Part shown: piece after piece, positions 1-64,000 of the stretch
Layout: each line of letters opens with the position of its first letter
Position numbering within the stretch: the stretch's first letter is position 1
Origin: Athalassotoga saccharophila
GTDB lineage: Bacteria; Thermotogota; Thermotogae; Mesoaciditogales; Mesoaciditogaceae
Assembly: GCF_009936215.1 (NCBI RefSeq)
Contig: NZ_AP019551.1
Location: 1,202,708 to 1,266,707 of the forward strand
Direction of reading: 5' to 3'
Length of the DNA stretch: 64,000 nucleotides
Notes under the pieces: generated by a model
Told to the model about the DNA's origin: nothing
What the model saw: only the letters and a program-made list of their open reading frames with translations
The model's database searches: none
Position numbers and translations under genes: made by a program

Positions 1-2
1 AC

Positions 3-113
3 TTACAAATTATAATGGAAATAGAAGAAAGATTTAACGTAGCAATCTCGATAAATGATCTTTCAAAAATAAACTCTGTTAAAGATATCTTGAATATTCT
101 TAAAATCAGTTAG
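3..113 (+). CDS. acyl carrier protein, C-terminal 36 residues (cut by window edge)
   Basis: An open frame enters from the left edge and stops with TAG at 111-113. The peptide reads LQIIMEIEERFNVAI followed by SINDLSKINSVKDILNIL. This matches the helix II-III end of acyl carrier proteins, where residues after the phosphopantetheine Ser read L..I..IEE.F...I....L....TV.D. The Ser itself would lie upstream, outside the window. It converges on the glycosyltransferase remnant. A carrier protein next to polysaccharide genes often serves acyl or amino-acyl decoration of a glycan, but that role is inference. Confidence 0.6.
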   Translation, partial: LQIIMEIEERFNVAISINDLSKINSVKDILNILKIS

Positions 114-513
114 CATTTCTAAGAATAGTCTTGTATTTTATTTTAAATTGGTCAGTTCTTTTAAAGCATTTATTATATTATCAAGCACAACATCACCAGA
201 AAATCTCTTAGCAGTTTCTGCTATTTTTTCTGGTGTCTCGAATTTAAGTTTACCATCTATAACATCATTAACAATCTTTACAAACGCATTCATATCTCCT
301 TCAGGATAAAGATAGCCATTTATATCTTTGATAACTATATCAGAAGGTCCTACTTCACAATCAGATGAAATAACAGGTATTCCCCTTTGGTTTGCCTCTG
401 CTAATACCATTCCGAATCCTTCAAATCTTGATGTTAAAAGCAATGCAGTTACTCCTTCATCTAAATTCTCGTAAGGATCTTTTTTAAATCCCCTCCATTC
501 TATTCTTTGAGAT

Positions 514-2033
514 GAGTAAATTCAATTTTGAAACTTCTTGCTATTCCTCAATTCTTTTTTTGCCCTCACCCCACAACAACCTGTCATCAGGGTGTAAAAT
601 TTTTTTGTCCCAAAAATTCTTTCAACCGAGGTGACAGGTATGTTGCGGAGCTCTTCAGATGTGTTTCTTTTCAAATTTCCTTCTTCAGACACTGTTTTTA
701 ATCTCGTATTCTTTACTTTTCAGCAAATGAACTTTGACTCCATTTCTTCAGAACTCCTTCGGTCTTATTCTCCCATTCAAAATAAGAATCGTCCTTATGA
801 CCCTTCTTCTTTGCTCAGACTCTTTTTCATCTTAAATCTTTTCAATTTGGAATATGACTTTTACAAATCGAAGCGCATTGATTCTGTCCTGCCTCGCAAT
901 TACCTCTATCTTTGTGGTTTCTCAGATCAATTCCCCTGCTATACAACTTATTTTTATTTCAAGCAGCGCTTTGATTTCCCTGTCCTTTTCCAATACCTTA
1001 ACTTGTTTCTTGTACTCTTTCTTAACTCCATAATCTCTTCTTTCAAAGACGAAATCAATGATTCTGACGGCCTTGTTATTGCGGCCGATTCGAAACCTAT
1101 CGCCGCTTACGGCAATGTCCCCCTCGGACCCATTCATTCTTACAATAAAACTCTCAACGGCAAGTTTGGCTTCAAAGTCTTCTGGTTAGCGGTTGTTTAT
1201 CCTTTTTATTTTCCCTTCTACTTCTCTTTTGACAAAGCCTCTGCACATGATAACCCTATGCTTTTGAATTCGTTTAAGTATCTCAAATTACTTGACGTCA
1301 AAACTTCCAACATCTTTTTTACCGCTGACAAAGGCTTCGATTCACTCGAGACGTTTTACAAACTTATCTCTGCCGGCTTTATCCCTTTCATTAAAACAAA
1401 AAAGTTTCATCTCAAAGATCATTTCTATCTTCAAAACGTCAATATCTTCTGTAAAGTCTCAAATAAAAAATTATTGTCTGAAGGAAACGACTATTCAAAA
1501 CATCGCCACAAGTTCTTCTGTCACAACAGAACTGCTTTATGCCCTAAAAATTGTTCTGGTATCTTTTGGATGAAATACACACCTGAATTATCTCTTTTCA
1601 GACTTTCATTCCAGACCAACCCATCTTTTAAACAGTTCTACAACTTCAGACCGAGAATTGAAACTCTTAACTCTTCCCTCACAAGATGGTTTAATCTGAA
1701 AAATGTAATCTATTTCCCAAGCATCGGCGCTTACGATAGATTCAAATTGAAACTTATTTCAAAAACGATTAGCCATTATACTTTCGAATCTAACGTTTCT
1801 TTTCTTAAAAGGCTGAAAGGAGAAACTCATGACAGAAAACGTATTTGTTTAAATCCAAAATTTGCTTTTCAAAGATCCTGAACGTATTCAGACTCAATCT
1901 CATCTGCAATGTCTGAATGCATCCTTCTGTATGATGCATTTTGATTCTGCAACTGTTCTTCTGTATCTTCCTCTGTTTTTAAAAGACCATGTATTGGGGT
2001 TTGGGGTAAGTCTATTCTAAATTGAATTCACTC
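514..2033 (+). mobile_element. IS4-like insertion sequence, 1520 bp, complete
   Basis: The ends are 19-bp inverted repeats with 17 matches (left GAGTAAATTCAATTTTGAA; right, reverse complement, GAGTGAATTCAATTTAGAA). They are flanked by a perfect 13-bp direct repeat TATTCTTTGAGAT at 501-513 and 2034-2046, the target duplication. One full-length DDE transposase lies inside. Duplications of 11-13 bp are typical of IS4-type elements. The intact ends, duplication and frame suggest recent insertion. Confidence 0.9.
640..1881 (+). CDS. DDE transposase of the IS at 514-2033
   Basis: About 413 residues. The DDE core is visible as a first Asp in VIAADSKPIAAYG (near residue 150), a second Asp in FFTADKGFDSLETF (near 230) and a basic C-terminal region containing the likely Glu. 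A possible GTG lies at 631, but ATG 640 has GAGGTGA at proper spacing and is preferred. Base composition is C/T-rich on this strand, unlike neighbouring host genes. I place it in the IS4 superfamily from the DSKP and TADKGFD motifs; the exact ISfinder family was not determined. Confidence 0.85.
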   Translation: MLRSSSDVFLFKFPSSDTVFNLVFFTFQQMNFDSISSELLRSYSPIQNKNRPYDPSSLLRLFFILNLFNLEYDFYKSKRIDSVLPRNYLYLCGFSDQFPCYTTYFYFKQRFDFPVLFQYLNLFLVLFLNSIISSFKDEINDSDGLVIAADSKPIAAYGNVPLGPIHSYNKTLNGKFGFKVFWLAVVYPFYFPFYFSFDKASAHDNPMLLNSFKYLKLLDVKTSNIFFTADKGFDSLETFYKLISAGFIPFIKTKKFHLKDHFYLQNVNIFCKVSNKKLLSEGNDYSKHRHKFFCHNRTALCPKNCSGIFWMKYTPELSLFRLSFQTNPSFKQFYNFRPRIETLNSSLTRWFNLKNVIYFPSIGAYDRFKLKLISKTISHYTFESNVSFLKRLKGETHDRKRICLNPKFAFQRS

Positions 2034-2293
2034 TATTCTTTGAGATATTCCAAGATCATCAGCAAGAGATCTTAATTTTTTCTCATCTCCACCTCTTCCA
2101 GTGATAATAAGTTTCCAGTCTCTGTCAATTTTTGCTTGACTTTATACAAGTTCTGCTTCATCATAAACTAAACCAATAAAATACAGTTTATGATTGGTAT
2201 TTTTAAGGTCTTTATCAAAATTCAATAAAACTGTCTCAACACCACCGATGAATTTCGTAAATGTCATATTCGAAAAAATAAATATATTCATGT

Positions 2294-3370
2294 TTACCCT
2301 CTGTATTTAAAATACGATTTATAAATTTCCTTTATTTTTTGTATATTTTTGAGATAATCTGCTCTCAGACGAATTATTTCGAGGTTACAATCAAAAGATG
2401 ATCTGATTATCTCCGAATTTTCAAGCGCTAAATTTATAGCTTTGGCAATTTCCTCTGGAGAGTCTTCATCTACCAATAAACCATTTTTTCTGTCTTCTAC
2501 CCATTCTTCATTTGGAGGAATTTTTGAAACTACCGGAAAAGCACCAAGAGCCATTGATTCAAGTAAACTAAGAGGAGTTCCGTCTCTGAAAGGAACTGAA
2601 AGCACTATCAAGGATTTACCAATCTGACTCCACAAGGTATTTTGATCAACTTTTCCGATGATCTTCACGCTATCATTTAAATGTAATTCATCGACTAATT
2701 TTTTTGCTTTAGAACTATCTCCGCCTCCATACATAAACAACTTGGCCGTTGAATTTTTTTCAACAACATTTTTCATGGCCAATATTTGATTTTTTACATT
2801 GTAAACCTCTGCGAATCCTCTTGGACTTATAATTAAATTTTCTCTGTCATCTATAGGTTTTCTATATTTAACTATATTCTGAGTATCGACACCGTATTGA
2901 AACACGTCATGAGGCTTCTTTAGATCAAAACCAATTTTGATGGCCATATCTTTGAGATATTCACCAGCAAAATTCACATAATCTGAAGAATTTAGAACAC
3001 TTCTGACAATTCTTCTTCTTAAAGAACTTTTTTCGGCAAGCGTTATATCAGAACCCCATGCAGATAGTACAAGAGGATGAAATCCAATTTTTGATGCTAT
3101 GTACCCATAACTCGTTACAAAATGCGCATGAATCAAGTCTGGTTTGAATTCATCAAAAATTTTTTTGAACTTATTGACACTAAAGAAATATCCAAATTTA
3201 CCGAATTTGCTTTTTACAGTTTTTGCGGGAAGACCGTTTAAAATTTCTCTATTCCCTAAATCAAAAGAAACTACTAAAACTTCAAAATCATTATCATTTA
3301 AAAATGGTTCCACCCATTTTCTTGTATGAATTGATTGAGGAGCAAAGATAAGCAATTTTATTTTATTCAT
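2294..3370 (-). CDS. GT4-family glycosyltransferase
   Basis: 358 residues, GT-B fold. The N-terminal acceptor domain includes KPDLIHAHFVTSYGY (about 77-90), as in capsule and teichuronic-type GT4 enzymes. The C-terminal donor domain carries SPRGFAEVYNVKNQ (182-195) and RDGTPLSLLESMALGAFPVV (262-281), which holds the Glu that contacts the nucleotide sugar. It probably transfers a sugar from a nucleotide donor to a lipid-linked or polymer acceptor at the cytoplasmic membrane. The start overlaps the stop of the upstream gene in ATGA, so the two are translationally coupled. Donor and linkage cannot be read from sequence. Confidence 0.85.
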   Translation of the reverse strand: MNKIKLLIFAPQSIHTRKWVEPFLNDNDFEVLVVSFDLGNREILNGLPAKTVKSKFGKFGYFFSVNKFKKIFDEFKPDLIHAHFVTSYGYIASKIGFHPLVLSAWGSDITLAEKSSLRRRIVRSVLNSSDYVNFAGEYLKDMAIKIGFDLKKPHDVFQYGVDTQNIVKYRKPIDDRENLIISPRGFAEVYNVKNQILAMKNVVEKNSTAKLFMYGGGDSSKAKKLVDELHLNDSVKIIGKVDQNTLWSQIGKSLIVLSVPFRDGTPLSLLESMALGAFPVVSKIPPNEEWVEDRKNGLLVDEDSPEEIAKAINLALENSEIIRSSFDCNLEIIRLRADYLKNIQKIKEIYKSYFKYRG

Positions 3371-5448
3371 CTTAAAATTTCCTCATAGATCTTTTCATGT
3401 TCAGAAATTGTCTTAGATATGTCAAACTCTTTTGCCCTATTTCGGGCGTTCTGTGAAAATTCTGACCATTTTTCTTTGTGTTCTAACATCCATTTTATTG
3501 AATCGGCAAGAGATTGGAGATCGTTTGTCTTAAAAATAAGACCATAGTTAGTAACAAGATAATTCGAATCTAAATTCACGTTCTTCAAATCAAGAACTTC
3601 CTTGAAAACATCTAAATTACTTACAATAACAGGTTTGCCAGATGCCATGCCTTCTACCAAAGCTATTCCGAACCCTTCATACAACGAAGGCATAACAAAA
3701 ATATCACTTTCAGCTAAAAACTCCGGAACATTTGTGATATTGCCAACAAATTCAATGTTATTTTCCAAAGAATTATCATGGACCATTTGCAGTAAATCTT
3801 TTTTTAATGGGCCATCTCCTGCGATTTTGAATTCAAAATTATTCACACCTTTTTGAGATTTTAGATATATCAATGCTTTAATTAAAGTAAGATAACCTTT
3901 TTGCTCCACAAGTCTTCCTACAGACGCAAATATCACATTATCATTCCCAGAGTAACTTTTCTTATCGATCATAAATCTCTTGGTTTCGATTCCATTGTAT
4001 ATAACAGTTATTTTAGATGATGGTATTTTGAAATAACTCTGTATAAAATCTTTTACCCCTTTTGAGACGGCTACGATTTTTTTAAAGTGTTTCGCAAAAA
4101 TAATGGCAAAAATTTTGTCTTTAATTCCAAAGCCAGAAGTGCTATGATACGTTGCTATAATCGGTATCTTCATACCCCAACTGGCCATTTTTGCATAGAA
4201 CATTCCTGTAAAAAGATGGGCATGAATGATATTCGGACGATCTCTTTTTAAAATTTTTCTCAAATTGATAATTGATCTAAACCTATTTCCATGTGCTTTT
4301 TTTGGAATTATTATAACTTCAACACCATTCTGCCTTAAAGATTCCACTCTTTTTCTTTCAAATTCTTTATCGCTGTAACTTCCGAGGGCAATTATTGAAA
4401 CTTTGAATTTATCTTTATCAAGTCCAACTGCAAGATCACAAACGAGTTTTTCGGCACCACCCGCGCCAAGACTACCTATTACATAGGTTAAATGAAAAAA
4501 TTGCACACTCTTTTTGTTTCTTTTAAAATGTGATCTTATTATATTTAAATAAGATTTTTTAATAGAAAACATTAATCTCAAAATTTCGGATCCAAAAATA
4601 CGTGTAAAGATGATAATTGAAATTGTTTTCATATTTTTAGATATGGAATAAGAATTTTTAAGATAGTCGATACCTTTATTTTTCAATCCACCCATTGCTA
4701 GTTCAAGACCTGTTATGTATAAAAATTTTAAATAACTATTTAAGCAAGCGTTTTTTATGTCATTACCAAATTCCTGAATTAGTTTTTCCCTTGCTAATCC
4801 AAAAGTCAATAATTTATTTCGTGATGCAGATTTCATTATACTGCCTATTGTTTCAGTATGATAAATTCTTAGAGCATCTTCAGAGATATAAACTTTGTAA
4901 TTTTTCCAAATTTCAAACCAAAATAAGCTTTCAACGCCATTGACAAATTCTGGAAATTTGTAATTTTTCATAACATCACTTTTTATTATTTGAAATAACT
5001 CGCCATGAATTTTTCCACAAACAAAGTCTTTATAATTTCCAAATCCTGATTTTATATTTGAAGTTTTAAAACCCGTTATGCTATCAATACAATTATAAGC
5101 TATTAAAGAAGCATCGTTATGTTGTGTAAAATCATTGGCAATCGTTTCTAAAGCCTTAGGTAACAATTCATCATCGCTATCTAAGAACACAAGTATATCT
5201 CCACATGCAATTTCATATCCACGATTTCTCGCATAATTAACACCATAATTTTTTTCGAGTCTTTTGTATATAATTTTGTCTACATAACTTTTAACTAATT
5301 CTTCAGTATTATCCGCAGAATGATCATCAATTATTATAAGTTCATAATTCTTATAAGATTGATTAAGGACGCTAGAAATTGCTCTTTGTAAGCACCATTC
5401 ACGGTTAAAAGTTGGAATAATAACGCTGATAAATAAATCTTGTGACAC
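3367..5448 (-). CDS. two-domain glycosyltransferase, GT2 fused to GT4
   Basis: 693 residues, roughly twice the usual length because two enzymes are fused. Residues 6-230 form a GT2 (GT-A) domain with ISVIIPTFNREW and the metal-binding DxD in FLDSDDE (88-94). Residues from about 318 form a GT4 (GT-B) domain opening with YVIGSLGAGGAEK and ending with PSLYEGFGIALVEGMASGKP. The region between is helical. The fusion suggests that two successive sugars are added by one polypeptide. The start is GTG 5448, with AAGGAG nine bases upstream; no in-frame ATG lies nearby. It overlaps the next gene by 4 nt. Confidence 0.85.
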   Translation of the reverse strand: MSQDLFISVIIPTFNREWCLQRAISSVLNQSYKNYELIIIDDHSADNTEELVKSYVDKIIYKRLEKNYGVNYARNRGYEIACGDILVFLDSDDELLPKALETIANDFTQHNDASLIAYNCIDSITGFKTSNIKSGFGNYKDFVCGKIHGELFQIIKSDVMKNYKFPEFVNGVESLFWFEIWKNYKVYISEDALRIYHTETIGSIMKSASRNKLLTFGLAREKLIQEFGNDIKNACLNSYLKFLYITGLELAMGGLKNKGIDYLKNSYSISKNMKTISIIIFTRIFGSEILRLMFSIKKSYLNIIRSHFKRNKKSVQFFHLTYVIGSLGAGGAEKLVCDLAVGLDKDKFKVSIIALGSYSDKEFERKRVESLRQNGVEVIIIPKKAHGNRFRSIINLRKILKRDRPNIIHAHLFTGMFYAKMASWGMKIPIIATYHSTSGFGIKDKIFAIIFAKHFKKIVAVSKGVKDFIQSYFKIPSSKITVIYNGIETKRFMIDKKSYSGNDNVIFASVGRLVEQKGYLTLIKALIYLKSQKGVNNFEFKIAGDGPLKKDLLQMVHDNSLENNIEFVGNITNVPEFLAESDIFVMPSLYEGFGIALVEGMASGKPVIVSNLDVFKEVLDLKNVNLDSNYLVTNYGLIFKTNDLQSLADSIKWMLEHKEKWSEFSQNARNRAKEFDISKTISEHEKIYEEILR

Positions 5449-5453
5449 ATCAA

Positions 5454-5528
5454 CTATCTCCTTTTTTCAAAATCAAAAACATTTTCATTTTTAAGATTAG
5501 TTATTTGATCAAGAGTTGTAATTATCAT
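5454..5528 (-). CDS. 24-residue open frame between glycosyltransferases
   Basis: ATG 5528 follows AAGGTG and the frame stops at TAG 5454, inside the ribosome-binding region of the next gene. The peptide MIITTLDQITNLKNENVFD plus a basic tail has no recognisable function. It may be a coupling leader that carries ribosomes to the GTG start of the 693-residue gene, a remnant, or chance. Confidence 0.25.
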   Translation of the reverse strand: MIITTLDQITNLKNENVFDFEKRR

Positions 5529-5532
5529 AAAT

Positions 5533-6641
5533 TCACCTTGTTTCGGTAAGTACCTGATTGAAAAACTCAATTAATTTGTTTTTCACAACTTCTTCTGAAT
5601 ATTTTTTAGAAATTTCAAAACCTTTTTTTATCATTTTATCCTTTTCTTCCTCGCTCATAGAATAAAATCTTGTTATTGCCTTAGAAAAATCTTCAACATC
5701 TCCTGTTTTAAAAAAAATTGCATTCCCTTCTGTTATTTCCTTAAATATCGGCAAGTCAGAACAAATAACTACTTTACCGGCTAACATTGCTTCAACAATT
5801 GGCATACCAAATCCTTCAGCATAACTCGGAAAGATGAAAGCATCACACTTTGAAAGAAGAAATTGTCTTTCATAATCTGAAATTCCTTCTAAAATGACAA
5901 GATTATCGGCTTTATCTCTTAACAATTCATCATAATCATTTGTTTTTCTACCAGCAAGAACGAAATTTGTATTCTTCTGAATTTTGGCAACTTCTTTTAT
6001 CAAAAATGTTCCTTTCCTTCTTCCAAGAGCACCTAAGAAAAAAAGAAAATGATCTTTACTGTCTAAAGTATGATCAAGATCCTTCACTTTATCATTCTTA
6101 TCATTAATAATAAAAAGTTTTTCAGTTATTATTGGTGGAATAACTGTCTCTAATCCATTTATTTTTTTTGAATCATATAATTTATGAACGACATCTTTTG
6201 ACCATTTAGAAATATATATAATCCCACAAGAGTGCTTAATCACATCTTTCAAATGGAAGTAAAACCTTAATTTGCCGATCAAATCGTGAAATTCCGGATT
6301 TATAATTGGTATAGCATCATGTACAGTAACAATAATCTTGAAATTACGATTTTTACAATGAGCCATCTCTGTTGTTGTGAACCATAATAAATCTATTTTT
6401 TCCTCTTTGACGACTTTGCAAATGAATCTATGATACTTCCATAAATGTCTTGCGTGTTTCAATTTGCTACCGTAAATTTTCATGTTTGTCTCTTTAAGAT
6501 TAAAAATATCAGATGGTTTCACATCGCTAAAAAAAATGAACTCTATTGCCGATTCACTTTCTAAAGCCTTTATATTTCTCAATGTGTAGGAAGGTATCCC
6601 AGAAAATGGGCCGGTTAAATGTCTTACATCAATACCTATTT

Positions 6642-6645
<4 letters not shown>
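5533..6645 (-). CDS. GT4-family glycosyltransferase (mannosyltransferase-like)
   Basis: 370 residues. The N-terminus GIDVRHLTGPFSGIPSYTLR is typical of the WbaZ/MtfB group of GT4 mannosyltransferases. VTVHDAIPIINPEFH lies near residue 105, and FLGALGRRKGT (about 202) opens the donor domain. FPSYAEGFGMPIVEAMLAGK (about 273-292) holds the conserved Glu pair of retaining GT4 enzymes. Adjacent GDP-mannose genes make a GDP-hexose donor plausible. It overlaps the upstream gene by ATGA. Confidence 0.85.
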
Positions 6646-8602
<1,957 letters not shown>

Positions 8603-9405
8603 TCATCTAAGATCTATTTTGGGAATAATTTCACCTCACACACAAAAAGATTTATACTTTATCATCGATTAGTCTTCAGTTTTAAAAAAGCCAAAGAATT
8701 ATTTTGGTATATTTATAAATTTCGATGGTGCTGGTCTGTGCCCTACTTTATAAGCTCCTGCTGATAATAATTCATATCGAGCCGGATTGTATAAATTTTC
8801 AGCTGTTGGTGGAACTGAAAATAATTTTTCAGACCATAAATCTTTACGAACAAAAAAAGCATTAACTCCGGTTATGCCCGTTCCTACTAAATAATAACCT
8901 TTTTCTTTGCCTAAAATTTCTAATGCTTTCAAAGATGCGCCAGAATCATTACTACCATTCCATTTAAAGTTTTCTATATATGGTTGTACCAAAGCTATTT
9001 CCGGAGGTATAGACCCGTTATATTCAATAATAACAACCCTTGGACTAAATTTATCGTTATCTATAGCTTCCCATATATAAAAATCATTACCGTCAATATC
9101 TATCGAAAGTAAATCAACTTCTTTTCCAGCTTTAGAAAGCAATTTATTTATATTATCTTTCGTTATAAACGAATTAATAATTTCGAGTTTTCCAGTTTCT
9201 ATGTAATGCTTAAAATTTATATTTGCTTGCTGAACATAAGGTTGATTTCCATCTACCCAAATGCCTTTCCATCCACAAGCCAGCAAAAAATGTGTATTAC
9301 ATTCAATTCCTGTTTCTATACCTATTTCGAAAAAAGTGTTTTCTTTAATACCAACTCTTTTGAATATTTCATGTATTATGCCATCTTCACTATTTTGTGA
9401 ATATA

Positions 9406-10564
9406 TACTAGTTCAAATTTAAAAGTGAAGTGTTACCCACTTATGATCTGAAAAGCAGTACCTATGAAAGTCTTCAATTCCAATTTTATCAACTTGTCTT
9501 TTACGTCTTCTTCAAAGAATTCTTTTATCTTCGATTTGAATTTCTCTTTCTTTTCATAATAGACCTGCAATAACACATTTTTCGAATATTTCCACAGCCT
9601 TTCTATCAGATTCAGGTTCGGTGAGTAAGGCGGTAAATATATCTCTTCTATCTTAATTCCTTTTTCTTTGCTTATCTGTTTGAGATGTTCTATGAATAAC
9701 TTCCCGTGATTGTATTTCGCGTTGTCCATCACAAGAAATAATTTCCGCTTCCGCCTCATCCATAGGTCCGTAAAACTGTTTTCTATGATCTTGTCCACCA
9801 ATTTAATGTTCGATTGTTGATTTACGTTTTCTTCATGCTCTATGCAAATTACTTTCTGATTCACGGGATTGTAGGCTCCATTAACATTTATCTTTTCTCT
9901 GCCTGTGTTCGTCTTAATAAATTGTTCTTTGCCTTTTTCAATCCAGCCGTATCCTATTTTGACGTTATGGTCGAATCCAGAACCATCAACAAAAAATATC
10001 TGCTTTTCTTCATCACCAGAGCATTCCTCAATCCTACCAGTTAATTCGTTTATGATTACTTTTTGTACTTCCACGCTTGGATGTTTCCCGGGTACGCCCT
10101 TTGGCTTCTTATATACAAATCCATGCGCATTCAGAAACTCCTGCATCCCTTGTTCGGTATACACTTTTCCAAAATGCCCTTTTATCCAGTTTATGACTAC
10201 TCTCGTGTTTCGTACAAAATGAGTCCTTACAAATGCTATAACTGCTTTTTCCTCTTGAGCGGTCATTTTGTTGTTATGTCCTTCGTAATGATTTTCTATC
10301 AAAACATCGGCACCGAATATCTTGTATTTTTCAATGACTTCTTGTATCATGACGTCAGATATCATTAGTACGTCTTTTATAGTTTCCCATTCATAGCCTT
10401 TGCCCCAAAGAATAACACAATGAATTCTTGTTCTAGCCGCACTTGAATTCTTCATTTGTTTATAAATTTCAATTAATTTTCTTAGTTCTTCATCTGACAA
10501 TCTTTGATTTCTCGGTATCATGCTTTAATTCTACCATAAATTCACTTTTAAAAGAGATTTAGTA
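9406..10564 (-). mobile_element. IS630-family insertion sequence, 1159 bp, complete
   Basis: Both ends begin TACTA when read inward and share TTTAAAAGTGAA from position 13. The flanking TA at 9404-9405 and 10565-10566 is the target duplication expected for IS630/Tc1-mariner elements. Deleting the element plus one TA restores the host reading frame exactly, which confirms the boundaries. A short remnant of a related transposase start lies at 52307-52354. Confidence 0.9.
9433..10521 (-). CDS. IS630-family transposase
   Basis: 362 residues from ATG 10521. The N-terminal half is a paired helix-turn-helix region (RLSDEELRKLIEIYKQMKNS onward). The C-terminal half is the DDE domain, with first Asp in IFFVDGSGFDH, second in LVMDNAKYNHGK and Glu in LPPYSPNLNLIERLWKYSK, a signature of IS630. 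The frame is intact, so the element could be active. Confidence 0.92.
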   Translation of the reverse strand: MIPRNQRLSDEELRKLIEIYKQMKNSSAARTRIHCVILWGKGYEWETIKDVLMISDVMIQEVIEKYKIFGADVLIENHYEGHNNKMTAQEEKAVIAFVRTHFVRNTRVVINWIKGHFGKVYTEQGMQEFLNAHGFVYKKPKGVPGKHPSVEVQKVIINELTGRIEECSGDEEKQIFFVDGSGFDHNVKIGYGWIEKGKEQFIKTNTGREKINVNGAYNPVNQKVICIEHEENVNQQSNIKLVDKIIENSFTDLWMRRKRKLFLVMDNAKYNHGKLFIEHLKQISKEKGIKIEEIYLPPYSPNLNLIERLWKYSKNVLLQVYYEKKEKFKSKIKEFFEEDVKDKLIKLELKTFIGTAFQIISG

Positions 10565-10739
10565 TACTTTATATTCATAGAGTTCTAATCTTCCTTCATT
10601 TTTATAAATAGGGTTTGAACTTAATTGATTTAGATACTGCTTAGAAAGAATTGTGGAAATATTATCTAACTTACTATAATAATTTGTTATAATTTTTTTT
10701 ATTCTTTCAAACATCTATCTCTACCTCCATAAATTTATT

Positions 10740-11744
10740 TTACGAATCAAATTTTATATTCTTCACATCCTGAGTTGTGCCGCGTTTGGTTATCAAAATT
10801 TTGTCTCCGTCCACGACAACTATTATATCTTCGAGATGAGATATTGCAACTGTCTTTCCTTCTGCAAAGATCCCACAATTTTTAGCATCTCTAAAAACCA
10901 CTTGTTTCGCGTCAGAAAAATTTCCATCTTTGTCTTTTTCTAAAAGATCGTACAACGCATCCCAACTGCCAACATCGCTCCAGCCAAAGTTTCCGGGGAT
11001 CATGAAGATGTTGTTTGCCTTTTCCATTATGCCATAATCTATCGAAATCGATTCTATCAATTTGTAAATTTCTTTTATGTCTTTCTTTGATTCAAAAAAT
11101 AATTTATACATATCCGGCAAAAATTCTTTGAATGCTTTTTTCATAGCCGATACTTTGAATATGAATATTCCTGCATTCCAGAAGAAATTTCCTGACTCGA
11201 TATAATGATATGCCGTTTCTAAATTCGGCTTTTCGTGAAACCTCTTTACAGGTACAAAATCTTTATCAAAGATCGATTTATCCACTTCAATGTATCCATA
11301 TCCAGTCTCGGGCTTAGTTGGCTTTATTCCAATCGTTACTATCACATCGTGTTGTGATACAAACTCTGCGCTTTTCTTTAGAATATCTATGTAAGATTTT
11401 TCGTCATGAATGTAATGATCTGAAGGTAATACTATGACAATATCATTAGAATTCATTTTTGATATTCCAAAAGCAATTGCGGCGGCGGTATTTTTCCCTT
11501 CTGGCTCAAGTAAAAGGTTATCTTTTTCTATTTTCAATTGATCGAGGATATGATTTGAATGGTTTGCATTCGATATTACATAAACATCTTTTGAATTAAC
11601 TAAAGTTCGAATTCTATCAACAGTTTCCTGGATCATGGTTTTATCCGATGTGATCTTCAAAAATTGCTTTGGTTTGTCTTTGGTTGATTTCGGCCAAAAT
11701 CTTGTGCCGGACCCACCGGCCAATATCAAAACTTTTGTGGACAT
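10740..11744 (-). CDS. manC: mannose-1-phosphate guanylyltransferase
   Basis: 334 residues, cytoplasmic. It makes GDP-mannose from mannose-1-phosphate and GTP, the precursor for the dehydratase and mannosyltransferases downstream. LILAGGSGTRFWPKSTKDKP (6-25) is the diagnostic pyrophosphorylase signature with the FWP of this family. VLPSDHYI (about 105) and FHEKPNLETA (about 168) with ESGNFFWNAGIFIF complete the active site. It lacks the C-terminal isomerase domain of bifunctional enzymes. One base separates it from the methyltransferase stop upstream. Confidence 0.92.
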   Translation of the reverse strand: MSTKVLILAGGSGTRFWPKSTKDKPKQFLKITSDKTMIQETVDRIRTLVNSKDVYVISNANHSNHILDQLKIEKDNLLLEPEGKNTAAAIAFGISKMNSNDIVIVLPSDHYIHDEKSYIDILKKSAEFVSQHDVIVTIGIKPTKPETGYGYIEVDKSIFDKDFVPVKRFHEKPNLETAYHYIESGNFFWNAGIFIFKVSAMKKAFKEFLPDMYKLFFESKKDIKEIYKLIESISIDYGIMEKANNIFMIPGNFGWSDVGSWDALYDLLEKDKDGNFSDAKQVVFRDAKNCGIFAEGKTVAISHLEDIIVVVDGDKILITKRGTTQDVKNIKFDS

Positions 11745-11745
11745 G

Positions 11746-12852
11746 TTAAAATCTCTGCTCGTTTCCGTACAGAACTGTATCTGGAAAGCTTTCCGTATTA
11801 TGCTTCAAATAAAATTTGTAATCTTTATTGACAGACTTTATGTAATTCGGTATCGTGATAAGATCATCTCCTTTGTGATAAACACAAATCGCAAGTTTGG
11901 GTTTGAACTTTTTTATCGTCCTTTCTCCGCCCATTAGTGCACCAAGTTCGGCACCTTCTATATCCATTTTTATGAAATCAACGTGATCTAATTTTTGATC
12001 TTCTACAAATTTGTCTATCATCGTAACCTTAACTTTCTCACTCCCTTCAGAAGACAAGTTACTCTTTCCACCCCATCCAGATTCTATAGATAAAGTGGCC
12101 TCGTTATCACTTAGTGCCATCTTTAAAGGAAAAATATTTTGAACATTGTTTTGCTTTACATTCTCTTCGAGAATCTTAAAATTATTGCTTGAAGGCTCAA
12201 ACGCATAAACTTTTCCACTTTCTCCAACATATTTTCTAAACCAAAACGCTGTGTCTCCAATGTAAGCACCGACATCTAAAATAACGTCTCCTTTTGATGG
12301 CTCAACTAAATTTGGAAGTCTATATTGCTCGATAAGAAATGCAGCAGAAATAGGACCCGGGCTTTCAACTTTAATTTTAAATCCGTCTATTTCTGCGTAA
12401 AAGTCTTTGAATTTGATCGATTTTGACAATTTTTCAGATTGTTCTTTTGTGATGCGGGGAGTAAACAATTCGTAAGCAGCACCTTCTCCTAAAAACGCGT
12501 AAGCGACTCTATATTTTACAAACCAATCGTACTCTTTTCTTGAATTTTCGTCTTCGAGCATATCGTAGAATCGGTCAAAAGATTCAGGATCTCTAACGGC
12601 AAGATTGTAGAATTCTATACAACTTTTCTTATCAAAGTAGGAATAAACAAATTTTGAAGACTCTTTTTGAATTTTTCTCCATTGGTTTGTCTTTGTAACA
12701 TGCACACCAAATTTCTCGGTGAATTTGTTTATGTTGGTTCTGCGCACTTTCTTAAATGGTTCGTAGTCTGACATTTGTTTATCGTTTTCTTTTTCAAGAT
12801 GTTCATGAACCTTTTCCACTGCTTCATCGATTAAATCTTTTGTGTGAGACAC
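11746..12852 (-). CDS. FkbM-family SAM-dependent methyltransferase
   Basis: The start is set at GTG 12852 behind GGAGGATATTTC, giving 368 residues. The longer frame to 13002 has a composition unlike a protein and no ribosome site. The C-terminal Methyltransf_21 domain shows VILDVGAYIGDTAFWF (SAM-binding Asp-x-Gly-x-x-x-Gly), VYAFEPSSNNF with the ribose-binding Glu, and DFIKMDIEGAELGAL. The family O-methylates sugars or polyketides. Position at the head of a glycan operon suggests sugar methylation. The N-terminal 150 residues are helical and unassigned. Confidence 0.85.
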   Translation of the reverse strand: MSHTKDLIDEAVEKVHEHLEKENDKQMSDYEPFKKVRRTNINKFTEKFGVHVTKTNQWRKIQKESSKFVYSYFDKKSCIEFYNLAVRDPESFDRFYDMLEDENSRKEYDWFVKYRVAYAFLGEGAAYELFTPRITKEQSEKLSKSIKFKDFYAEIDGFKIKVESPGPISAAFLIEQYRLPNLVEPSKGDVILDVGAYIGDTAFWFRKYVGESGKVYAFEPSSNNFKILEENVKQNNVQNIFPLKMALSDNEATLSIESGWGGKSNLSSEGSEKVKVTMIDKFVEDQKLDHVDFIKMDIEGAELGALMGGERTIKKFKPKLAICVYHKGDDLITIPNYIKSVNKDYKFYLKHNTESFPDTVLYGNEQRF

Positions 12853-12890
12853 GAAATATCCTCCCAACGTTAGAATAGAAAATTGAAAAG

Positions 12891-12962
12891 TGTACAATGG
12901 ACAATACAAAAATGGAAAATTGTACAAATGAACAATGTAAAGACAATGTACAATGAGCAATG
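12891..12962. repeat. degenerate ACAATG short direct repeats
   Basis: The 230-base leader upstream of the methyltransferase holds at least six copies of ACAATG or ACAAATG (TGTACAATGGACAAT and so on) within 70 bases, facing the leftward operon. No gene fits here. It could be a repeated regulator site or simple slippage-prone sequence. Confidence 0.4.
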
Positions 12963-13082
12963 CGAAAAGACTGAGAAGCCGAAAATTTCGAATCGAACCC
13001 AAATTGCTTTTATTATACCAAAAGTTTTAAAAAGAGTAAAATTGAAAATGGGCAATCTATCCGCTATTTGCCGATTTATGAA

Positions 13083-13106
13083 AAAACCCCTCTTTTCGAG
13101 GAGTTC
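13083..13106 (-). terminator. intrinsic terminator behind tRNA-Glu
   Basis: On the minus strand CTCCTC, loop GAAAA, GAGGGG is followed by TTTTTT, directly after the encoded CCA of the tRNA. This is a standard Rho-independent terminator for a single-tRNA transcript. Confidence 0.75.
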
Positions 13107-13181
13107 TGGCAGCCCTACGGGGAATCGAACCCCGGTCTTCTGGCTGAGAACCAGACGGACTAGCCACTATCCGATAGGGCC
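13107..13181 (-). tRNA. tRNA-Glu (anticodon CTC)
   Basis: A cloverleaf folds on the minus strand. The acceptor is GGCCCTA with TAGGGCT, the anticodon arm TCTGG-TTCTCAG-CCAGA gives CTC, and the T arm is CGGGG-TTCGAAT-CCCCG. CCA is encoded, with an intrinsic terminator immediately after. Confidence 0.93.
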
Positions 13182-13257
13182 AAAAATATGATATCATAGT
13201 TATGTGTTTCTTTCAAAATAAAAGCATGTTAAAATTCGTTTGAGGAGGGGAGCGTGT

Positions 13258-14217
13258 ATGAAGAGAGCCTTGCTTTTTACACTCGCGATGATGTCCGTGC
13301 TTGTCGTCTCGCTATACGCCGACGCAAGCGTGCAGGATATAATCATAACCCCGACCCAGCCTTCTTCTCTGACTATAAGTGTATGGACAGATAGGCCCGC
13401 GGGGGCCACCTATTATCCGGGAGATAACATCCATATATATTTTAAAACTTCCCAGAATGCCTACGTTACGATATATGACTACACAACAGATGGAAATGTA
13501 AGGGTTATCTTTCCCAACTTCTTTCAGCGAGACAATTTTGTAAGAGGCGGAATGGTCTACGTCATACCCAATCCAAATTACGATTACAATCTCACGGTCT
13601 CGGGTCCAAATGGGCGCGAGATAATAGAGGCTATAGCCTCGACAACGCCAGTTATTCAGCCTCCTGTCCCTTCGAATAAGGCTTTCGGAGAGATCCCAGA
13701 TGGTCCAAATTATTTGCAAAAGTTAAAACTCGATATAACCGGAAAGACTGTGGCCGTGGGCGTAACGTATTTTTACGTGGGTTTTGTTCCTTCCACCGGG
13801 ATCGTTCATTTTGAATCCCAGCCTGCGGGTGCAACGCTTTACGTCGACGGTATTTATGAAGGAATAACGCCTCTCGACTTGCAACTTGCCGAGGGAGACC
13901 ATCTTGCCGTTTTCTGGTACAACAATACAAACATTTCAAAGACCTTTCATGTCAACCCAAACACTTACAACACTGTCCGAGTCTCGTTCTATCCCCAACA
14001 AAGTGCTAATTTCAGTGTGAATTTCAACACATCACCGTCGGGGGCGATGATCTTCGTAAATGGCAGGATGCTTGGCATCTCTCCGTGTGTTGTGAATTTG
14101 GCGGCAGGAAGTTATCAGATAACGATAGTAAAGCCCGATTATTCGACGATAGTTACACAGATTTCCGTCAATCAAAATCAGAATTTCAATTTCAATTTAT
14201 ACAGATTGAGTTTTTAG
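13258..14217 (+). CDS. secreted DUF4384 and double PEGA-domain protein
   Basis: The start is ATG 13258 after GAGGAGGGG, giving 319 residues. Residues 1-24 form a signal peptide (KRALLFTLAMMSVLVVSLYA). Residues 45-160 fit DUF4384, with YYPGDNIHIYFKTSQNAYVT and GNVRVIFPN. Two PEGA repeats follow, SQPAGATLYVDGIYEGITP (about 185) and TSPSGAMIFVNGRMLGISP (about 262). PEGA and DUF4384 domains are found in surface proteins of thermophiles, so it probably sits outside the inner membrane, perhaps in the toga or periplasm. It is 28 bases upstream of kamA and may be co-transcribed. Confidence 0.8.
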   Translation: MKRALLFTLAMMSVLVVSLYADASVQDIIITPTQPSSLTISVWTDRPAGATYYPGDNIHIYFKTSQNAYVTIYDYTTDGNVRVIFPNFFQRDNFVRGGMVYVIPNPNYDYNLTVSGPNGREIIEAIASTTPVIQPPVPSNKAFGEIPDGPNYLQKLKLDITGKTVAVGVTYFYVGFVPSTGIVHFESQPAGATLYVDGIYEGITPLDLQLAEGDHLAVFWYNNTNISKTFHVNPNTYNTVRVSFYPQQSANFSVNFNTSPSGAMIFVNGRMLGISPCVVNLAAGSYQITIVKPDYSTIVTQISVNQNQNFNFNLYRLSF

Positions 14218-14245
14218 ATTGTATAGATTATAGAGGAGGAAGCGT

Positions 14246-15523
14246 ATGAGAAATTACAAGGAAATACCTATATGGAAGGATGTAAGCGAAGAACAGTGGA
14301 ATGACTGGCATTGGCAGATCGCAAACAGGATAATGGACGCAGAAAAACTTTCTCAGGTAATTCCTTTGGACGATGACGAAAAGAGGGCAATAACTACAAG
14401 CCTCAAACATTTAAGAATGGCCATAACGCCTTACTATGCGACGCTTATAAACATCGACGATCCAAAGGATCCGATAAGAAAGCAAGCCGTTCCGACCATG
14501 AATGAACTTTACAAGGCCCCGAATGAGAGTAGAGATCCATTGTTTGAGGATGTCGACTCTCCCGTCTACGGTCTTACTCACAGATACCCGGATCGCGTGC
14601 TCGCACTTGTTACAGACCAGTGCTCGATGTACTGCAGGCATTGCACGAGAAGAAGGAAGGCCGGAGAGACGGATATGCCGATGCCTCTCGACAAGATAGA
14701 CGCGATGGCCGAATATGTCTCTGTCCATCCAGAGATAAGAGATGTGCTTTTGTCCGGAGGAGATCCATTTACCCTTTCAACCGAAAGGCTTGAGTTGATA
14801 ATAAAGAAGTTCAGATCGATCAAACATGTCGAAATAGTAAGGATAGGAACGAGAACGCCAGTCGTCATGCCTCAAAGGATTACCGACGAACTTGTGAATA
14901 TGCTCAAGAAATACCACCCCATCTGGGTGAATGTGCATTTCAACCATCCAAATGAATTTACACCCGACTCAGAGAGGGCCCTTGCCAAACTTGCAGACGC
15001 TGGAATTCCTCTCGGAAATCAGTCGGTGCTTTTGAGAGGTGTCAATGACTGCCCTCAGGTTATGAAAAAACTCGTCCATCTTCTCGTCAAAAATCGTGTA
15101 AGGCCGTATTACATTTACCAGTGCGATCTCTCAGAAGGTCTTTCTCATTTCCGCACCTCGGTGGCGCGTGGAATAGAGATAATAGAGTATTTAAGAGGTC
15201 ACACGTCGGGCTTCGCTGTTCCGACATACGTTATAGATGCGCCCGGCGGGGGTGGAAAGATACCGATTGAGCCACAGTATCTTATCTCAATGGGCGCGGG
15301 AAAGGTCGTGTTGAGAAATTACGAAGGCGGGATCTTTACCTATGAAGAGCCAGACGATTACAAGCCTTCGTGCGATCAAAATTACATAGACAAATCCGAG
15401 CAAAGCATGGTCGGGATTTCGGGCCTTCTTGAAGGAACGCACAAATTTTTGATCCCATACGGCAATGAAAGGAGAAAACGCATAAACCTTTGGAAGCAAT
15501 CAAAGACAAAGAAAGGGTCTTAA
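14246..15523 (+). CDS. kamA: L-lysine 2,3-aminomutase
   Basis: 425 residues. A radical SAM, PLP-dependent enzyme that interconverts L-alpha-lysine and L-beta-lysine. The [4Fe-4S] motif is C126, C130, C133 in CSMYCRHC. The PLP lysine is K338 in DAPGGGGK. D294 (QCDLSEG) and D331 (VIDAPGG) match the two aspartates that bind the lysine side-chain amine in the clostridial enzyme. Glutamate 2,3-aminomutases carry other residues there, so lysine is favoured. The product may enter lysine fermentation or serve as an osmolyte; no acetyltransferase (ablB) or other fermentation gene lies beside it. The ribosome site is GAGGAGGAAGCGT. Confidence 0.93.
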   Translation: MRNYKEIPIWKDVSEEQWNDWHWQIANRIMDAEKLSQVIPLDDDEKRAITTSLKHLRMAITPYYATLINIDDPKDPIRKQAVPTMNELYKAPNESRDPLFEDVDSPVYGLTHRYPDRVLALVTDQCSMYCRHCTRRRKAGETDMPMPLDKIDAMAEYVSVHPEIRDVLLSGGDPFTLSTERLELIIKKFRSIKHVEIVRIGTRTPVVMPQRITDELVNMLKKYHPIWVNVHFNHPNEFTPDSERALAKLADAGIPLGNQSVLLRGVNDCPQVMKKLVHLLVKNRVRPYYIYQCDLSEGLSHFRTSVARGIEIIEYLRGHTSGFAVPTYVIDAPGGGGKIPIEPQYLISMGAGKVVLRNYEGGIFTYEEPDDYKPSCDQNYIDKSEQSMVGISGLLEGTHKFLIPYGNERRKRINLWKQSKTKKGS

Positions 15524-16395
15524 AAGAGATTGAGAAATACAAAAAGATAGCGGTCATAGGCCTTGCCAAAAATGTCGGCAAGACGACGGTTGTCAATTAT
15601 CTTGCCGGCAATCTTTCTAACGTGTGCATTTTGACTATAGGTAGGGATGGTGAAGAAAGAGACGTCCTCTACGGGACGAAGAAGCCTCCGATAAATTTGA
15701 AAAGGGGAAATTTTGCCGTGATCCCTTACGAATTTGTCGGAGGAAATCTCGAGATAATCGACACATTCGATCTTGTCGCGGGAAGATTTGCTCTTGTGAT
15801 GGCGAGAATAGACACTCAAATTCAGGTCGCGCGAGTTGGAGGATTTGATTTTACGAATGATATGGCCGATTACCTTCTTGAATTCTGCGATAAGGTTATA
15901 ATCGATGGCGCCTTTGGCCGGGTGGGGATCGCGCCTTACATGGACGCGAATATAATCGTTTGCGGGACGGCCTCGGGAGATATCAAATCAAACGCGAGAA
16001 AGATAAAGAGATTGATGGCAAAGAAGGTCGATCCCGAGATCGAGGAGAAAATTCTACCTCACAAAGATTCCATCGTCTTGATGGGAAGGGATGAAAAGAT
16101 CTTCGATCCTGACCGGATAGAAGAGGCGATAAAGATCTCAAATGATGCCGATTTTGTATATATTCCGCGCGTGATCGATCAATTCACATTTTCCCGAATA
16201 AAATCCTCCGTCGTTGTTCCTTCGGCCGATTTTGTCTTGGGAGAGGGAGATTTTTTTGTGATCAACGAGATAAAGATCTTGGCAATAGCGGTCAATTCGG
16301 TATCTTCAAAAGAGGAAGCGCCTTCAACTTTGATAGATGGACTAAAAAGTATTTTCAATGATATAATTGTTTTTGATGTGCTTTACGATCCTTAA
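15490..16395 (+). CDS. P-loop NTPase-like protein of unknown role, downstream of kamA
   Basis: 301 residues. The start is TTG 15490, inside the last 34 bases of kamA. A Walker A motif GLAKNVGKTT (24-33) follows the first strand, and later hydrophobic strands end in DKVIIDGAFGR and ANIIVCGTASG, which resemble Walker B and switch strands of SIMIBI-class GTPases. The long overlap points to coupled expression with kamA. Aminomutases often have chaperone or reactivase NTPases, so a maturation or repair role is possible, but this is inference and I do not recognise the family. Confidence 0.7.
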   Translation: MEAIKDKERVLKEIEKYKKIAVIGLAKNVGKTTVVNYLAGNLSNVCILTIGRDGEERDVLYGTKKPPINLKRGNFAVIPYEFVGGNLEIIDTFDLVAGRFALVMARIDTQIQVARVGGFDFTNDMADYLLEFCDKVIIDGAFGRVGIAPYMDANIIVCGTASGDIKSNARKIKRLMAKKVDPEIEEKILPHKDSIVLMGRDEKIFDPDRIEEAIKISNDADFVYIPRVIDQFTFSRIKSSVVVPSADFVLGEGDFFVINEIKILAIAVNSVSSKEEAPSTLIDGLKSIFNDIIVFDVLYDP

Positions 16396-16407
16396 GGAGG
16401 TCTCAAA

Positions 16408-17496
16408 ATGGAATTCATTCTCAACAGGGAAATACTCTCTTCGTATTTGGATTCTTTATCGAGAGCAGTTGCTTCAAGACCTATAAGACCTATCCTCAAT
16501 GGCGTTCATTTCGATCTAAAGGATGGATTGACCCTTACAGCCACCGACATGGAGTTCACGGTAAGATCGAAGATTCCAGATGTTAAGGGAGACAAATCCT
16601 TTGTTGTGGACGCAAAGACTATAAACGAGATAGTAAAGAGTCTTCCCGACAAAGAGGTGAAATTTTCGATAGACGGGCAGAAACTTGAGATCCTTTCGGG
16701 AAAGAGCAAGTTCCAAATTTTCATTCAGGATGGCGCCGAGTTTCCGGATGTTAAGGTTCCGTCAGATGGCATTGAATTTTCGATGAAAAGAACACAACTT
16801 TATTCGATGCTTGAAAGGGTTGCGTTCAGCGCGGCAACAGATGAGAACATGAAAAACCTTAACGGTGTTTACATAGAGATCGAGAATGGAATTTCGAGGG
16901 CCGTTGCCGTTGATGGATTTAGAATGGCTTTGGTCGAGGGGAAGATAGACGAGAAGATAGAGATAAACTTCTTGCTTTCTTTGAGAGCCGTAAAGGAACT
17001 TTTGAGGGTTTTGTCTTTGACGAATGTGGAAGATGTGAATTTGAAATTCGAGAACAGGCAGATCTCATTCGAGTTTGATAACATGATCTTCATATGCAAG
17101 ATAGTCGATGCAGAATTTCCAAATTACAAAAGGGTCATTCCGGACGAGTTCAAAACGAAGATCATCGTTGATAGAAATGAACTTAGATCGGCCGTCAGGC
17201 GCGTGAGTATAATAACGAGAAGTGGCTCTGAGACTGTGAAGTTCAACATAGAAAAGGATAGAATGAAGATCTCCTCGAAGAGTGCAGATTTGGGAGAGGC
17301 TGAGGAGGTTGTCGATATTCAGATGGAGGGAGAGCCTATAATGATAGCCTTTAATCCGAATTTCATTCTCGATGCTTTGAATCACACAGACGAGGACAAA
17401 ATACAACTTAGTTTTGTCGATTCAAATAAACCCCTTATGATCGATACGGTAGATCTTAAGGGTTATTTCTTTATAATCATGCCGGTGAGATTGTAA
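16408..17496 (+). CDS. dnaN: DNA polymerase III beta subunit (sliding clamp)
   Basis: 362 residues. It forms a ring dimer that tethers the replicative polymerase to DNA. The three-domain layout is visible, with the N-terminus MEFILNREILSSYLDSLSRA, ILNGVHFDLKDGLTLTATD (about 29-47), a middle domain starting near 123 and the C-terminal FNPNFILDALNH and FFIIMPVRL, the last being the canonical M-P-M/V-R-L tail. The ribosome site is AAGGAGG. It is not next to dnaA or recF here but in a metabolic operon, as in several Thermotogota. Confidence 0.95.
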   Translation: MEFILNREILSSYLDSLSRAVASRPIRPILNGVHFDLKDGLTLTATDMEFTVRSKIPDVKGDKSFVVDAKTINEIVKSLPDKEVKFSIDGQKLEILSGKSKFQIFIQDGAEFPDVKVPSDGIEFSMKRTQLYSMLERVAFSAATDENMKNLNGVYIEIENGISRAVAVDGFRMALVEGKIDEKIEINFLLSLRAVKELLRVLSLTNVEDVNLKFENRQISFEFDNMIFICKIVDAEFPNYKRVIPDEFKTKIIVDRNELRSAVRRVSIITRSGSETVKFNIEKDRMKISSKSADLGEAEEVVDIQMEGEPIMIAFNPNFILDALNHTDEDKIQLSFVDSNKPLMIDTVDLKGYFFIIMPVRL

Positions 17497-17972
17497 TGAG
17501 GGCCGGTATAGGGTACGACACTCACAGATTCGTAGACGGAAACAAAGTTATCCTCGGAGGAGTTGAGATTCCTTACGTCAAAAAACTTGAAGGTCATAGC
17601 GATGCGGACGTTGTAATTCACGCTATAGCAGACGCGATTCTCGGCGCGAGCGGGCTCGGAGACATAGGGATCCACTTTCCTCCTTCAGATCCAAGGTACA
17701 AGGGAATCTCTTCTTTGGTGATACTCGAGAAGGTCAAGAACATGATACTCAAAGAGAATCTCTCGATAGAATATATAGATGTTATGGTCATGTTGGAAGA
17801 GCCCAAGATCTCTCCATACATAGAAGAGATGAAAAAGAAGATATCCGAAACTTTAAACGTTAATTTCTCGAGGATAAGCATAAAGGCGACGACAAATGAG
17901 GGAATGGGCTTTATAGGAAGAAAAGAGGGCGCATCTGCGATGGCCATCTGCCTTTTGAAAGAACCGACATGA
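17496..17972 (+). CDS. ispF: 2-C-methyl-D-erythritol 2,4-cyclodiphosphate synthase
   Basis: 158 residues, a trimeric enzyme of the MEP isoprenoid pathway that releases CMP from CDP-ME-2-phosphate. The zinc ligands D8, H10 (GYDTHRF) and H42 (VIHAIADA) are present. LEGHSDADV, GDIGIHFPPSDP and the C-terminal ATTNEGMGFIGR complete the family pattern. The start overlaps the dnaN stop by one base (TAATG). Confidence 0.96.
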   Translation: MRAGIGYDTHRFVDGNKVILGGVEIPYVKKLEGHSDADVVIHAIADAILGASGLGDIGIHFPPSDPRYKGISSLVILEKVKNMILKENLSIEYIDVMVMLEEPKISPYIEEMKKKISETLNVNFSRISIKATTNEGMGFIGRKEGASAMAICLLKEPT

Positions 17973-18769
17973 ATTTTATAGGAAATATAACGATAGGTCA
18001 GTTTATACCGAAAAATTCCATCCTTCATTCGGCCGACTCCCGAAGCAAGTTGATCTTCATGATCATCTTCATAGTGGCCATTTTTTTGTCCACGAATTTT
18101 TACCAATACGCGATTTTGTCTCTCGTTGTGATTTTTTTGATGCTTTTAAGCAAGATATCCCCATTTTATTATCTAAAAGGCGTTAAATCTTTGTGGATTT
18201 TGATAGTCCTGACGGCAGTCTTTCAGATATTCTCTGGAGGAGGCAATGTCATTTTTGACCTTGGCCCTCTGAGAATAACAGATATGGCAATCTACAATAC
18301 GGTCTTCATAGTCTTAAGACTTGTTCTCGTAATAGTCGCCGCCTCCTTGCTGACCTTTACAACCTCTCCGATTCAGATCGCCGATGGAATAGAGGGGCTT
18401 ATGAGGATTTTAAGATTCCCGCGCGAATGGTCCCACGATTTTTCGATGATGATGAGCATAGCCTTTAGATTCATTCCCGTCCTTTCGATGGAGGCAGATC
18501 ACATAATAAGGGCCCAACTTTCGAGAGGAGCAACCTTTGACAGGGGCGGCCTTATTCAAAGGGCGAAAGGGATGATACCCTTGATAGTCCCGCTCTTTGT
18601 TGGATCTATGAAGATGGCGGACGATCTGGCCATAGCGATGGAAGCGAGATGCTACAGAGGGTACGAGGGAAGAACAAAGTTCAGAGAGATGCACTTTAGA
18701 AAAAGGGATTATTTTATAATAGGATTTGGCTTGTTCATCGTTGTATTCATTTTAGTCGTTAGGATGTGA
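17969..18769 (+). CDS. ecfT: ECF transporter transmembrane subunit EcfT
   Basis: 266 residues with about six membrane helices. The two short Ala-Arg-Gly-type coupling motifs that dock the ATPases are visible as AQLSRGATF (about 172) and AMEARCYRG (about 219). It is the shared T subunit of energy-coupling-factor vitamin or metal importers. No EcfA ATPase and no S subunit is in the window, so they are encoded elsewhere. It overlaps ispF by ATGA. Confidence 0.9.
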   Translation: MNFIGNITIGQFIPKNSILHSADSRSKLIFMIIFIVAIFLSTNFYQYAILSLVVIFLMLLSKISPFYYLKGVKSLWILIVLTAVFQIFSGGGNVIFDLGPLRITDMAIYNTVFIVLRLVLVIVAASLLTFTTSPIQIADGIEGLMRILRFPREWSHDFSMMMSIAFRFIPVLSMEADHIIRAQLSRGATFDRGGLIQRAKGMIPLIVPLFVGSMKMADDLAIAMEARCYRGYEGRTKFREMHFRKRDYFIIGFGLFIVVFILVVRM

Positions 18770-18773
18770 AAGG

Positions 18774-19469
18774 ATGAGATCAGAGGTTTTACTTTTGCCG
18801 TCTAAACCCCGTCTTGATTCTTACGATCTTGTCATAATAATAGACACTCTAAGGGCTACGACGGTCATCTCGAGGGCGATTCACGAAGGGGCAATGGCGG
18901 TCTATCCGGCCATCTCGATTCCGAGAGCGAGAATTTTGAAAAAGATCGTTCCGAACGCAATCCTTGCCGGCGAGAGAAAGGCTTTCAAAATAAAGGGCTT
19001 CGATCTTGGAAATTCTCCATCTGAATTCACGAAAGAAAGCGTTGGAGGGAAAAATGTTATAATCACCACAACGAATGGAACGAAAGCCGTGGAAAGGTAC
19101 AAAGGTTATGGTCCGGTCGTTGCGATGGCACTTTCAAATCTCAGGGCGATATACGATTACTCTAAAAATTTAAACAATTTGCTGATCGTATGTGCCGGAA
19201 GCCATGGAGAGGTCTCTCTTGAGGACACATACACGGCAGGAAGATTTTTGAACCTTTTCGATATGGTGGGACTCAACGATGGCGGGATTCTTGCCCGCGA
19301 GATCGCGATGGGGGATTCCATTAAAGTTTTGAAGACTTCCCGCCATGGAAGGTACCTTTCAGAGATAGGAATGTATTTGGATATAGAAGAATCTTTAGTT
19401 GAGAATGATGCTGTTCCGATTTTAAAAACAGACGTTAATAACATAAACTTTTTTGGAGGTGCAAGGTGA
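18774..19469 (+). CDS. comB: probable 2-phosphosulfolactate phosphatase (ComB family)
   Basis: 231 residues. ComB hydrolyses 2-phosphosulfolactate to sulfolactate in archaeal coenzyme M synthesis; bacterial homologues are common and their role is less clear. Family landmarks are IIDTLRATTVISRAIHEGA (22-40), LAGERKAFKIKGFDLGNSP (61-79), ITTTNGTKAV (about 97) and CAGSHGEVSLEDTYTAG (about 142). A coenzyme M pathway is not otherwise visible here. Confidence 0.85.
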   Translation: MRSEVLLLPSKPRLDSYDLVIIIDTLRATTVISRAIHEGAMAVYPAISIPRARILKKIVPNAILAGERKAFKIKGFDLGNSPSEFTKESVGGKNVIITTTNGTKAVERYKGYGPVVAMALSNLRAIYDYSKNLNNLLIVCAGSHGEVSLEDTYTAGRFLNLFDMVGLNDGGILAREIAMGDSIKVLKTSRHGRYLSEIGMYLDIEESLVENDAVPILKTDVNNINFFGGAR

Positions 19470-20557
19470 AGCGTACTATTGCTTTGACTGTTTTGTTCAT
19501 TTGTACCGCTTTTTTTGTTTTCGGATCTCCCATAATAGGTGGATTTTCAGTTGATACGCCATTTTTGCCCCTTTCGGTTCAGCCTTATTCTTTGTATTAT
19601 TATCCCGGCATAAGGTATGAAGGTGGATATGGAACTGAAAATGGGGTTGAGGGAGGATTTGGATTTACGATACCTATTCCGTGGATGAATTTCTCCCAGT
19701 TGCCTATATCCAAAAGTGATCTTCCAATTGCGATCTCAATTGCAAAGGCAGAAAGTGCATTTCAAAATTATTCTCTCTCCTCTTCGGGAGCGCAGGGATT
19801 GATGCAATTTATGCCATCGACCGCGCCGGCCTTTGGCGTTCAGAATCCTTACGATCCATTTCAAAGCGTTACAGGAGCGCTTAACTACATAAAATTGTAC
19901 CAAAAGCAGTTTAACTCCCTTCAACTTGCCATAGCCGCTTACAACGCCGGGCCCGGGGCCGTCTCCTACTACGGAGGCATACCTCCTTATCCCGAAACGC
20001 AGGCCTACGTCTCGGAGGTAATGCAATACCTTACCAATTACACCTCCACACCGTCTTATCCGGACATTTACGCGAGGCTTGGCGCTTTTGTGGAGTACAA
20101 AAATCCTCTTTCCGGAAATCTTGGCAATTTAACTATGGGTCTTTCTTATCCACTTCCTCCCGGCCAGATCGATATCTGTCCCGAGGTAAGCCTTAATTCA
20201 ACATCTGTCAATCTTTCGTGGATATGGAGAATAACGCTTGGAAATAACATTTACCTTGCCTTTAACCATTCGAATACGATCTTTTCTTTCTCCACCACAT
20301 CTTCCTCCCCCATTGATGAGGTCGAAATTTCGGGCACATTCGGGCCTGCAACTGTAATAGTCGGGGATTACAAAGATGGCTTTGCCGGATCTCTTATTTT
20401 AAATCTTTGGGATCAAAGAATCTTTGGATCGATTTCTCAATCAAGCCAGATAAATTACGGTGTTTCTTTCCACCTTTTCAAAATTTATCTTAATTTGTGG
20501 GCGCAAAACCTTTCCGCATCGACCTCTTACAATTTATCTTTGACTGGAAGATGGTAG
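19466..20557 (+). CDS. secreted lytic transglycosylase with beta-rich C-terminal domain
   Basis: 363 residues from GTG 19466 (GGAGGTGCAAG upstream), overlapping the comB stop. Residues 1-20 are a signal peptide. Residues 85-200 are an SLT/goose-lysozyme domain, with catalytic Glu96 in AKAESAFQ, then SSGAQGLMQFMPST and LAIAAYNAGPGAV. It cleaves peptidoglycan glycan strands. About 160 residues follow with alternating polar/apolar strands (NIYLAFNHSNTIFSF, GVSFHLFKIYLNLWAQNL) and a terminal aromatic residue in SLTGRW, which resembles an outer-membrane beta-barrel more than a cell-wall binding module. Confidence 0.88.
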   Translation: MKRTIALTVLFICTAFFVFGSPIIGGFSVDTPFLPLSVQPYSLYYYPGIRYEGGYGTENGVEGGFGFTIPIPWMNFSQLPISKSDLPIAISIAKAESAFQNYSLSSSGAQGLMQFMPSTAPAFGVQNPYDPFQSVTGALNYIKLYQKQFNSLQLAIAAYNAGPGAVSYYGGIPPYPETQAYVSEVMQYLTNYTSTPSYPDIYARLGAFVEYKNPLSGNLGNLTMGLSYPLPPGQIDICPEVSLNSTSVNLSWIWRITLGNNIYLAFNHSNTIFSFSTTSSSPIDEVEISGTFGPATVIVGDYKDGFAGSLILNLWDQRIFGSISQSSQINYGVSFHLFKIYLNLWAQNLSASTSYNLSLTGRW

Positions 20558-20560
20558 AGA

Positions 20561-21988
20561 ATGTATTACAAGGTATCGAGGGATCCGCTTTACTCTGAAA
20601 TTTTCATGTATCCTCTCGAAATTTTGGCAACGGATACGCCCATAGTCCAAAGGCTTAGATACCTTTCCCAACTCGTTGGATCGCAGATGAGTTATCCGTC
20701 TGCGACCCACACGAGATTTTCTCATTCTTTGGGCGTCATGCACGTTTCAGGCCTTTACGCCTCGCACCTTTTCGGGAATGATTCTCCGCAGTTTAAGATC
20801 GCAAGGCTTGCCGGACTTTTGCACGATGTAGGACATGGTCCCTTTAGCCACCAGTTCGATGAAGTAGTCTACGATTTTTTCGGGTACAAAGAGGGCCACG
20901 ATGAGTTCAGGGAAAAATTGCTGACAAAAAAGATGCCTCAGATGATGAAAGAACTTTACGAGAATTCTCGCGAACCATTCAAAAAAAGTATCATGGAAGA
21001 GATCGAGTCAATATTTGGACGGGTGCCAGAGGATCCATTCGGCGATCTGATGAAGTCCGTCAATGAGGTTTTTGAAGGGGAGAAGATGGGAAGTCCTATC
21101 TTCAATATCGTCCAAGGGCCGCTCGGCGCGGACAGAATGGATTTCGTGCTAAGAGACGCGTATTTCAGCGGCGTGAGGTATTACGGCACCGTTCCAATGG
21201 ACAGGATAATAAGAAATTCGGCCATACTCAAAAAACATGAAAATGAAGTGCTTTCTTACAACATAAAGACAATCGATGACATGTACACCGTCCTTTTTGG
21301 AAGGTTTATGATGTACAAAAACGTTTATTTTCACAAAACTTCGAGAGCCGTCGATATGATGATTCAGGATTTGCTAAGGTATTCTATAAAGCCTTTAAAT
21401 CTCGGCGCGTATCTCGAAGATCTTGACGAATTCGTCAAACTCACAGATGATTTCGTAATCCACAGGATAGAATTTCTCCACGACTTTGAAAAGAACAAAG
21501 ACGAAGAGGTCGATCGAGCCTACGAGATAATAAAGAGGTTGAAAAGAAGGGATCTGTGGAAACTCGTTGTTGAGATTCCATACACGACGACGGGAATAGA
21601 TCCCGGAAGTATTTCCAAATCCCTCGGCGAGGAAATACTCAAAAAGATGAAAAAAAGAATAAAAGAGGCAATGGACTTAGCAAATGCTGAGGATGTGAAG
21701 GTATTGAGCAAAATTTTGGAAGAGTTTGATGATATCTTTGTAATAGATACTCCCTACAAACTGACGCTTTTCTATCCAGACGAGTTTTTATCGACAAAGG
21801 TTTATATTCACGACGGGGATAATCTCATGACCTTTGACGAGTTTGAAAAAACCCATCCCACCTACACGATGATGTTTGACAAGATGCTCCAACTCGTCAG
21901 AATTTACGCAAAAAAAGATGTACGAGAATACCTTCAAAAGTACAATTTAATTCCAAAAGATAATCTCGATATAACTACAAGATGGTGA
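20561..21988 (+). CDS. HD-domain phosphohydrolase (dNTPase-like)
   Basis: 475 residues. The HD metal site is seen as THTRFSHSLGVMH (H50-H61), the paired His-Asp in LAGLLHDVGHGPFSH (H88, D89) and a downstream Asp in LGADRMDFVLRDAY. VQRLRYLSQLVG precedes it, as in SAMHD1/dGTPase relatives. It may hydrolyse dNTPs or nucleotide phosphates; the substrate is not readable. It ends base-to-base against the convergent tonB-like gene. Confidence 0.88.
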   Translation: MYYKVSRDPLYSEIFMYPLEILATDTPIVQRLRYLSQLVGSQMSYPSATHTRFSHSLGVMHVSGLYASHLFGNDSPQFKIARLAGLLHDVGHGPFSHQFDEVVYDFFGYKEGHDEFREKLLTKKMPQMMKELYENSREPFKKSIMEEIESIFGRVPEDPFGDLMKSVNEVFEGEKMGSPIFNIVQGPLGADRMDFVLRDAYFSGVRYYGTVPMDRIIRNSAILKKHENEVLSYNIKTIDDMYTVLFGRFMMYKNVYFHKTSRAVDMMIQDLLRYSIKPLNLGAYLEDLDEFVKLTDDFVIHRIEFLHDFEKNKDEEVDRAYEIIKRLKRRDLWKLVVEIPYTTTGIDPGSISKSLGEEILKKMKKRIKEAMDLANAEDVKVLSKILEEFDDIFVIDTPYKLTLFYPDEFLSTKVYIHDGDNLMTFDEFEKTHPTYTMMFDKMLQLVRIYAKKDVREYLQKYNLIPKDNLDITTRW

Positions 21989-22678
21989 TCATCTGACCAC
22001 CGTTGAGGTGCCAGATGGCGTGAAGGTCGCATCTATTTCGAGGCCTTCAAGCGCGAGGCTTCTCGGGAAGGTTACGAATTTTTCTATATTTCTCACGTAT
22101 ATGTCCGTTAAAACTATGCTCGGAGAACTTATTATCTTTACGACCTTAACATTTCCATCCGTTTGAACCTCGACGATCCCCTTGACCGTTCCTTCAAGCG
22201 TGTAGGCGATCTCGGTTGGCAATTTTTTCAGTTCATTTATGTAATCCCTGCGCATTCCATCGACAAGTGATTGAAAGTTAGGTATGCTCTGTATGTTGAC
22301 GAGATTGTAAGACGGTAATGACGGAACGCTTACCTCCTTCGGAGGCTGCGCCGTTATGGCGGGAGGCACGTAAGTCTGCGTTGGAGAAGGTTTTGGAGTC
22401 ACAGTTTGTGGTATCACAGGTTGTGGTTTTGACTGTGAAGGCTGGATCTGATTTATGGCCGCAACAAGCGTAGAAGGTGGCGCGGGCGTTACACTTACGA
22501 TCATCGGAGATACGGGCGTAACTGGCTTGGCTATGATGGCAAATTGAACTGTCGTCGTCAGAGGCGAATACGATGCGACCTGCGGCTTTGGTGGCACGGG
22601 TAGGATGGAAGATATGCCCGCAAGGATTACCAGAATTGATACTATGGCAAGTATAGCCGCAACTGTCGTGTATTTCAT
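21989..22678 (-). CDS. TonB-like energy transducer
   Basis: 229 residues. One N-terminal membrane helix (8-28) is followed by a Pro-rich periplasmic spacer (about 30-125, with repeated Pro-Lys and Pro-Gln). The C-terminal domain (130-229) shows VKGIVEVQTDGNVKVVKI and FVTFPRSLALEGLEIDATF, the TonB C-terminal pattern G.V.V.F.V..DG.V....V...S. With ExbB and ExbD immediately upstream it should couple proton-motive force to an outer-layer receptor. No receptor is in the window. Confidence 0.82.
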   Translation of the reverse strand: MKYTTVAAILAIVSILVILAGISSILPVPPKPQVASYSPLTTTVQFAIIAKPVTPVSPMIVSVTPAPPSTLVAAINQIQPSQSKPQPVIPQTVTPKPSPTQTYVPPAITAQPPKEVSVPSLPSYNLVNIQSIPNFQSLVDGMRRDYINELKKLPTEIAYTLEGTVKGIVEVQTDGNVKVVKIISSPSIVLTDIYVRNIEKFVTFPRSLALEGLEIDATFTPSGTSTVVR

Positions 22679-22690
22679 AGGCTCATCCCT

Positions 22691-23119
22691 TTACTTCTGT
22701 CCGACCACGAGATCTACTGTCGATATGCCACTTCTTCTAACAAGATCCATTATTTGAACGATTGTACCGTAAGGCACTGATTTGTCGGCGGCGAGTTTAA
22801 TCTCGGATGGTGTGCCGTACTGACTTATGTAAGAGGAGATGGTAGATTGAAGATCTGATATTTGAATTTGTTTTGTACCTATGTAAAGATCTCCTGCCGA
22901 ATTTATAGTCAAGAAAAGACCCTTTTGGGCGTTAGTGGCCGGAATGGTCGTTATCGCCGAAGGTAAATTTATGCCCATCTCGCCGATCGCTGAGGACGGA
23001 ATAAGAGAGGCAGTCGCAGATCCAAGCGCGAGAAACATTATAAGTATAAAGGTTATACTCAAAAGAGATACGAGTTCTATCCCTATCCAGAAAAAAACTT
23101 CCGTATCTCTTTTTTTCAT
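22691..23119 (-). CDS. exbD: ExbD/TolR-type biopolymer transport protein
   Basis: 142 residues. A single membrane helix (10-35) is followed by a small periplasmic domain ending with LAADKSVPYGTIVQIMDLVR (108-127), the ExbD hallmark. The conserved membrane-proximal Asp of ExbD is not obvious; Glu16 near the helix may play that part. The start directly abuts the exbB stop. Confidence 0.82.
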   Translation of the reverse strand: MKKRDTEVFFWIGIELVSLLSITFILIMFLALGSATASLIPSSAIGEMGINLPSAITTIPATNAQKGLFLTINSAGDLYIGTKQIQISDLQSTISSYISQYGTPSEIKLAADKSVPYGTIVQIMDLVRRSGISTVDLVVGQK

Positions 23120-23761
23120 TTACTGGACCTCCTCAATGGGCAATAATTTCAATTTCATAGCGATAGATCTAACCTCGTCGGTCGTCGATTCTACGAGTCT
23201 ATCTTCTATCTCTCTTAGTATTGCCATAAGAATAAGCAAGGGTATAGCAACGGCGAGACCTCCAACCGTTGTGTATAACGCCAAAGAGATGCCGCTCGAG
23301 AAGATAGATGGCAGTGAGGAAACGTTGGCGGTATTTACCGTGCCGATCTTTCCAAATACCTGCATCATTCCTATAACCGTTCCGAGGAATCCAAGCAATG
23401 GCGCGAGGGCCGCGACGATATTTATGTACCTGTAATTTCTCTCGAGTTTTAATGCCTCTTCTTCTACTATATCTTTGAGGCTGCCGTCAAAAGCATCTAT
23501 CTTTTGCTGCTCGTAGTATTCAAAGGCTCTTAGCATAACGGAAGAAAAGATGTTAGATGATGATCTGCAATGCTGTTTGGCCGCGGTTATGTTCTTCTGG
23601 GCGATCGCATTCCTGACCTTGACCATAGTGGCCATCATGTCATTTCTCTCTTTCAAAAGGACGAAGAGCCTTTCGAAAAAGAAAAAAAGTCCTATAAGAC
23701 CCAGAATTATTATTACAATCAACACAGATCCTCCACCATGAACGAAATCTCCCAAAGACAT
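23120..23761 (-). CDS. exbB: ExbB/TolQ/MotA-family proton channel
   Basis: 213 residues with three membrane segments (12-30, about 105-130, 150-175). The second contains PLLGFLGTVIGMMQVFGKIG and the third ISLALYTTVGGLAVAIPLLI, which are MotA/TolQ/ExbB signatures. It forms the pentameric proton channel that drives the TonB-like protein. The ribosome site is AAGGAGG. Confidence 0.92.
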   Translation of the reverse strand: MSLGDFVHGGGSVLIVIIILGLIGLFFFFERLFVLLKERNDMMATMVKVRNAIAQKNITAAKQHCRSSSNIFSSVMLRAFEYYEQQKIDAFDGSLKDIVEEEALKLERNYRYINIVAALAPLLGFLGTVIGMMQVFGKIGTVNTANVSSLPSIFSSGISLALYTTVGGLAVAIPLLILMAILREIEDRLVESTTDEVRSIAMKLKLLPIEEVQ

Positions 23762-23765
23762 CTTT

Positions 23766-24869
23766 TTATCCTCCTTCTAAAACTTTTCTTCCATTTTTGA
23801 AAACCATCAAAACTTTAAACTCGTCGATCAAAACCATATCTGCCATGTATCCCGGAAGGATTCTTCCGACCGGACCGCTTTTTGCGATTTTGGAGGGATT
23901 AAAAGCCGAAATCATTGAGAGTTCATTGATCGAAAGACCAAGATCTTTAAGATTTTTCAATCCTTCGTTGTATTTCAAAACGCTTCCAGCCAAAGAACCA
24001 TTCGAAAGGCGGGCCGCCTTTCCCGATACCGTAACCTTTAGCCCTCCAAGATCGTACTGGCCATCTTTTAGGCCGGTGGCCCTCATTGCATCTGTTATGG
24101 CTATTATACGATCATGTGGATGAAATTTCAAAATAAAAGAAAGCATGTCTTTGTTAAGATGAATTCCGTCAGGAATTATTTCGAGATCTATATCTTCATT
24201 CGAAAGGCCGGCGCCGACAAGACCTATCTCTCTGTGATGGAGGGGCGTCATCGCGTTGCAAAAGTGGGTCATGTGCTTCACGCCGAGTTTGTAAAATTTT
24301 TGGAATTGATCGTAAGTAGAATCCGAATGGCCTACCGATACGGTTATGCCTTTTGATTGAAGGTAGAGTATGGAATCCTCATCGCACTCTTCGGGGGCAA
24401 TTGTGATGATTTTGACGAGATCTTCATTGCCTTCTATGATCTTTTTTAAGTTATCCACATTTCCTTTAAGAATAAAGGCCGGATTCTGGGCTCCTATGTG
24501 TTTGGGAGAGATAAAAGGTCCTTCAAGATGGATCCCTTCGAACGGGGTAAATGGATTCGATGATCTTCTCTTTCTTATCATTTCAATGGCATGATTTATC
24601 TTATCGATCGGAGCCGTAAGCGTTGTCGCAAGTACGGAGGTTACTCCCATGGAGAAGAAATGCCTCTCGAGGGCATCAAAATCGATCGATTCATCCATGA
24701 AATCGTATCCAACCCCGCCATGGACGTGGGTATCTATAAAGCCGGGCATGATCGTGAATTTGGCCTTTCCCTGCATCGAGCCATAGGAATTTATCTTATC
24801 ATCGAACTCTATCCATCCATTTTCTATTGTGAAGAACGGATCGACGATCTTTACATTCTCTATTCTCAA
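23766..24869 (-). CDS. nagA: N-acetylglucosamine-6-phosphate deacetylase
   Basis: 367 residues from TTG 24869, overlapping the ATPase subunit D stop in TTGA, with AGGAG upstream. An amidohydrolase of amino-sugar and cell-wall recycling that yields glucosamine-6-phosphate. Metal and active-site motifs are PGFIDTHVHGGVGYD (42-56), FEGIHLEGPFIS (about 108), TVSVGHSDSTY (about 178), THFCNAMTPLHHR and the catalytic Asp in IAITDAMRATG. Its coupling to an ATPase operon is unusual. No nagB is nearby. Confidence 0.94.
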   Translation of the reverse strand: MRIENVKIVDPFFTIENGWIEFDDKINSYGSMQGKAKFTIMPGFIDTHVHGGVGYDFMDESIDFDALERHFFSMGVTSVLATTLTAPIDKINHAIEMIRKRRSSNPFTPFEGIHLEGPFISPKHIGAQNPAFILKGNVDNLKKIIEGNEDLVKIITIAPEECDEDSILYLQSKGITVSVGHSDSTYDQFQKFYKLGVKHMTHFCNAMTPLHHREIGLVGAGLSNEDIDLEIIPDGIHLNKDMLSFILKFHPHDRIIAITDAMRATGLKDGQYDLGGLKVTVSGKAARLSNGSLAGSVLKYNEGLKNLKDLGLSINELSMISAFNPSKIAKSGPVGRILPGYMADMVLIDEFKVLMVFKNGRKVLEGG

Positions 24870-25480
24870 CTTTCTCTCCTGCTTTTGAGCCTTTTCATTC
24901 TGAAAAAGTCATCTCTTTCAGTCTCTTCAAGGTAAGATTCTATGAATTTGACGGTCTCCTGATATCTTGGTATCAAGACATACTCGAGAGAGTTAACCCT
25001 TCTTTGGGTCCTTTTTATCTCGATGGCCAGTCTGTAAACTCCTGTCTCGACCTCGGCCAATTTTGCCGAAAGCGCAAGAACTTCCATGAACTTTTTCCTT
25101 GCAACATCCAATTTCGCATTCGTCATCGCATATCCGTAGGCGGGACTGAATTTTGGCTCGACATTTCCAACCTCTGGCACCTCAACTCCCATAACACTCC
25201 TGAGCCTGATTTCGAGCGATCTGAACTCTTCAACTCCCAGTCCTATTTCCTGCACATTTTCTATTCCAAAATACAGATTTGCCTCCATCAACGCCTCGTA
25301 TGCCTCTTTGAATAGCGCCTCAGTCCTCGACTGCACGTCGCGGGCTTTATCTATCAACTTCATCAATTCGCGTATGAGTACATTTCTTTTTTTGTCGAGT
25401 AAAACATACCCTTCTCTTGCCAAGGCGAGGGCACGTTTTGTCTCGATAAGTTTGCTCTTCGTCGGAGAAACCTGAGCCAT
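24866..25480 (-). CDS. atpD: V/A-type ATPase subunit D
   Basis: 204 residues, long antiparallel coiled coil forming the central stalk. The N-terminus VSPTKSKLIETKRALALARE and the Arg-rich C-terminal helix TQRRVNSLEYVLIPRYQETV are characteristic. One base separates it from the subunit B stop. Confidence 0.95.
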   Translation of the reverse strand: MAQVSPTKSKLIETKRALALAREGYVLLDKKRNVLIRELMKLIDKARDVQSRTEALFKEAYEALMEANLYFGIENVQEIGLGVEEFRSLEIRLRSVMGVEVPEVGNVEPKFSPAYGYAMTNAKLDVARKKFMEVLALSAKLAEVETGVYRLAIEIKRTQRRVNSLEYVLIPRYQETVKFIESYLEETERDDFFRMKRLKSRRES

Positions 25481-25481
25481 C

Positions 25482-26867
25482 TCATATCTCCTTTATTTCT
25501 TTGTAATGATCCGCTATCTCTTTCTCGCTTACACGCGTTAGTTCGATCTTTGGCAGGTATCCGAGCAACTTCCATCCCAAATCGAGAGTTTCCTCTATCG
25601 ACCTGTCCTCGTCCTCTCCCTGATTTATGAATTCATTTTCAAAGGCTTCACCAAATCTCAAATACCTTCGATCCGAGTCTGTCAACTCTTCCTCTCCTAT
25701 TATCGAAGCGAGCGCTTTTACTTCCTGAACCTTGCTGTAAGAGGCAAATAACTGGCTTGAGACGTGCGGATGGTCGTCTCTTGTGTAGCCTTTACCGATA
25801 CCATCCTTCATAAGCCTTGAAAGGGATTGCAAGACCCCTATCGGCGGGTATATGCCTTTTCTGTTGAGATCCCTGTTGAGCACGATCTGGCCTTCTGTTA
25901 TGTATCCTGTCAGATCGGGGATTGGATGCGTTATATCGTCGTTTGGCATTGAAAGTATTGGAATTTGTGTTATAGATCCATTTTTGTCCTTTATCATTCC
26001 GGCCCTTTCGTATATGCTCGCGAGATCGCTGTAAAGATAGCCCGGATATCCTTTTCTCGATGGCACCTCGCCACGGGCCGTCGCAAGTTCTCTCAAAGCC
26101 TCGCAGTAATTAGTCATGTCGGTAAGCAAGACCAGCACGTGAAGGTTTTTGTCAAAGGCAAGGTATTCGGCAGCCGTCAGGGCAACGCGTGGCGTTGCTA
26201 TTCTTTCAATGGCTGGATCATCTGCGAGGTTGAGAAACATTATCGTGTTCTTTATGGCGCCTGACTGCTCAAGGCTTTCCCTTATGAAATTGGCCTCATC
26301 GTGCTTTATTCCCATTGCGGCAAAGACTATAGCAAAATTTCCAGCCTCTTCACCCTTTAATTTTGCCTGTTTTGTTATCTGGACTGCTATTCTGTTGTGC
26401 GGAAGTCCATTTCCAGAAAAAATCGGAAGTTTCTGACCCCTTATAAGCGTCATAAGCGCGTCTATTGCAGAGATACCTGTTTGTATGAAATTTCTTGGAT
26501 ACATGCGGGATGCGGGATTTATCGGTGATCCGTTTATATCGCGGCTTTCTCCGTTTAAGATATCCGGCCCTTTGTCTATTGGTTCTCCTATGCCGTTGAA
26601 TTCCCTTCCGAGCATCTCATCTGAGACCTTTACCATCAAGGGCCTTCCGAGGAACTTGACGCGCGTCTTGTCTACGGTCAGGCCGCTCGTTCCTTCAAAG
26701 ACCTGAATCATGGCCACTTTGTCGCTTATTTGGACGACCTGACCGAGTCTTCTTTGGTTTTCCGTTATTATTTCGACGACCTCGTTGTATCCGACACCTT
26801 TCGGATTTTCAACGAACACAAGAGGTCCATTTATTTGAGAAAGTCCAACATATTCTTTTGATGGCAT
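25482..26867 (-). CDS. atpB: V/A-type ATPase subunit B (non-catalytic)
   Basis: 461 residues. It has the nucleotide-binding fold without a Walker A lysine, as expected for B. Family blocks are [20 protein letters not shown] (about 122), [35 protein letters not shown] and [16 protein letters not shown]. It alternates with A in the cytoplasmic hexamer. Confidence 0.96.
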
Positions 26868-26869
26868 AT

Positions 26870-28666
26870 TTAAGCCTCCGTTGTTACCTGATATTTCTTG
26901 TCGAGTTGATCGAAGAAAGCATCGAGTTTTTCTTCGATCTTCTTGAATTCGTCTAAATGATCGCTTTTAACATTTTCCTTCATTCTCATGAGTGTGTTGA
27001 CTATATCTTCATCGAGCACCTCGGAGACGGCCACACCCTTCGAAACGAGTTTTGACGATCTGTCCGCGTAATGAAGGATCGTTTTCAGCATCGCGTCCTG
27101 CTTTTTGAGCGGACAGTTACTATCGACATCGCTGAATGCATCCTGCTGGAGGTATCCTACCTTTATTATGTTTGCGATTCTTACGGTCAACTTCTGATTG
27201 TCAGGAAGAACATCCTCGCCGACGAGTTTTATTATCTGCTGGAGATTGTCGTCTTCGGTGAGGATCTGCATTATGCGATCGCGCATCTTGTAAAAGTCCG
27301 GATCGACGTTTTTGGATATCCATTCTTTTAATTCAACTGCGTACTCGCTGTAACTGTCAAGCCAGTTTATCGAAGGATGATGCCTCGCGTTTGCAAGTTG
27401 CCTGTCGAGTTCCCAAAAGCACCTTATGAATCTCTTCGTACCCGTTGTAACAGGCTCTGAGAAATCTCCTCCCGGAGGCGAGACTGCCCCTATGACCGAG
27501 ACAGATCCAATTCTCTCTTCGTCTCCTATAGTCTTAACTCTTCCCGCCCTTTCGTAAAACTCTCCTATTCGTGAAGCAAGATATGGCGGAAAACCCTCTT
27601 CGGCCGGCATTTCCTCGAGCCTTCCGGATATTTCTCTTAACGCTTCGGCCCATCGAGAGGTCGAATCGGCCATCAAAGCAACGTTGTATCCCATATCTCT
27701 GAAATATTCGGCCATCGTTATTCCGGTATATATGGAGGCTTCGCGGGCAGAGACTGGCATGTTCGAAGTATTCGCTATGAGGATGGTTCTTTCCATAAGA
27801 GGTCTTCCATTTCTCGGGTCTATCAATTGAGGGAATTCCTCGAGCACCTCGGTCATCTCATTTCCGCGCTCTCCGCAACCTATGTAAATTATGACGTCCG
27901 CGTCTGACCATTTTGCAAGTTGGTGCTGGACGACGGTCTTTCCAGTTCCAAATCCTCCCGGGATTGCCGCAGTTCCACCTTTGCTTATCGGAAAGAGGGT
28001 GTCTATAACCCTTATGCCCGTTACGAGAGGCTCTCTTGGAGCAAGCCTTTCCGAATAAGGCCTTGGAATTCTTACCGGCCATCTCTGGTAAAGTTTTATT
28101 TCCTCTTCTCCATTCTCGGTTTGGACGGTCATAAGAACGGTATCAACGGTGTATTTACCCGAAGATTTGACGTTTTTTGCGATTCCAGAAACATTGGGCG
28201 GAATCATTATTTTGTGAATAACAGATTCTGTCTCTTTTACCGTCGCGATCACCTGACCGCCGACGACCTTGTCTCCGTCTTTGATCTTTCCCATCTGGAC
28301 ATTCCATGATTTCTTCAGATCTATTGGATCTGCGAATACGCCTCTTTTCATGAAATCGCCAGATGCGGCCTTCAAAACATCAAGCGGCCTTTGTATTCCA
28401 TCAAAGACCGATCCTATAAGGCCAGGTCCAAGAGTAACGGAAAGCAAATTACCAGTCCCGAGCACTTCCTCGCCCGGCTTTAGATTGGTAGTCTCTTCGT
28501 AAACTTGGATAGTTGCGCTGTCTCCTTCGAGACTTATTATTTCTCCGGTCAGTTTCATCTCTCCGACGAAGACCATTTCATGCATCATGAAACCCGTCAT
28601 GTTTTTTGCCTTTACGACGGGACCATTTATCGAATAAAGTATCCCTTTTCTGTCCAATGCTATCAC
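26870..28666 (-). CDS. atpA: V/A-type ATPase catalytic subunit A
   Basis: 598 residues from GTG 28666, overlapping the subunit E stop by GTGA. The Walker A loop is [11 protein letters not shown] (about 234-244), followed by [16 protein letters not shown] and [20 protein letters not shown]. The long non-homologous insert typical of A subunits (about 110-190) is present. It catalyses ATP hydrolysis or synthesis coupled to Na+ or H+ flow; ion choice depends on the membrane ring, which is not in this window. Confidence 0.97.
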
Positions 28667-29265
28667 CTAACCTTTAATTTTGCAAACAATTCCGAAAGGC
28701 ATTCTTCTCTGAGTTCTTCTACTTTGTTCTCTAACGAGTTTTCGACGATGGATTTTCCATCCTTTGAGAGTACAACAACGCCTCCCGCTATTTTGGCCTC
28801 TTCGTCTGAAATGGTTATATTTAGATTTGGAAATTTCGCGACCATTTTCGAAACAAGCGCTTTGTCTTCTTTTCTGACTTTGACTATGACATCTTTCGAA
28901 TCGAGCACATTTATCGCATCTTCAAGAAATTTGTAGAGCAAATCGTGGTAAGCGGCGGATTGGGGGAGTTCAAAGATCTTTTCTTTGAGAAGGTTCATCG
29001 CATCTTCCATTATGTCTTTTTGACCTTCTATGAGAATTCTTGAAACTTTCGATTCGGCCTGAGATAATTCGGTTCTTTCCATTTCTTTTATCTGTTTCTT
29101 GGCCGATTCTATTATTCGGTTGTACTCTTCCGTTGCACGCGCTTCGTATTCCTTTTTTATTTCATCGGCCTTTTTTTGGGCCTCTTTTAAGATGGAATCG
29201 GCATCTTCTTCTGCCTTGTTCTTGACGTAACTCTTTAACGCCTCAACCTTTTTTTCAACGTTCAT
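28663..29265 (-). CDS. atpE: V/A-type ATPase subunit E (peripheral stalk)
   Basis: 200 residues. The charged N-terminal coiled coil (AEEDADSILKEAQKKADEIK) and a globular C-terminal part with GGVVVLSKDGKSIVENSLE fit subunit E. It links the catalytic head to the membrane part. It is coupled by short overlaps on both sides. Confidence 0.92.
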   Translation of the reverse strand: MNVEKKVEALKSYVKNKAEEDADSILKEAQKKADEIKKEYEARATEEYNRIIESAKKQIKEMERTELSQAESKVSRILIEGQKDIMEDAMNLLKEKIFELPQSAAYHDLLYKFLEDAINVLDSKDVIVKVRKEDKALVSKMVAKFPNLNITISDEEAKIAGGVVVLSKDGKSIVENSLENKVEELREECLSELFAKLKVR

Positions 29266-29573
29266 CCTACCTTCACCCCGATCGCTTCCTGAACGTACTT
29301 TGTCAAAAAGTCCTTCGATCTTCTGCTACCATGTCTGTCGGGGATAACCGTTATTATCGGAAGAGTCCTCGATTTGCGCAATTTATCCAATTCTTCTGGA
29401 ATCATTTCGGATATTTTTTCGGTAATCAAAAGCACGCCTATGTCTTTGTCTTTTCTGATCTCGGAGATTTTGGAGAGGATCTCGTCTTTTTCGTGTAAGA
29501 CCACACCATTTATTCCAGCCAATCTCATTCCGGTGTAGGTATCTATATTGTCGCTTATGAGAAAGAATTTCAT
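29262..29573 (-). CDS. atpF: V/A-type ATPase subunit F
   Basis: 103 residues. FFLISDNIDTYTGMRLAGI (3-21), VLLITEKISEMIPEELDKLR and PIITVIPDRHG form the CheY-like fold of the small regulatory stalk subunit. It is the first gene of the visible ATPase run. Upstream lie only 22 bases and then a tRNA, so the membrane subunits I, K and C are not in this operon. Confidence 0.93.
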   Translation of the reverse strand: MKFFLISDNIDTYTGMRLAGINGVVLHEKDEILSKISEIRKDKDIGVLLITEKISEMIPEELDKLRKSRTLPIITVIPDRHGSRRSKDFLTKYVQEAIGVKVG

Positions 29574-29595
29574 CTTATCACCTCTTTAAAAACAC

Positions 29596-29668
29596 AGCCA
29601 GCGTAGGGACTCGAACCCTAAACCTACTCATTACGAATGAGTTGCTCTACCGGTTGAGCTACGCTGGC
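29596..29668 (-). tRNA. tRNA-Thr (anticodon CGT)
   Basis: A cloverleaf on the minus strand has acceptor GCCAGCG with CGCTGGC, anticodon arm ACTCA-TTCGTAA-TGAGT giving CGT, and T arm TAGGG-TTCGAGT-CCCTA. CCA is not encoded, unlike the tRNA-Glu in this window. It lies between glgC and the ATPase genes. Confidence 0.93.
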
Positions 29669-29704
29669 AAACGCACAAGATAGATTATATCATAAAAGGT
29701 CATA

Positions 29705-30973
29705 TCAGGCAAGGCCATCTACTCTGAGATTTTTGCCACCCGGAACCTCTTTTACCTTCATCTCTTCCATATTCAAAAAGTTACCGATAGACGCGTTTTT
29801 CCCGATTCTTACGTCGTCTCCAACGATGACATATTCCCCTATGACGCTTATTCCGGAATTGTATATATTTGGATATTTCTCATTCGGTATATTTTCCCCG
29901 ATCCCTATCTGACAGTTATTTCCTACCACGACATTTTCACTTATTATCGCATTTTCGATAACACAATTTTCGCCTATTTTGACATTTGTCATTACAACCG
30001 AATTTTTGACGTAAGATCCCCGTCCTAAAATCACACCCTGAAAGAGTACAGAACTTTCTGCCGTTCCATTGACGATGCATCCTTCACTCGTTAAAGAATT
30101 CAGAATTTTTGCCTCTTTTCCAAAGAATGCCGGGGGCATTTCGGCGCTATGCGTGTAAAACCTCCAGTTTGGATCGTAAAGGTTCAGAGCCGGCATAGAC
30201 CTCGTAAGGTCTATATTCGCCTCCCAGAAAGCGTCTATCGTTCCGACATCCCTCCAGTACCCTTCGAATTCGTAAGCGTAAATGGCCTTTTGAGAGACGA
30301 GATTGGGCATTATATCCTTTCCGAAGTCATGAGAAGAATTTTCGTCCCTTGAATCTTTTATGAGAATTTCTCTTAACAAAGGCCAGTTGAATATGTATAT
30401 ACCCATCGATGCAAGTTGGGACCTTGGCCTTTTCGGCTTTTCTTCGAATTCTTTCACTCTCGATATGTTGTCCGTTATAACCGTTCCAAATCTGTGAGCC
30501 TCTGAGAGCGGTACTCTTATGCATGAAATCGTTGCATCGGCATTTTTGGAGATGTGAAAATCAAGCATCTCATTGTAGTCCATTGAGTAGACATGATCTC
30601 CAGAGAGTATGAGAACGTACTTCGGAGAAAATTGATCTATGAAGTCTATATTTTGCGCGACGGCGTGGGCCGTTCCTTTGTACCATTCGCCTTCTGTGGA
30701 GGCGGCGTATGGCGAGAGTATGAAAAGGCCTCCATTCTTTCTGTCCATGTCCCAGTCTCTTCCGACACCTAAATGTGTGCTTAAGACCCTTGGCCTGTAC
30801 TGGGTGAGGACGCCGACTGTGTATATGGAAGAGTTCACACAATTCGAGAGGGTAAAGTCTATGATCCTGTACTTTCCTCCGAATGGAACTGCGGGCTTGA
30901 CCACATTTTCGGTGAGAACCCCTAACCTTGTACCCTGACCTCCCGCAAGTATCATCGCTATGATCTCGTTCAT
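29705..30973 (-). CDS. glgC: glucose-1-phosphate adenylyltransferase, catalytic subunit
   Basis: 422 residues. It makes ADP-glucose for glycogen. [20 protein letters not shown] (7-26) is the complete pyrophosphorylase loop with catalytic Arg. [22 protein letters not shown] and EEKPKRPR follow, then a left-handed beta-helix C-terminus with hexapeptide repeats ([20 protein letters not shown]). The ribosome site is GAGGGGGTGATAAG. It is paired with glgD 12 bases upstream. Confidence 0.95.
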
Positions 30974-30985
30974 CTTATCACCCCC

Positions 30986-32095
30986 TCAGACAACCTGCCA
31001 TTTTTCAAAAACAAGGGGTTCTTCATATCCAACGTAGGATTTTTCACTTCTTATCGTGACATTTTTGTCTAAGATGCAGTTGACTACCCTTGATCCCTCT
31101 TCTATCACAGATCCCTCCATGATAACGGAATCCTCAACATATGCGCCGGCTTTTACGTTGACATTTCTGAAAAGCACGCTGTTTGTAACCCTTCCGGATA
31201 TTATGCATCCATCCGCGATTATCGAATTTGTAACAGATCCAGTCGATGTGATCTTGGGAGGGGCGAGATCCTTGAGTTTTGTGTATATCTTTCTTTGGGG
31301 CGAAAAGAGTTCATTCAAAATATCTGGATTGAGCATATCCATGTTGACCTTTTTGTACTCTGTAAGGGATTTTTTTATATTTCTCCAGTATCCAGAGAAT
31401 TCGTAAGACATGATGTTAAGACCATTGATGTTCGGAATGATTATATCCTTGACGAGATCGTATTTTCCATTTGGTACGGTTGAATATAGAAGGTCCATCA
31501 TCAATTTTTTATTCATGAAATAAACGCCGAGATTTATCATGTCTCCCGGATTTTCTTTGTCTTTTTCGACGAAATAGGTTATTCTGTTATTTTCATTGAT
31601 CTTAACCGTTCCGTACATCGCGGGATCGTATCCGGCAGAGGATTTTGTCAAAATCGTTATATCGGCGGCCGTTGCTATGTGATATTTAAAAAGCGGGGTG
31701 AAGTCTATGTTGTATATGTGATCGCCTGAGCCTATCAGCACGTAATCCTCTTCTCCTCTTCTTAAGACCGTTATGTTCTGGTGAATGGCGTCTGCCGTTC
31801 CTCTGTACCATAACTGGCTTGTCTCGCTGACGTAAGGCTGAAGAATGTAAAGGCCACCGTTTTTCCTGTCAAGATCCCATTCCCTTCCGGAACCTAAGTG
31901 GTCCATAAGACTTCGCGGATTGTACTGGGTAAGGACACCGACCTTTCTTATTCCTGCCCTTACCATGTTCGATAAAGTGAAATCGATGGCGCGATACTTA
32001 CCGGCAACGGGAATAGCCGCCGATGCTCTTCTGTTTGTCAATTTTCCGAGATTTTCCCCTTTTTGACCGGCAAGGATCAATCCGAGAACCTTCAA
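30986..32095 (-). CDS. glgD: GlgD-type regulatory subunit of ADP-glucose pyrophosphorylase
   Basis: About 369 residues. I choose TTG 32095, spaced from GAGGGGG, rather than GTG 32104, which touches it. It resembles GlgC throughout, but the nucleotide loop reads LILAGQKGENLGKLTNRR, without the GGxGTR catalytic core. IGSGDHIYNIDF is kept. This degeneration is the known hallmark of GlgD subunits, which modulate GlgC activity rather than catalyse. The C-terminal beta-helix is present. Confidence 0.92.
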   Translation of the reverse strand: MKVLGLILAGQKGENLGKLTNRRASAAIPVAGKYRAIDFTLSNMVRAGIRKVGVLTQYNPRSLMDHLGSGREWDLDRKNGGLYILQPYVSETSQLWYRGTADAIHQNITVLRRGEEDYVLIGSGDHIYNIDFTPLFKYHIATAADITILTKSSAGYDPAMYGTVKINENNRITYFVEKDKENPGDMINLGVYFMNKKLMMDLLYSTVPNGKYDLVKDIIIPNINGLNIMSYEFSGYWRNIKKSLTEYKKVNMDMLNPDILNELFSPQRKIYTKLKDLAPPKITSTGSVTNSIIADGCIISGRVTNSVLFRNVNVKAGAYVEDSVIMEGSVIEEGSRVVNCILDKNVTIRSEKSYVGYEEPLVFEKWQVV

Positions 32096-32110
32096 AAGAT
32101 GCACCCCCTC

Positions 32111-33364
32111 TCAAAGAATGTCTGGATAAAGCGGGAACTTCTTACAAAGTGCCTGAACACGTTCTTTCGCCACGCGCTTATTCTGATCTGACTGATCGTG
32201 AATCACAGAGGCGATTATGTCCGCTATTTCCTCCATTTCATTCTCTTTCATCCCGCGAGTTGTGACGGCTGGCGTTCCTATTCTTATTCCGCTTGTTATC
32301 GTTGGTGGCCTTTGCTCTCTTGGAATTGTGTTTTTGTTGACAGTTATTCCGATCTCACCGAGCAAGTTTTCCACTTCTTTACCGGTGAGTCCTGTATCGA
32401 CGAGATCTACGAGCATAAGGTGCGTATCGGTACCGCCAGAGACGATCCTTATCTTTCTTTCGGAAAGGGCTTTCGCGAGATAAGCCGCATTTTTGACTAT
32501 CTGCCTTTGATAATCTTTGAATTGATCTGTCATCGCTTCTTTAAAGCAAACGGCCTTGGCCGCTATTATGTGCATTAATGGCCCTCCTTGAGTACCGGGG
32601 AAGATCGTTTTGTCTATTTGCTTGCCAAAATCCTTTTTTGAAAGTATTAATCCACCGCGTGGCCCTCTTAAAGTCTTGTGTGTTGTCGATGTAACGACGT
32701 GGGCATATTCAACTGGATTGGGATGGATCTTCGCCGCAACGAGACCGGCAAAATGCGCCATATCTACGACAAGGTATGCGCCGACCTCGTCTGCTATCTC
32801 TTTGAAACGTTTGAAATCTATAATTCTTGGGTATGCGCTGCCACCAGTTATTATGATCTTTGGTTTATTCTCGATCGCGAGGGCTCTGACCTGATCGTAG
32901 TCTATCGTCTCTGTATCTGGATTTAGACCGTAAGGAATAACCTTGTAAAGTTTTCCAGAAAAATTCACGGGAGATCCGTGTGTAAGATGGCCACCCTGAG
33001 TCAGGGAAAGTCCCATTATAACGCTTCCCGGATCCGCAAGAGACATGTAAGCGGCCATGTTCGCTTGAGATCCGGAATGGGGCTGGACATTCGCGTATTC
33101 GGCACCAAACAATTCACATGCCCTATCTCTCGCTAAATTTTCGGCGATATCGACGATTTCGCATCCGCCGTAATATCTTTTTCCGGGATATCCTTCGGCG
33201 TATTTATTGGTAAGCACACTTCCCATAGCCTGCAAAACGGCCTTTGAGACGAAATTTTCAGAGGCTATAAGTTCAAGCCCATTTCTTTGTCTCTCGAGTT
33301 CTTTGTGAATGACATCGTAAATTTCAGGATCGACGCTTTTTACCTCTTCCCACATGTCTTTCAT
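32111..33364 (-). CDS. glyA: serine hydroxymethyltransferase
   Basis: 417 residues, PLP enzyme converting serine and tetrahydrofolate to glycine and methylene-THF. The PLP lysine lies in [16 protein letters not shown] (about 222-237). [18 protein letters not shown] (54-71) and [13 protein letters not shown] complete the family pattern. GGAGG lies upstream of ATG 33364. Confidence 0.97.
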
Positions 33365-33377
33365 TTTTAATGCCTCC

Positions 33378-35090
33378 TCACTTTAACTGGTACTCTTCCA
33401 TTTTGTAAAAAAGGGTTCTTAAACTTATTCCCAGACTCTTTGCCGTCTCTTTTCTATTTCCTTTATTCGCCTTTAGGGCTTCTTCTATCAAACTTTTTTC
33501 GTAGGCGGCAAGAGATTTCTTCAATCCTTCATGTTTTAGAGTCCCTTTGTAGGTTCCGGAATATGGAGGAAGAGAGGAAAGTTTTATTTCTCTTTCGCTT
33601 ATATCCATATTTATCATGGCTCGTGCTATGAAATTCTCAAGTTCTCTCACATTTCCCGGCCACGGAAGGCTTTTTATTACCTTTAGCGCGTCACTTGAGA
33701 TGCCGTTGATGGCCCTTCCATATTCCTGATTCAACTTTCTTATTATGTATTTGACAAGAGGTTCTATGTCTTCGACCCTTTCTCTTAAAGGGGGAATGTA
33801 TATCGGCACGACATTTATCCTGTAATAAAGATCGGGTATGAATTTCCCCGCCTTTACCATCTCTTCGAGATCTATGTTTGTGGCAGATATAATCCTTACG
33901 TCGAGACGCTTTGTTTTTGAACTGCCAAGTTTTGTTATTTCCATTTCCTGTAAGAACCTCAAAAATTTGGATTGAACGGTTAACTCCATCTTTCCTATTT
34001 CGTCCAAAAACAAAGTCCCTCCATCTGCCTCTTCAAGGAGTCCTATTCTTCCACCCTTTCTTGCCCCTGTAAAGGCTCCTTCTTCGTATCCAAAAAGTTC
34101 CGATTCGAGAATGCCTTCCGGAAGGGCGGCGCAGTTGACGCTTACAAATGGATTATTCCTTCTATCGCTTGCGTTGTGAATGGCGTGGGCAAAAAGTTCC
34201 TTTCCCGTTCCAGATTCTCCCCTCAAAAGTACGGTCGCCCTTGTCGGTGCGACCTTTTTTGCCTGCGTTATCGCTATCTGCATGGCCCGTCCATTGCCTA
34301 TTATATCATCGAAGGTATATTTCGCTTTTAGCCTTCTTAACATTCTATTCGCTTCTTCGAGTTCACGGCTCAACGAAAGTATCTTTGAGACATCGTGAAT
34401 TACTCCGACGCTTCCGACAAACTTGTCATCGACAAAGAGTGGCGTTACATCGACGATGACGTCCTTTTTCATCGGGCCAACCTTGAGTCTGTGGCCCAGG
34501 ATGGGCTTTTTTTCTTTTGCCACCATCATGTGAACACTCTCGCCTTCGGCTATGTCTATCGTTGCCGGCTTCCCTATGACTTCCTCTTCGTTAAAGCCCG
34601 TTAATTTGGTGTATTCACGATTTACCATGACAACACGGCCATCTTTGTCGGCAACGCTTATCGCGTCATCGGTCGATTCTATTATCTTCTCGAGCATCAG
34701 ACGGATGCGCCTTAGGTCCGTAACCTCTTCGGCCATTCTTTGAATTTCCGTGACATCTCTAAAGACGGCGATGGCACCCTTTAGATTTCCCTGATCGTCT
34801 AAAAGTGGAATTCGAGACGTTATTATCTTCGTTTTTCCTATGCTCTGGATTTGATCTATCTCTGGTTTTTTGCTTTCGACGACATTTTGAAGCCTTGTGT
34901 TCGGCACGACATCGACTACCTTCTTTCCGACGTAATCGATGGTATCTATTTGAAGGATCTGGCGGGCCGCTTTGTTTATGAAAATAACCTCGGCCTTTGA
35001 ATTAACCATTATAACTCCCTCGATCATAGAATCAAGGGCATGTTCGTAATATTCGTACTTTGAATCAATTAAGATATTCTCCAAATCCAT
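33378..35090 (-). CDS. sigma-54-dependent transcriptional activator with PAS sensors
   Basis: 570 residues from ATG 35090 (GGGGAG seven bases upstream), overlapping the nadK end by 26 bases. Two PAS domains (about 10-110 and 130-235) read an unknown signal. The AAA+ core has [16 protein letters not shown] (Walker A), the sigma-54 contact loop [10 protein letters not shown] and [11 protein letters not shown] (Walker B). The C-terminus is a Fis-type HTH ([20 protein letters not shown]). There is no receiver domain, so sensing is direct. It should drive RpoN promoters; targets are not visible. Confidence 0.94.
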
Positions 35091-35886
35091 CACGTGCTCC
35101 CCATGCAAGTTTTTGATTCACTATTTTAAAGAAATCTTTCGAGTAATCGCAGATGAAATTGACATGCTTTTCCGTTCCCGTTATTTCAAAGATCTCTGAA
35201 TTCTTGTACTGATCTATTATATCCCCATCCGAGAGTGCAAAGTAACTTTCCTCATTTCTCGGATCGATCTTTATTTCTATTTTTCGATCAGTCGATACTA
35301 TAACGGGTGCTTTTAAAAGCGTGTGGGCCATCATTGGCACTATCGAGAGGACTGGCGCTCTGGGATCGATGATAGGACCACCTGCCGAAAGGTTGTAAGC
35401 GGTCGATCCCGTCGATGTCGAGATAAGAATTCCATCACAAATTACAGATCCCATTAGCGCTCCGTCTACAATTATTGTGGCATTTATCAAATGTGAATGA
35501 ACATCACGCTGGATCAAAAAATCGTTGAGGAATAAGTGCTTTCCGAATCTACCCGAAACCATTGAAAGGTTTCTTTTCATAATGTAAAATTTGCCATCGA
35601 AGATATCTTTCAAAAAGGTATCCATGTCTTTGAAATCGTAAGGACTTAAAAAGCCTAAATGTCCGAAATTTATTCCCGCAATAAAAGGGTTTTTGTCCAC
35701 AACGCTTTTTGAATATCTTAGAACAGTTCCATCGCCACCGAGGATAAAGACCAAAGAATTTGAAGTGATCGACTCTTTTTCAAATATTGGAAATTTTTTC
35801 TCTATCCTTTCTTTCAGCACCTTTGCAGCCCTTACGGCCTCGGCATTTTTTTCATTCGCAAGGATGGCTATTCCGTCGAAATTCAT
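35065..35886 (-). CDS. nadK: NAD kinase
   Basis: 273 residues. It phosphorylates NAD to NADP. FILGGDGTVLRYSKSV (47-62) contains the GGDGT motif, and STGSTAYNLSAGGPIIDP (about 155-172) is the second diagnostic block. It overlaps yggT by ATGA. Confidence 0.95.
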   Translation of the reverse strand: MNFDGIAILANEKNAEAVRAAKVLKERIEKKFPIFEKESITSNSLVFILGGDGTVLRYSKSVVDKNPFIAGINFGHLGFLSPYDFKDMDTFLKDIFDGKFYIMKRNLSMVSGRFGKHLFLNDFLIQRDVHSHLINATIIVDGALMGSVICDGILISTSTGSTAYNLSAGGPIIDPRAPVLSIVPMMAHTLLKAPVIVSTDRKIEIKIDPRNEESYFALSDGDIIDQYKNSEIFEITGTEKHVNFICDYSKDFFKIVNQKLAWGARDGFGEYLN

Positions 35887-36179
35887 CTTCTTAACACCAC
35901 ACTGAGGTCGAAGAGAGAGTTAACGACGAACAACTGTATGAAAACAAGAATGAGAAAGACAACGAATGGTGTGAAATCTATGTAACCAAAGGGATGTATC
36001 CATCTTCTAAATGGTCTTAAGATCGGATCGGATATTTCATCAAAGATTCTTCTCAAAGGAAAGCCGTAAGGAAGGATAAAACTCAAGATTCCATCTATTA
36101 TAAGGACAACCATGAAAAAGATCACAACTATGTTAAGGATAACCGCTATAGCGTAGATTAAATTCGCAACGGCAAACAT
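35883..36179 (-). CDS. YggT-family membrane protein
   Basis: 98 residues with two membrane helices (5-30, 70-92). The sequence between contains SDPILRPFRRWIHPFGYIDF, the YggT core. The family is often linked to septation or osmotic function, but its biochemistry is unknown. Confidence 0.9.
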   Translation of the reverse strand: MFAVANLIYAIAVILNIVVIFFMVVLIIDGILSFILPYGFPLRRIFDEISDPILRPFRRWIHPFGYIDFTPFVVFLILVFIQLFVVNSLFDLSVVLRR

Positions 36180-36192
36180 TGTTCACATCCTT

Positions 36193-37182
36193 TCAAATCA
36201 AAGATTCACCCAAAACCGAATATCCCTTTTGGGTCAAAACCCTTCCCCTTGAAGTTCTCGCTATGAACCCTCCCTGAAGCAAAAAAGGCTCATACACCTC
36301 GTTAATGGTCTCTGCCTCTATGCCCACGCTTGCTGCCAAAGCGTTAAGACCGACGGGACCCCCCTTGTAATCGTGCGCTATCTTCGAAAGTATTTTTATG
36401 TCCATCTCATCAAGGCCATTTTTGTCTATTTGCATCGACACAAAAGCCTCTTCGATGATTTCTTTATCGAGCACGTCCTTTCCCTTCACAGTTGCAAAAT
36501 CTCTTATTCTTTTTACAAACCTATTCATGACACGAGGCGTCCCCCTTGCCCTTTTCGCGATTTCAATGGCGCTTTTATCGTCTATCTTCACGCCAAGCAA
36601 CTGGGCCGTTCTCTTTCCTATGCGAGCAAGTTCTTCTACTGTGTAAAAATCCATCTCGAAGATCATTCCAAATCTGTTTCTTAAAGGAGCCGTAAGCAGG
36701 CCGCTACGGGTTGTCGCGCCGACAAGCGTGAAGGGGCTTACCGAAAGCCTCACACTTCTTGCGCCTGGCCCCTTTCCAACTATGACGTCTATTTGAAAGT
36801 CTTCCATGGCGGAGTAGAGCACCTCTTCGACGGGATGAGGCAACCTGTGTATCTCGTCTATGAAGAGCACATCCTTTGAATTCAAAGAGGTAAGTATGGC
36901 CGCAAGATCTCCCTGTCTTTCTATAACCGGTCCGCTCGTCATGCGCAAATTTCCGCCAACTTCATTTGCTATTATCATGGCAAGCGTTGTTTTTCCAAGT
37001 CCTGCCGGACCGGCAAGAAGAATGTGATCAAGCACCTCTCCCCTCATTGAAGAAGCCTTTATGGCCACCTCAAGCCTTGACTTTATCTTCTCTTGGCCTA
37101 TGTAATCGTCCAATTTGGAAGGTCTCAAAGAGACAAGAGAATCGTCCTCTTTTTGTGGCTCTGAAGAAAGTAATCTCGCCAT
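36193..37182 (-). CDS. ruvB: Holliday junction branch-migration ATPase RuvB
   Basis: 329 residues. LAGPAGLGKTTLAMI (about 56-70, Walker A), DVLFIDEIHRLPHPVEEVLY (Walker B), LVGATTRSGLLTAPLRNRFG (sensor I and Arg finger) and the winged-helix C-terminus PFLLQGGFIARTSRGRVLT match RuvB end to end. ruvA and ruvC are not adjacent. Confidence 0.97.
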   Translation of the reverse strand: MARLLSSEPQKEDDSLVSLRPSKLDDYIGQEKIKSRLEVAIKASSMRGEVLDHILLAGPAGLGKTTLAMIIANEVGGNLRMTSGPVIERQGDLAAILTSLNSKDVLFIDEIHRLPHPVEEVLYSAMEDFQIDVIVGKGPGARSVRLSVSPFTLVGATTRSGLLTAPLRNRFGMIFEMDFYTVEELARIGKRTAQLLGVKIDDKSAIEIAKRARGTPRVMNRFVKRIRDFATVKGKDVLDKEIIEEAFVSMQIDKNGLDEMDIKILSKIAHDYKGGPVGLNALAASVGIEAETINEVYEPFLLQGGFIARTSRGRVLTQKGYSVLGESLI

Positions 37183-37189
37183 TTCAACC

Positions 37190-38497
37190 TCACGGGTGAA
37201 TTCTGTATATAGTTCTCGCGAATGGTATCGCTTCTCTTATATGTTCGAGTTTGCAAATCCACGCAACGAGTCTCTCGATGCCCATCCCAAACCCGCTGTG
37301 CGGAACACTGCCGTATTTTCTAAGATCTATGTACCAGTCGTAAGATTCGGCCGGCAAATTGAACTCTTTTATTCTTTCTATGAGCAGGTCGGGATCATTT
37401 ATACGTTCCGAAGCCCCTATTATCTCTCCGTATCCTTCCGGTGCAAGCATATCATCGCAAAGCACAACCTCAGGCCTTTGAGGATCTGGTTGCATGTAAA
37501 ATGCCTTTATATTTCTTGGATAATTGTATACCATAACAGGCCTGTCGAATTCCTCGCTTATGGCCGTCTCCTCGTCTCCTCCTATATCGTCTCCCCATTT
37601 TATGTCAAATCCTTTTTTCTGGAGCAATCTCACTCCTTCGTCGTAAGAGATCCTTGGGAATGGAGTCTGAACCTTTTCGAGAGGTTTTGTGTCCCTTTCG
37701 AGGGCTTTTAGATGATCTCCGGCCCTTTCGAGAACGCGTCCGACTACGTAAGAGACAAGTTCCTCTTGAAGATGCATGTTGTCGTTGGAGGTGTAATAGG
37801 CGACCTCGGCCTCATTCATCCAAAACTCAGTTAAATGCCTTCTTGTCTTTGACTTTTCTGCCCTAAATGTTGGTCCGAGATTGTAGACCTTCCCGAAGGC
37901 CATCGCGGCCGCCTCGAGATATAACTGGCCTGTCTGGGTCAAATATGCCTTTCCAAGATCGAAATATTCGATGTTAAACAATTCTCCGGCCGACTCTCCG
38001 ATCGCACCGGTTAATATAGGAGTATCTATAAGAATAAAGCCATTGTTTCTGTAAAATTCTCTTACGGCCCATATAACTTCATTTCTAACGTGAAGAATAT
38101 GAAACTGTCTTTGAGATCTAAGCCATAGATGACGGTTGTTCATAAGAAAATCTATTCCGTGTTCTTTCTTTGAGATTGGATAATCCTCAAGGGGTATCTG
38201 GTATATCTCTATGCCATCCACGTCTATCTCGTAACCGTAAGGAGACCTTTCGTCCTTTCTTACCTTTCCCTTGACGCTGAGGCTTGATTCTATTCTCAGT
38301 TCATCTGCGAGTTCGAAAGTTTCATTCGAGACACTTTTTTCAACTATCCCCTGAACAAATCCGGTACCATCTCTTATCTGCAAGAAGTGAATTTTGCCGC
38401 TCGATCTTTTGTTAAAAAGCCATCCTTTAATCTCAACATGTTCTCCAATATGATCCTTTAGATCTTTAATGTATATCCACTGATCTGACAAGACCAT
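37190..38497 (-). CDS. asnS: asparaginyl-tRNA synthetase
   Basis: About 435 residues from ATG 38497 behind AAAGGAGAGGTG. The N-terminal OB fold binds the anticodon (IKGWLFNKRSSGKIHFLQIR, 24-43). Class II motifs are FYRNNGFILIDTPILTG, GPTFRAEKSKTRRHLTEFWM (motif 2) and HSGFGMGIERLVAWI (motif 3). Loop features, such as no Asp-specific RxQ motif and the YNYPRNIKAFYM segment, agree with AsnRS rather than AspRS. Confidence 0.94.
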   Translation of the reverse strand: MVLSDQWIYIKDLKDHIGEHVEIKGWLFNKRSSGKIHFLQIRDGTGFVQGIVEKSVSNETFELADELRIESSLSVKGKVRKDERSPYGYEIDVDGIEIYQIPLEDYPISKKEHGIDFLMNNRHLWLRSQRQFHILHVRNEVIWAVREFYRNNGFILIDTPILTGAIGESAGELFNIEYFDLGKAYLTQTGQLYLEAAAMAFGKVYNLGPTFRAEKSKTRRHLTEFWMNEAEVAYYTSNDNMHLQEELVSYVVGRVLERAGDHLKALERDTKPLEKVQTPFPRISYDEGVRLLQKKGFDIKWGDDIGGDEETAISEEFDRPVMVYNYPRNIKAFYMQPDPQRPEVVLCDDMLAPEGYGEIIGASERINDPDLLIERIKEFNLPAESYDWYIDLRKYGSVPHSGFGMGIERLVAWICKLEHIREAIPFARTIYRIHP

Positions 38498-38565
38498 CAC
38501 CTCTCCTTTACATCTATTTTATCACATCGGATCATTTATCCCGATCAGTGTGTGCGAATTTGTTG

Positions 38566-38571
38566 TATAAT
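38566..38571 (+). promoter_or_regulatory. -10 box for the cobalamin-riboswitch transcript
   Basis: TATAAT sits nine bases before the riboswitch, preceded directly by TG. No good -35 hexamer is seen at 16-18 bases. The position fits a start site near 38578. Confidence 0.55.
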
Positions 38572-38579
38572 CGATTCAT

Positions 38580-38717
38580 AACAGGTACATTGTTTAAAAG
38601 GGAAGTTCGGTGAAAGACCGACGCGGGCCCGCCGCTGTAACCGGAGATAGGATCTGCATATGCCACTGGAAACGGGAAGGCGCAGATTTGAGCCGGAAGC
38701 CAGAAGACCTGCCTGTT
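38580..38717 (+). ncRNA. cobalamin (adenosylcobalamin-type) riboswitch
   Basis: The outer stem AACAGG pairs with CCTGTT. Internal conserved blocks are GGGAAGTTCGGTGAAAGACC (with the following AGGCGC-like CGACGCGGGCCC), GCCGCTGTAACCGG, the core GCCACTGG...CGGGAAGGC, and the B12-box region AGCCGGAAGCCAGAAGACC. The order and spacing match class I B12 riboswitches. An intrinsic terminator follows, so binding of a cobalamin should stop transcription of the downstream operon. Confidence 0.95.
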
Positions 38718-38768
38718 GGAAAAACTCGTGGAGTTAGTGTAATTTATGGCATGATGAAAAGGGAGATC

Positions 38769-38798
38769 GGCCGACATTTTGTCGGCCTTCAATTTTTT
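38769..38798 (+). terminator. intrinsic terminator of the cobalamin riboswitch
   Basis: GGCCGACA, loop TTT, TGTCGGCC is a perfect 8-bp stem followed by TTCAATTTTTT. It lies between the aptamer and the ribosome site of the first gene, which is the expression platform of a transcriptional OFF switch. Confidence 0.9.
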
Positions 38799-38811
38799 AA
38801 GGAGGTCCATT

Positions 38812-39444
38812 ATGGAATATGCTGCCTTATTTTCAGGAGGAAAAGATGGGGTTTATGCCGTATACCTTGCACAAAGAGAATATAACGTCAAATATTTGAT
38901 AACCCTCAAAACGACTATCGGACTTTCACCGCATTACGAAAATCTTTCTGCAATTGATAAGATGGCCCGAAATATGAACAAAGAGATTCGGATTTTTGAC
39001 ATGGCAAATAAAAACTTCGCTCAATTCATAAAATCCCTCAATGTATCGGGAATAATCGGAGGGGACATTTATCTCGAAGAACATCTAAAGTGGATCGAGA
39101 AATTGGCAAAAGAGGCCGGCGTGAAAGCAATTGAGCCTTTATGGAAAAAAGATTCTCTTTCTCTTGTAAAAGAGATGATCAATGAAGGATTTGCTTACTC
39201 TGTCATTGCAGTTGATAAGTCGAAACTTTCGAAAGAATGGCTCGGTTATACCTTTGAAAATTCAAAAGATGTTGATAAATTCGTGAAAGAGAATCCATCG
39301 ATAGATCCTGCAGGAGAAGGTGGAGAATTCCACACCGTCGTTCTGAATTGTCCGATCTTTGAAAAAGGGATGAAATTAAAAGTAGATCGAACCTGTGAAA
39401 GCGAGAGATATCATTATCTCAAATTCGATTTAGAGGTGATCTGA
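38812..39444 (+). CDS. DUF71/COG2102 ATP-dependent ammonia-ligase-like protein
   Basis: 210 residues from ATG 38812 (AAGGAGGT upstream). The PP-loop ATPase motif is ALFSGGKDGVYA (5-16). IIGGDIYLEEH, EPLWKKDS (about 109) and DPAGEGGEFHTVV (about 164) are the Dph6/COG2102 core, which adenylates a carboxylate and transfers ammonia. The archaeal branch amidates diphthine. Published comparative genomics assigned a bacterial branch to B12 salvage. Control by a B12 riboswitch supports the B12 branch here, and bacteria lack diphthamide. The exact substrate, perhaps a corrinoid side-chain acid, is inference. Confidence 0.85.
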   Translation: MEYAALFSGGKDGVYAVYLAQREYNVKYLITLKTTIGLSPHYENLSAIDKMARNMNKEIRIFDMANKNFAQFIKSLNVSGIIGGDIYLEEHLKWIEKLAKEAGVKAIEPLWKKDSLSLVKEMINEGFAYSVIAVDKSKLSKEWLGYTFENSKDVDKFVKENPSIDPAGEGGEFHTVVLNCPIFEKGMKLKVDRTCESERYHYLKFDLEVI

Positions 39445-40154
39445 TGAGAATGTATCAGATTGTTAAATTCAAAGATCAAAGCGCTTACGCGACATTTTGG
39501 GGATGCGATTGGAACTGCGTTTATTGTATATGGAAAAAGGAGAAATGGAATTTGTGCCTTCCTCAAAAGGTTAAAGATGAACTCGAAGAGAGATGGAGAA
39601 AAAATGAGATAGAGTTTCTCGAGATCGATCGAATTATCAAAATATTAAAGGATAACGAGATAAAGATGCTGTTTATGGGTGGAGGAGAACCAACATTAGA
39701 TCCTCAATTAAAGCCTCTTTTGATCGCTATGAAAGATATAGGCATTAAAAGTTGGATCATAACAAACGCAGAAAATATCGACGATGAGATCTTCGAATTG
39801 GCAGATGGATTTACCATGAGTCTAAAGGCATTCGATAGAGAAACCCATATAAAATTGACAGGTCATTCCAACGAAAAGGTATTGGAAAATTTCAAGAAAT
39901 TCGCGTCGAGTCCAAAAGTCGTGGCAGAAAGTGTTTACTCAAAAGGCTTTATTGAATGCGAGGAGATAATGAAAATAGCAGAATTCCTCAAAAGCATAAA
40001 TCCTAAAATGAGATTCAGGATAGACGCCGAAGTGGGTCAAAATCTCGATGAAAAAGTTTCAGAATGCGTTGAGAAAACAAGATCAATACTTCCCAATACT
40101 TACAAAATAGGATCAGGTACGGGCGGAGAAGCACCAGATTTGCTTTATCCCTAA
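39444..40154 (+). CDS. radical SAM protein of unknown substrate
   Basis: 236 residues, overlapping the previous gene by one base (TGATG). The cluster motif is C21, C25, C28 in FWGCDWNCVYCIW. MLFMGGGEPTLDPQLKPLL (about 75-93) is the SAM-binding GGE region, and SWIITNAENID and GFTMSLKAFDRETH continue the partial TIM barrel, as in NrdG/PflA-like and Elp3-like activases. There is no SPASM or extra Cys cluster. It lies between a predicted B12-salvage ligase and nrdD/nrdG under one riboswitch. It could act in corrinoid remodelling or be a second activase. Confidence 0.8.
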   Translation: MRMYQIVKFKDQSAYATFWGCDWNCVYCIWKKEKWNLCLPQKVKDELEERWRKNEIEFLEIDRIIKILKDNEIKMLFMGGGEPTLDPQLKPLLIAMKDIGIKSWIITNAENIDDEIFELADGFTMSLKAFDRETHIKLTGHSNEKVLENFKKFASSPKVVAESVYSKGFIECEEIMKIAEFLKSINPKMRFRIDAEVGQNLDEKVSECVEKTRSILPNTYKIGSGTGGEAPDLLYP

Positions 40155-40176
40155 AATTGTAAAAGGAGGTAGAAGT

Positions 40177-42009
40177 ATGAGGTATCTCAATATCAATCTT
40201 AAAGGATCTAATCTTTCAAGTTCAAAGGGTAACATTAACGAGCGTCAAGATCAAAAAACTTCTTTTGATGTTGACAAGGCAGTTAATGAGTACATGAATC
40301 AAACAGATTGGCGTGTGAAAGAAAATGCAAATACAACCTTCAGTTACGCGGGATTGTATCTTCATCTTGCAGGAAGCGCGATCGCGAATTATGTTTTGGG
40401 CAATATTTATCCTCGAGAAATCTCTGATGCCCACATAAACGGAGACATTCATATACACGATCTTTCCCACGGTATCGTCGCATATTGCGCTGGATGGTCT
40501 TTGATGGATCTGATTTTAAAAGGTTTTGGCGGCGTAGAGGGAAAAATCACGACAAAACCAGCCAAACACCTATCGTCAATAACAGGTCAAATGGTGAATT
40601 TTCTTGGTGTTATGCAAATGGAATTTGCGGGCGCACAAGCATTCAATTCCGTTGATACATTACTTGCTCCATTTGTAAGATCGGACAGGTTAAGTTATGA
40701 AGAGGTAAAACAATCAATTCAACAAATGATTTTTGCCATGAACGTACCGAGCAGATGGGGCTCTCAAGCGCCATTCATAAACTTTACCTTTGATTGGACA
40801 GTCCCTGAGGATCTTAAAAACAAACCGGCAATGGTTGGAAATAAATACTTTGGCCTTTACGGCGATTATCAAAAAGAGATGGATATGATAAATAGGGCAT
40901 TTTTAGAAACAATGATTGAGGGCGATGCCCAAGGCAGAATATTTTCATTTCCGATTCCAACTTACAACATCACGAAAGACTTTGACTGGGATGGTCCCAA
41001 CGTCGATCTTCTCATGAAAGCAACTGCAAAATACGGAATGCCATACTTTCAAAATTTTGTGTCAAGTAGCCTTAATCCCGGTGATGTAAGAAGCATGTGC
41101 TGCAGATTGCAACTCGATTTAAGAGAATTAAGAAATAGAGGTGGAGGGTTATTTGGTGCAAATGACAAAACGGGCTCCATAGGCGTTGTAACGATTAACC
41201 TTCCACGCATTGGATACCTCTCAAAGACAAGAAAAGAGTATTTTGAAAGATTGAAAGAAATAATGGACATTGCGAAAAACTCTCTCGAAATAAAAAGAGA
41301 GGTAGTAAATCAAAATTTAAAGAATGGTTTGATGCCTTACACATTAAGTTACCTTGGAAATTTTGACAATCATTTTTCTACAATTGGAATAGTTGGCATG
41401 CACGAGTCAATATTGAATTTCATGAAAGAAGGTATAGAGACAAAGAATGGACAATCTTTTGCCATAGAAGTTTTACAATTTATGAGAGAGATCCTAAAAA
41501 ATTATCAAAAAGAGACCGGGAATCTCTATAATCTGGAAGCAACTCCTGCCGAAAGCGCTTCCTATAGACTTGCCAGAAAAGACAAATCTCTTTATCCCGA
41601 TTTAATAACTTCCGGAGAGGAAGAGCCGTACTATACGAATTCTACTTTTCTGCCGGTTGGATTCACAGATGATCCATTTGAAGTACTGGATCATCAATCT
41701 CCTCTGCAGGTTTTATACACCTCTGGTACAGTTGTGCATATATTTTTGCAAGAAAAACCAGACGAGGCCTCGCTCAAAACCTTTATCAAAAAAGCCTTTG
41801 AAAATTATCCCATCCCTTACATGACTATTACACCGACCTTTTCAATTTGCAAAACACACGGTTACATAGCCGGCGAGCATTTCAAATGTCCGATCTGTGG
41901 AGACGAAACAGAAGTATATTCTCGGGTTGTGGGATATTACAGACCTGTTAAAAATTGGAATAAAGGTAAACGGGAAGAATTCAAACAACGCATGGAGTAC
42001 AAAATATGA
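40177..42009 (+). CDS. nrdD: anaerobic (class III) ribonucleoside-triphosphate reductase
   Basis: 610 residues, glycyl radical enzyme that reduces NTPs to dNTPs without oxygen or B12. The glycyl radical is G586 in SRVVGYYRPVKNW. The zinc site is C558, H561, C571, C574 (CKTHGY ... CPICG), with His at one usual Cys position. DAHINGDIHIHDLSHGIVAY (about 88) and FQNFVSSSLNPGDVRSMCCR (about 290) are family blocks. No N-terminal ATP-cone is present, so dATP feedback of the usual kind is absent. The ribosome site is AAAGGAGGT. Confidence 0.95.
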   Translation: MRYLNINLKGSNLSSSKGNINERQDQKTSFDVDKAVNEYMNQTDWRVKENANTTFSYAGLYLHLAGSAIANYVLGNIYPREISDAHINGDIHIHDLSHGIVAYCAGWSLMDLILKGFGGVEGKITTKPAKHLSSITGQMVNFLGVMQMEFAGAQAFNSVDTLLAPFVRSDRLSYEEVKQSIQQMIFAMNVPSRWGSQAPFINFTFDWTVPEDLKNKPAMVGNKYFGLYGDYQKEMDMINRAFLETMIEGDAQGRIFSFPIPTYNITKDFDWDGPNVDLLMKATAKYGMPYFQNFVSSSLNPGDVRSMCCRLQLDLRELRNRGGGLFGANDKTGSIGVVTINLPRIGYLSKTRKEYFERLKEIMDIAKNSLEIKREVVNQNLKNGLMPYTLSYLGNFDNHFSTIGIVGMHESILNFMKEGIETKNGQSFAIEVLQFMREILKNYQKETGNLYNLEATPAESASYRLARKDKSLYPDLITSGEEEPYYTNSTFLPVGFTDDPFEVLDHQSPLQVLYTSGTVVHIFLQEKPDEASLKTFIKKAFENYPIPYMTITPTFSICKTHGYIAGEHFKCPICGDETEVYSRVVGYYRPVKNWNKGKREEFKQRMEYKI

Positions 42010-42602
42010 ACATTGCCGCAATTCAAAAGGTTAGTTTTATAGACTATCCAAACAAAATATCAAGCGTTCTGTTTTGCCCTTTTTGTAATTTAAGATGCCC
42101 TTACTGTCATAATCCAGAACTTGTGTTCTTTAAGGGAAATTACATATCTGAGAATGAGATCTTTGCTTTCTTGGAAAAGCGAAAGGATAAAATTGATGCC
42201 GTTGTAATAACCGGTGGTGAACCTACAATGCAGGAGGACTTACCAGAGTTCATAAAAAAGGTTAAAAATAAAGGATTTTTGGTAAAATTAGATACGAATG
42301 GACATTTTCCAAACACCTTGGAGAAAGTCGTCGATACAGTAGATACGATAGCGCTTGATCTTAAGGCTACATGCGAAAAATACAAAGATCTTAATGGTGA
42401 TTGCACAAAGTTGAAACAGTCATTGAATATATTGAAAAATTTCAAGGGTAATTTGATAATAAGGACGACGATGTATCCTCCTCTGACATCTGACGAAGAT
42501 CTAAAAAAGATGGAAGAAATCATTCCAAAAGATCTAAAATACGAAAGACGCTTTAACGAATACAGGGACATTGTAACCCTTGAAAAGTATCTAAAAACAT
42601 AA
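42006..42602 (+). CDS. nrdG: anaerobic ribonucleotide reductase activating protein
   Basis: 198 residues. A radical SAM activase with C27, C31, C34 in CNLRCPYCHNPELV, GGEPTMQEDLPEF and KLDTNGHFP. It installs the glycyl radical on NrdD, whose stop it overlaps by ATGA. The C-terminus is short compared with 220-240-residue relatives and ends EKYLKT. A copy of the final 30 bases lies at 57893-57925, so this end lies at an island boundary and may have been altered. Confidence 0.9.
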   Translation: MNIAAIQKVSFIDYPNKISSVLFCPFCNLRCPYCHNPELVFFKGNYISENEIFAFLEKRKDKIDAVVITGGEPTMQEDLPEFIKKVKNKGFLVKLDTNGHFPNTLEKVVDTVDTIALDLKATCEKYKDLNGDCTKLKQSLNILKNFKGNLIIRTTMYPPLTSDEDLKKMEEIIPKDLKYERRFNEYRDIVTLEKYLKT

Positions 42603-42625
42603 TTATTTGCAACCATTCATAATAT

Positions 42626-42653
42626 GGCAGTTACATTTTACAGTGTAACTGCC
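42626..42653. terminator. 10-bp hairpin between convergent nrdG and propeller remnants
   Basis: GGCAGTTACA, loop TTTTACAG, TGTAACTGCC. The stem is perfect, but neither side has a strong T tract, so it may be a bidirectional terminator or a transcript-stabilising hairpin. The copy at 57952-57979 has the loop in reverse-complement orientation. Confidence 0.55.
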
Positions 42654-42997
42654 TTAAATCATATTTGGGATCTATCGCAACCGAACTGGGGTGCACTCCT
42701 ACGGGAATCGTTTTTAACAATTCGTAAGTACTCGCGCTTATGACACTGACGGTGTTATCTCCAGAGAAAGTATCCGTCTTTTGATCTATTCCGATTCCAC
42801 CCGGGGTATAATTCAAAGGAATTGAACCTTCGAATCTCTTTTTAACAGAGTTGTAAATCCCTTAAAATTAACGTTGCTTTGAGAATTATCTAAAGTTACC
42901 TCCTGATGGTCAAATTTCCACCATTTCAGATATGGCTCTATCTTTACCGTACCACTTGATTGAACGGTCCATGAGCCGTCCGTAAGATTTTCCTCAT
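42654..42997 (-). pseudogene. remnant of a secreted beta-propeller gene (copy of 57985-59178)
   Basis: It starts at ATG 42997 behind the same AAGGAGATAATCGAT as the intact copy. The signal peptide after MRKI is deleted, the middle is missing, and GIDQKTDT is joined to SGDNTVSVISASTYELLKTI. The last about 60 residues are gone. At least three deletions and frameshifts occurred, so no full product can form. Confidence 0.9.
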
Positions 42998-43052
42998 ATC
43001 GATTATCTCCTTTAGGGTAGGTCCTTTTTATTTGTTCCCTCCTCTTCTTATT

Positions 43053-43373
43053 TCATGGTGCCGTAAAACCGCGAATGGCCTTTACCATATTCAGCCCTTC
43101 AAGGGCAACATAGACTATATTCTTATTTTGATCCACGCATATGCCCCATGGACCTCTTCCAACATATATAGTTTTTAAAATTGAATTGTCCTTTCCATTT
43201 ATTACGCTGACAGTATTATTTCCAGAATTAGCCACATAAATCATATCCGTTTTTGGATTTATACCAATGGCACTCGGCCATTTGCCTACGGGAATATTCG
43301 CTATCGTTGAAGCAATTACAAAATTAGGCACTACAATCGTGATCATAATGATCCAAAATAAATATCTTCTCAT
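43053..43373 (-). CDS. short YVTN-repeat protein, in-frame deletion derivative of 59229-60227
   Basis: 106 residues. The signal peptide RRYLFWIIMITIVVPNFVIA and the first repeat (GINPKTDMIYVANSGNNTVS) are joined in frame to the last repeat (NSILKTIYVGRGPWGICVDQ). Relative to the paralogue, exactly 675 bp (225 codons) were lost between two copies of TTTATTACGCTGAC. It retains a start, signal and stop but only about two blades, so a closed propeller cannot form from one chain. Function is doubtful. Confidence 0.8.
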   Translation of the reverse strand: MRRYLFWIIMITIVVPNFVIASTIANIPVGKWPSAIGINPKTDMIYVANSGNNTVSVINGKDNSILKTIYVGRGPWGICVDQNKNIVYVALEGLNMVKAIRGFTAP

Positions 43374-43389
43374 ATCATCATCTTCTCTA

Positions 43390-44088
43390 TTATCTTAATT
43401 GATAAGTACTTAAAAAAGCAATTTCATAATTAACAAAATGAACAATCCACAAAAGATATATCGAATAATCCGCACTTTCATAAATGTACATAAAAATGGG
43501 ACTAAATATCGCTGCAGATATCATCGCTAAGGCGCTATCCTGCAGGTTAACTCTCATGATCAAAAGAGTATCTATCATAGCCACTAATACATAGAGAATA
43601 TCAAGTGCAACATAAACCATCCAGCGCTTTCTTAAAACTAACTTCAAGTATTTGAATGACTCTATCAAAAGTGCTCCATATAGTCCAAGAAAAATTGAAG
43701 ATAAAGTTATAAAGATAATAATTGGCGACAACAGAATTCCGTAAAGGTCTTGTGGAGCATGTGGTACAAAAAGTAGAACTATGTAAAACATGATTAGGAA
43801 GACCGATACAACTGCTGGTTTAGTTTTTACATTACTATAAAATCCTGTCTTTTTTAACGAAATACTCATTCGATCCTCCTCATTGAAATTTGTGAAAAGG
43901 AACGTTACTATTGCTAAAAGAAAAGAGAAAAAAAGAAATTGCCATTTCGTGTTATCCATAAAAATAATTTCATAATCGATTTTGACAAATCTTTGCATTC
44001 CAAGGTATTCTAAGATAAGGTAGTAAAAGATATCAGAAACTACAAAATAGACAATCCAACGATACATTTTTACTTTGACCTTGTTCAT
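43390..44088 (-). CDS. multi-pass membrane protein, unknown
   Basis: 232 residues with about six hydrophobic segments (13-30, 50-66, 92-110, 118-140, 155-175, 180-222). FYYLILEYLGMQRF and IYLLWIVHFVNYEIAF show no metal-binding motif. It may be a degenerate relative of the CPBP protein five bases upstream, since its end (LLWIVHFVNYEIAF) mirrors the SWFFHVLNDMASF of that protein. It is co-transcribed with the protease and propeller. Confidence 0.7.
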   Translation of the reverse strand: MNKVKVKMYRWIVYFVVSDIFYYLILEYLGMQRFVKIDYEIIFMDNTKWQFLFFSFLLAIVTFLFTNFNEEDRMSISLKKTGFYSNVKTKPAVVSVFLIMFYIVLLFVPHAPQDLYGILLSPIIIFITLSSIFLGLYGALLIESFKYLKLVLRKRWMVYVALDILYVLVAMIDTLLIMRVNLQDSALAMISAAIFSPIFMYIYESADYSIYLLWIVHFVNYEIAFLSTYQLR

Positions 44089-44092
44089 TTTA

Positions 44093-44803
44093 TCATCTCC
44101 TCGGAAGTAAAATTACAAATGATGCCATATCATTAAGAACATGAAAAAACCAACTCGGATAAATTGACCATCCGCTTCCTTCGTATAACATTTCCATCAA
44201 TAACCCGAATATGAACGCGAAGATCACTGATGCAATAGGAGTTGAACCATCATTATGATAAAAGTGTCCGGCTGCAAATATAAGCGCCGGAACAATGTAG
44301 GCAATTAAAAAATTTACCTTCATTTGCCTTATCGTTTTAAAGAACCCATATCTGAAAACTATCTCTTCCATTAAAGTAATAGGGATAAGAAAAAAGATTA
44401 AATTCAAATCCAGAAATTTCAAAGGCTCTGTCATTAAAAGGGTAAAAATAGGTATGGACTTCAGACAAAATAAAATGATTGAGATCAAAAACAAAATCGA
44501 GAATCTTATTGATGTAAACCCAATTCTGTTTATTTCTTTTTTTAATTCGTCTTTAAAATCCGAAAGATATTCTAAATTTTTCTCATTTCCCTCAACAAAT
44601 ACAACATGTAAAATCATAACTCCTATTGTCACCATAAAAAGCGCAAGAAAATTTCTGATTATATATCCAATTCTCAAGTAATTCACAATGGAATTACTGT
44701 TTATGGCAGTTGTATTTACTTCTGGTTGAGAAAAAAGAAGTGTGATGATTAGCAAAAGTATAAAATATAAAGTCAAATTTCTTATCTTTTTTGCTCGGTT
44801 CAT
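44093..44803 (-). CDS. CPBP-family intramembrane metalloprotease (Abi/Rce1-like)
   Basis: 236 residues with six to seven membrane helices. The conserved motifs are MEEIVFRYGFF (paired Glu, then Arg), FAAGHFYH and WFFHVLNDM, which supply Glu and His zinc ligands. Such proteins cleave prenylated or membrane peptides, and in Gram-positive bacteriocin loci they act in processing or immunity. Here it lies behind a secreted propeller and a small Asn-rich peptide gene, so processing of a locus product is a reasonable guess. Confidence 0.85.
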   Translation of the reverse strand: MNRAKKIRNLTLYFILLLIITLLFSQPEVNTTAINSNSIVNYLRIGYIIRNFLALFMVTIGVMILHVVFVEGNEKNLEYLSDFKDELKKEINRIGFTSIRFSILFLISIILFCLKSIPIFTLLMTEPLKFLDLNLIFFLIPITLMEEIVFRYGFFKTIRQMKVNFLIAYIVPALIFAAGHFYHNDGSTPIASVIFAFIFGLLMEMLYEGSGWSIYPSWFFHVLNDMASFVILLPRR

Positions 44804-44823
44804 AAAAGAAATTTTTCCTAAAA

Positions 44824-46665
44824 TTAAATTCCACTTAAGGCCTCAACAGAGTCATTTTCATCACAAATAATGTATAAAGAATTCGTATTTTTATTAATGT
44901 ACATGGATACTCCCGGAACAAACATTGTCGCTATAACTCTTTCGCTTTCTCCATCTATAACGCTTATGTCATTGCTTCCATCATTTAAAACATATACGAT
45001 ATTTCTCGATTGATCTATTGCTATTGAACTTGGATTATAACCAACATTTATGGTTTTGACTACCTTATTGTTTGATCCATTTATAACACTTACATCATTC
45101 GATCCCATATTTGCCACATAAAACCTGTCTGTCATCGGATCGTATCCTATCGCAAATGGATTCTTACCTACTGGTATTCTGTCAATTAAGTCACCTGTAG
45201 AACTATTTAAGACATATACCAAATCGTACTGTATATTCGTTATATAAAGGTTGTCTCCTTTTGCTACAACAATGGCCCAGGATCCTTTATTGAATTGTGG
45301 ATCTATTTTCATGACTCCTGTGCTGTAATTTGTAATATTCACAGTTTTAACCGTGTTTCCTATGGCCTCTGGTATGTATAATTCGTTTTTATTCATAGCC
45401 ATAAAAAATGGAAGAAATCCATTAACATCTGAAAGAGACACAGTTGTCACAACAGAATTGTCTTTTCCGTTTATTATACTTACGGAATTGTCTTTATCAT
45501 TTAAGACGTAGATCATATTTGAATATGAGTCTATAATCAAATAAGTTGGCCTATTTCCAACTTGAATGGTTTTTATAACATCATTTGTTTTATCATCTAT
45601 AACACTTACGGAATTGCTACCTGCGTTTGTAACGTATATAAGATCTGTTTTTGAGTTTCCGCCTATATCCGAAGGCCCCTTACCTACTGGGATGATTTTT
45701 GAGGGAATATAAACAAGTTTCTCGCTTATTGAATTTAGGTATTTGCTTTTGAAGTTGGAAACGTATATCGTCTTCGTCTTATTACAAATAGCGATCGCGA
45801 ATGGCATTGATCCTGTATTCAAATTCTCGATTATTTTATTTGTATTTATGTCTATTACGCTAACAGTGTCATCAAAATAATTCGCAACGTAAAGAATTCG
45901 ATTGACCGGATCTAATGCTATTGCACTTGGGTGATTGCCAACCATGATTTTACCTGCAACGAGGTTTGTCTTCGAATCTATTGAAATTATTGAATTGCTA
46001 AAAACATCGGCAATGTAGATCATGTTATTGGTCGGATCAAAGCAAATCGCATTTGGCCCGTCTCCAGCATTTATTGTTTTAATCACTTCTAAGGTTCGAC
46101 CATTTATGATGCTTAAAGTGTCAGATAGACCGTTTGTGACATATATTTCATCATCTTGGGAATTAACAGCAACTCCGTGCGGATTAGTCCCAACAGGTAT
46201 CGTCGATATCACTTTGTTTGTAAGGCCATCTATTACACTGACATTATTGTCCAATTCGTTAACGACATAAATGGTATTTGTTTTAGAATTCACAGCGATT
46301 CCTTCGGGCATATTTCCAACTGGAATGGTTGCGACAATTTCATTGTTTTTACCATTTATTACGCTAACGGTGTTATTCCCTTTATCTGTAACATATACCA
46401 TGTCTGTTTTATCGTTAATCGCAATTTGGTAAGGAAAAATGCCGGTATCTATCTTTTTTATGATTTGATACGTTTTAAGATCTATAACATCTACGATTGA
46501 ATAACCACTTTCCGCAACGTATAGCGTATCATTTGATGGATCTACCGCAATGCCATTTTGATAACTTCCAATGTTAATTGTTCTCCATAGGCTATTTCCA
46601 AAAACACTTATTAAGCCAGAAAATACGAATAATAAAGACAATCCAAGAATCATTTTCAATCTCAT
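44824..46665 (-). CDS. secreted 14-repeat YVTN beta-propeller protein
   Basis: 613 residues. Residues 1-23 form a signal peptide. About fourteen repeats of about 42 residues follow, each of the form VSVINGKNNEIVATIPVGN then P.GIAVN..TNTIYV, enough for two seven-bladed YVTN/YncE-type propellers. No enzyme site is visible. Such proteins bind ligands or partners at the cell surface. The ribosome site is AAAGGAGATATTCAG. It heads an operon with the CPBP protease and membrane protein. Confidence 0.88.
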   Translation of the reverse strand: MRLKMILGLSLLFVFSGLISVFGNSLWRTINIGSYQNGIAVDPSNDTLYVAESGYSIVDVIDLKTYQIIKKIDTGIFPYQIAINDKTDMVYVTDKGNNTVSVINGKNNEIVATIPVGNMPEGIAVNSKTNTIYVVNELDNNVSVIDGLTNKVISTIPVGTNPHGVAVNSQDDEIYVTNGLSDTLSIINGRTLEVIKTINAGDGPNAICFDPTNNMIYIADVFSNSIISIDSKTNLVAGKIMVGNHPSAIALDPVNRILYVANYFDDTVSVIDINTNKIIENLNTGSMPFAIAICNKTKTIYVSNFKSKYLNSISEKLVYIPSKIIPVGKGPSDIGGNSKTDLIYVTNAGSNSVSVIDDKTNDVIKTIQVGNRPTYLIIDSYSNMIYVLNDKDNSVSIINGKDNSVVTTVSLSDVNGFLPFFMAMNKNELYIPEAIGNTVKTVNITNYSTGVMKIDPQFNKGSWAIVVAKGDNLYITNIQYDLVYVLNSSTGDLIDRIPVGKNPFAIGYDPMTDRFYVANMGSNDVSVINGSNNKVVKTINVGYNPSSIAIDQSRNIVYVLNDGSNDISVIDGESERVIATMFVPGVSMYINKNTNSLYIICDENDSVEALSGI

Positions 46666-46715
46666 CTGAATATCTCCTTTCTAATTTGGTTTACAGATTT
46701 GCCTCTTTCAAATTT

Positions 46716-46763
46716 TTAGTCTAAGGTGATAGGGAATAAGGTTTTTGAATTAATAGTGAGCAT
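46716..46763 (-). CDS. 15-residue open frame with good ribosome site
   Basis: ATG 46763 follows AAAGGAGAAATTCC and encodes MLTINSKTLFPITLD. It lies between the small Asn-rich gene and the 613-residue propeller. It could be a leader peptide or a signalling peptide, or a relic start. Nothing resembling it was found in locus B. Confidence 0.35.
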   Translation of the reverse strand: MLTINSKTLFPITLD

Positions 46764-46884
46764 GGAATTTCTCCTTTCTTTTTCTAAGTAAAAGTATAGG
46801 ATGATTCCATGCTCTTTGTTTACTGTTTTCAAAGATCTTTATTCAATATTCAAGTTCCAAATAAAAGTGCATGATAGTTTAAAA

Positions 46885-47136
46885 TTAATAGTTTCCTTCT
46901 GCTTCAGATTGATCTGGAATTAAATTTAAAAAACTAATATCTCCTCCATTTGCATTGTAGTATTGGTCCCATTTATAAGGCTCATCAAGCAAATTTGGTC
47001 CATTATTATAATTTGGTTTTGCATTACTTGTTGCCATATTTGTTGTATTAGTAGCATTTGCAGTAGGTGTAGTGAAATTCAAATTCGTATGCTGAGTAAT
47101 TATATCTCCTCCTCCATTAACTCCTGTAGATAGCAC
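46885..47136 (-). CDS. small Asn/Thr-rich protein heading propeller locus A
   Basis: 83 residues from GTG 47136, with AAGGAG nine bases upstream. An ATG at 47145 touches the ribosome site and is less likely. The composition is rich in Asn, Thr, Gly and Tyr, with NATNTTNMATSNAK in the middle, no Cys, no signal peptide and no membrane segment. It has the same leader and position as the 109-residue protein of locus B (60303-60632), but their sequences share only composition and an N-rich, Y-containing tail. It could be a peptide precursor, secreted adhesin-like peptide or disordered partner. Unrecognised. Confidence 0.6.
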   Translation of the reverse strand: MLSTGVNGGGDIITQHTNLNFTTPTANATNTTNMATSNAKPNYNNGPNLLDEPYKWDQYYNANGGDISFLNLIPDQSEAEGNY

Positions 47137-47153
47137 CTCAATCATCTCCTTGA

Positions 47154-47306
47154 TTATAAAATATTTTTAGAAAAATCATATATCCAATCCTTGTACTCGA
47201 TACCTATTATCACAAGTAATCTACCGTCTAAGACGTATCCAAGCACATATTCGTCACCACCCTTCAGGCAAGATGTGTATTTGGTAAGATAAAATTGATC
47301 CACCAT
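47154..47306 (-). CDS. 50-residue protein or gene fragment shared by loci A and B
   Basis: ATG 47306 is preceded by AGAAAGGAAATGTCAAG. The C-terminal 37 residues (GGDEYVLGYVLDGRLLVIIG and IEYKDWIYDFSKN) are identical to the end of the remnant at 60650-60895. The first 13 residues differ, so the junction is a recombination point. It may be a functional small protein, but more likely it is the 3' tail of a lost larger gene that now serves as the leader of the small Asn-rich gene. Confidence 0.45.
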   Translation of the reverse strand: MVDQFYLTKYTSCLKGGDEYVLGYVLDGRLLVIIGIEYKDWIYDFSKNIL

Positions 47307-47393
47307 CTTGACATTTCCTTTCTAAGGTATTATGATTTAATCAATGTTGGACTCAAAGATATATGAAAAAGAAAATGAACATATGCTCAAAAA

Positions 47394-47479
47394 TGTAAGA
47401 ATGTGAGGTTTTGTAAGGGTTTTGTAATGTCACAAATGCAGATGGGGCAAGGGTTTCCGCATTTTCTTACATTCTTACA
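47394..47479. repeat. inverted repeat in AT-rich gap
   Basis: TGTAAGAATGT (47394-47404) and ACATTCTTACA (47469-47479) are perfect 11-bp complements 64 bases apart. No gene lies in this gap; the arms could be an eroded mobile element end or an operator. Confidence 0.45.
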
Positions 47480-47526
47480 CAAAAAACATAGTTTTCTCCA
47501 AACAAAATTTAATGATTTAATAGGGT

Positions 47527-48104
47527 GTCCAATATTTTAGAATCATAGTGTTACAGTCTCCAATTTCCTGTTCTTTGGCAATCCGACCGAAATGTTTGCA
47601 AAAGTCACAAGATTATGAGATAGCAATTTTAAACCCTGCTGCTTGTTCATAATGCCTGTGTGGAACGTAGTAGATGTATTCAAATGAAAAGATGAATATC
47701 GATTTCATATTCGAATTCACTCTTTCTACCTCCCAACGCTTTTTATAAAGAGACGCATACCTGATACGTAGATTCTTCATTATCCACCGGGTAAGATTAT
47801 CTTTTTCAACAGGCCCAACGCTTCCTCTTCTTGGATTTATCTCTATAACAGGAATCGCATTTGTCTTTTCGAGGATGGTATTGTAGATATCTTCAGAGTC
47901 ATAAGCGCTGTCAAGAAGAATGTATTTGCTTTGAGATACAGAATCAATAAGGTCTTTGAAATGCAATAAATCATGCTCCTTTGATACTTCATTGGAAAAG
48001 AATAGGAGACACCTTGCTTGTAACATACAAGATGAGAAATCAAGGTTAACATGTTTTTCACTTTTCAATGAACGTCTGAAAATTTCAAATCAAAAATGTT
48101 GGAC
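47527..48104 (-). mobile_element. internally deleted IS remnant with both ends
   Basis: The ends GTCCAATATTTTAGA and (reverse complement) GTCCAACATTTTTGA are similar inverted repeats 578 bp apart. The element keeps the beginning and the C-terminal third of a DDE transposase, so about half is deleted. A second end of the same family is at 52428-52560. Confidence 0.7.
47613..48068 (-). pseudogene. DDE transposase fragment
   Basis: 151 codons. KHVNLDFSSCMLQARCLLFF is the family N-terminus, found also at 52460-52545. After SNEVSKEHD the frame jumps to YILLDSAYDSEDIYNTILEK and RWEVERVNSNMKSIF, the second Asp and the Glu region of an IS4/IS5-superfamily transposase. The first catalytic Asp is missing, so it is inactive. 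Confidence 0.8.
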
Positions 48105-48141
48105 ATACTATATTATCTTAATTATGGGAGGAGGAAGTTTC

Positions 48142-49347
48142 ATGATCAACAACGGAGACGTTTCTTTCGTTCTAATCAGTGCTGCTTTAGTCTTCATAAT
48201 GACGCCAGGTCTTGCCTTTTTCTACGGCGGAATGGTCAGACGCACAAGTGTTTTGACCATCATGCTTCAAAGTTTTGCATCGATGGGAATTGTAACAACG
48301 TTATGGTTTCTTTACGGGTTTAGCCTTGCATTCGGAACGGATTTTCATGGTATCATCGGAGGATTCAACTATTTGCTTTTGCAAAATGTCTTCATGGCAG
48401 GTCCAAATCCTCACTACGGTGGGACAATACCGCTTTACGCGTATTTTGCTTTTCAAGAAATGTTTGCCGTCATAACGCCTGCACTTATAACAGGTGCATT
48501 TGCTGACAGGGTGAGATTCAAGAGTTACATGTTCTTTCTTATTCTATGGAGTTCTTTAGTGTACATTCCGGTAACTCACTGGGTATGGGGCGGCGGATTT
48601 TTGCAACAAATTGGATTTGTGGATTTCGCAGGCGGCGCGGTTGTTCATACCACAGCTGGAATGGCAGCCCTTGCATCGATTTTGATGGTTGGAAGCAGAA
48701 AATTCAAGATAGATGAACCGCACAACATAACTTATGTTGCCCTTGGGACCGGACTTTTGTGGTTTGGATGGTTTGGATTTAACGCGGGAAGTGCGCTTGC
48801 CGCGAACACACTTGCCGCAAATGCCTTTATAAATACAGATATAGCGGCATCCGTCGCACTCGTAACATGGCTTATCTTTTCATGGTCGATAAGAAAGCAG
48901 CCGTCGATAATGGGTGCTCTAACGGGATCTGTTGCAGGTCTTGCGGCCGTAACACCTGCTGCCGGATACGTTCATCCGTGGGCTGCGGCTGTCATAGGAA
49001 TTGGAGCATCTTTGGCGTGTTACGCGGCTGTTGAATTCAGAAAAAAAGTAAAGTGGGACGATGCACTTGATGTGTGGGGAGTCCACGGTGTTGGAGGAAT
49101 TTTAGGTATCATATTGACCGGAGTATTCGCGGAAAGTGCTGTAAACCACGTGTCAGGACTTATTCAAGGCAATGTTCATCAATTTTTGATAGAACTGCTT
49201 GGAATAGGAATAGTCGCAGGTTACAGTTTTGGACTTAGTTATTTGCTTCTGAAATTCGTGAATGTTTTTATGCCAATCCGTGTTCCAGAAAACGAAGAAG
49301 AGCAGGGATTAGACGTCGAACTTGGAGAAGAGGCTTACAGATTGTAA
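48142..49347 (+). CDS. amt: ammonium transporter
   Basis: 401 residues from ATG 48142 behind GGGAGGAGGAAG. Eleven membrane helices. GLAFFYGGMVRRTSVLTIML (27-46), the twin-His pore (HTTAGMAAL and DVWGVHGVGGILG) and LGTGLLWFGWFGFNAGSALA identify Amt/MEP. It imports ammonium. No PII gene follows; only a 15-codon frame with a strong ribosome site is present. The IS remnant ends 37 bases upstream and may have replaced the native promoter. Confidence 0.96.
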   Translation: MINNGDVSFVLISAALVFIMTPGLAFFYGGMVRRTSVLTIMLQSFASMGIVTTLWFLYGFSLAFGTDFHGIIGGFNYLLLQNVFMAGPNPHYGGTIPLYAYFAFQEMFAVITPALITGAFADRVRFKSYMFFLILWSSLVYIPVTHWVWGGGFLQQIGFVDFAGGAVVHTTAGMAALASILMVGSRKFKIDEPHNITYVALGTGLLWFGWFGFNAGSALAANTLAANAFINTDIAASVALVTWLIFSWSIRKQPSIMGALTGSVAGLAAVTPAAGYVHPWAAAVIGIGASLACYAAVEFRKKVKWDDALDVWGVHGVGGILGIILTGVFAESAVNHVSGLIQGNVHQFLIELLGIGIVAGYSFGLSYLLLKFVNVFMPIRVPENEEEQGLDVELGEEAYRL

Positions 49348-49352
49348 TGGCT

Positions 49353-49377
49353 TTGAGTCCTCTTCATGAGGACTCAA
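49353..49377 (+). terminator. hairpin after amt
   Basis: TTGAGTCCTC, loop TTCAT, GAGGACTCAA is a perfect 10-bp stem four bases after the amt stop. The T tract is weak (CTTAATG), so it may be a terminator or a 3'-end stabiliser. Confidence 0.65.
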
Positions 49378-49424
49378 CTTAATGTGAGCACGAGGGAAGA
49401 TATGTTATGAGAAGGGAGGAGGCC

Positions 49425-49472
49425 ATGAGTATACCTCGAGTATACCTCCAAAAATTAAGAGTTTATCCGTAA
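49425..49472 (+). CDS. 15-codon frame with strong ribosome site downstream of amt
   Basis: ATG 49425 follows GGGAGGAGGCC and encodes MSIPRVYLQKLRVYP. GAGTATACCTC occurs twice in tandem inside it. amt is usually followed by a PII gene, so this may be the start of a deleted glnB/glnK. No PII sequence is left to prove it. Confidence 0.25.
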   Translation: MSIPRVYLQKLRVYP

Positions 49473-49550
49473 ATATACTTAAACAACTTTAAAAGTCGAA
49501 TGTCCATTTAATTTAAGCAAAGGGCAGGATGCCTCCGAGTCCGGCGCAGC

Positions 49551-49748
49551 CTACGAAGACCAGACATCGAGTGGGGCACCTGCCGGAGCAAAGTAGCCTA
49601 TATTGATTCCAAAGATTGGAACATCCCGTATTCCGTAAAGTGAATAGATTCCGTTTAAGAGTATAAACGCCAGCGGCAGATAGACCCCTATGTATAACCC
49701 AGATTGGCTTATGTAATCAATTTCGGTATCCAGATATGGTAATACCAA
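49551..49748 (-). pseudogene. membrane-protein remnant
   Basis: A 65-codon frame without a proper start encodes GLYIGVYLPLAFILLNGIYS (one membrane helix) and FGINIGYFAPAGAPLDVWSS. A neighbouring frame carries NLGTVFWYYHIWIPKLIT just upstream, as after a frameshift. The parent family is not recognised. The rest of 49378-49790 shows nothing else. Confidence 0.35.
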
Positions 49749-49790
49749 AAGACTGTCCCGAGGTTTATGTACGCATCAAAGATATTAGAC

Positions 49791-50240
49791 TTAATCGGCA
49801 CAAGGTATTGTTTGAAGTAAAATCCTAACTTTATTGGCCAATTTTGTAAATTCTTTATCTCTTGTTACTAACAAAGTAGGTAGCCTAACAGATATGCCAA
49901 GATAAATAGCATCAAAAGGATCCAATCCATACTTTGATTGCAGGTTGAATCCCGTTATCATATCAGTCGCATCTGGAAGTATAATCTCAAAGTTATTTAT
50001 TTTTTGTAAATCGGTAAGAGTTTTTTCTATTTCCGAGTAATTCCATTTTTTGCGCCTTCTGAGCACAAATCTTATTTCCATAAGATTCACAATCGTTGTA
50101 TAGAGATTTACTTTGCCTGCTTCAGCTTTCTTGAGTATTTTGTATGGACTTTTCCATAAAACTTCTCCACCGGGTGTAACTTCTTTGCATAACCAGTTGA
50201 GCAGTACATCCGTATCTAACAACGCTTCAATATTTGCCAT
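49791..50240 (-). CDS. PIN-domain RNase toxin (VapC-like)
   Basis: 149 residues from ATG 50240 (AAGGA upstream); GTG 50246 is also possible. Acidic PIN residues are Asp in ALLDTDVLLNWL, Glu in NLMEIRF, Asp in GLDPFDAIYLG and Asp in LLVTRDKEF. It is expected to cut RNA when not bound by its antitoxin. The small gene immediately upstream overlaps it by 14 bases, the usual toxin-antitoxin layout. Confidence 0.85.
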   Translation of the reverse strand: MANIEALLDTDVLLNWLCKEVTPGGEVLWKSPYKILKKAEAGKVNLYTTIVNLMEIRFVLRRRKKWNYSEIEKTLTDLQKINNFEIILPDATDMITGFNLQSKYGLDPFDAIYLGISVRLPTLLVTRDKEFTKLANKVRILLQTIPCAD

Positions 50241-50397
50241 ATCCACTTTTCCTTAACTCTTTTAGAACTTGAGTGCTTGTTTTCTCTTCTGTCCATTCGA
50301 ATTTACCAAGAAGTTTATCCACAATATTTGTCTTTTTGGCCACTTTTGCTTTATACCCAAGATTGTCTATGAAATTAATTAAATCCTTTATTTGCAT
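50227..50397 (-). CDS. putative antitoxin of the PIN toxin
   Basis: 56 residues from ATG 50397 behind GGTGAGG. MQIKDLINFIDNLGYKAKVA followed by KKTNIVDKLLGKFEWTEEKT is charged and helical, with no AbrB or RHH motif recognised. Its size, overlap with the toxin and position make it the antitoxin by context. Confidence 0.6.
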   Translation of the reverse strand: MQIKDLINFIDNLGYKAKVAKKTNIVDKLLGKFEWTEEKTSTQVLKELRKSGYGKY

Positions 50398-50492
50398 GTA
50401 CCTCACCTTTCTTTCTGATCCCAGTAAAACATTATACCAATTTATCCTTACCTATGAATTATGAGAAAAATTTAACTTCAAATGCAACACGT

Positions 50493-50693
50493 TCAAAGAA
50501 ATATCTCGCATTTGTCACGACAGACAAGTACATTTTTGTTAATTGCTTCTATGATTATCTTTTCCATATCCGTCTGCTTTGATGCATTAAGTATTTCTAT
50601 TGCAACCGCTTTTCCATCTTCATCATAATCGATTATGATGTTCTCATTTATTTGATCGGTATCTTCGATTTTTTTTGTCGCTAAATCTGACAT
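50493..50693 (-). CDS. DUF2283 small protein
   Basis: 66 residues. IIIDYDEDGKAVAIEILNAS (19-38) is the DUF2283 core. Such proteins usually follow a DUF4258 partner in a toxin-antitoxin-like pair; a broken DUF4258-like gene overlaps its start. Confidence 0.75.
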   Translation of the reverse strand: MSDLATKKIEDTDQINENIIIDYDEDGKAVAIEILNASKQTDMEKIIIEAINKNVLVCRDKCEIFL

Positions 50694-50836
50694 ATATGGT
50701 ATCTGCTTCTTTTGATAAATCTTTCAAGGTTTCTAACCACTATTTTATCTGGATTTTTAAGAGTTATCTCTGCCAGATCTTCTCAATTTTCCTCTTTCAT
50801 TTGTGAAATAACATGATCTGTCCATTTCCAGTCCAA
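50681..50836 (-). pseudogene. DUF4258-like partner gene with nonsense codon
   Basis: The frame from about TTG 50836 reads LDWKWTDHVISQMKEEN, TGA, EDLAEITLKNPDKIVVRN and ends RSRYHICQI, overlapping the DUF2283 start by 13 bases. The W-x2-H and NPD pattern suits DUF4258. A TGG to TGA change would explain the stop. Confidence 0.45.
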
Positions 50837-50927
50837 AATTTCGCCTCGTCGTAGGCTTTTATGAACTCAAGTTCTTCGGAATTTTTCAACATTTCCAAAC
50901 GTAAATGACACTTTGTTTTACCAGATA

Positions 50928-51380
50928 TCACCAGTTCGCCCGGGATAAATCCTTTGCAACCTCTTCGTCTGTCAACTGCAAATATTTCTGTGTCGTCGAA
51001 AGGCTCGCATGCCCCAACATCCTCCGGATGCTTGCAATATTCGTCCCGTTCTTCAAATACAAAGTCGCCGCTGTATGCCTTAATGTATGTGGATGTATCG
51101 GCTTTCTTATCCCCGCCTTTTTTGCAAGATCCTTTACAAGCAACTCAACACGCCTTCGGGATATATCAAAGATCCTATCCTCGAGCGGGATCCCCCGAAT
51201 ATATCCTTTCAAAAGCCTGACAAGTGACTTATCAACGATTGGAATTCTTCTGTCCCTCTTCCCCTTCGTATGCCTTACAATGATAAACGTTATCCCGTTA
51301 TCCTCGACTACATCTCCTCCGGTTAATCCCAAAACCTCTCCAAGACGAAGACCTGCCCGTAACATTAATTCAACAAGCAA
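50928..51380 (-). pseudogene. tyrosine recombinase, N-terminally truncated
   Basis: 150 residues covering the catalytic domain. Arg is in MLRAGLRLGEVLGL, Lys in VRHTKGKRDRRIP, and HPHTLRHTAATLYLKNG, RRMLGHASLSTTQKYLQLTD give His-x2-Arg, His and Tyr. All catalytic residues are present, but the DNA-binding core-binding domain (about 130 residues) is missing; a TGA lies just upstream in frame. It marks a former integrative element. Confidence 0.8.
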
Positions 51381-51511
51381 TCTATTGACCCATAGTTGAT
51401 AGAATTCGGTCGTACTTTTATACCGCCTTTGGCCAAATCACCGGACGAATCCAGCATAAAAGTGCCTGCGGGAACGGATTGTCATTTAAGCACGAGTCTG
51501 GCACCTGTTTA

Positions 51512-52282
51512 TCAAAGCCCTCTGAATTCGGGAGGACGTTTTTCCAAGAAAGCTTTTATGCCTTCCTGCCCGTCTTTCGTCGATGCCAAATTCGCAAATA
51601 GCTCGCTCATGTAATCTGCCGCATCGTGGTAAGGAATATCCTGCATCTTGTATATCCCCTCTTTCCCGGTTTGAAGCGCAAGAGCACTCTTTGACGCCAG
51701 AATGTTCGCAAGTTTGAGCGTTTCCGATTCAAGTTCTTCATCCGGCACAACCTTGTTAACAAGGCCTATTCTATAGGCTTCTCGTGCATCCATAATTTCG
51801 CCTGTCAAGACCATTTCCAAAACCTTTTTCCTTCCAACAAGTCTGCTCAGCGGTACGGCTGGTCCCAGACAGATCAATCCGACATTTATCGCCGTCGTTC
51901 CAAATTTGGCGCTTTCACCTGCAATAGCCATATCACATGCAAAAACAAGACCGGCTCCGTTTGCCAAAGCATATCCCTGCACCTGAGCGATAACTGGTTT
52001 CTTCATACGCGGTATCGTATGATTGTGCTCATCCATTATCTTTATCGTTTTGCGATATTCTTCGTGAGTTTTCCCACCGAATTCTCTCAAATCGATTCCT
52101 GCGGAAAAATTCCTGCCGTTCGCTTTAATTATTACGACTCTAATCTTATCATCGGCGTCCATCCGTTTCAGACCATCGTTAAGCTGCTCGGCAAAAGGAA
52201 GATTGAAAGTGTTCTGAGCTTCTGGCCTGTTGAGAATGATAAACCCAATCTTTTCTTTTTTCTCGACAATAATTTCTGACAT
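51512..52282 (-). CDS. enoyl-CoA hydratase/isomerase family protein
   Basis: 256 residues from ATG 52282 behind GGAGGATTTGACG. The crotonase oxyanion-hole motifs are GRNFSAGIDLREFGG (about 58) and VQGYALANGAGLVFACDMAI (about 98). The second catalytic Glu region reads GTTAINVGLICLGPAVPLSR, with Gly or Cys where hydratases carry Glu, so the exact reaction is uncertain. It stands alone among IS debris with no other fatty-acid genes, which suggests lateral arrival. Confidence 0.85.
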   Translation of the reverse strand: MSEIIVEKKEKIGFIILNRPEAQNTFNLPFAEQLNDGLKRMDADDKIRVVIIKANGRNFSAGIDLREFGGKTHEEYRKTIKIMDEHNHTIPRMKKPVIAQVQGYALANGAGLVFACDMAIAGESAKFGTTAINVGLICLGPAVPLSRLVGRKKVLEMVLTGEIMDAREAYRIGLVNKVVPDEELESETLKLANILASKSALALQTGKEGIYKMQDIPYHDAADYMSELFANLASTKDGQEGIKAFLEKRPPEFRGL

Positions 52283-52306
52283 CGTCAAATCCTCCATTGT
52301 AGAGTT

Positions 52307-52354
52307 CTATAGGTTTTTTAATTCTTCATCGGATAATCTTTGTTGTTTGGACAT
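52307..52354 (-). pseudogene. N-terminal remnant of an IS630 transposase
   Basis: MSKQQRLSDEELKNL then TAG corresponds to the MIPRNQRLSDEELRKL start of the intact IS630 at 9433-10521. The rest is lost. Confidence 0.65.
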
Positions 52355-52427
52355 CGTAATTCCATTTTACCACTACCATTCGGATTTCGAACCTGCTTTA
52401 GATTATAATAATTTTCAATATTAGATT

Positions 52428-52560
52428 GTCCAACAATTTTGATCTGAAACTTTCAGACGGTCTTTGAAAAGAACAAAACACGTTAACCTTGATTTCTCAT
52501 CTTATATGTTACAAACAAGGTACCTCCTATTCTTTTCCAATGAGGTATCATTGGATTAGA
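52428..52560 (+). mobile_element. end fragment of the IS family at 47527-48104
   Basis: GTCCAACAATTTTGATCTGA and the following KHVNLDFSSYMLQTRYLLFF reading match the right end of the other remnant in opposite orientation. It stops after SNEVSLD. The stretch 52283-52643 holds only this and the IS630 remnant. Confidence 0.7.
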
Positions 52561-52643
52561 GAGCAAGAAAGGAGGTACCTTGCTTATTGCTTATATGCCT
52601 GTATGCCCAATCCTCTCCCTCATCCCGTCCATTGAACACGCTC

Positions 52644-54338
52644 TCACTTCATTCCATCTCTTACCATGCCAAGCGTCCTTACAAGTTTTTCCCTTCCCTT
52701 TTCGTCATCGTATGACCAGTATGCCAAAGCGGCTGGCATTCTTTTCAGATGAAACACTTTGACATATTCCTCCATTTTATCCGGAACTTCTATCCTCATT
52801 CCCCATTTTATGTCGTATCTGATATAATCTCTGGCAAATCTGTCCATTACACGCCTTTTATCCTCGTCAAGGTTCAGATAGGCTTTTATAAACCTTTTCC
52901 TTATGCGTGGAGACATTTTAGCAAGAAATGATCTTGCCAGTGCTTTTCTTCCTTCTATGAATGGATGTGCATCAAAGATGTCAGAGACGAATTTCATCGT
53001 TTCGTAGGTTATCGACATGTAGTCCTCGAAAGCCTTTATGTCATTTTTGCACAATCGAGTGGCTTTAGAAAGGACATCTTTTTGACTCAAGGACGGAATT
53101 GTCTTTCTTCTTTCAATGTATGACATATAAGTGGATAAAAAGAGGATCAATCTTTCATCTGGAGATATCTTTTCAAATCTGTCCATCAATTTTTTGAACT
53201 CATCTTCTATGAACATTTTTGTATTTTCATTTATGATCTCGAAAGGTGTATCGAAATTTACCTTTATATCCAGTCCTTTTATAATTTTCCTTATGGTATT
53301 TCCTTTTATCTTTTTTACCTTGCCGTTGAGGATCACCGATATACTCTTTGGGGTTATGCCACTGGCTTTTGCAACATTCGAGATGTTTGGAATGTAGTCT
53401 CTGAGATAATTTCTTAAAGGTACAGTATTTTCGTATGTAGATATATCGAAAACAGGTAAAAATTTATTGCTGTCGTCCACACTTTTTTTGTAATGATCTC
53501 GGGTTCCGGCTCCTTTCCCGGATAGAAGGTAACCGTACGCAAATGTCATAAAAATGGCGTTGTCGAATAACTTATAATCTTTGCAAATTTTCTGGCATTC
53601 AAGCAAAGTGTCAAGGGCAAAAAAGATAGTTCCTATATCCTCTCTGTACCAGCCGGCAAACCATACCGCTTTTTTGGCAACCTTATATGCTATCTTTGCA
53701 TGAGTTTCTTTCATGTACCATGCCATAGCGTTAAGGCTTTCTATAATGCCTGTTGGATGTGGAATTGTCTGAGCAGTTTTGAATGCTTTCGAAAAATAAG
53801 AAATCGATCCGGACAATTTTTGATCTTTTACAAGGTTCCTTGCGACGCCGAGCAATAAAAAAACCTTTGTTGAAGGATTTTCATAATCCTTGCTCCACGC
53901 TCTCGGTCTTCTTGAATTGATATTATCCCCTGCAAATGAATAATAGTTTATAAGGGTTGTAGCGGCTATCTGCCTTGGGAGTTTTGACATTTTGGAGTAT
54001 GAACATTTTATTTGAATATATATACGCTCTGATTCAGGATCTTTTAGCCTGTTTAGGATAGAGAAATATTTTATTAGAAGCAAATAGAAAATAGTTTTTC
54101 CTTTTTCGTATTTTGAACAACCAGAATATTCCTTTTTCTTTAGAACTCTTTCCGACAACAAAAGACCTTGTTTTGCTTTTCTGAGTGCCATGACATGATC
54201 GTTACACCATTCATACCTTACAGACATGAAATACATATTCCATGGATTACGACGACCGTCCAGAGCCATATTCAAAAACGGTTTTGCGAACGAACCATAA
54301 ACAAAAACGTTTTTTGCGAAAAATAAAGGCTGCTTCAT
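52644..54338 (-). CDS. large helical protein with an internal HTH, candidate regulator
   Basis: 564 residues, all-helical by pattern, with no signal peptide. Residues about 30-310 look like degenerate TPR-type helical pairs. Residues about 316-345 (PNISNVAKASGITPKSISVI then LNGKVKK) form a Lacl/Xre-like HTH. The C-terminal 200 residues are charged helices. HTH plus helical repeats recalls peptide-sensing RRNPP/Rgg regulators, though those carry the HTH at the N-terminus. It is divergent from the signal-peptide gene and peptide-maturation cluster, so it is the likely controller. I do not recognise the family. Confidence 0.6.
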   Translation of the reverse strand: MKQPLFFAKNVFVYGSFAKPFLNMALDGRRNPWNMYFMSVRYEWCNDHVMALRKAKQGLLLSERVLKKKEYSGCSKYEKGKTIFYLLLIKYFSILNRLKDPESERIYIQIKCSYSKMSKLPRQIAATTLINYYSFAGDNINSRRPRAWSKDYENPSTKVFLLLGVARNLVKDQKLSGSISYFSKAFKTAQTIPHPTGIIESLNAMAWYMKETHAKIAYKVAKKAVWFAGWYREDIGTIFFALDTLLECQKICKDYKLFDNAIFMTFAYGYLLSGKGAGTRDHYKKSVDDSNKFLPVFDISTYENTVPLRNYLRDYIPNISNVAKASGITPKSISVILNGKVKKIKGNTIRKIIKGLDIKVNFDTPFEIINENTKMFIEDEFKKLMDRFEKISPDERLILFLSTYMSYIERRKTIPSLSQKDVLSKATRLCKNDIKAFEDYMSITYETMKFVSDIFDAHPFIEGRKALARSFLAKMSPRIRKRFIKAYLNLDEDKRRVMDRFARDYIRYDIKWGMRIEVPDKMEEYVKVFHLKRMPAALAYWSYDDEKGREKLVRTLGMVRDGMK

Positions 54339-54375
54339 ATCGTTCCCTCTCGTAAAACACTTTTATCCGGTAGTT

Positions 54376-54381
54376 ATTATA
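54376..54381 (-). promoter_or_regulatory. -10 box for the 564-residue regulator
   Basis: On the minus strand TATAAT lies 38 bases before the ATG. The -35 is poor (TTTATA-like). It faces the strong rightward promoter, giving a shared 185-bp control region. Confidence 0.5.
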
Positions 54382-54464
54382 TCAATTTATACAAACATAT
54401 AAAAACATACAAAAATGGCATATCTCAAATCCTTTATTCACAGGTACTTGCAAGATCATCTAAT

Positions 54465-54492
54465 TTGACAATCATATAAATACGGATATAAT
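54465..54492 (+). promoter_or_regulatory. consensus sigma-A promoter of the peptide cluster
   Basis: TTGACA (54465-54470), 16-base spacer, TATAAT (54487-54492), both perfect consensus hexamers. The start site would be near 54499, 25 bases ahead of the signal-peptide gene. It is the best promoter seen in the window. Confidence 0.85.
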
Positions 54493-54523
54493 TGTCATGT
54501 AATTACGCGAAAGGAGGAAAAAT

Positions 54524-54658
54524 ATGAAAAGAATTTTTATATTGTTGATTATATGCCTGCTTTTATTCATGAGTATGCTATCCTTTGCGGATGATAATGG
54601 AGGAGGTTCACAAGAAGGTAATCCGAATCCACCTGTTGCTGCTTCTCAAATTCCTTAA
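54524..54658 (+). CDS. 44-residue secreted peptide, candidate signal or pro-peptide
   Basis: ATG 54524 follows AAAGGAGG. Residues 1-22 are a classic signal peptide (KRIFILLIICLLLFMSML then SFA). Cleavage after Ala22 would release a 22-residue peptide, DDNGGGSQEGNPNPPVAASQ then IP. It has no Cys and is Gly/Pro/Asn-rich. It is driven by a consensus promoter and faces the HTH regulator, which suits an exported signalling peptide; this is inference. Too small for most gene callers. Confidence 0.75.
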   Translation: MKRIFILLIICLLLFMSMLSFADDNGGGSQEGNPNPPVAASQIP

Positions 54659-54759
54659 CTATGCATACTCTGAGAAATTGTAATGTTCCATTAATCTCTT
54701 GATTTTTTAGATGATCATTTTCAACTAGAATGTGAATATAGTTGGCAAATTAGTTATAT

Positions 54760-54940
54760 AGAGGGCACCCAATCAATCAAATAGAAAGGAGATTACTAAT
54801 ATGGAAAATGAAAATAGTTTAGACATTGTTGAAATTGATTCAGTTGAATTTGATTCAACATGTATATTTGATATGTGTGCAAATGGTGGTTAAATAATCC
54901 CGTCTTTTCTTTAATTTAAAGTTGAAAAAGGGTGCCCTCT
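54760..54940. repeat. perfect inverted repeat bracketing the precursor gene
   Basis: AGAGGGCACCC (54760-54770) lies before the ribosome site and GGGTGCCCTCT (54930-54940) lies after the stop of the 30-residue peptide gene. The 11-bp arms enclose exactly this gene. In RNA they could pair to make a closed loop that protects the precursor message or limits read-through to the maturase gene. Confidence 0.8.
54801..54893 (+). CDS. 30-residue RiPP precursor candidate
   Basis: ATG 54801 follows AAAGGAG. The acidic leader-like part is MENENSLDIVEIDSVEFDS. The C-terminal core-like part is TCIFDMCANGG, with two Cys five residues apart and a Gly-Gly end. It lies 170 bases upstream of a radical SAM/SPASM protein. 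An acidic leader and Cys-bearing core are usual for sactipeptide, ranthipeptide and related substrates. The CxxD spacing (Cys, Ile, Phe, Asp) and Ile/Phe residues offer several crosslink sites. The assignment is by context and size. Confidence 0.75.
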   Translation: MENENSLDIVEIDSVEFDSTCIFDMCANGG

Positions 54941-55062
54941 GTTTATAGACATAAATTGAAAGCATTGAGTTCCAACTCTTTTTAGTGAGAAATCTTTTGA
55001 AAAGAATAGTAAGAAGTTTCAAAATTGAATTGATTCACTATCTATTTTCATGAGGTGATACT

Positions 55063-56409
55063 ATGAAAAATTTAAAAAAATCAAGCAAAGTGTTTATATT
55101 CGAGTATGAAAGTGATAAATATATCTTTATTTCAAATATAACAGGCAAAATAATCTTGGGTGATAAAAATTTACTTCGTAAAATTGAAAATCCATCTTGC
55201 TTAAATGAAGAAGAAAAAATAACTGACTACTTGATTAAAAATTATTTTGTAGTTGATGATTCTCTCGATGAAAATAAAATTTTAATGGAACATATCAAAA
55301 AGGCAAAGGATAATATTCCACTTACTTTTGTTATATACTTAACATATAATTGCAATTTTGCATGCTTTTATTGTTTTCAAGGATCTGGAACAAAGAATAA
55401 ATCTCTAAGTAAAAATGATTTATCATACATAGTCTCGTTTATCAGCCAAAAAGTTGAAGAATTAAATGATAAAAGATTTACGTTGGTTTTTACAGGTGGT
55501 GAACCATTTTTAAGATTTGATTTGATGAAAGAGATAATCTTTGAATTAGAAAATCATGGATACAAAAATAATTTTAGAACCAGAGTAATAACAAACGGCT
55601 CGCTTATTAATAAAGAAAATGGTGAGGTGTTGTCGCATTATAATTGGTTTTCAACTCAAATTACTTTGGATGGGACAAGAGAATATCATGGCAAAATGAG
55701 ACCTTATAAAAATGGTGATAACAGTTTTGATGATGTCATTAATGGAATAAACAATGCTTTAAAATTTTCAAAAGAAGTTGTGCTAAGAATAAACGTTTCT
55801 CAAGATAACGAAAATGGTATAAATAGTCTCTTAGGCTATCTAAAAGATAATGGCTACACAAAAGTTAATAATCTCATCTTGGGATTTCACCCTATTTTAA
55901 ACTACTTTGAGAGTGTAAAAAACAAGTTATGTGACAGAGTTTACTCAGAAATAGTATGGTCTGAAAAAGCATTAAAATTTTATGATCTTGGACATCAATT
56001 GGGATTTAAAAATATTGATCTTCCTCTGAGCTTTCCAAGATTAGTGTATTGCGGGGCAACTTCATTCAAGATCTTTCATATACTTCCTGATGGTAAAATA
56101 GCTACGTGTTGGGCCGTTGGGGGAGATATGAATGATTTCATAATAGGTTCTATATACAATCAACAGAATATTGAATATGACAAGAATATTCAAAGGCTTA
56201 AAAATTATAATCCACTCATACAAGATAAGTGTAAAAACTGTTCTGTATTTTCGTTTTGTGGCGGTGGATGCTTGGCACAAGCAAAATCTTTTAACGGAAG
56301 CATAAATAATTCTGTATGTTCATATTTATCATACAATCCAAAAGAGCATGTAACAAGATTTGTAGAACAAAGAATAGCAAATAGTAGATATAATGATATA
56401 CATTTTTGA
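55063..56409 (+). CDS. radical SAM/SPASM peptide maturase
   Basis: 448 residues. Residues 1-85 look like a PqqD-type recognition domain (KVFIFEYESDKYIFISNITG). The SAM cluster is C97, C101, C104 in TYNCNFACFYCFQG, followed by FTGGEPFLRFDLM. The SPASM region has C330, C349, C390, C393, C399, C403 and C419, the complete seven-Cys pattern that binds two auxiliary clusters. Enzymes of this build make thioether or C-C crosslinks in ribosomal peptides. The ribosome site is GAGGTGATACT. It is more A/T-rich than the housekeeping genes. Confidence 0.9.
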   Translation: MKNLKKSSKVFIFEYESDKYIFISNITGKIILGDKNLLRKIENPSCLNEEEKITDYLIKNYFVVDDSLDENKILMEHIKKAKDNIPLTFVIYLTYNCNFACFYCFQGSGTKNKSLSKNDLSYIVSFISQKVEELNDKRFTLVFTGGEPFLRFDLMKEIIFELENHGYKNNFRTRVITNGSLINKENGEVLSHYNWFSTQITLDGTREYHGKMRPYKNGDNSFDDVINGINNALKFSKEVVLRINVSQDNENGINSLLGYLKDNGYTKVNNLILGFHPILNYFESVKNKLCDRVYSEIVWSEKALKFYDLGHQLGFKNIDLPLSFPRLVYCGATSFKIFHILPDGKIATCWAVGGDMNDFIIGSIYNQQNIEYDKNIQRLKNYNPLIQDKCKNCSVFSFCGGGCLAQAKSFNGSINNSVCSYLSYNPKEHVTRFVEQRIANSRYNDIHF

Positions 56410-56426
56410 ATGCAGGTAAAACGATA

Positions 56427-57647
56427 ATGGCGACAAATGTTCACATATTGAAAAACAGGAACTTTCTTTTGCTCTTCTTTGGAAGACTCATATCTACGGC
56501 CGGCTCTGCTATTTTTTTCGTAGCAATCGTATGGGCTGCTGCCACAAAGGTGGGTGGTGTGGGACCTGTCAGCCTTGTTTTAATGGCCACGGCAATACCT
56601 TCAGCGATATTTTCACCATTTGCTGGGGTGTTAGCAGATCGAAAAAGAAAAAAATGGATAGTCATCTTCACGGATCTGATAAGTGGTATAGTACTCTTTT
56701 TAATGCTGATTTTTCTTAACGCCGAGTTTGGGCAATTATGGATACTTTTAGGTGTTGTATTTACCATTCAAATTCTTTCGACATTTTTTAATCCGGCACT
56801 TCAGTCACTTGTTCCATTAATAGTGAAAGACGAAGAACTTTCAAATGCAAACGCTCTGCTCTCGATGACCGGAAGCATTTCTCAATTAATCGGGATGGCG
56901 ATCGGGGGAATACTTATCGCAGTCTTTGGACTGTATGGAGCCATACTTGTCGATGGGGTAAGTTTCATATTTTCCGGTATTTCAGAGATTTTTTTGGAAG
57001 TGGATGAAGTCAAAAAAGATAGTAAAAAAGGTTTAGGTTCAATCTTTTCTGAAATAAAAGAAGGCTTTGCAGTTGTTTTTAGGAAAGCCGATCTTGGAGG
57101 ATTGATCGTAACAGAGTCGATAATAGATTTCTTCGGGACTCCTATTTTTATCTTCTTACCTTTGATAATCACGAGATATATGAATGGCGGTTCTGCTCAA
57201 TATGGCCTTATGCAGTCCCTTATGGGAGTTGGAACGATTGTAGCCTCCGTTCTACTTTCTTTTATGCCGGAGCCAAAAAGAAAGTTTTTTCTAATGGCAA
57301 TATCCACATTTATTTTAGGATCATGTATGAGTTTTATCGGGATAAAACAATCTTATTTCGTGCTTGCTCCCGCATTGCTGATCCTTGGATTTTTCTCTGG
57401 AATTGCCAATGTGATACAGAATGTGATCCTGCAAAGAAGTTCGCCGAAAGAGGTTCGAGGTCGTGTTTTTTCTTTTAGATCGACTTTGAATTCTGGACTT
57501 AGGCCTGTCTCTTACGGATTTGCAGGGCTTATAAGCACATTATTTCCGATAACAACACTTCTTGTATACCTTGGAATTTTATCTGGTCTTTGTGGCTTTG
57601 CTTATTTTTTCATAAGTAAGAAAGTAATTAAAGTAGTCTCGAGGTAA
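56427..57647 (+). CDS. MFS efflux transporter
   Basis: 406 residues from ATG 56427 (AGGT nine bases upstream), 18 bases after the maturase stop; a TTG at 56406 would overlap that stop. Twelve helices. NRNFLLLFFGRLISTAGSAI (10-29) and GVLADRKRKKWIVIFTDLIS (about 68-87) hold the MFS A-motif, and QRSSPKEVRGRVFSFRS fits the MFS_3/enterobactin-exporter-like group. With the maturase it probably exports the finished peptide or confers immunity. Confidence 0.88.
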   Translation: MATNVHILKNRNFLLLFFGRLISTAGSAIFFVAIVWAAATKVGGVGPVSLVLMATAIPSAIFSPFAGVLADRKRKKWIVIFTDLISGIVLFLMLIFLNAEFGQLWILLGVVFTIQILSTFFNPALQSLVPLIVKDEELSNANALLSMTGSISQLIGMAIGGILIAVFGLYGAILVDGVSFIFSGISEIFLEVDEVKKDSKKGLGSIFSEIKEGFAVVFRKADLGGLIVTESIIDFFGTPIFIFLPLIITRYMNGGSAQYGLMQSLMGVGTIVASVLLSFMPEPKRKFFLMAISTFILGSCMSFIGIKQSYFVLAPALLILGFFSGIANVIQNVILQRSSPKEVRGRVFSFRSTLNSGLRPVSYGFAGLISTLFPITTLLVYLGILSGLCGFAYFFISKKVIKVVSR

Positions 57648-57687
57648 TAAAATAAGATTGGTATCTAATAATTATGGAGGTTGTAAG

Positions 57688-57753
57688 ATGCTTGATAATG
57701 TTGATATGCCCCCAAAGTTGATACAGTCGAAAGTAGAGACTATATGCTTATGA
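57688..57753 (+). CDS. 21-residue open frame behind the exporter
   Basis: ATG 57688 follows GGAGGTTGTAAG. It encodes MLDNVDMPPKLIQSKVETIC plus Leu, with one Cys. It could be a further small peptide of the cluster or a decayed gene start. No second example was seen. Confidence 0.35.
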   Translation: MLDNVDMPPKLIQSKVETICL

Positions 57754-57793
57754 ATATATCACGTTTCAGAGGATAGCGGAAAGGAGATATCCT

Positions 57794-57897
57794 ATGTCTA
57801 ACAAAGAAACTTCTTTCATATTCAAGGCTTTAACGCTCTTTTAAGCAAGAATTCTCCTACTTCTATAAGTGGAAGCACGTCACAAAATGCAGGGTAA
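57794..57897 (+). pseudogene. frameshifted small peptide gene
   Basis: ATG 57794 follows AAAGGAGATATCC and encodes MSNKETSFIFKALTLF before TAA. In the next frame the same DNA continues as GFNALLSKNSPTSISGSTSQ then NAG and a stop at 57897. One indel near 57826 would join them into a peptide of about 34 residues. It directly precedes the nrdG-like tail that begins locus B. Confidence 0.4.
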
Positions 57898-57951
57898 CCT
57901 TGGAGAAATATCTAAAAAACATACTTCAATCTTTGCAATATTTCATGGTAT

Positions 57952-57979
57952 GGCAGTTACACTGCAAAATGTAACTGCC
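57952..57979. terminator. 10-bp hairpin at the end of locus B
   Basis: GGCAGTTACA, loop CTGCAAAA, TGTAACTGCC. The stem is identical to 42626-42653, while the loop equals the reverse complement of that loop except for one base. It ends the leftward propeller operon. Confidence 0.55.
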
Positions 57980-57984
57980 CTAAA

Positions 57985-59178
57985 TCATATCAACCCGCGA
58001 TAGTCCACAACGGTAACGTTATTGCTTTTTTGATTTATCATGTAAAGTTTTTTCATTTCAGAATTCACGACCAAAGAGTAAGGAGAATATGGATCCGGTA
58101 TCACGCTTATGATACGATCCGTTGTTCCATCTATTACACTTACCGAATTGCTGTCAGTGTTTGCGACAAAGATAAGATCATCTTTTGGGTCTATTGCAAC
58201 CGAACTGGGGTGCACTCCTACGGGAATCGTTTTTAACAATTCGTAAGTACTCGCGCTTATGACACTGACGGTGTTATCTCCAGAATTTGCAACGTAGATG
58301 TTATCTTTGTCTGCACAAACGCTAAGCGGTGAAAGGCCAACTGGAATTGTCGCAATGACGGCATTTCCATCTATCACGCTAAGCGTGTTATCGTAATTAT
58401 TCACAACGTAGATCCTGTTTGCATCCTGATCAACGAATATACAGCACGGGTCATTTCCCACATTTATTCTGCCGATAACCGAGTTTATCTTTAGGTTTAT
58501 AACATCTACATGATTTCCATAATAGGCCGAATTGTAACTTTCGGTCACGTATAAAGTATCCGTCTTTTGATCTATTCCCATTCCACTCGGGGCATAATTC
58601 AAAGGAATTGAGCCTTCGAATCTGTTCTCAACAGTGTTGTAAATTCCTATAGAATAAAAGGACGTTACACTCTCATTGGCTATGTACATAAGCCCTGTAT
58701 CGAGATTTATCACGAGTGCTGAGGGATTTACCCCGACGGGGATATTTTGGAATATGTTCTCGAATGTGTCTTTTTGACCATTTATCATGACAACGCTGTT
58801 ATCCAGATTGTCCGCAACGTAGATCATCCCGTTTTTGGGATCAAAAACACCGGCGTCTGGAGATGTGCCAACCGTTATTTCTTTCAACTTTGGCCCTGTG
58901 AATGAACCGACAAAATCAACGTTGGTTTGGGTCTCTAAAGTTACCTCTTGAGGGTCAAATTTCCACCATTTCAGATATGGCTCTATCTTTACTGTGCCAT
59001 TTGATTGAATGGTCCATGAGCCGTCCGTGTTCGAGAATGTAAATGGTTGACCGTTTACGAGGATATTCACGCCCGGTACGGCATTTTGATTCGCATCGTC
59101 CACGTATCCCGAAATGGTGTAAGAAAAGCCTAAAATTCCAATCAAAAGGGATGAAAAGATCAAAAAGATTTTCCTCAT
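57985..59178 (-). CDS. secreted beta-propeller with N-terminal carboxypeptidase-regulatory-like domain
   Basis: 397 residues. Residues 1-18 form a signal peptide. Residues 20-90 are a CarboxypepD_reg-like beta-sandwich (YTISGYVDDANQNAVPGVNI, then FSNTDGSWTI). Seven YVTN repeats follow, for example NSGDNTVSVISASTYELLKT and DPKDDLIFVANTDSNSVSVI, enough for one propeller. It is likely a surface or periplasmic binding protein. The ribosome site is AAAGGAGATAATCGAT. A decayed copy lies at 42654-42997. Confidence 0.88.
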   Translation of the reverse strand: MRKIFLIFSSLLIGILGFSYTISGYVDDANQNAVPGVNILVNGQPFTFSNTDGSWTIQSNGTVKIEPYLKWWKFDPQEVTLETQTNVDFVGSFTGPKLKEITVGTSPDAGVFDPKNGMIYVADNLDNSVVMINGQKDTFENIFQNIPVGVNPSALVINLDTGLMYIANESVTSFYSIGIYNTVENRFEGSIPLNYAPSGMGIDQKTDTLYVTESYNSAYYGNHVDVINLKINSVIGRINVGNDPCCIFVDQDANRIYVVNNYDNTLSVIDGNAVIATIPVGLSPLSVCADKDNIYVANSGDNTVSVISASTYELLKTIPVGVHPSSVAIDPKDDLIFVANTDSNSVSVIDGTTDRIISVIPDPYSPYSLVVNSEMKKLYMINQKSNNVTVVDYRGLI

Positions 59179-59228
59179 ATCGATTATCTCCTTTAGAGTA
59201 GGTCCTTTTTATTTGTTCCCTCCTCTTC

Positions 59229-60227
59229 TTATTTCATGGTGCCGAAACCGCGAATGGCCTTTACCATATTCAGCCCTTCAAGGGCAACATAGACTATATT
59301 CTTATTTTGATCCACACATATGCCCCATGGACCTCTTCCAACATATATAGTTTTTAAAATTGAATTGTCCTTTCCATTTATTACGCTGACTGTGTTACTT
59401 CCCCAGTTAGAAACATAGATTATATCTGTACGTGTATCGACGGCTATCCCATCCGGATTATTTCCAACGTGCAGGGTTTTAATTACAGAATTATTCGTGC
59501 CATTTATTACGCTAATAGTTCCATTCTTCCAGTTAGTGACGTAAATCGTATTTGTGTATGGATTTACAGCAATAGTTCCAGGTTGTTCTCCAACTAATAC
59601 ATTTGATAATATTAATGAATTGGAATATCCTAAAGTCGAAAGTAATATTTTGCCACTTATTACACTGACTATATTTTGATCATGATTGGTAACGTAAATT
59701 ATATTTGTGATCGGGTTTACCGCAACTCCCCAGGCTCCGCTAAGGCCGCTACTTATCTGTGCAGATGTTATGATGGAATTGTCATTACCGTTTATTACGG
59801 TTATCGTATTTCCTACCGAATTAGTTACATATATAATATTCCTACTCGAATCTATGCTAACGCCAGCAGGATAATATTCAGTAATCGACAAAGGTATGGT
59901 CGCAATCACATAATTATCTGTACCATCTATTACGCTAATTGTGTTATCGTGAAAATTTACAACATAAACTCTGTTTGTTACAGGATTTACGCCGATAGAA
60001 ATAGGCGAAGAACCAACAGGTATAACTGCTACTTCACAGTAATTCTTACCGTTTATTACGCTGACAGTATTATTTCCAGAATTAGCCACATAAATCATAT
60101 CCGTTTTTGGATTTATACCAATGACACTCGGCCATTTGCCTACAGGAATATTCGCTATCGTTGAAGCAATTACAAAATTAGGCAATACAATCGTGATCAT
60201 AATGATCCAAAATAAATATCTTTTCAC
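59229..60227 (-). CDS. secreted YVTN beta-propeller protein
   Basis: 332 residues from GTG 60227 behind AAAGGAGATGATGAC; the paralogue in locus A uses ATG at this site, which supports the choice. The signal peptide is KRYLFWIIMITIVLPNFVIA. Seven repeats of the NTVSVINGK type follow. DNA of neighbouring repeats is similar enough to recombine, as seen in the collapsed copy at 43053-43373. It is translated with the 397-residue propeller downstream. Confidence 0.88.
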   Translation of the reverse strand: MKRYLFWIIMITIVLPNFVIASTIANIPVGKWPSVIGINPKTDMIYVANSGNNTVSVINGKNYCEVAVIPVGSSPISIGVNPVTNRVYVVNFHDNTISVIDGTDNYVIATIPLSITEYYPAGVSIDSSRNIIYVTNSVGNTITVINGNDNSIITSAQISSGLSGAWGVAVNPITNIIYVTNHDQNIVSVISGKILLSTLGYSNSLILSNVLVGEQPGTIAVNPYTNTIYVTNWKNGTISVINGTNNSVIKTLHVGNNPDGIAVDTRTDIIYVSNWGSNTVSVINGKDNSILKTIYVGRGPWGICVDQNKNIVYVALEGLNMVKAIRGFGTMK

Positions 60228-60302
60228 GTCATCATCTCCTTTGTACTTTATTTGCACATCCGGCCACTTTCTCAAATGACCGGACAGTTTTGGAAATAAG
60301 AT

Positions 60303-60632
60303 TTAATCACCACCTTCTTCTTGGTCTTGATCCGCTCGCAACTCTGCTGGTGTAAGACCTTCAGAATTCATATATTCAGTGTTTTGTTCATATAAATTAT
60401 GTATCAAATCCCCATGTGCAGCTTCGGATTGAGCTAAATCATTATTATAATGGTAGTAATCCGATGTATTTAGAAATGAACTAGGTCCATCATTAGTGTT
60501 AAAATTAGAGCCTCTTATATCATTTGTATTATTTGAAATTGAAATATTTCTTGGTGCAATCGTCGAATCTGAAGACGGCGTGATTCCATAATACTGAGTA
60601 TTATTATTTCCAATCCCTTTAATTTCATACAT
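60303..60632 (-). CDS. small Asn/Ser-rich acidic protein heading propeller locus B
   Basis: 109 residues from ATG 60632 with AAGGAG nine bases upstream, the same leader as the 83-residue gene of locus A. N-terminal GNNNTQYYGITPSSDSTIAP and ISISNNTNDIRGSNFNTNDG are Asn-rich; the C-terminus is acidic (ELRADQDQEEGGD). It has no Cys and no signal peptide. Unrecognised; see the locus A counterpart for possible roles. Confidence 0.6.
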   Translation of the reverse strand: MYEIKGIGNNNTQYYGITPSSDSTIAPRNISISNNTNDIRGSNFNTNDGPSSFLNTSDYYHYNNDLAQSEAAHGDLIHNLYEQNTEYMNSEGLTPAELRADQDQEEGGD

Positions 60633-60649
60633 TCCAATCATCTCCTTGA

Positions 60650-60895
60650 TTATAAGATATTTTTAGAAAAATCATATATCCAATCCTTGTACTCGATACC
60701 TATTATCACAAGTAATCTACCGTCTAAGACGTATCCAAGCACATATTCGTCACCACCCTTCAGGTAAAAAGCCCATGGGACTTTGCCTATAACTTCTATT
60801 CCGTGGTTATTTGTGGGATAACATTATTCTCCACTCTGAAGATTTATCCTGTATAGAAACTCATCATGGGGAACAAAGACAGAATTGCCTAATAG
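60650..60895 (-). pseudogene. 3' fragment of a lost gene, shared tail with 47154-47306
   Basis: The frame reads LGNSVFVPHDEFLYRINLQS, GE, then TAA, then CYPTNNHGIEVIGKVPWAFY and LKGGDEYVLGYVLDGRLLVI. One nonsense codon and no start are seen. The tail encoded after LKGG is identical in locus A. Otherwise the gap 60633-61000 contains only the TetR promoter. Confidence 0.6.
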
Positions 60896-60988
60896 TCACT
60901 TTGATCGGAAGGTAGAATGCCTTCATCAAATAGTGAAAAGTGGAGAGTAAACAGTAAAGGGTGGGAACTAAACAGTTTTAATATGTGC

Positions 60989-60994
60989 TATAAT
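60989..60994 (+). promoter_or_regulatory. extended -10 promoter of the TetR gene
   Basis: TATAAT is preceded by TGC, an extended -10 element, and no -35 match is present. Transcription should begin near 61001, at the ATG itself, so the message may be leaderless. Confidence 0.6.
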
Positions 60995-61000
60995 CAAATT

Positions 61001-61555
61001 ATGCAAGTGAAAAAGGACGAAAAGCGTTTAAGAATAATAGAGAGTGCCATCTCTCTTTTAAGTGAAAAAAATTTCGAAGAAGTCACAACCGATCTTATAG
61101 CCAGTCGGGCAAAGGTTGGTAAGGGAACGCTTTACACTTATTTCAAGAACAAAGACGATCTTCTCGGAGAAACTTTGCTTTACGTACTTTCAGAATTTCT
61201 AAATGCCACAGTCAGAACCAAAAAGTGCAAATGCGATCTCGATCGCAAGATAGATATGCTCTTTGATCTTTATCAAGAGATCGCAAAATCACGAGAAAAT
61301 CTCCTTCCCCTTTTCATGAGGATATACATAGACGAGACCATAAACAAAAAAAGAACGAATATCCAAAAAAGAATGAGGAATCACCTTATAAGTATATTCA
61401 AAGATTTTGAATCCCAACTCGCATCTCCCGTTGATGTTACTGTCGATTTTATAATTGTCAACACCATGCCATTTTCGATGAAGAGATTTGCTCAGGATAC
61501 AAATTACTGGAAAAACGTTGTTGAGATCATCAAAAAGGGTATAAAGAAAGATTAG
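61001..61555 (+). CDS. TetR/AcrR-family transcriptional regulator
   Basis: 184 residues from ATG 61001. The frame is open further upstream, to 60917, but that part overlaps the -10 box. The HTH is VTTDLIASRAKVGKGTLYTY then FKNKDDLL (about 30-57), the TetR signature. The C-terminal ligand domain has a KKCKCDLDR segment with two Cys. It precedes a convergent aldo/keto reductase operon; its target is unknown. Confidence 0.88.
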   Translation: MQVKKDEKRLRIIESAISLLSEKNFEEVTTDLIASRAKVGKGTLYTYFKNKDDLLGETLLYVLSEFLNATVRTKKCKCDLDRKIDMLFDLYQEIAKSRENLLPLFMRIYIDETINKKRTNIQKRMRNHLISIFKDFESQLASPVDVTVDFIIVNTMPFSMKRFAQDTNYWKNVVEIIKKGIKKD

Positions 61556-61570
61556 CCCAAAGGGCTAATC
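61550..61570. terminator. bidirectional terminator between tetR and the reductase operon
   Basis: GATTAGCCC, loop AAA, GGGCTAATC is a perfect 9-bp stem that overlaps the tetR stop. On the minus strand it is followed by TTTCTTT, so it terminates the leftward operon best. Confidence 0.75.
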
Positions 61571-61572
61571 CT

Positions 61573-62382
61573 TCACTCCAAAAACTTCATTTCTTCTTCT
61601 GTCAGTTCTATGTCTCCTGCTTTTGCATTTTCGATGAGATGCTTTTCGTTTATCGCTTTTGGTATAGCAAAAACGCCTTTTTTTACAAGCCATGCAAGGG
61701 CGATCTGGGCAGGCGTCGCATTTCTGCCTTTGGCAATCTTTTGAAGTTTTGATGCCGTTATACTTATTCCCATTCTGTTAAGTGGGCTATAGGCAACGAT
61801 ACTTATCCCATTCTTCTGACAAAAATCAAGAAGCCCTTCTCTTTCTATTTCACGATCTTCGATGTTATATCTTACCTGATCGCAAACAATTGGGTTTTTG
61901 GACGCGTCTATTGCCTCTTTGAGTTGAGAAATGGAAAAGTTGCTGATTCCTATATATCTTGTGTAACCTCGTTCAAGGACGGTATTGATATTCTTGACGG
62001 CTTCTGTTATCGAGATGTCTTCGGGAGGCCAATGTATAAGATAAAGATCGAGATGATCTGTTCCAAGTCTTTTAAGCGATCCTTCGACAGATTTGATCAT
62101 GTCTTTAATTTTAAGATGATTTGGCCAGACCTTCGATGTCAAAAAGACTTTATCTCTTCCGATCTCCTTTAGAGCCCTTCCAACCAATTCTTCCGTGTGG
62201 CCTGATCCGTAATATTCTGCCGTGTCAATATGCGTCATTCCAAGTTCGACGGCCCTCACGATTGCCTTTATTGATTCTTTATCGTTAGATGGATCTGGCG
62301 AAATCCCTCCACCCATTTCCCACGTACCAAGGCCTATTGCCGGAAGGAATTCATCCGTCTTCCCGAGCCTCATTTTTTTCAT
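61573..62382 (-). CDS. aldo/keto reductase
   Basis: 269 residues. NADPH-dependent TIM-barrel oxidoreductase. The catalytic tetrad is Asp in HIDTAEYYGSGHTEE (Asp53, Tyr58), Lys in VFLTSKVWPNH and His in DLYLIHWPPED. RYIGISNFSISQLKEA and IVAYSPLNRMG are family blocks. It overlaps the upstream membrane gene by ATGA. Confidence 0.94.
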   Translation of the reverse strand: MKKMRLGKTDEFLPAIGLGTWEMGGGISPDPSNDKESIKAIVRAVELGMTHIDTAEYYGSGHTEELVGRALKEIGRDKVFLTSKVWPNHLKIKDMIKSVEGSLKRLGTDHLDLYLIHWPPEDISITEAVKNINTVLERGYTRYIGISNFSISQLKEAIDASKNPIVCDQVRYNIEDREIEREGLLDFCQKNGISIVAYSPLNRMGISITASKLQKIAKGRNATPAQIALAWLVKKGVFAIPKAINEKHLIENAKAGDIELTEEEMKFLE

Positions 62383-62696
62383 TTTACCACCTGCTTTCTC
62401 TCAATTAGAGACATTATAATGATCAAAATGCCTATAAAGAGACTATTTACCATATTGATATCTTTTTGCATAAAAAAAGGCACAAAAGATATAAAAGATA
62501 TCCATATTCCAGATAGAATTATGATTATGACTGAAAAGTTTGTATCTTTTATCATCAAAAAGCCAAAAAGTATCACAAGTATACCCATGAAAAAGTTATT
62601 CCACAAATCAGCGGGCATATTCAAAATGTAAGGGAGAAATGCCGAAATCGCAAACCAAAATCCTAAAATCATTGTTACGATCTTTTGCCATCTCAT
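62379..62696 (-). CDS. SPW-repeat-type membrane protein
   Basis: 105 residues with four helices in two similar halves. LGFWFAISAFLPY with NNFFMGILVILFG matches LSGIWISFISFVPF with NSLFIGILIIIMS. This internal duplication fits the SPW family of unknown function. Confidence 0.75.
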   Translation of the reverse strand: MRWQKIVTMILGFWFAISAFLPYILNMPADLWNNFFMGILVILFGFLMIKDTNFSVIIIILSGIWISFISFVPFFMQKDINMVNSLFIGILIIIMSLIERKQVVK

Positions 62697-62700
62697 ACCA

Positions 62701-63111
62701 TCATCTCGATGCTTTGTACTGAGGTGATTTGTCAGATATTTCCATCAATTCTATTCTGTTTCCATCCGGATCTTTTATCCAGCATTGCCAGTTGAAATCC
62801 TTTCCCTGTTTTGGATCTACGTCTATGATGACATTCTTCTTTTTAAGTTCTTCGGCGACCTTCTGGATATCATCGACTTCAAAGCAAAGGTGTGAAAATC
62901 CTGCCTCGTTTTGAGAATGTTCTTTCTTTTTTCCGCCATAGAAAAGTTCTATGAATTGATTTTTGCCCACTTTTATGTAGTTTATCCAGGGCTTCCCTTC
63001 GTCATCTCTTATTTCGAATGCCTTTTCAAATCCGAGTTGATCGCAGTAGAAATGAAGAGATTTTTCCATGTCGCTTACGGTATACGCAACATGTGCTATT
63101 CCTTTGATCAC
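62701..63111 (-). CDS. VOC/glyoxalase-family protein
   Basis: 136 residues from GTG 63111 (GGAGATGGTATAG upstream). Two beta-alpha-beta-beta-beta modules start at GIAHVAYTVSDMEKSLHFYC and FSHLCFEVDDIQKVAEELKK. Metal ligand candidates are H7, E56 (FIELFYGG), H74 and E123 (NRIELME), the glyoxalase I arrangement. It may detoxify methylglyoxal-type adducts together with the aldo/keto reductase next to it. Confidence 0.88.
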   Translation of the reverse strand: MIKGIAHVAYTVSDMEKSLHFYCDQLGFEKAFEIRDDEGKPWINYIKVGKNQFIELFYGGKKKEHSQNEAGFSHLCFEVDDIQKVAEELKKKNVIIDVDPKQGKDFNWQCWIKDPDGNRIELMEISDKSPQYKASR

Positions 63112-63250
63112 CTATACCATCTCCTTGTTGGACATATCATTTCAATTATATAATGAATCCGTCGAATAACCATTCACGTGTCGTTTGGATACCTGTGGTA
63201 TATTTATATGGATCATGTTTGGACCAAATTCGATACGAGGAGGATTTAGA

Positions 63251-63991
63251 ATGGACAGGTATGAGATCTTAAAATCAAGAGCAAAGTTGAGCGGGAAAGG
63301 TCTAAAAGTTGAAGATTACGTTATGGGTATAGGGCTGTGCGCTGTACTTTTGAATAACGGAAATGCCGGCGTTTCCTATACAGACAGAAAATCTATACCA
63401 TGGGGATGTTCTCTCTACGACACGCTTCCAAAAACGGGTATTCCAGTTGAAGAATTCATAGAATTTTTCGATTCTTCAGACGTGCTTCTCAACGCACTCG
63501 GAACGGCTGCAATAAATGCCTGTCTTAACACGTCAAAATATGAAGAAGGGGACGTCATGGATGCAGTAAAATTAAGCGCAAGCGATTCAGTTGCCATGAT
63601 AGGATATTTTGATCCGATGATATCGAATATAAAAAGACAGGTCAAATCTCTTTACATCTTTGAGAGAGAAAGGCAACAAACGACGTGGCCTCAACCTGCT
63701 CTCGGCCCCGAAATGATCCCTGATATTCTTCCGAAGAGTGACGTTGTTATTATTTCCGCAACAACCGTGATGAATAAAACCTTCGATGATATCGTAAAAT
63801 ACATCAAAACGCCACGCACAATTCTTCTCGGTCCTTCTGCCCCGATGGTGCCGGATGTATTTCCAGAAATAAAGGTATTTGGCGGAACAATAATAACTCC
63901 TCCGGCTTTAAAGGTAATCGCGCACGGAGGAGGAACGAGAAATCTCTACAGGGAAAAGGTTGGAAAGAAAGTGATACTTGTTGTTAACTGA
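63251..63991 (+). CDS. DUF4213/DUF364 protein, putative heavy-metal chelation domain
   Basis: 246 residues from ATG 63251 behind GAGGAGGATTTAG. The N-terminal half (VMGIGLCAVLLNNGNAGVSY) suits DUF4213 and the C-terminal half (MIGYFDPMISNI, VVIISATTVMNKTFDDIVKY, TILLGPSAPMVPDVF) suits DUF364. Members often sit near metal or cofactor genes. The substrate is unknown. It is divergent from the VOC operon. Confidence 0.85.
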   Translation: MDRYEILKSRAKLSGKGLKVEDYVMGIGLCAVLLNNGNAGVSYTDRKSIPWGCSLYDTLPKTGIPVEEFIEFFDSSDVLLNALGTAAINACLNTSKYEEGDVMDAVKLSASDSVAMIGYFDPMISNIKRQVKSLYIFERERQQTTWPQPALGPEMIPDILPKSDVVIISATTVMNKTFDDIVKYIKTPRTILLGPSAPMVPDVFPEIKVFGGTIITPPALKVIAHGGGTRNLYREKVGKKVILVVN

Positions 63992-64000
63992 GCATACCTT

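Follow-up and report, generated by a model that had tools for sequence, protein, structure and literature searches.

A conserved radical SAM peptide-maturation locus in Athalassotoga saccharophila and a candidate regulator/secreted-peptide pair beside it

Is the short peptide gene that precedes a radical SAM gene in Athalassotoga saccharophila part of a RiPP operon, and if so, what chemistry and what control would that operon be under? The locus lies in a 64,000-nt stretch of DNA, referred to below as the window, from this heat-loving bacterium (Thermotogota; Mesoaciditogaceae; NZ_AP019551.1, 1,202,708-1,266,707, assembly GCF_009936215.1). An earlier note on it had described a 30-residue Cys-containing peptide, a radical SAM protein and an MFS exporter in this order on one strand, and when the open reading frames were re-found these coordinates proved exact (positions are those of the window):

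54801-54893, plus strand: candidate RiPP precursor, 30 aa, MENENSLDIVEIDSVEFDSTCIFDMCANGG (CX4C), from the ORF and its conservation
55063-56409, plus strand: predicted radical SAM/SPASM maturase, 448 aa, from Pfam, NCBIfam, homologue alignment and nearest structure
56406-57647, plus strand: predicted MFS exporter, 413 aa, with an ORF that overlaps the stop codon of the maturase gene, from Pfam, NCBIfam and a homologue

A search of the phylum genomes returned maturases 51% identical to that of the window in G031, G033 and G045, three species from another family of the same class. The refutation check set beforehand, for a conserved small peptide next to homologous maturases, was thereby run, and the peptide is present in these genomes: the precursor beside the maturase is MENNTKDKIEIIELNNVEFESTCKYDMCGNGNV, 53% identical to that of the window, and the MFS protein is 47% identical. 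The precursors share the motif VEF[DE]STCx[FY]DMCxNG. A search with TCxxDMCxNG written as degenerate DNA gave matches in 4 of 103 phylum genomes, exactly the maturase carriers. The gene set is thus known from four genomes, three of them near-identical at the locus. In the other family IS remnants lie between precursor, maturase and MFS gene, and the set is still kept in the same order; because it persists across two Thermotogota families despite these insertions, the RiPP reading is well supported. Single-protein and two-sequence scans of genome contigs and viral contigs returned no close relatives. The precursor has no Pfam or NCBIfam match, in agreement with the earlier note, which could assign it to no known class. 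That a short ORF merely happens to sit beside an orphan radical SAM protein, with no RiPP being made, has the brevity of a 30-aa ORF in its favour, but is extremely improbable given the identity retained between families, the strong ribosome site (AAGGAG) upstream of the precursor and the restriction of the motif to maturase carriers. Judged from its genes, the cluster is real, belongs to a known kind and has MFS export as a conserved feature; the reported absence of a protease and an ABC exporter is correct at this locus.

The G+C content of the maturase and precursor genes (28.5% and 26.9%) is set against 38.9% for the MFS gene and 38.7% for the window. Since the two are far more AT-rich than both, their composition suggests that they were acquired and then placed ahead of an older exporter. 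Secreted beta-propeller proteins of the YncE/NHL type, whose blades repeat a VANSGDNTVSVI-like sequence, are encoded in the flanking region at 57985-60275 and 44824-46665.

The maturase matches Pfam Radical_SAM (PF04055) with an E-value of 1.4e-16, and its CX3CX2C motif (C97, C101, C104; coded at 55351-55374) is the predicted ligand set of the SAM cluster. A full seven-Cys SPASM pattern had been claimed and is complete by inspection (C330-x13-G-x4-C349 / C390-x2-C393-x5-C399-x3-C403 / C419; coded between 56050 and 56319). All seven residues are conserved in the 51% identical homologue, and the Pfam SPASM model stays below its cut-off (15.2 vs 21.5 bits). Conversely, the PqqD-like N-terminus that had also been described is without sequence support, as no Pfam match to a PqqD or RRE domain was obtained at E ≤ 10 for the N-termini of four maturases. 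The best NCBIfam models were CefB (4.6e-57) and TIGR04463 (4.7e-51), followed by geopeptide, Clo7bot and PapB, and none of the curated maturase cut-offs was reached. The nearest solved structure is CteB (5wgg, 6e-21), a thioether-forming SCIFF maturase, which adds to the support for a RiPP cluster.

Each of the families closest to the maturase differs from the window system in definable ways. CefB (NF038107) aligns over residues 10-439 and the precursor's Cys residues are likewise five apart, but the score is 193.7 bits against a cut-off of 600, and the precursor carries one CX4C with only two Cys instead of a Cys-every-fifth array; the Thermotogota host and MFS export are further differences. 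The CteB/SCIFF maturases (TIGR03974) share the radical SAM domain and seven-Cys SPASM region, and it is to their thioether chemistry that the window enzyme is likened; similarity starts only at residue 85, however, at 87.4 bits against a cut-off of 425, and with two Cys the precursor differs from the SCIFF peptides, which have six. PapB ranthipeptide maturases (NF047865) are SPASM enzymes acting on short Cys/Asp peptides, and the window motif also holds C..D, but with 126.3 bits against 340 and a C-x2-D spacing; that of PapA is CX3D. The exporter belongs to Pfam MFS_1 (2.7e-46) and may start later, at an ATG near 56427. The Ryptide MFS exporter model (NF041056; 2e-12) gives, by its name, a precedent for MFS export of a RiPP, but at 46.9 bits against a cut-off of 575; TIGR00900 is closer (251.6 vs cut-off 319.6).

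A RiPP operon with a Cys-crosslinking maturase is the probable reading, with good confidence, and thioether formation by the two Cys, five apart, would be the most likely outcome. A different radical modification (a C-C crosslink, epimerisation, or Asp/aromatic chemistry) acting on the conserved F/Y-D-M is unlikely. The Asp-Met pair and the aromatic residue are conserved equally with both Cys, and no family cut-off is reached; still, the top-scoring families and the CteB structure are those of Cys-rich peptide maturases, and the CX4C spacing agrees with the name of the top-scoring family, Cys-every-fifth.

The precursor cistron, together with its ribosome site, is itself enclosed by an inverted repeat, GC-rich against AT-rich surroundings:

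54755-54770, plus strand: 5' arm of the inverted repeat, core ATAGAGGGCACCC at 54758-54770
54930-54945, plus strand: 3' arm of the inverted repeat, core GGGTGCCCTCTGT at 54930-54942

At the homologous locus a 20-nt repeat of unrelated sequence occupies the equivalent position. An unbiased scan took in 246 small intergenic ORFs. Eight of them, at 6 distinct loci, had flanking-stem scores of at least 33, and all eight are RiPP-precursor candidates; among random windows the count was 2 of 1498 (0.13%). The RNA fold z-score was -4.85 for the window transcript and -2.62 for that of another locus, L125. The homologue transcript forms the stem, with an overall z-score that is not significant (-1.18). 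These data suggest an RNA stem around the precursor cistron, which may serve its processing or protection. Since most other precursors near radical SAM genes are without a stem, the enclosing stem is a recurrent option and not a rule. Rfam gave no match, and a second pair of arms (54460-54477 / 54736-54753), around a small upstream ORF described below, scored 24, at background level. Elsewhere, at L029:11802-12011, a 69-aa Cys-rich precursor candidate is flanked by a 14-nt inverted repeat without mismatch (TGTGGCTGGAAAAG/CTTTTCCAGCCACA).

It could be asked whether the repeat acts as DNA instead, as the ends of a small mobile cassette or as invertase sites that flip the precursor. The precursor of the other family does lie between IS transposase fragments, and a tyrosine-recombinase-like ORF of 150 aa, short and probably a remnant, is found at 50928-51380, ~3.4 kb from the cluster. 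Against this, neither the window genome nor G045 has further copies of the arms (one single-mismatch match in the former), the arm sequences are unrelated between loci, and the mispairs in the stems of the window and L021 are mostly of the G-U type, which the scoring favours. A DNA-level role is thus quite improbable, and a mobile-element origin is disfavoured, the arms not being dispersed repeats.

As to control, the earlier note had let the cluster begin at 54338, a position that is the start codon of a divergent regulator gene. The proposed three-gene unit was also too small, an ORF for a 44-aa signal-peptide protein at 54524 having been missed, so that four genes (this mini-ORF, precursor, maturase and MFS exporter) follow one another on the plus strand:

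52644-54338, minus strand: divergent regulator, 564 aa, from profile searches and HTH/TPR matches
54465-54492, plus strand: promoter-like site TTGACA-16-TATAAT (12/12), sigma-70-like, upstream of the mini-ORF
54498-54471, minus strand: promoter-like site (10/12) overlapping the previous one and directed towards the regulator
54524-54658, plus strand: mini-ORF, 44 aa, with N-terminal signal peptide, MKRIFILLIICLLLFMSMLSFADDNGGGSQEGNPNPPVAASQIP; candidate secreted signal

The regulator has an N-terminal TPR-like solenoid, an internal Cro/C1-type HTH (approximately residues 309-360) and a conserved C-terminal domain, and no named Pfam or NCBIfam family covers it. The HTH matches of the window protein (HTH_3, 2.5e-4; HTH_26, 6e-4) are below the Pfam gathering score. 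A 50-member profile of the family matches consensus TPR chains (2.8e-5), and among the members there are matches to Cro/C1 HTH models and, in 9 of the 50, to TPR_12; a single-sequence AlphaFold model had a pLDDT of 39, too low to be informative. A profile built from four relatives detected the family in 58 of the 103 Thermotogota genomes, representing 32 of 38 genera, with as many as 14 matches apiece. Neither viral sequences scanned with the regulator profile nor a plasmid search yielded a relative. The last ~105 residues are 76% identical to those of the regulator at L024:5757-7226, the remainder 25%, as if the sensing part had been exchanged by recent recombination or gene conversion of the C-terminal module.

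Nor does the cluster stand alone; it belongs to a recurrent module of regulator and signal-peptide mini-ORF. Within 450 bp, a divergent mini-ORF of this type was present at 32 of 51 regulators (a non-redundant set with flanking sequence) and not found at the other 19, compared with 2 of 363 controls, the other large ORFs of the same loci (p=4e-32). Under strict criteria the counts were 21/51 and 0/363. Promoter-like sites of at least 10/12 precede the mini-ORF at 14 of 29 scored loci, against ~8% of shuffles. A radical SAM gene occurs within 4 kb of 22 of the 51 regulators, divergent in 19, and other regulators adjoin ABC or MFS exporters. In one genus near-identical mini-ORFs stand ahead of quite different precursors, and elsewhere the mini-ORF precedes ABC or MFS genes without a radical SAM gene. 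By its distribution, then, the mini-ORF appears to go with the regulator, not with the cargo. The C-terminal part of the window copy is DDNGGGSQEGNPNPPVAASQIP, and across families the mature tail has a D-rich start followed by an S/T-x-NP-like segment. The more alike two tails are, the more alike their regulators tend to be (Mantel rho 0.27, p=0.0005), a correlation that shared descent alone could give. A reading of the mini-ORF as a further RiPP precursor was discarded, as the mature tail of the window copy is without Cys and the mini-ORF accompanies the regulator rather than the enzyme.

Three loci (L025:5170-7494, L040 and L041) have the same divergent regulator along with ABC export; there a single radical SAM gene is surrounded by six Cys-rich precursors in tandem (M.WIE...CPCKGPxC, 47-53 aa), which form a separate RiPP family. 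At L077 (4868, 14463, 17756) and L073, MFS or ABC exporters are directly divergent to regulators with the radical SAM gene absent, and may serve unmodified or differently modified peptides. Tandem pairs of radical SAM genes with MEFLN... Cys-rich precursors, from several families, occur at L027, L028, L030-L032 and L105, possibly loci of the TM1316 type. Thermotoga maritima TM1315-TM1319 is a Thermotogota locus with a short peptide, two radical SAM genes and ABC export; the candidate precursors of the related tandem loci (MEFLNKPV...) differ from that of the window.

The simplest reading of the module would be a peptide pheromone and its receptor controlling RiPP-type operons. By functional analogy it resembles the RRNPP proteins of Bacillota with Phr or PapR, where a TPR and HTH protein adjoins a short secreted propeptide: the solenoid is present, and so, at the frequency given above, is the neighbouring propeptide. 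The HTH of RRNPP proteins is N-terminal, however, whereas that of the 564-residue regulator is internal; the window arrangement is moreover divergent, with an extra C-terminal domain in the regulator, and no sequence match between the regulator profile and a solved RRNPP protein was found. Because the HTH is not N-terminal and peptide binding is only predicted, the system is not filed as RRNPP. A literature search on RRNPP or TPR signalling in Thermotogae returned nothing relevant. A survey of thermophiles places peptide quorum sensing in T. maritima only, finds a complete peptide system in no thermophile, and suggests that proteins yet to be recognised may take part (PMC6022435).

There is also considerable room for a real RiPP operon whose mini-ORF product is a further secreted effector or a peptide of the envelope, with a regulator that senses, e.g., starvation or envelope stress; somewhat less than even confidence attaches to this alternative. 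It draws on the predicted nature of peptide binding and on the unusual HTH position, and TM1316 of T. maritima is reportedly induced by stationary phase and nutrient level, going by the title of a 2013 report by Frock that is cited in PMC13157175. On the other hand, it sits less well with a mini-ORF that accompanies the regulator and not the cargo, and with a mature tail that keeps its pattern across families.

Tentatively, and with confidence a little short of even, a phylum-wide Thermotogota pheromone system is proposed here, in which receptors with TPR and internal HTH regions and divergent secreted propeptides of 40-70 aa would switch on RiPP-type operons, a subset of these having the precursor cistron inside a long-range RNA stem that would set precursor dosage. 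In the window, the sigma-70-like promoter at 54465-54492 would drive one transcript for secreted peptide, precursor, maturase and MFS exporter. The mini-ORF peptide would be secreted and trimmed, and the TPR/HTH protein would sense it intracellularly and control the divergent promoter and hence the whole operon, so that production may rise with cell density via the processed peptide. The stem would probably separate the precursor cistron from the downstream enzyme genes or stabilise it relative to them. Using SAM-derived radicals, the maturase would form one or two thioether bonds between the Cys residues of STCx[FY]DMC and carbon atoms close by; a housekeeping protease would remove the leader, and the MFS protein would export the product.

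With its 30-aa substrate open to testing, the radical SAM system of this locus is compact and probably thermostable. Two proposals give the locus a wider interest: that a regulator and a secreted peptide are paired throughout the phylum, and that the precursor cistron is enclosed by a stem. The pair would supply the missing receptor side of Thermotogota peptide signalling, a question it makes directly testable, and could guide genome mining for RiPP clusters in the whole phylum; the arrangement may represent an unrecognised system of cell-to-cell signalling.
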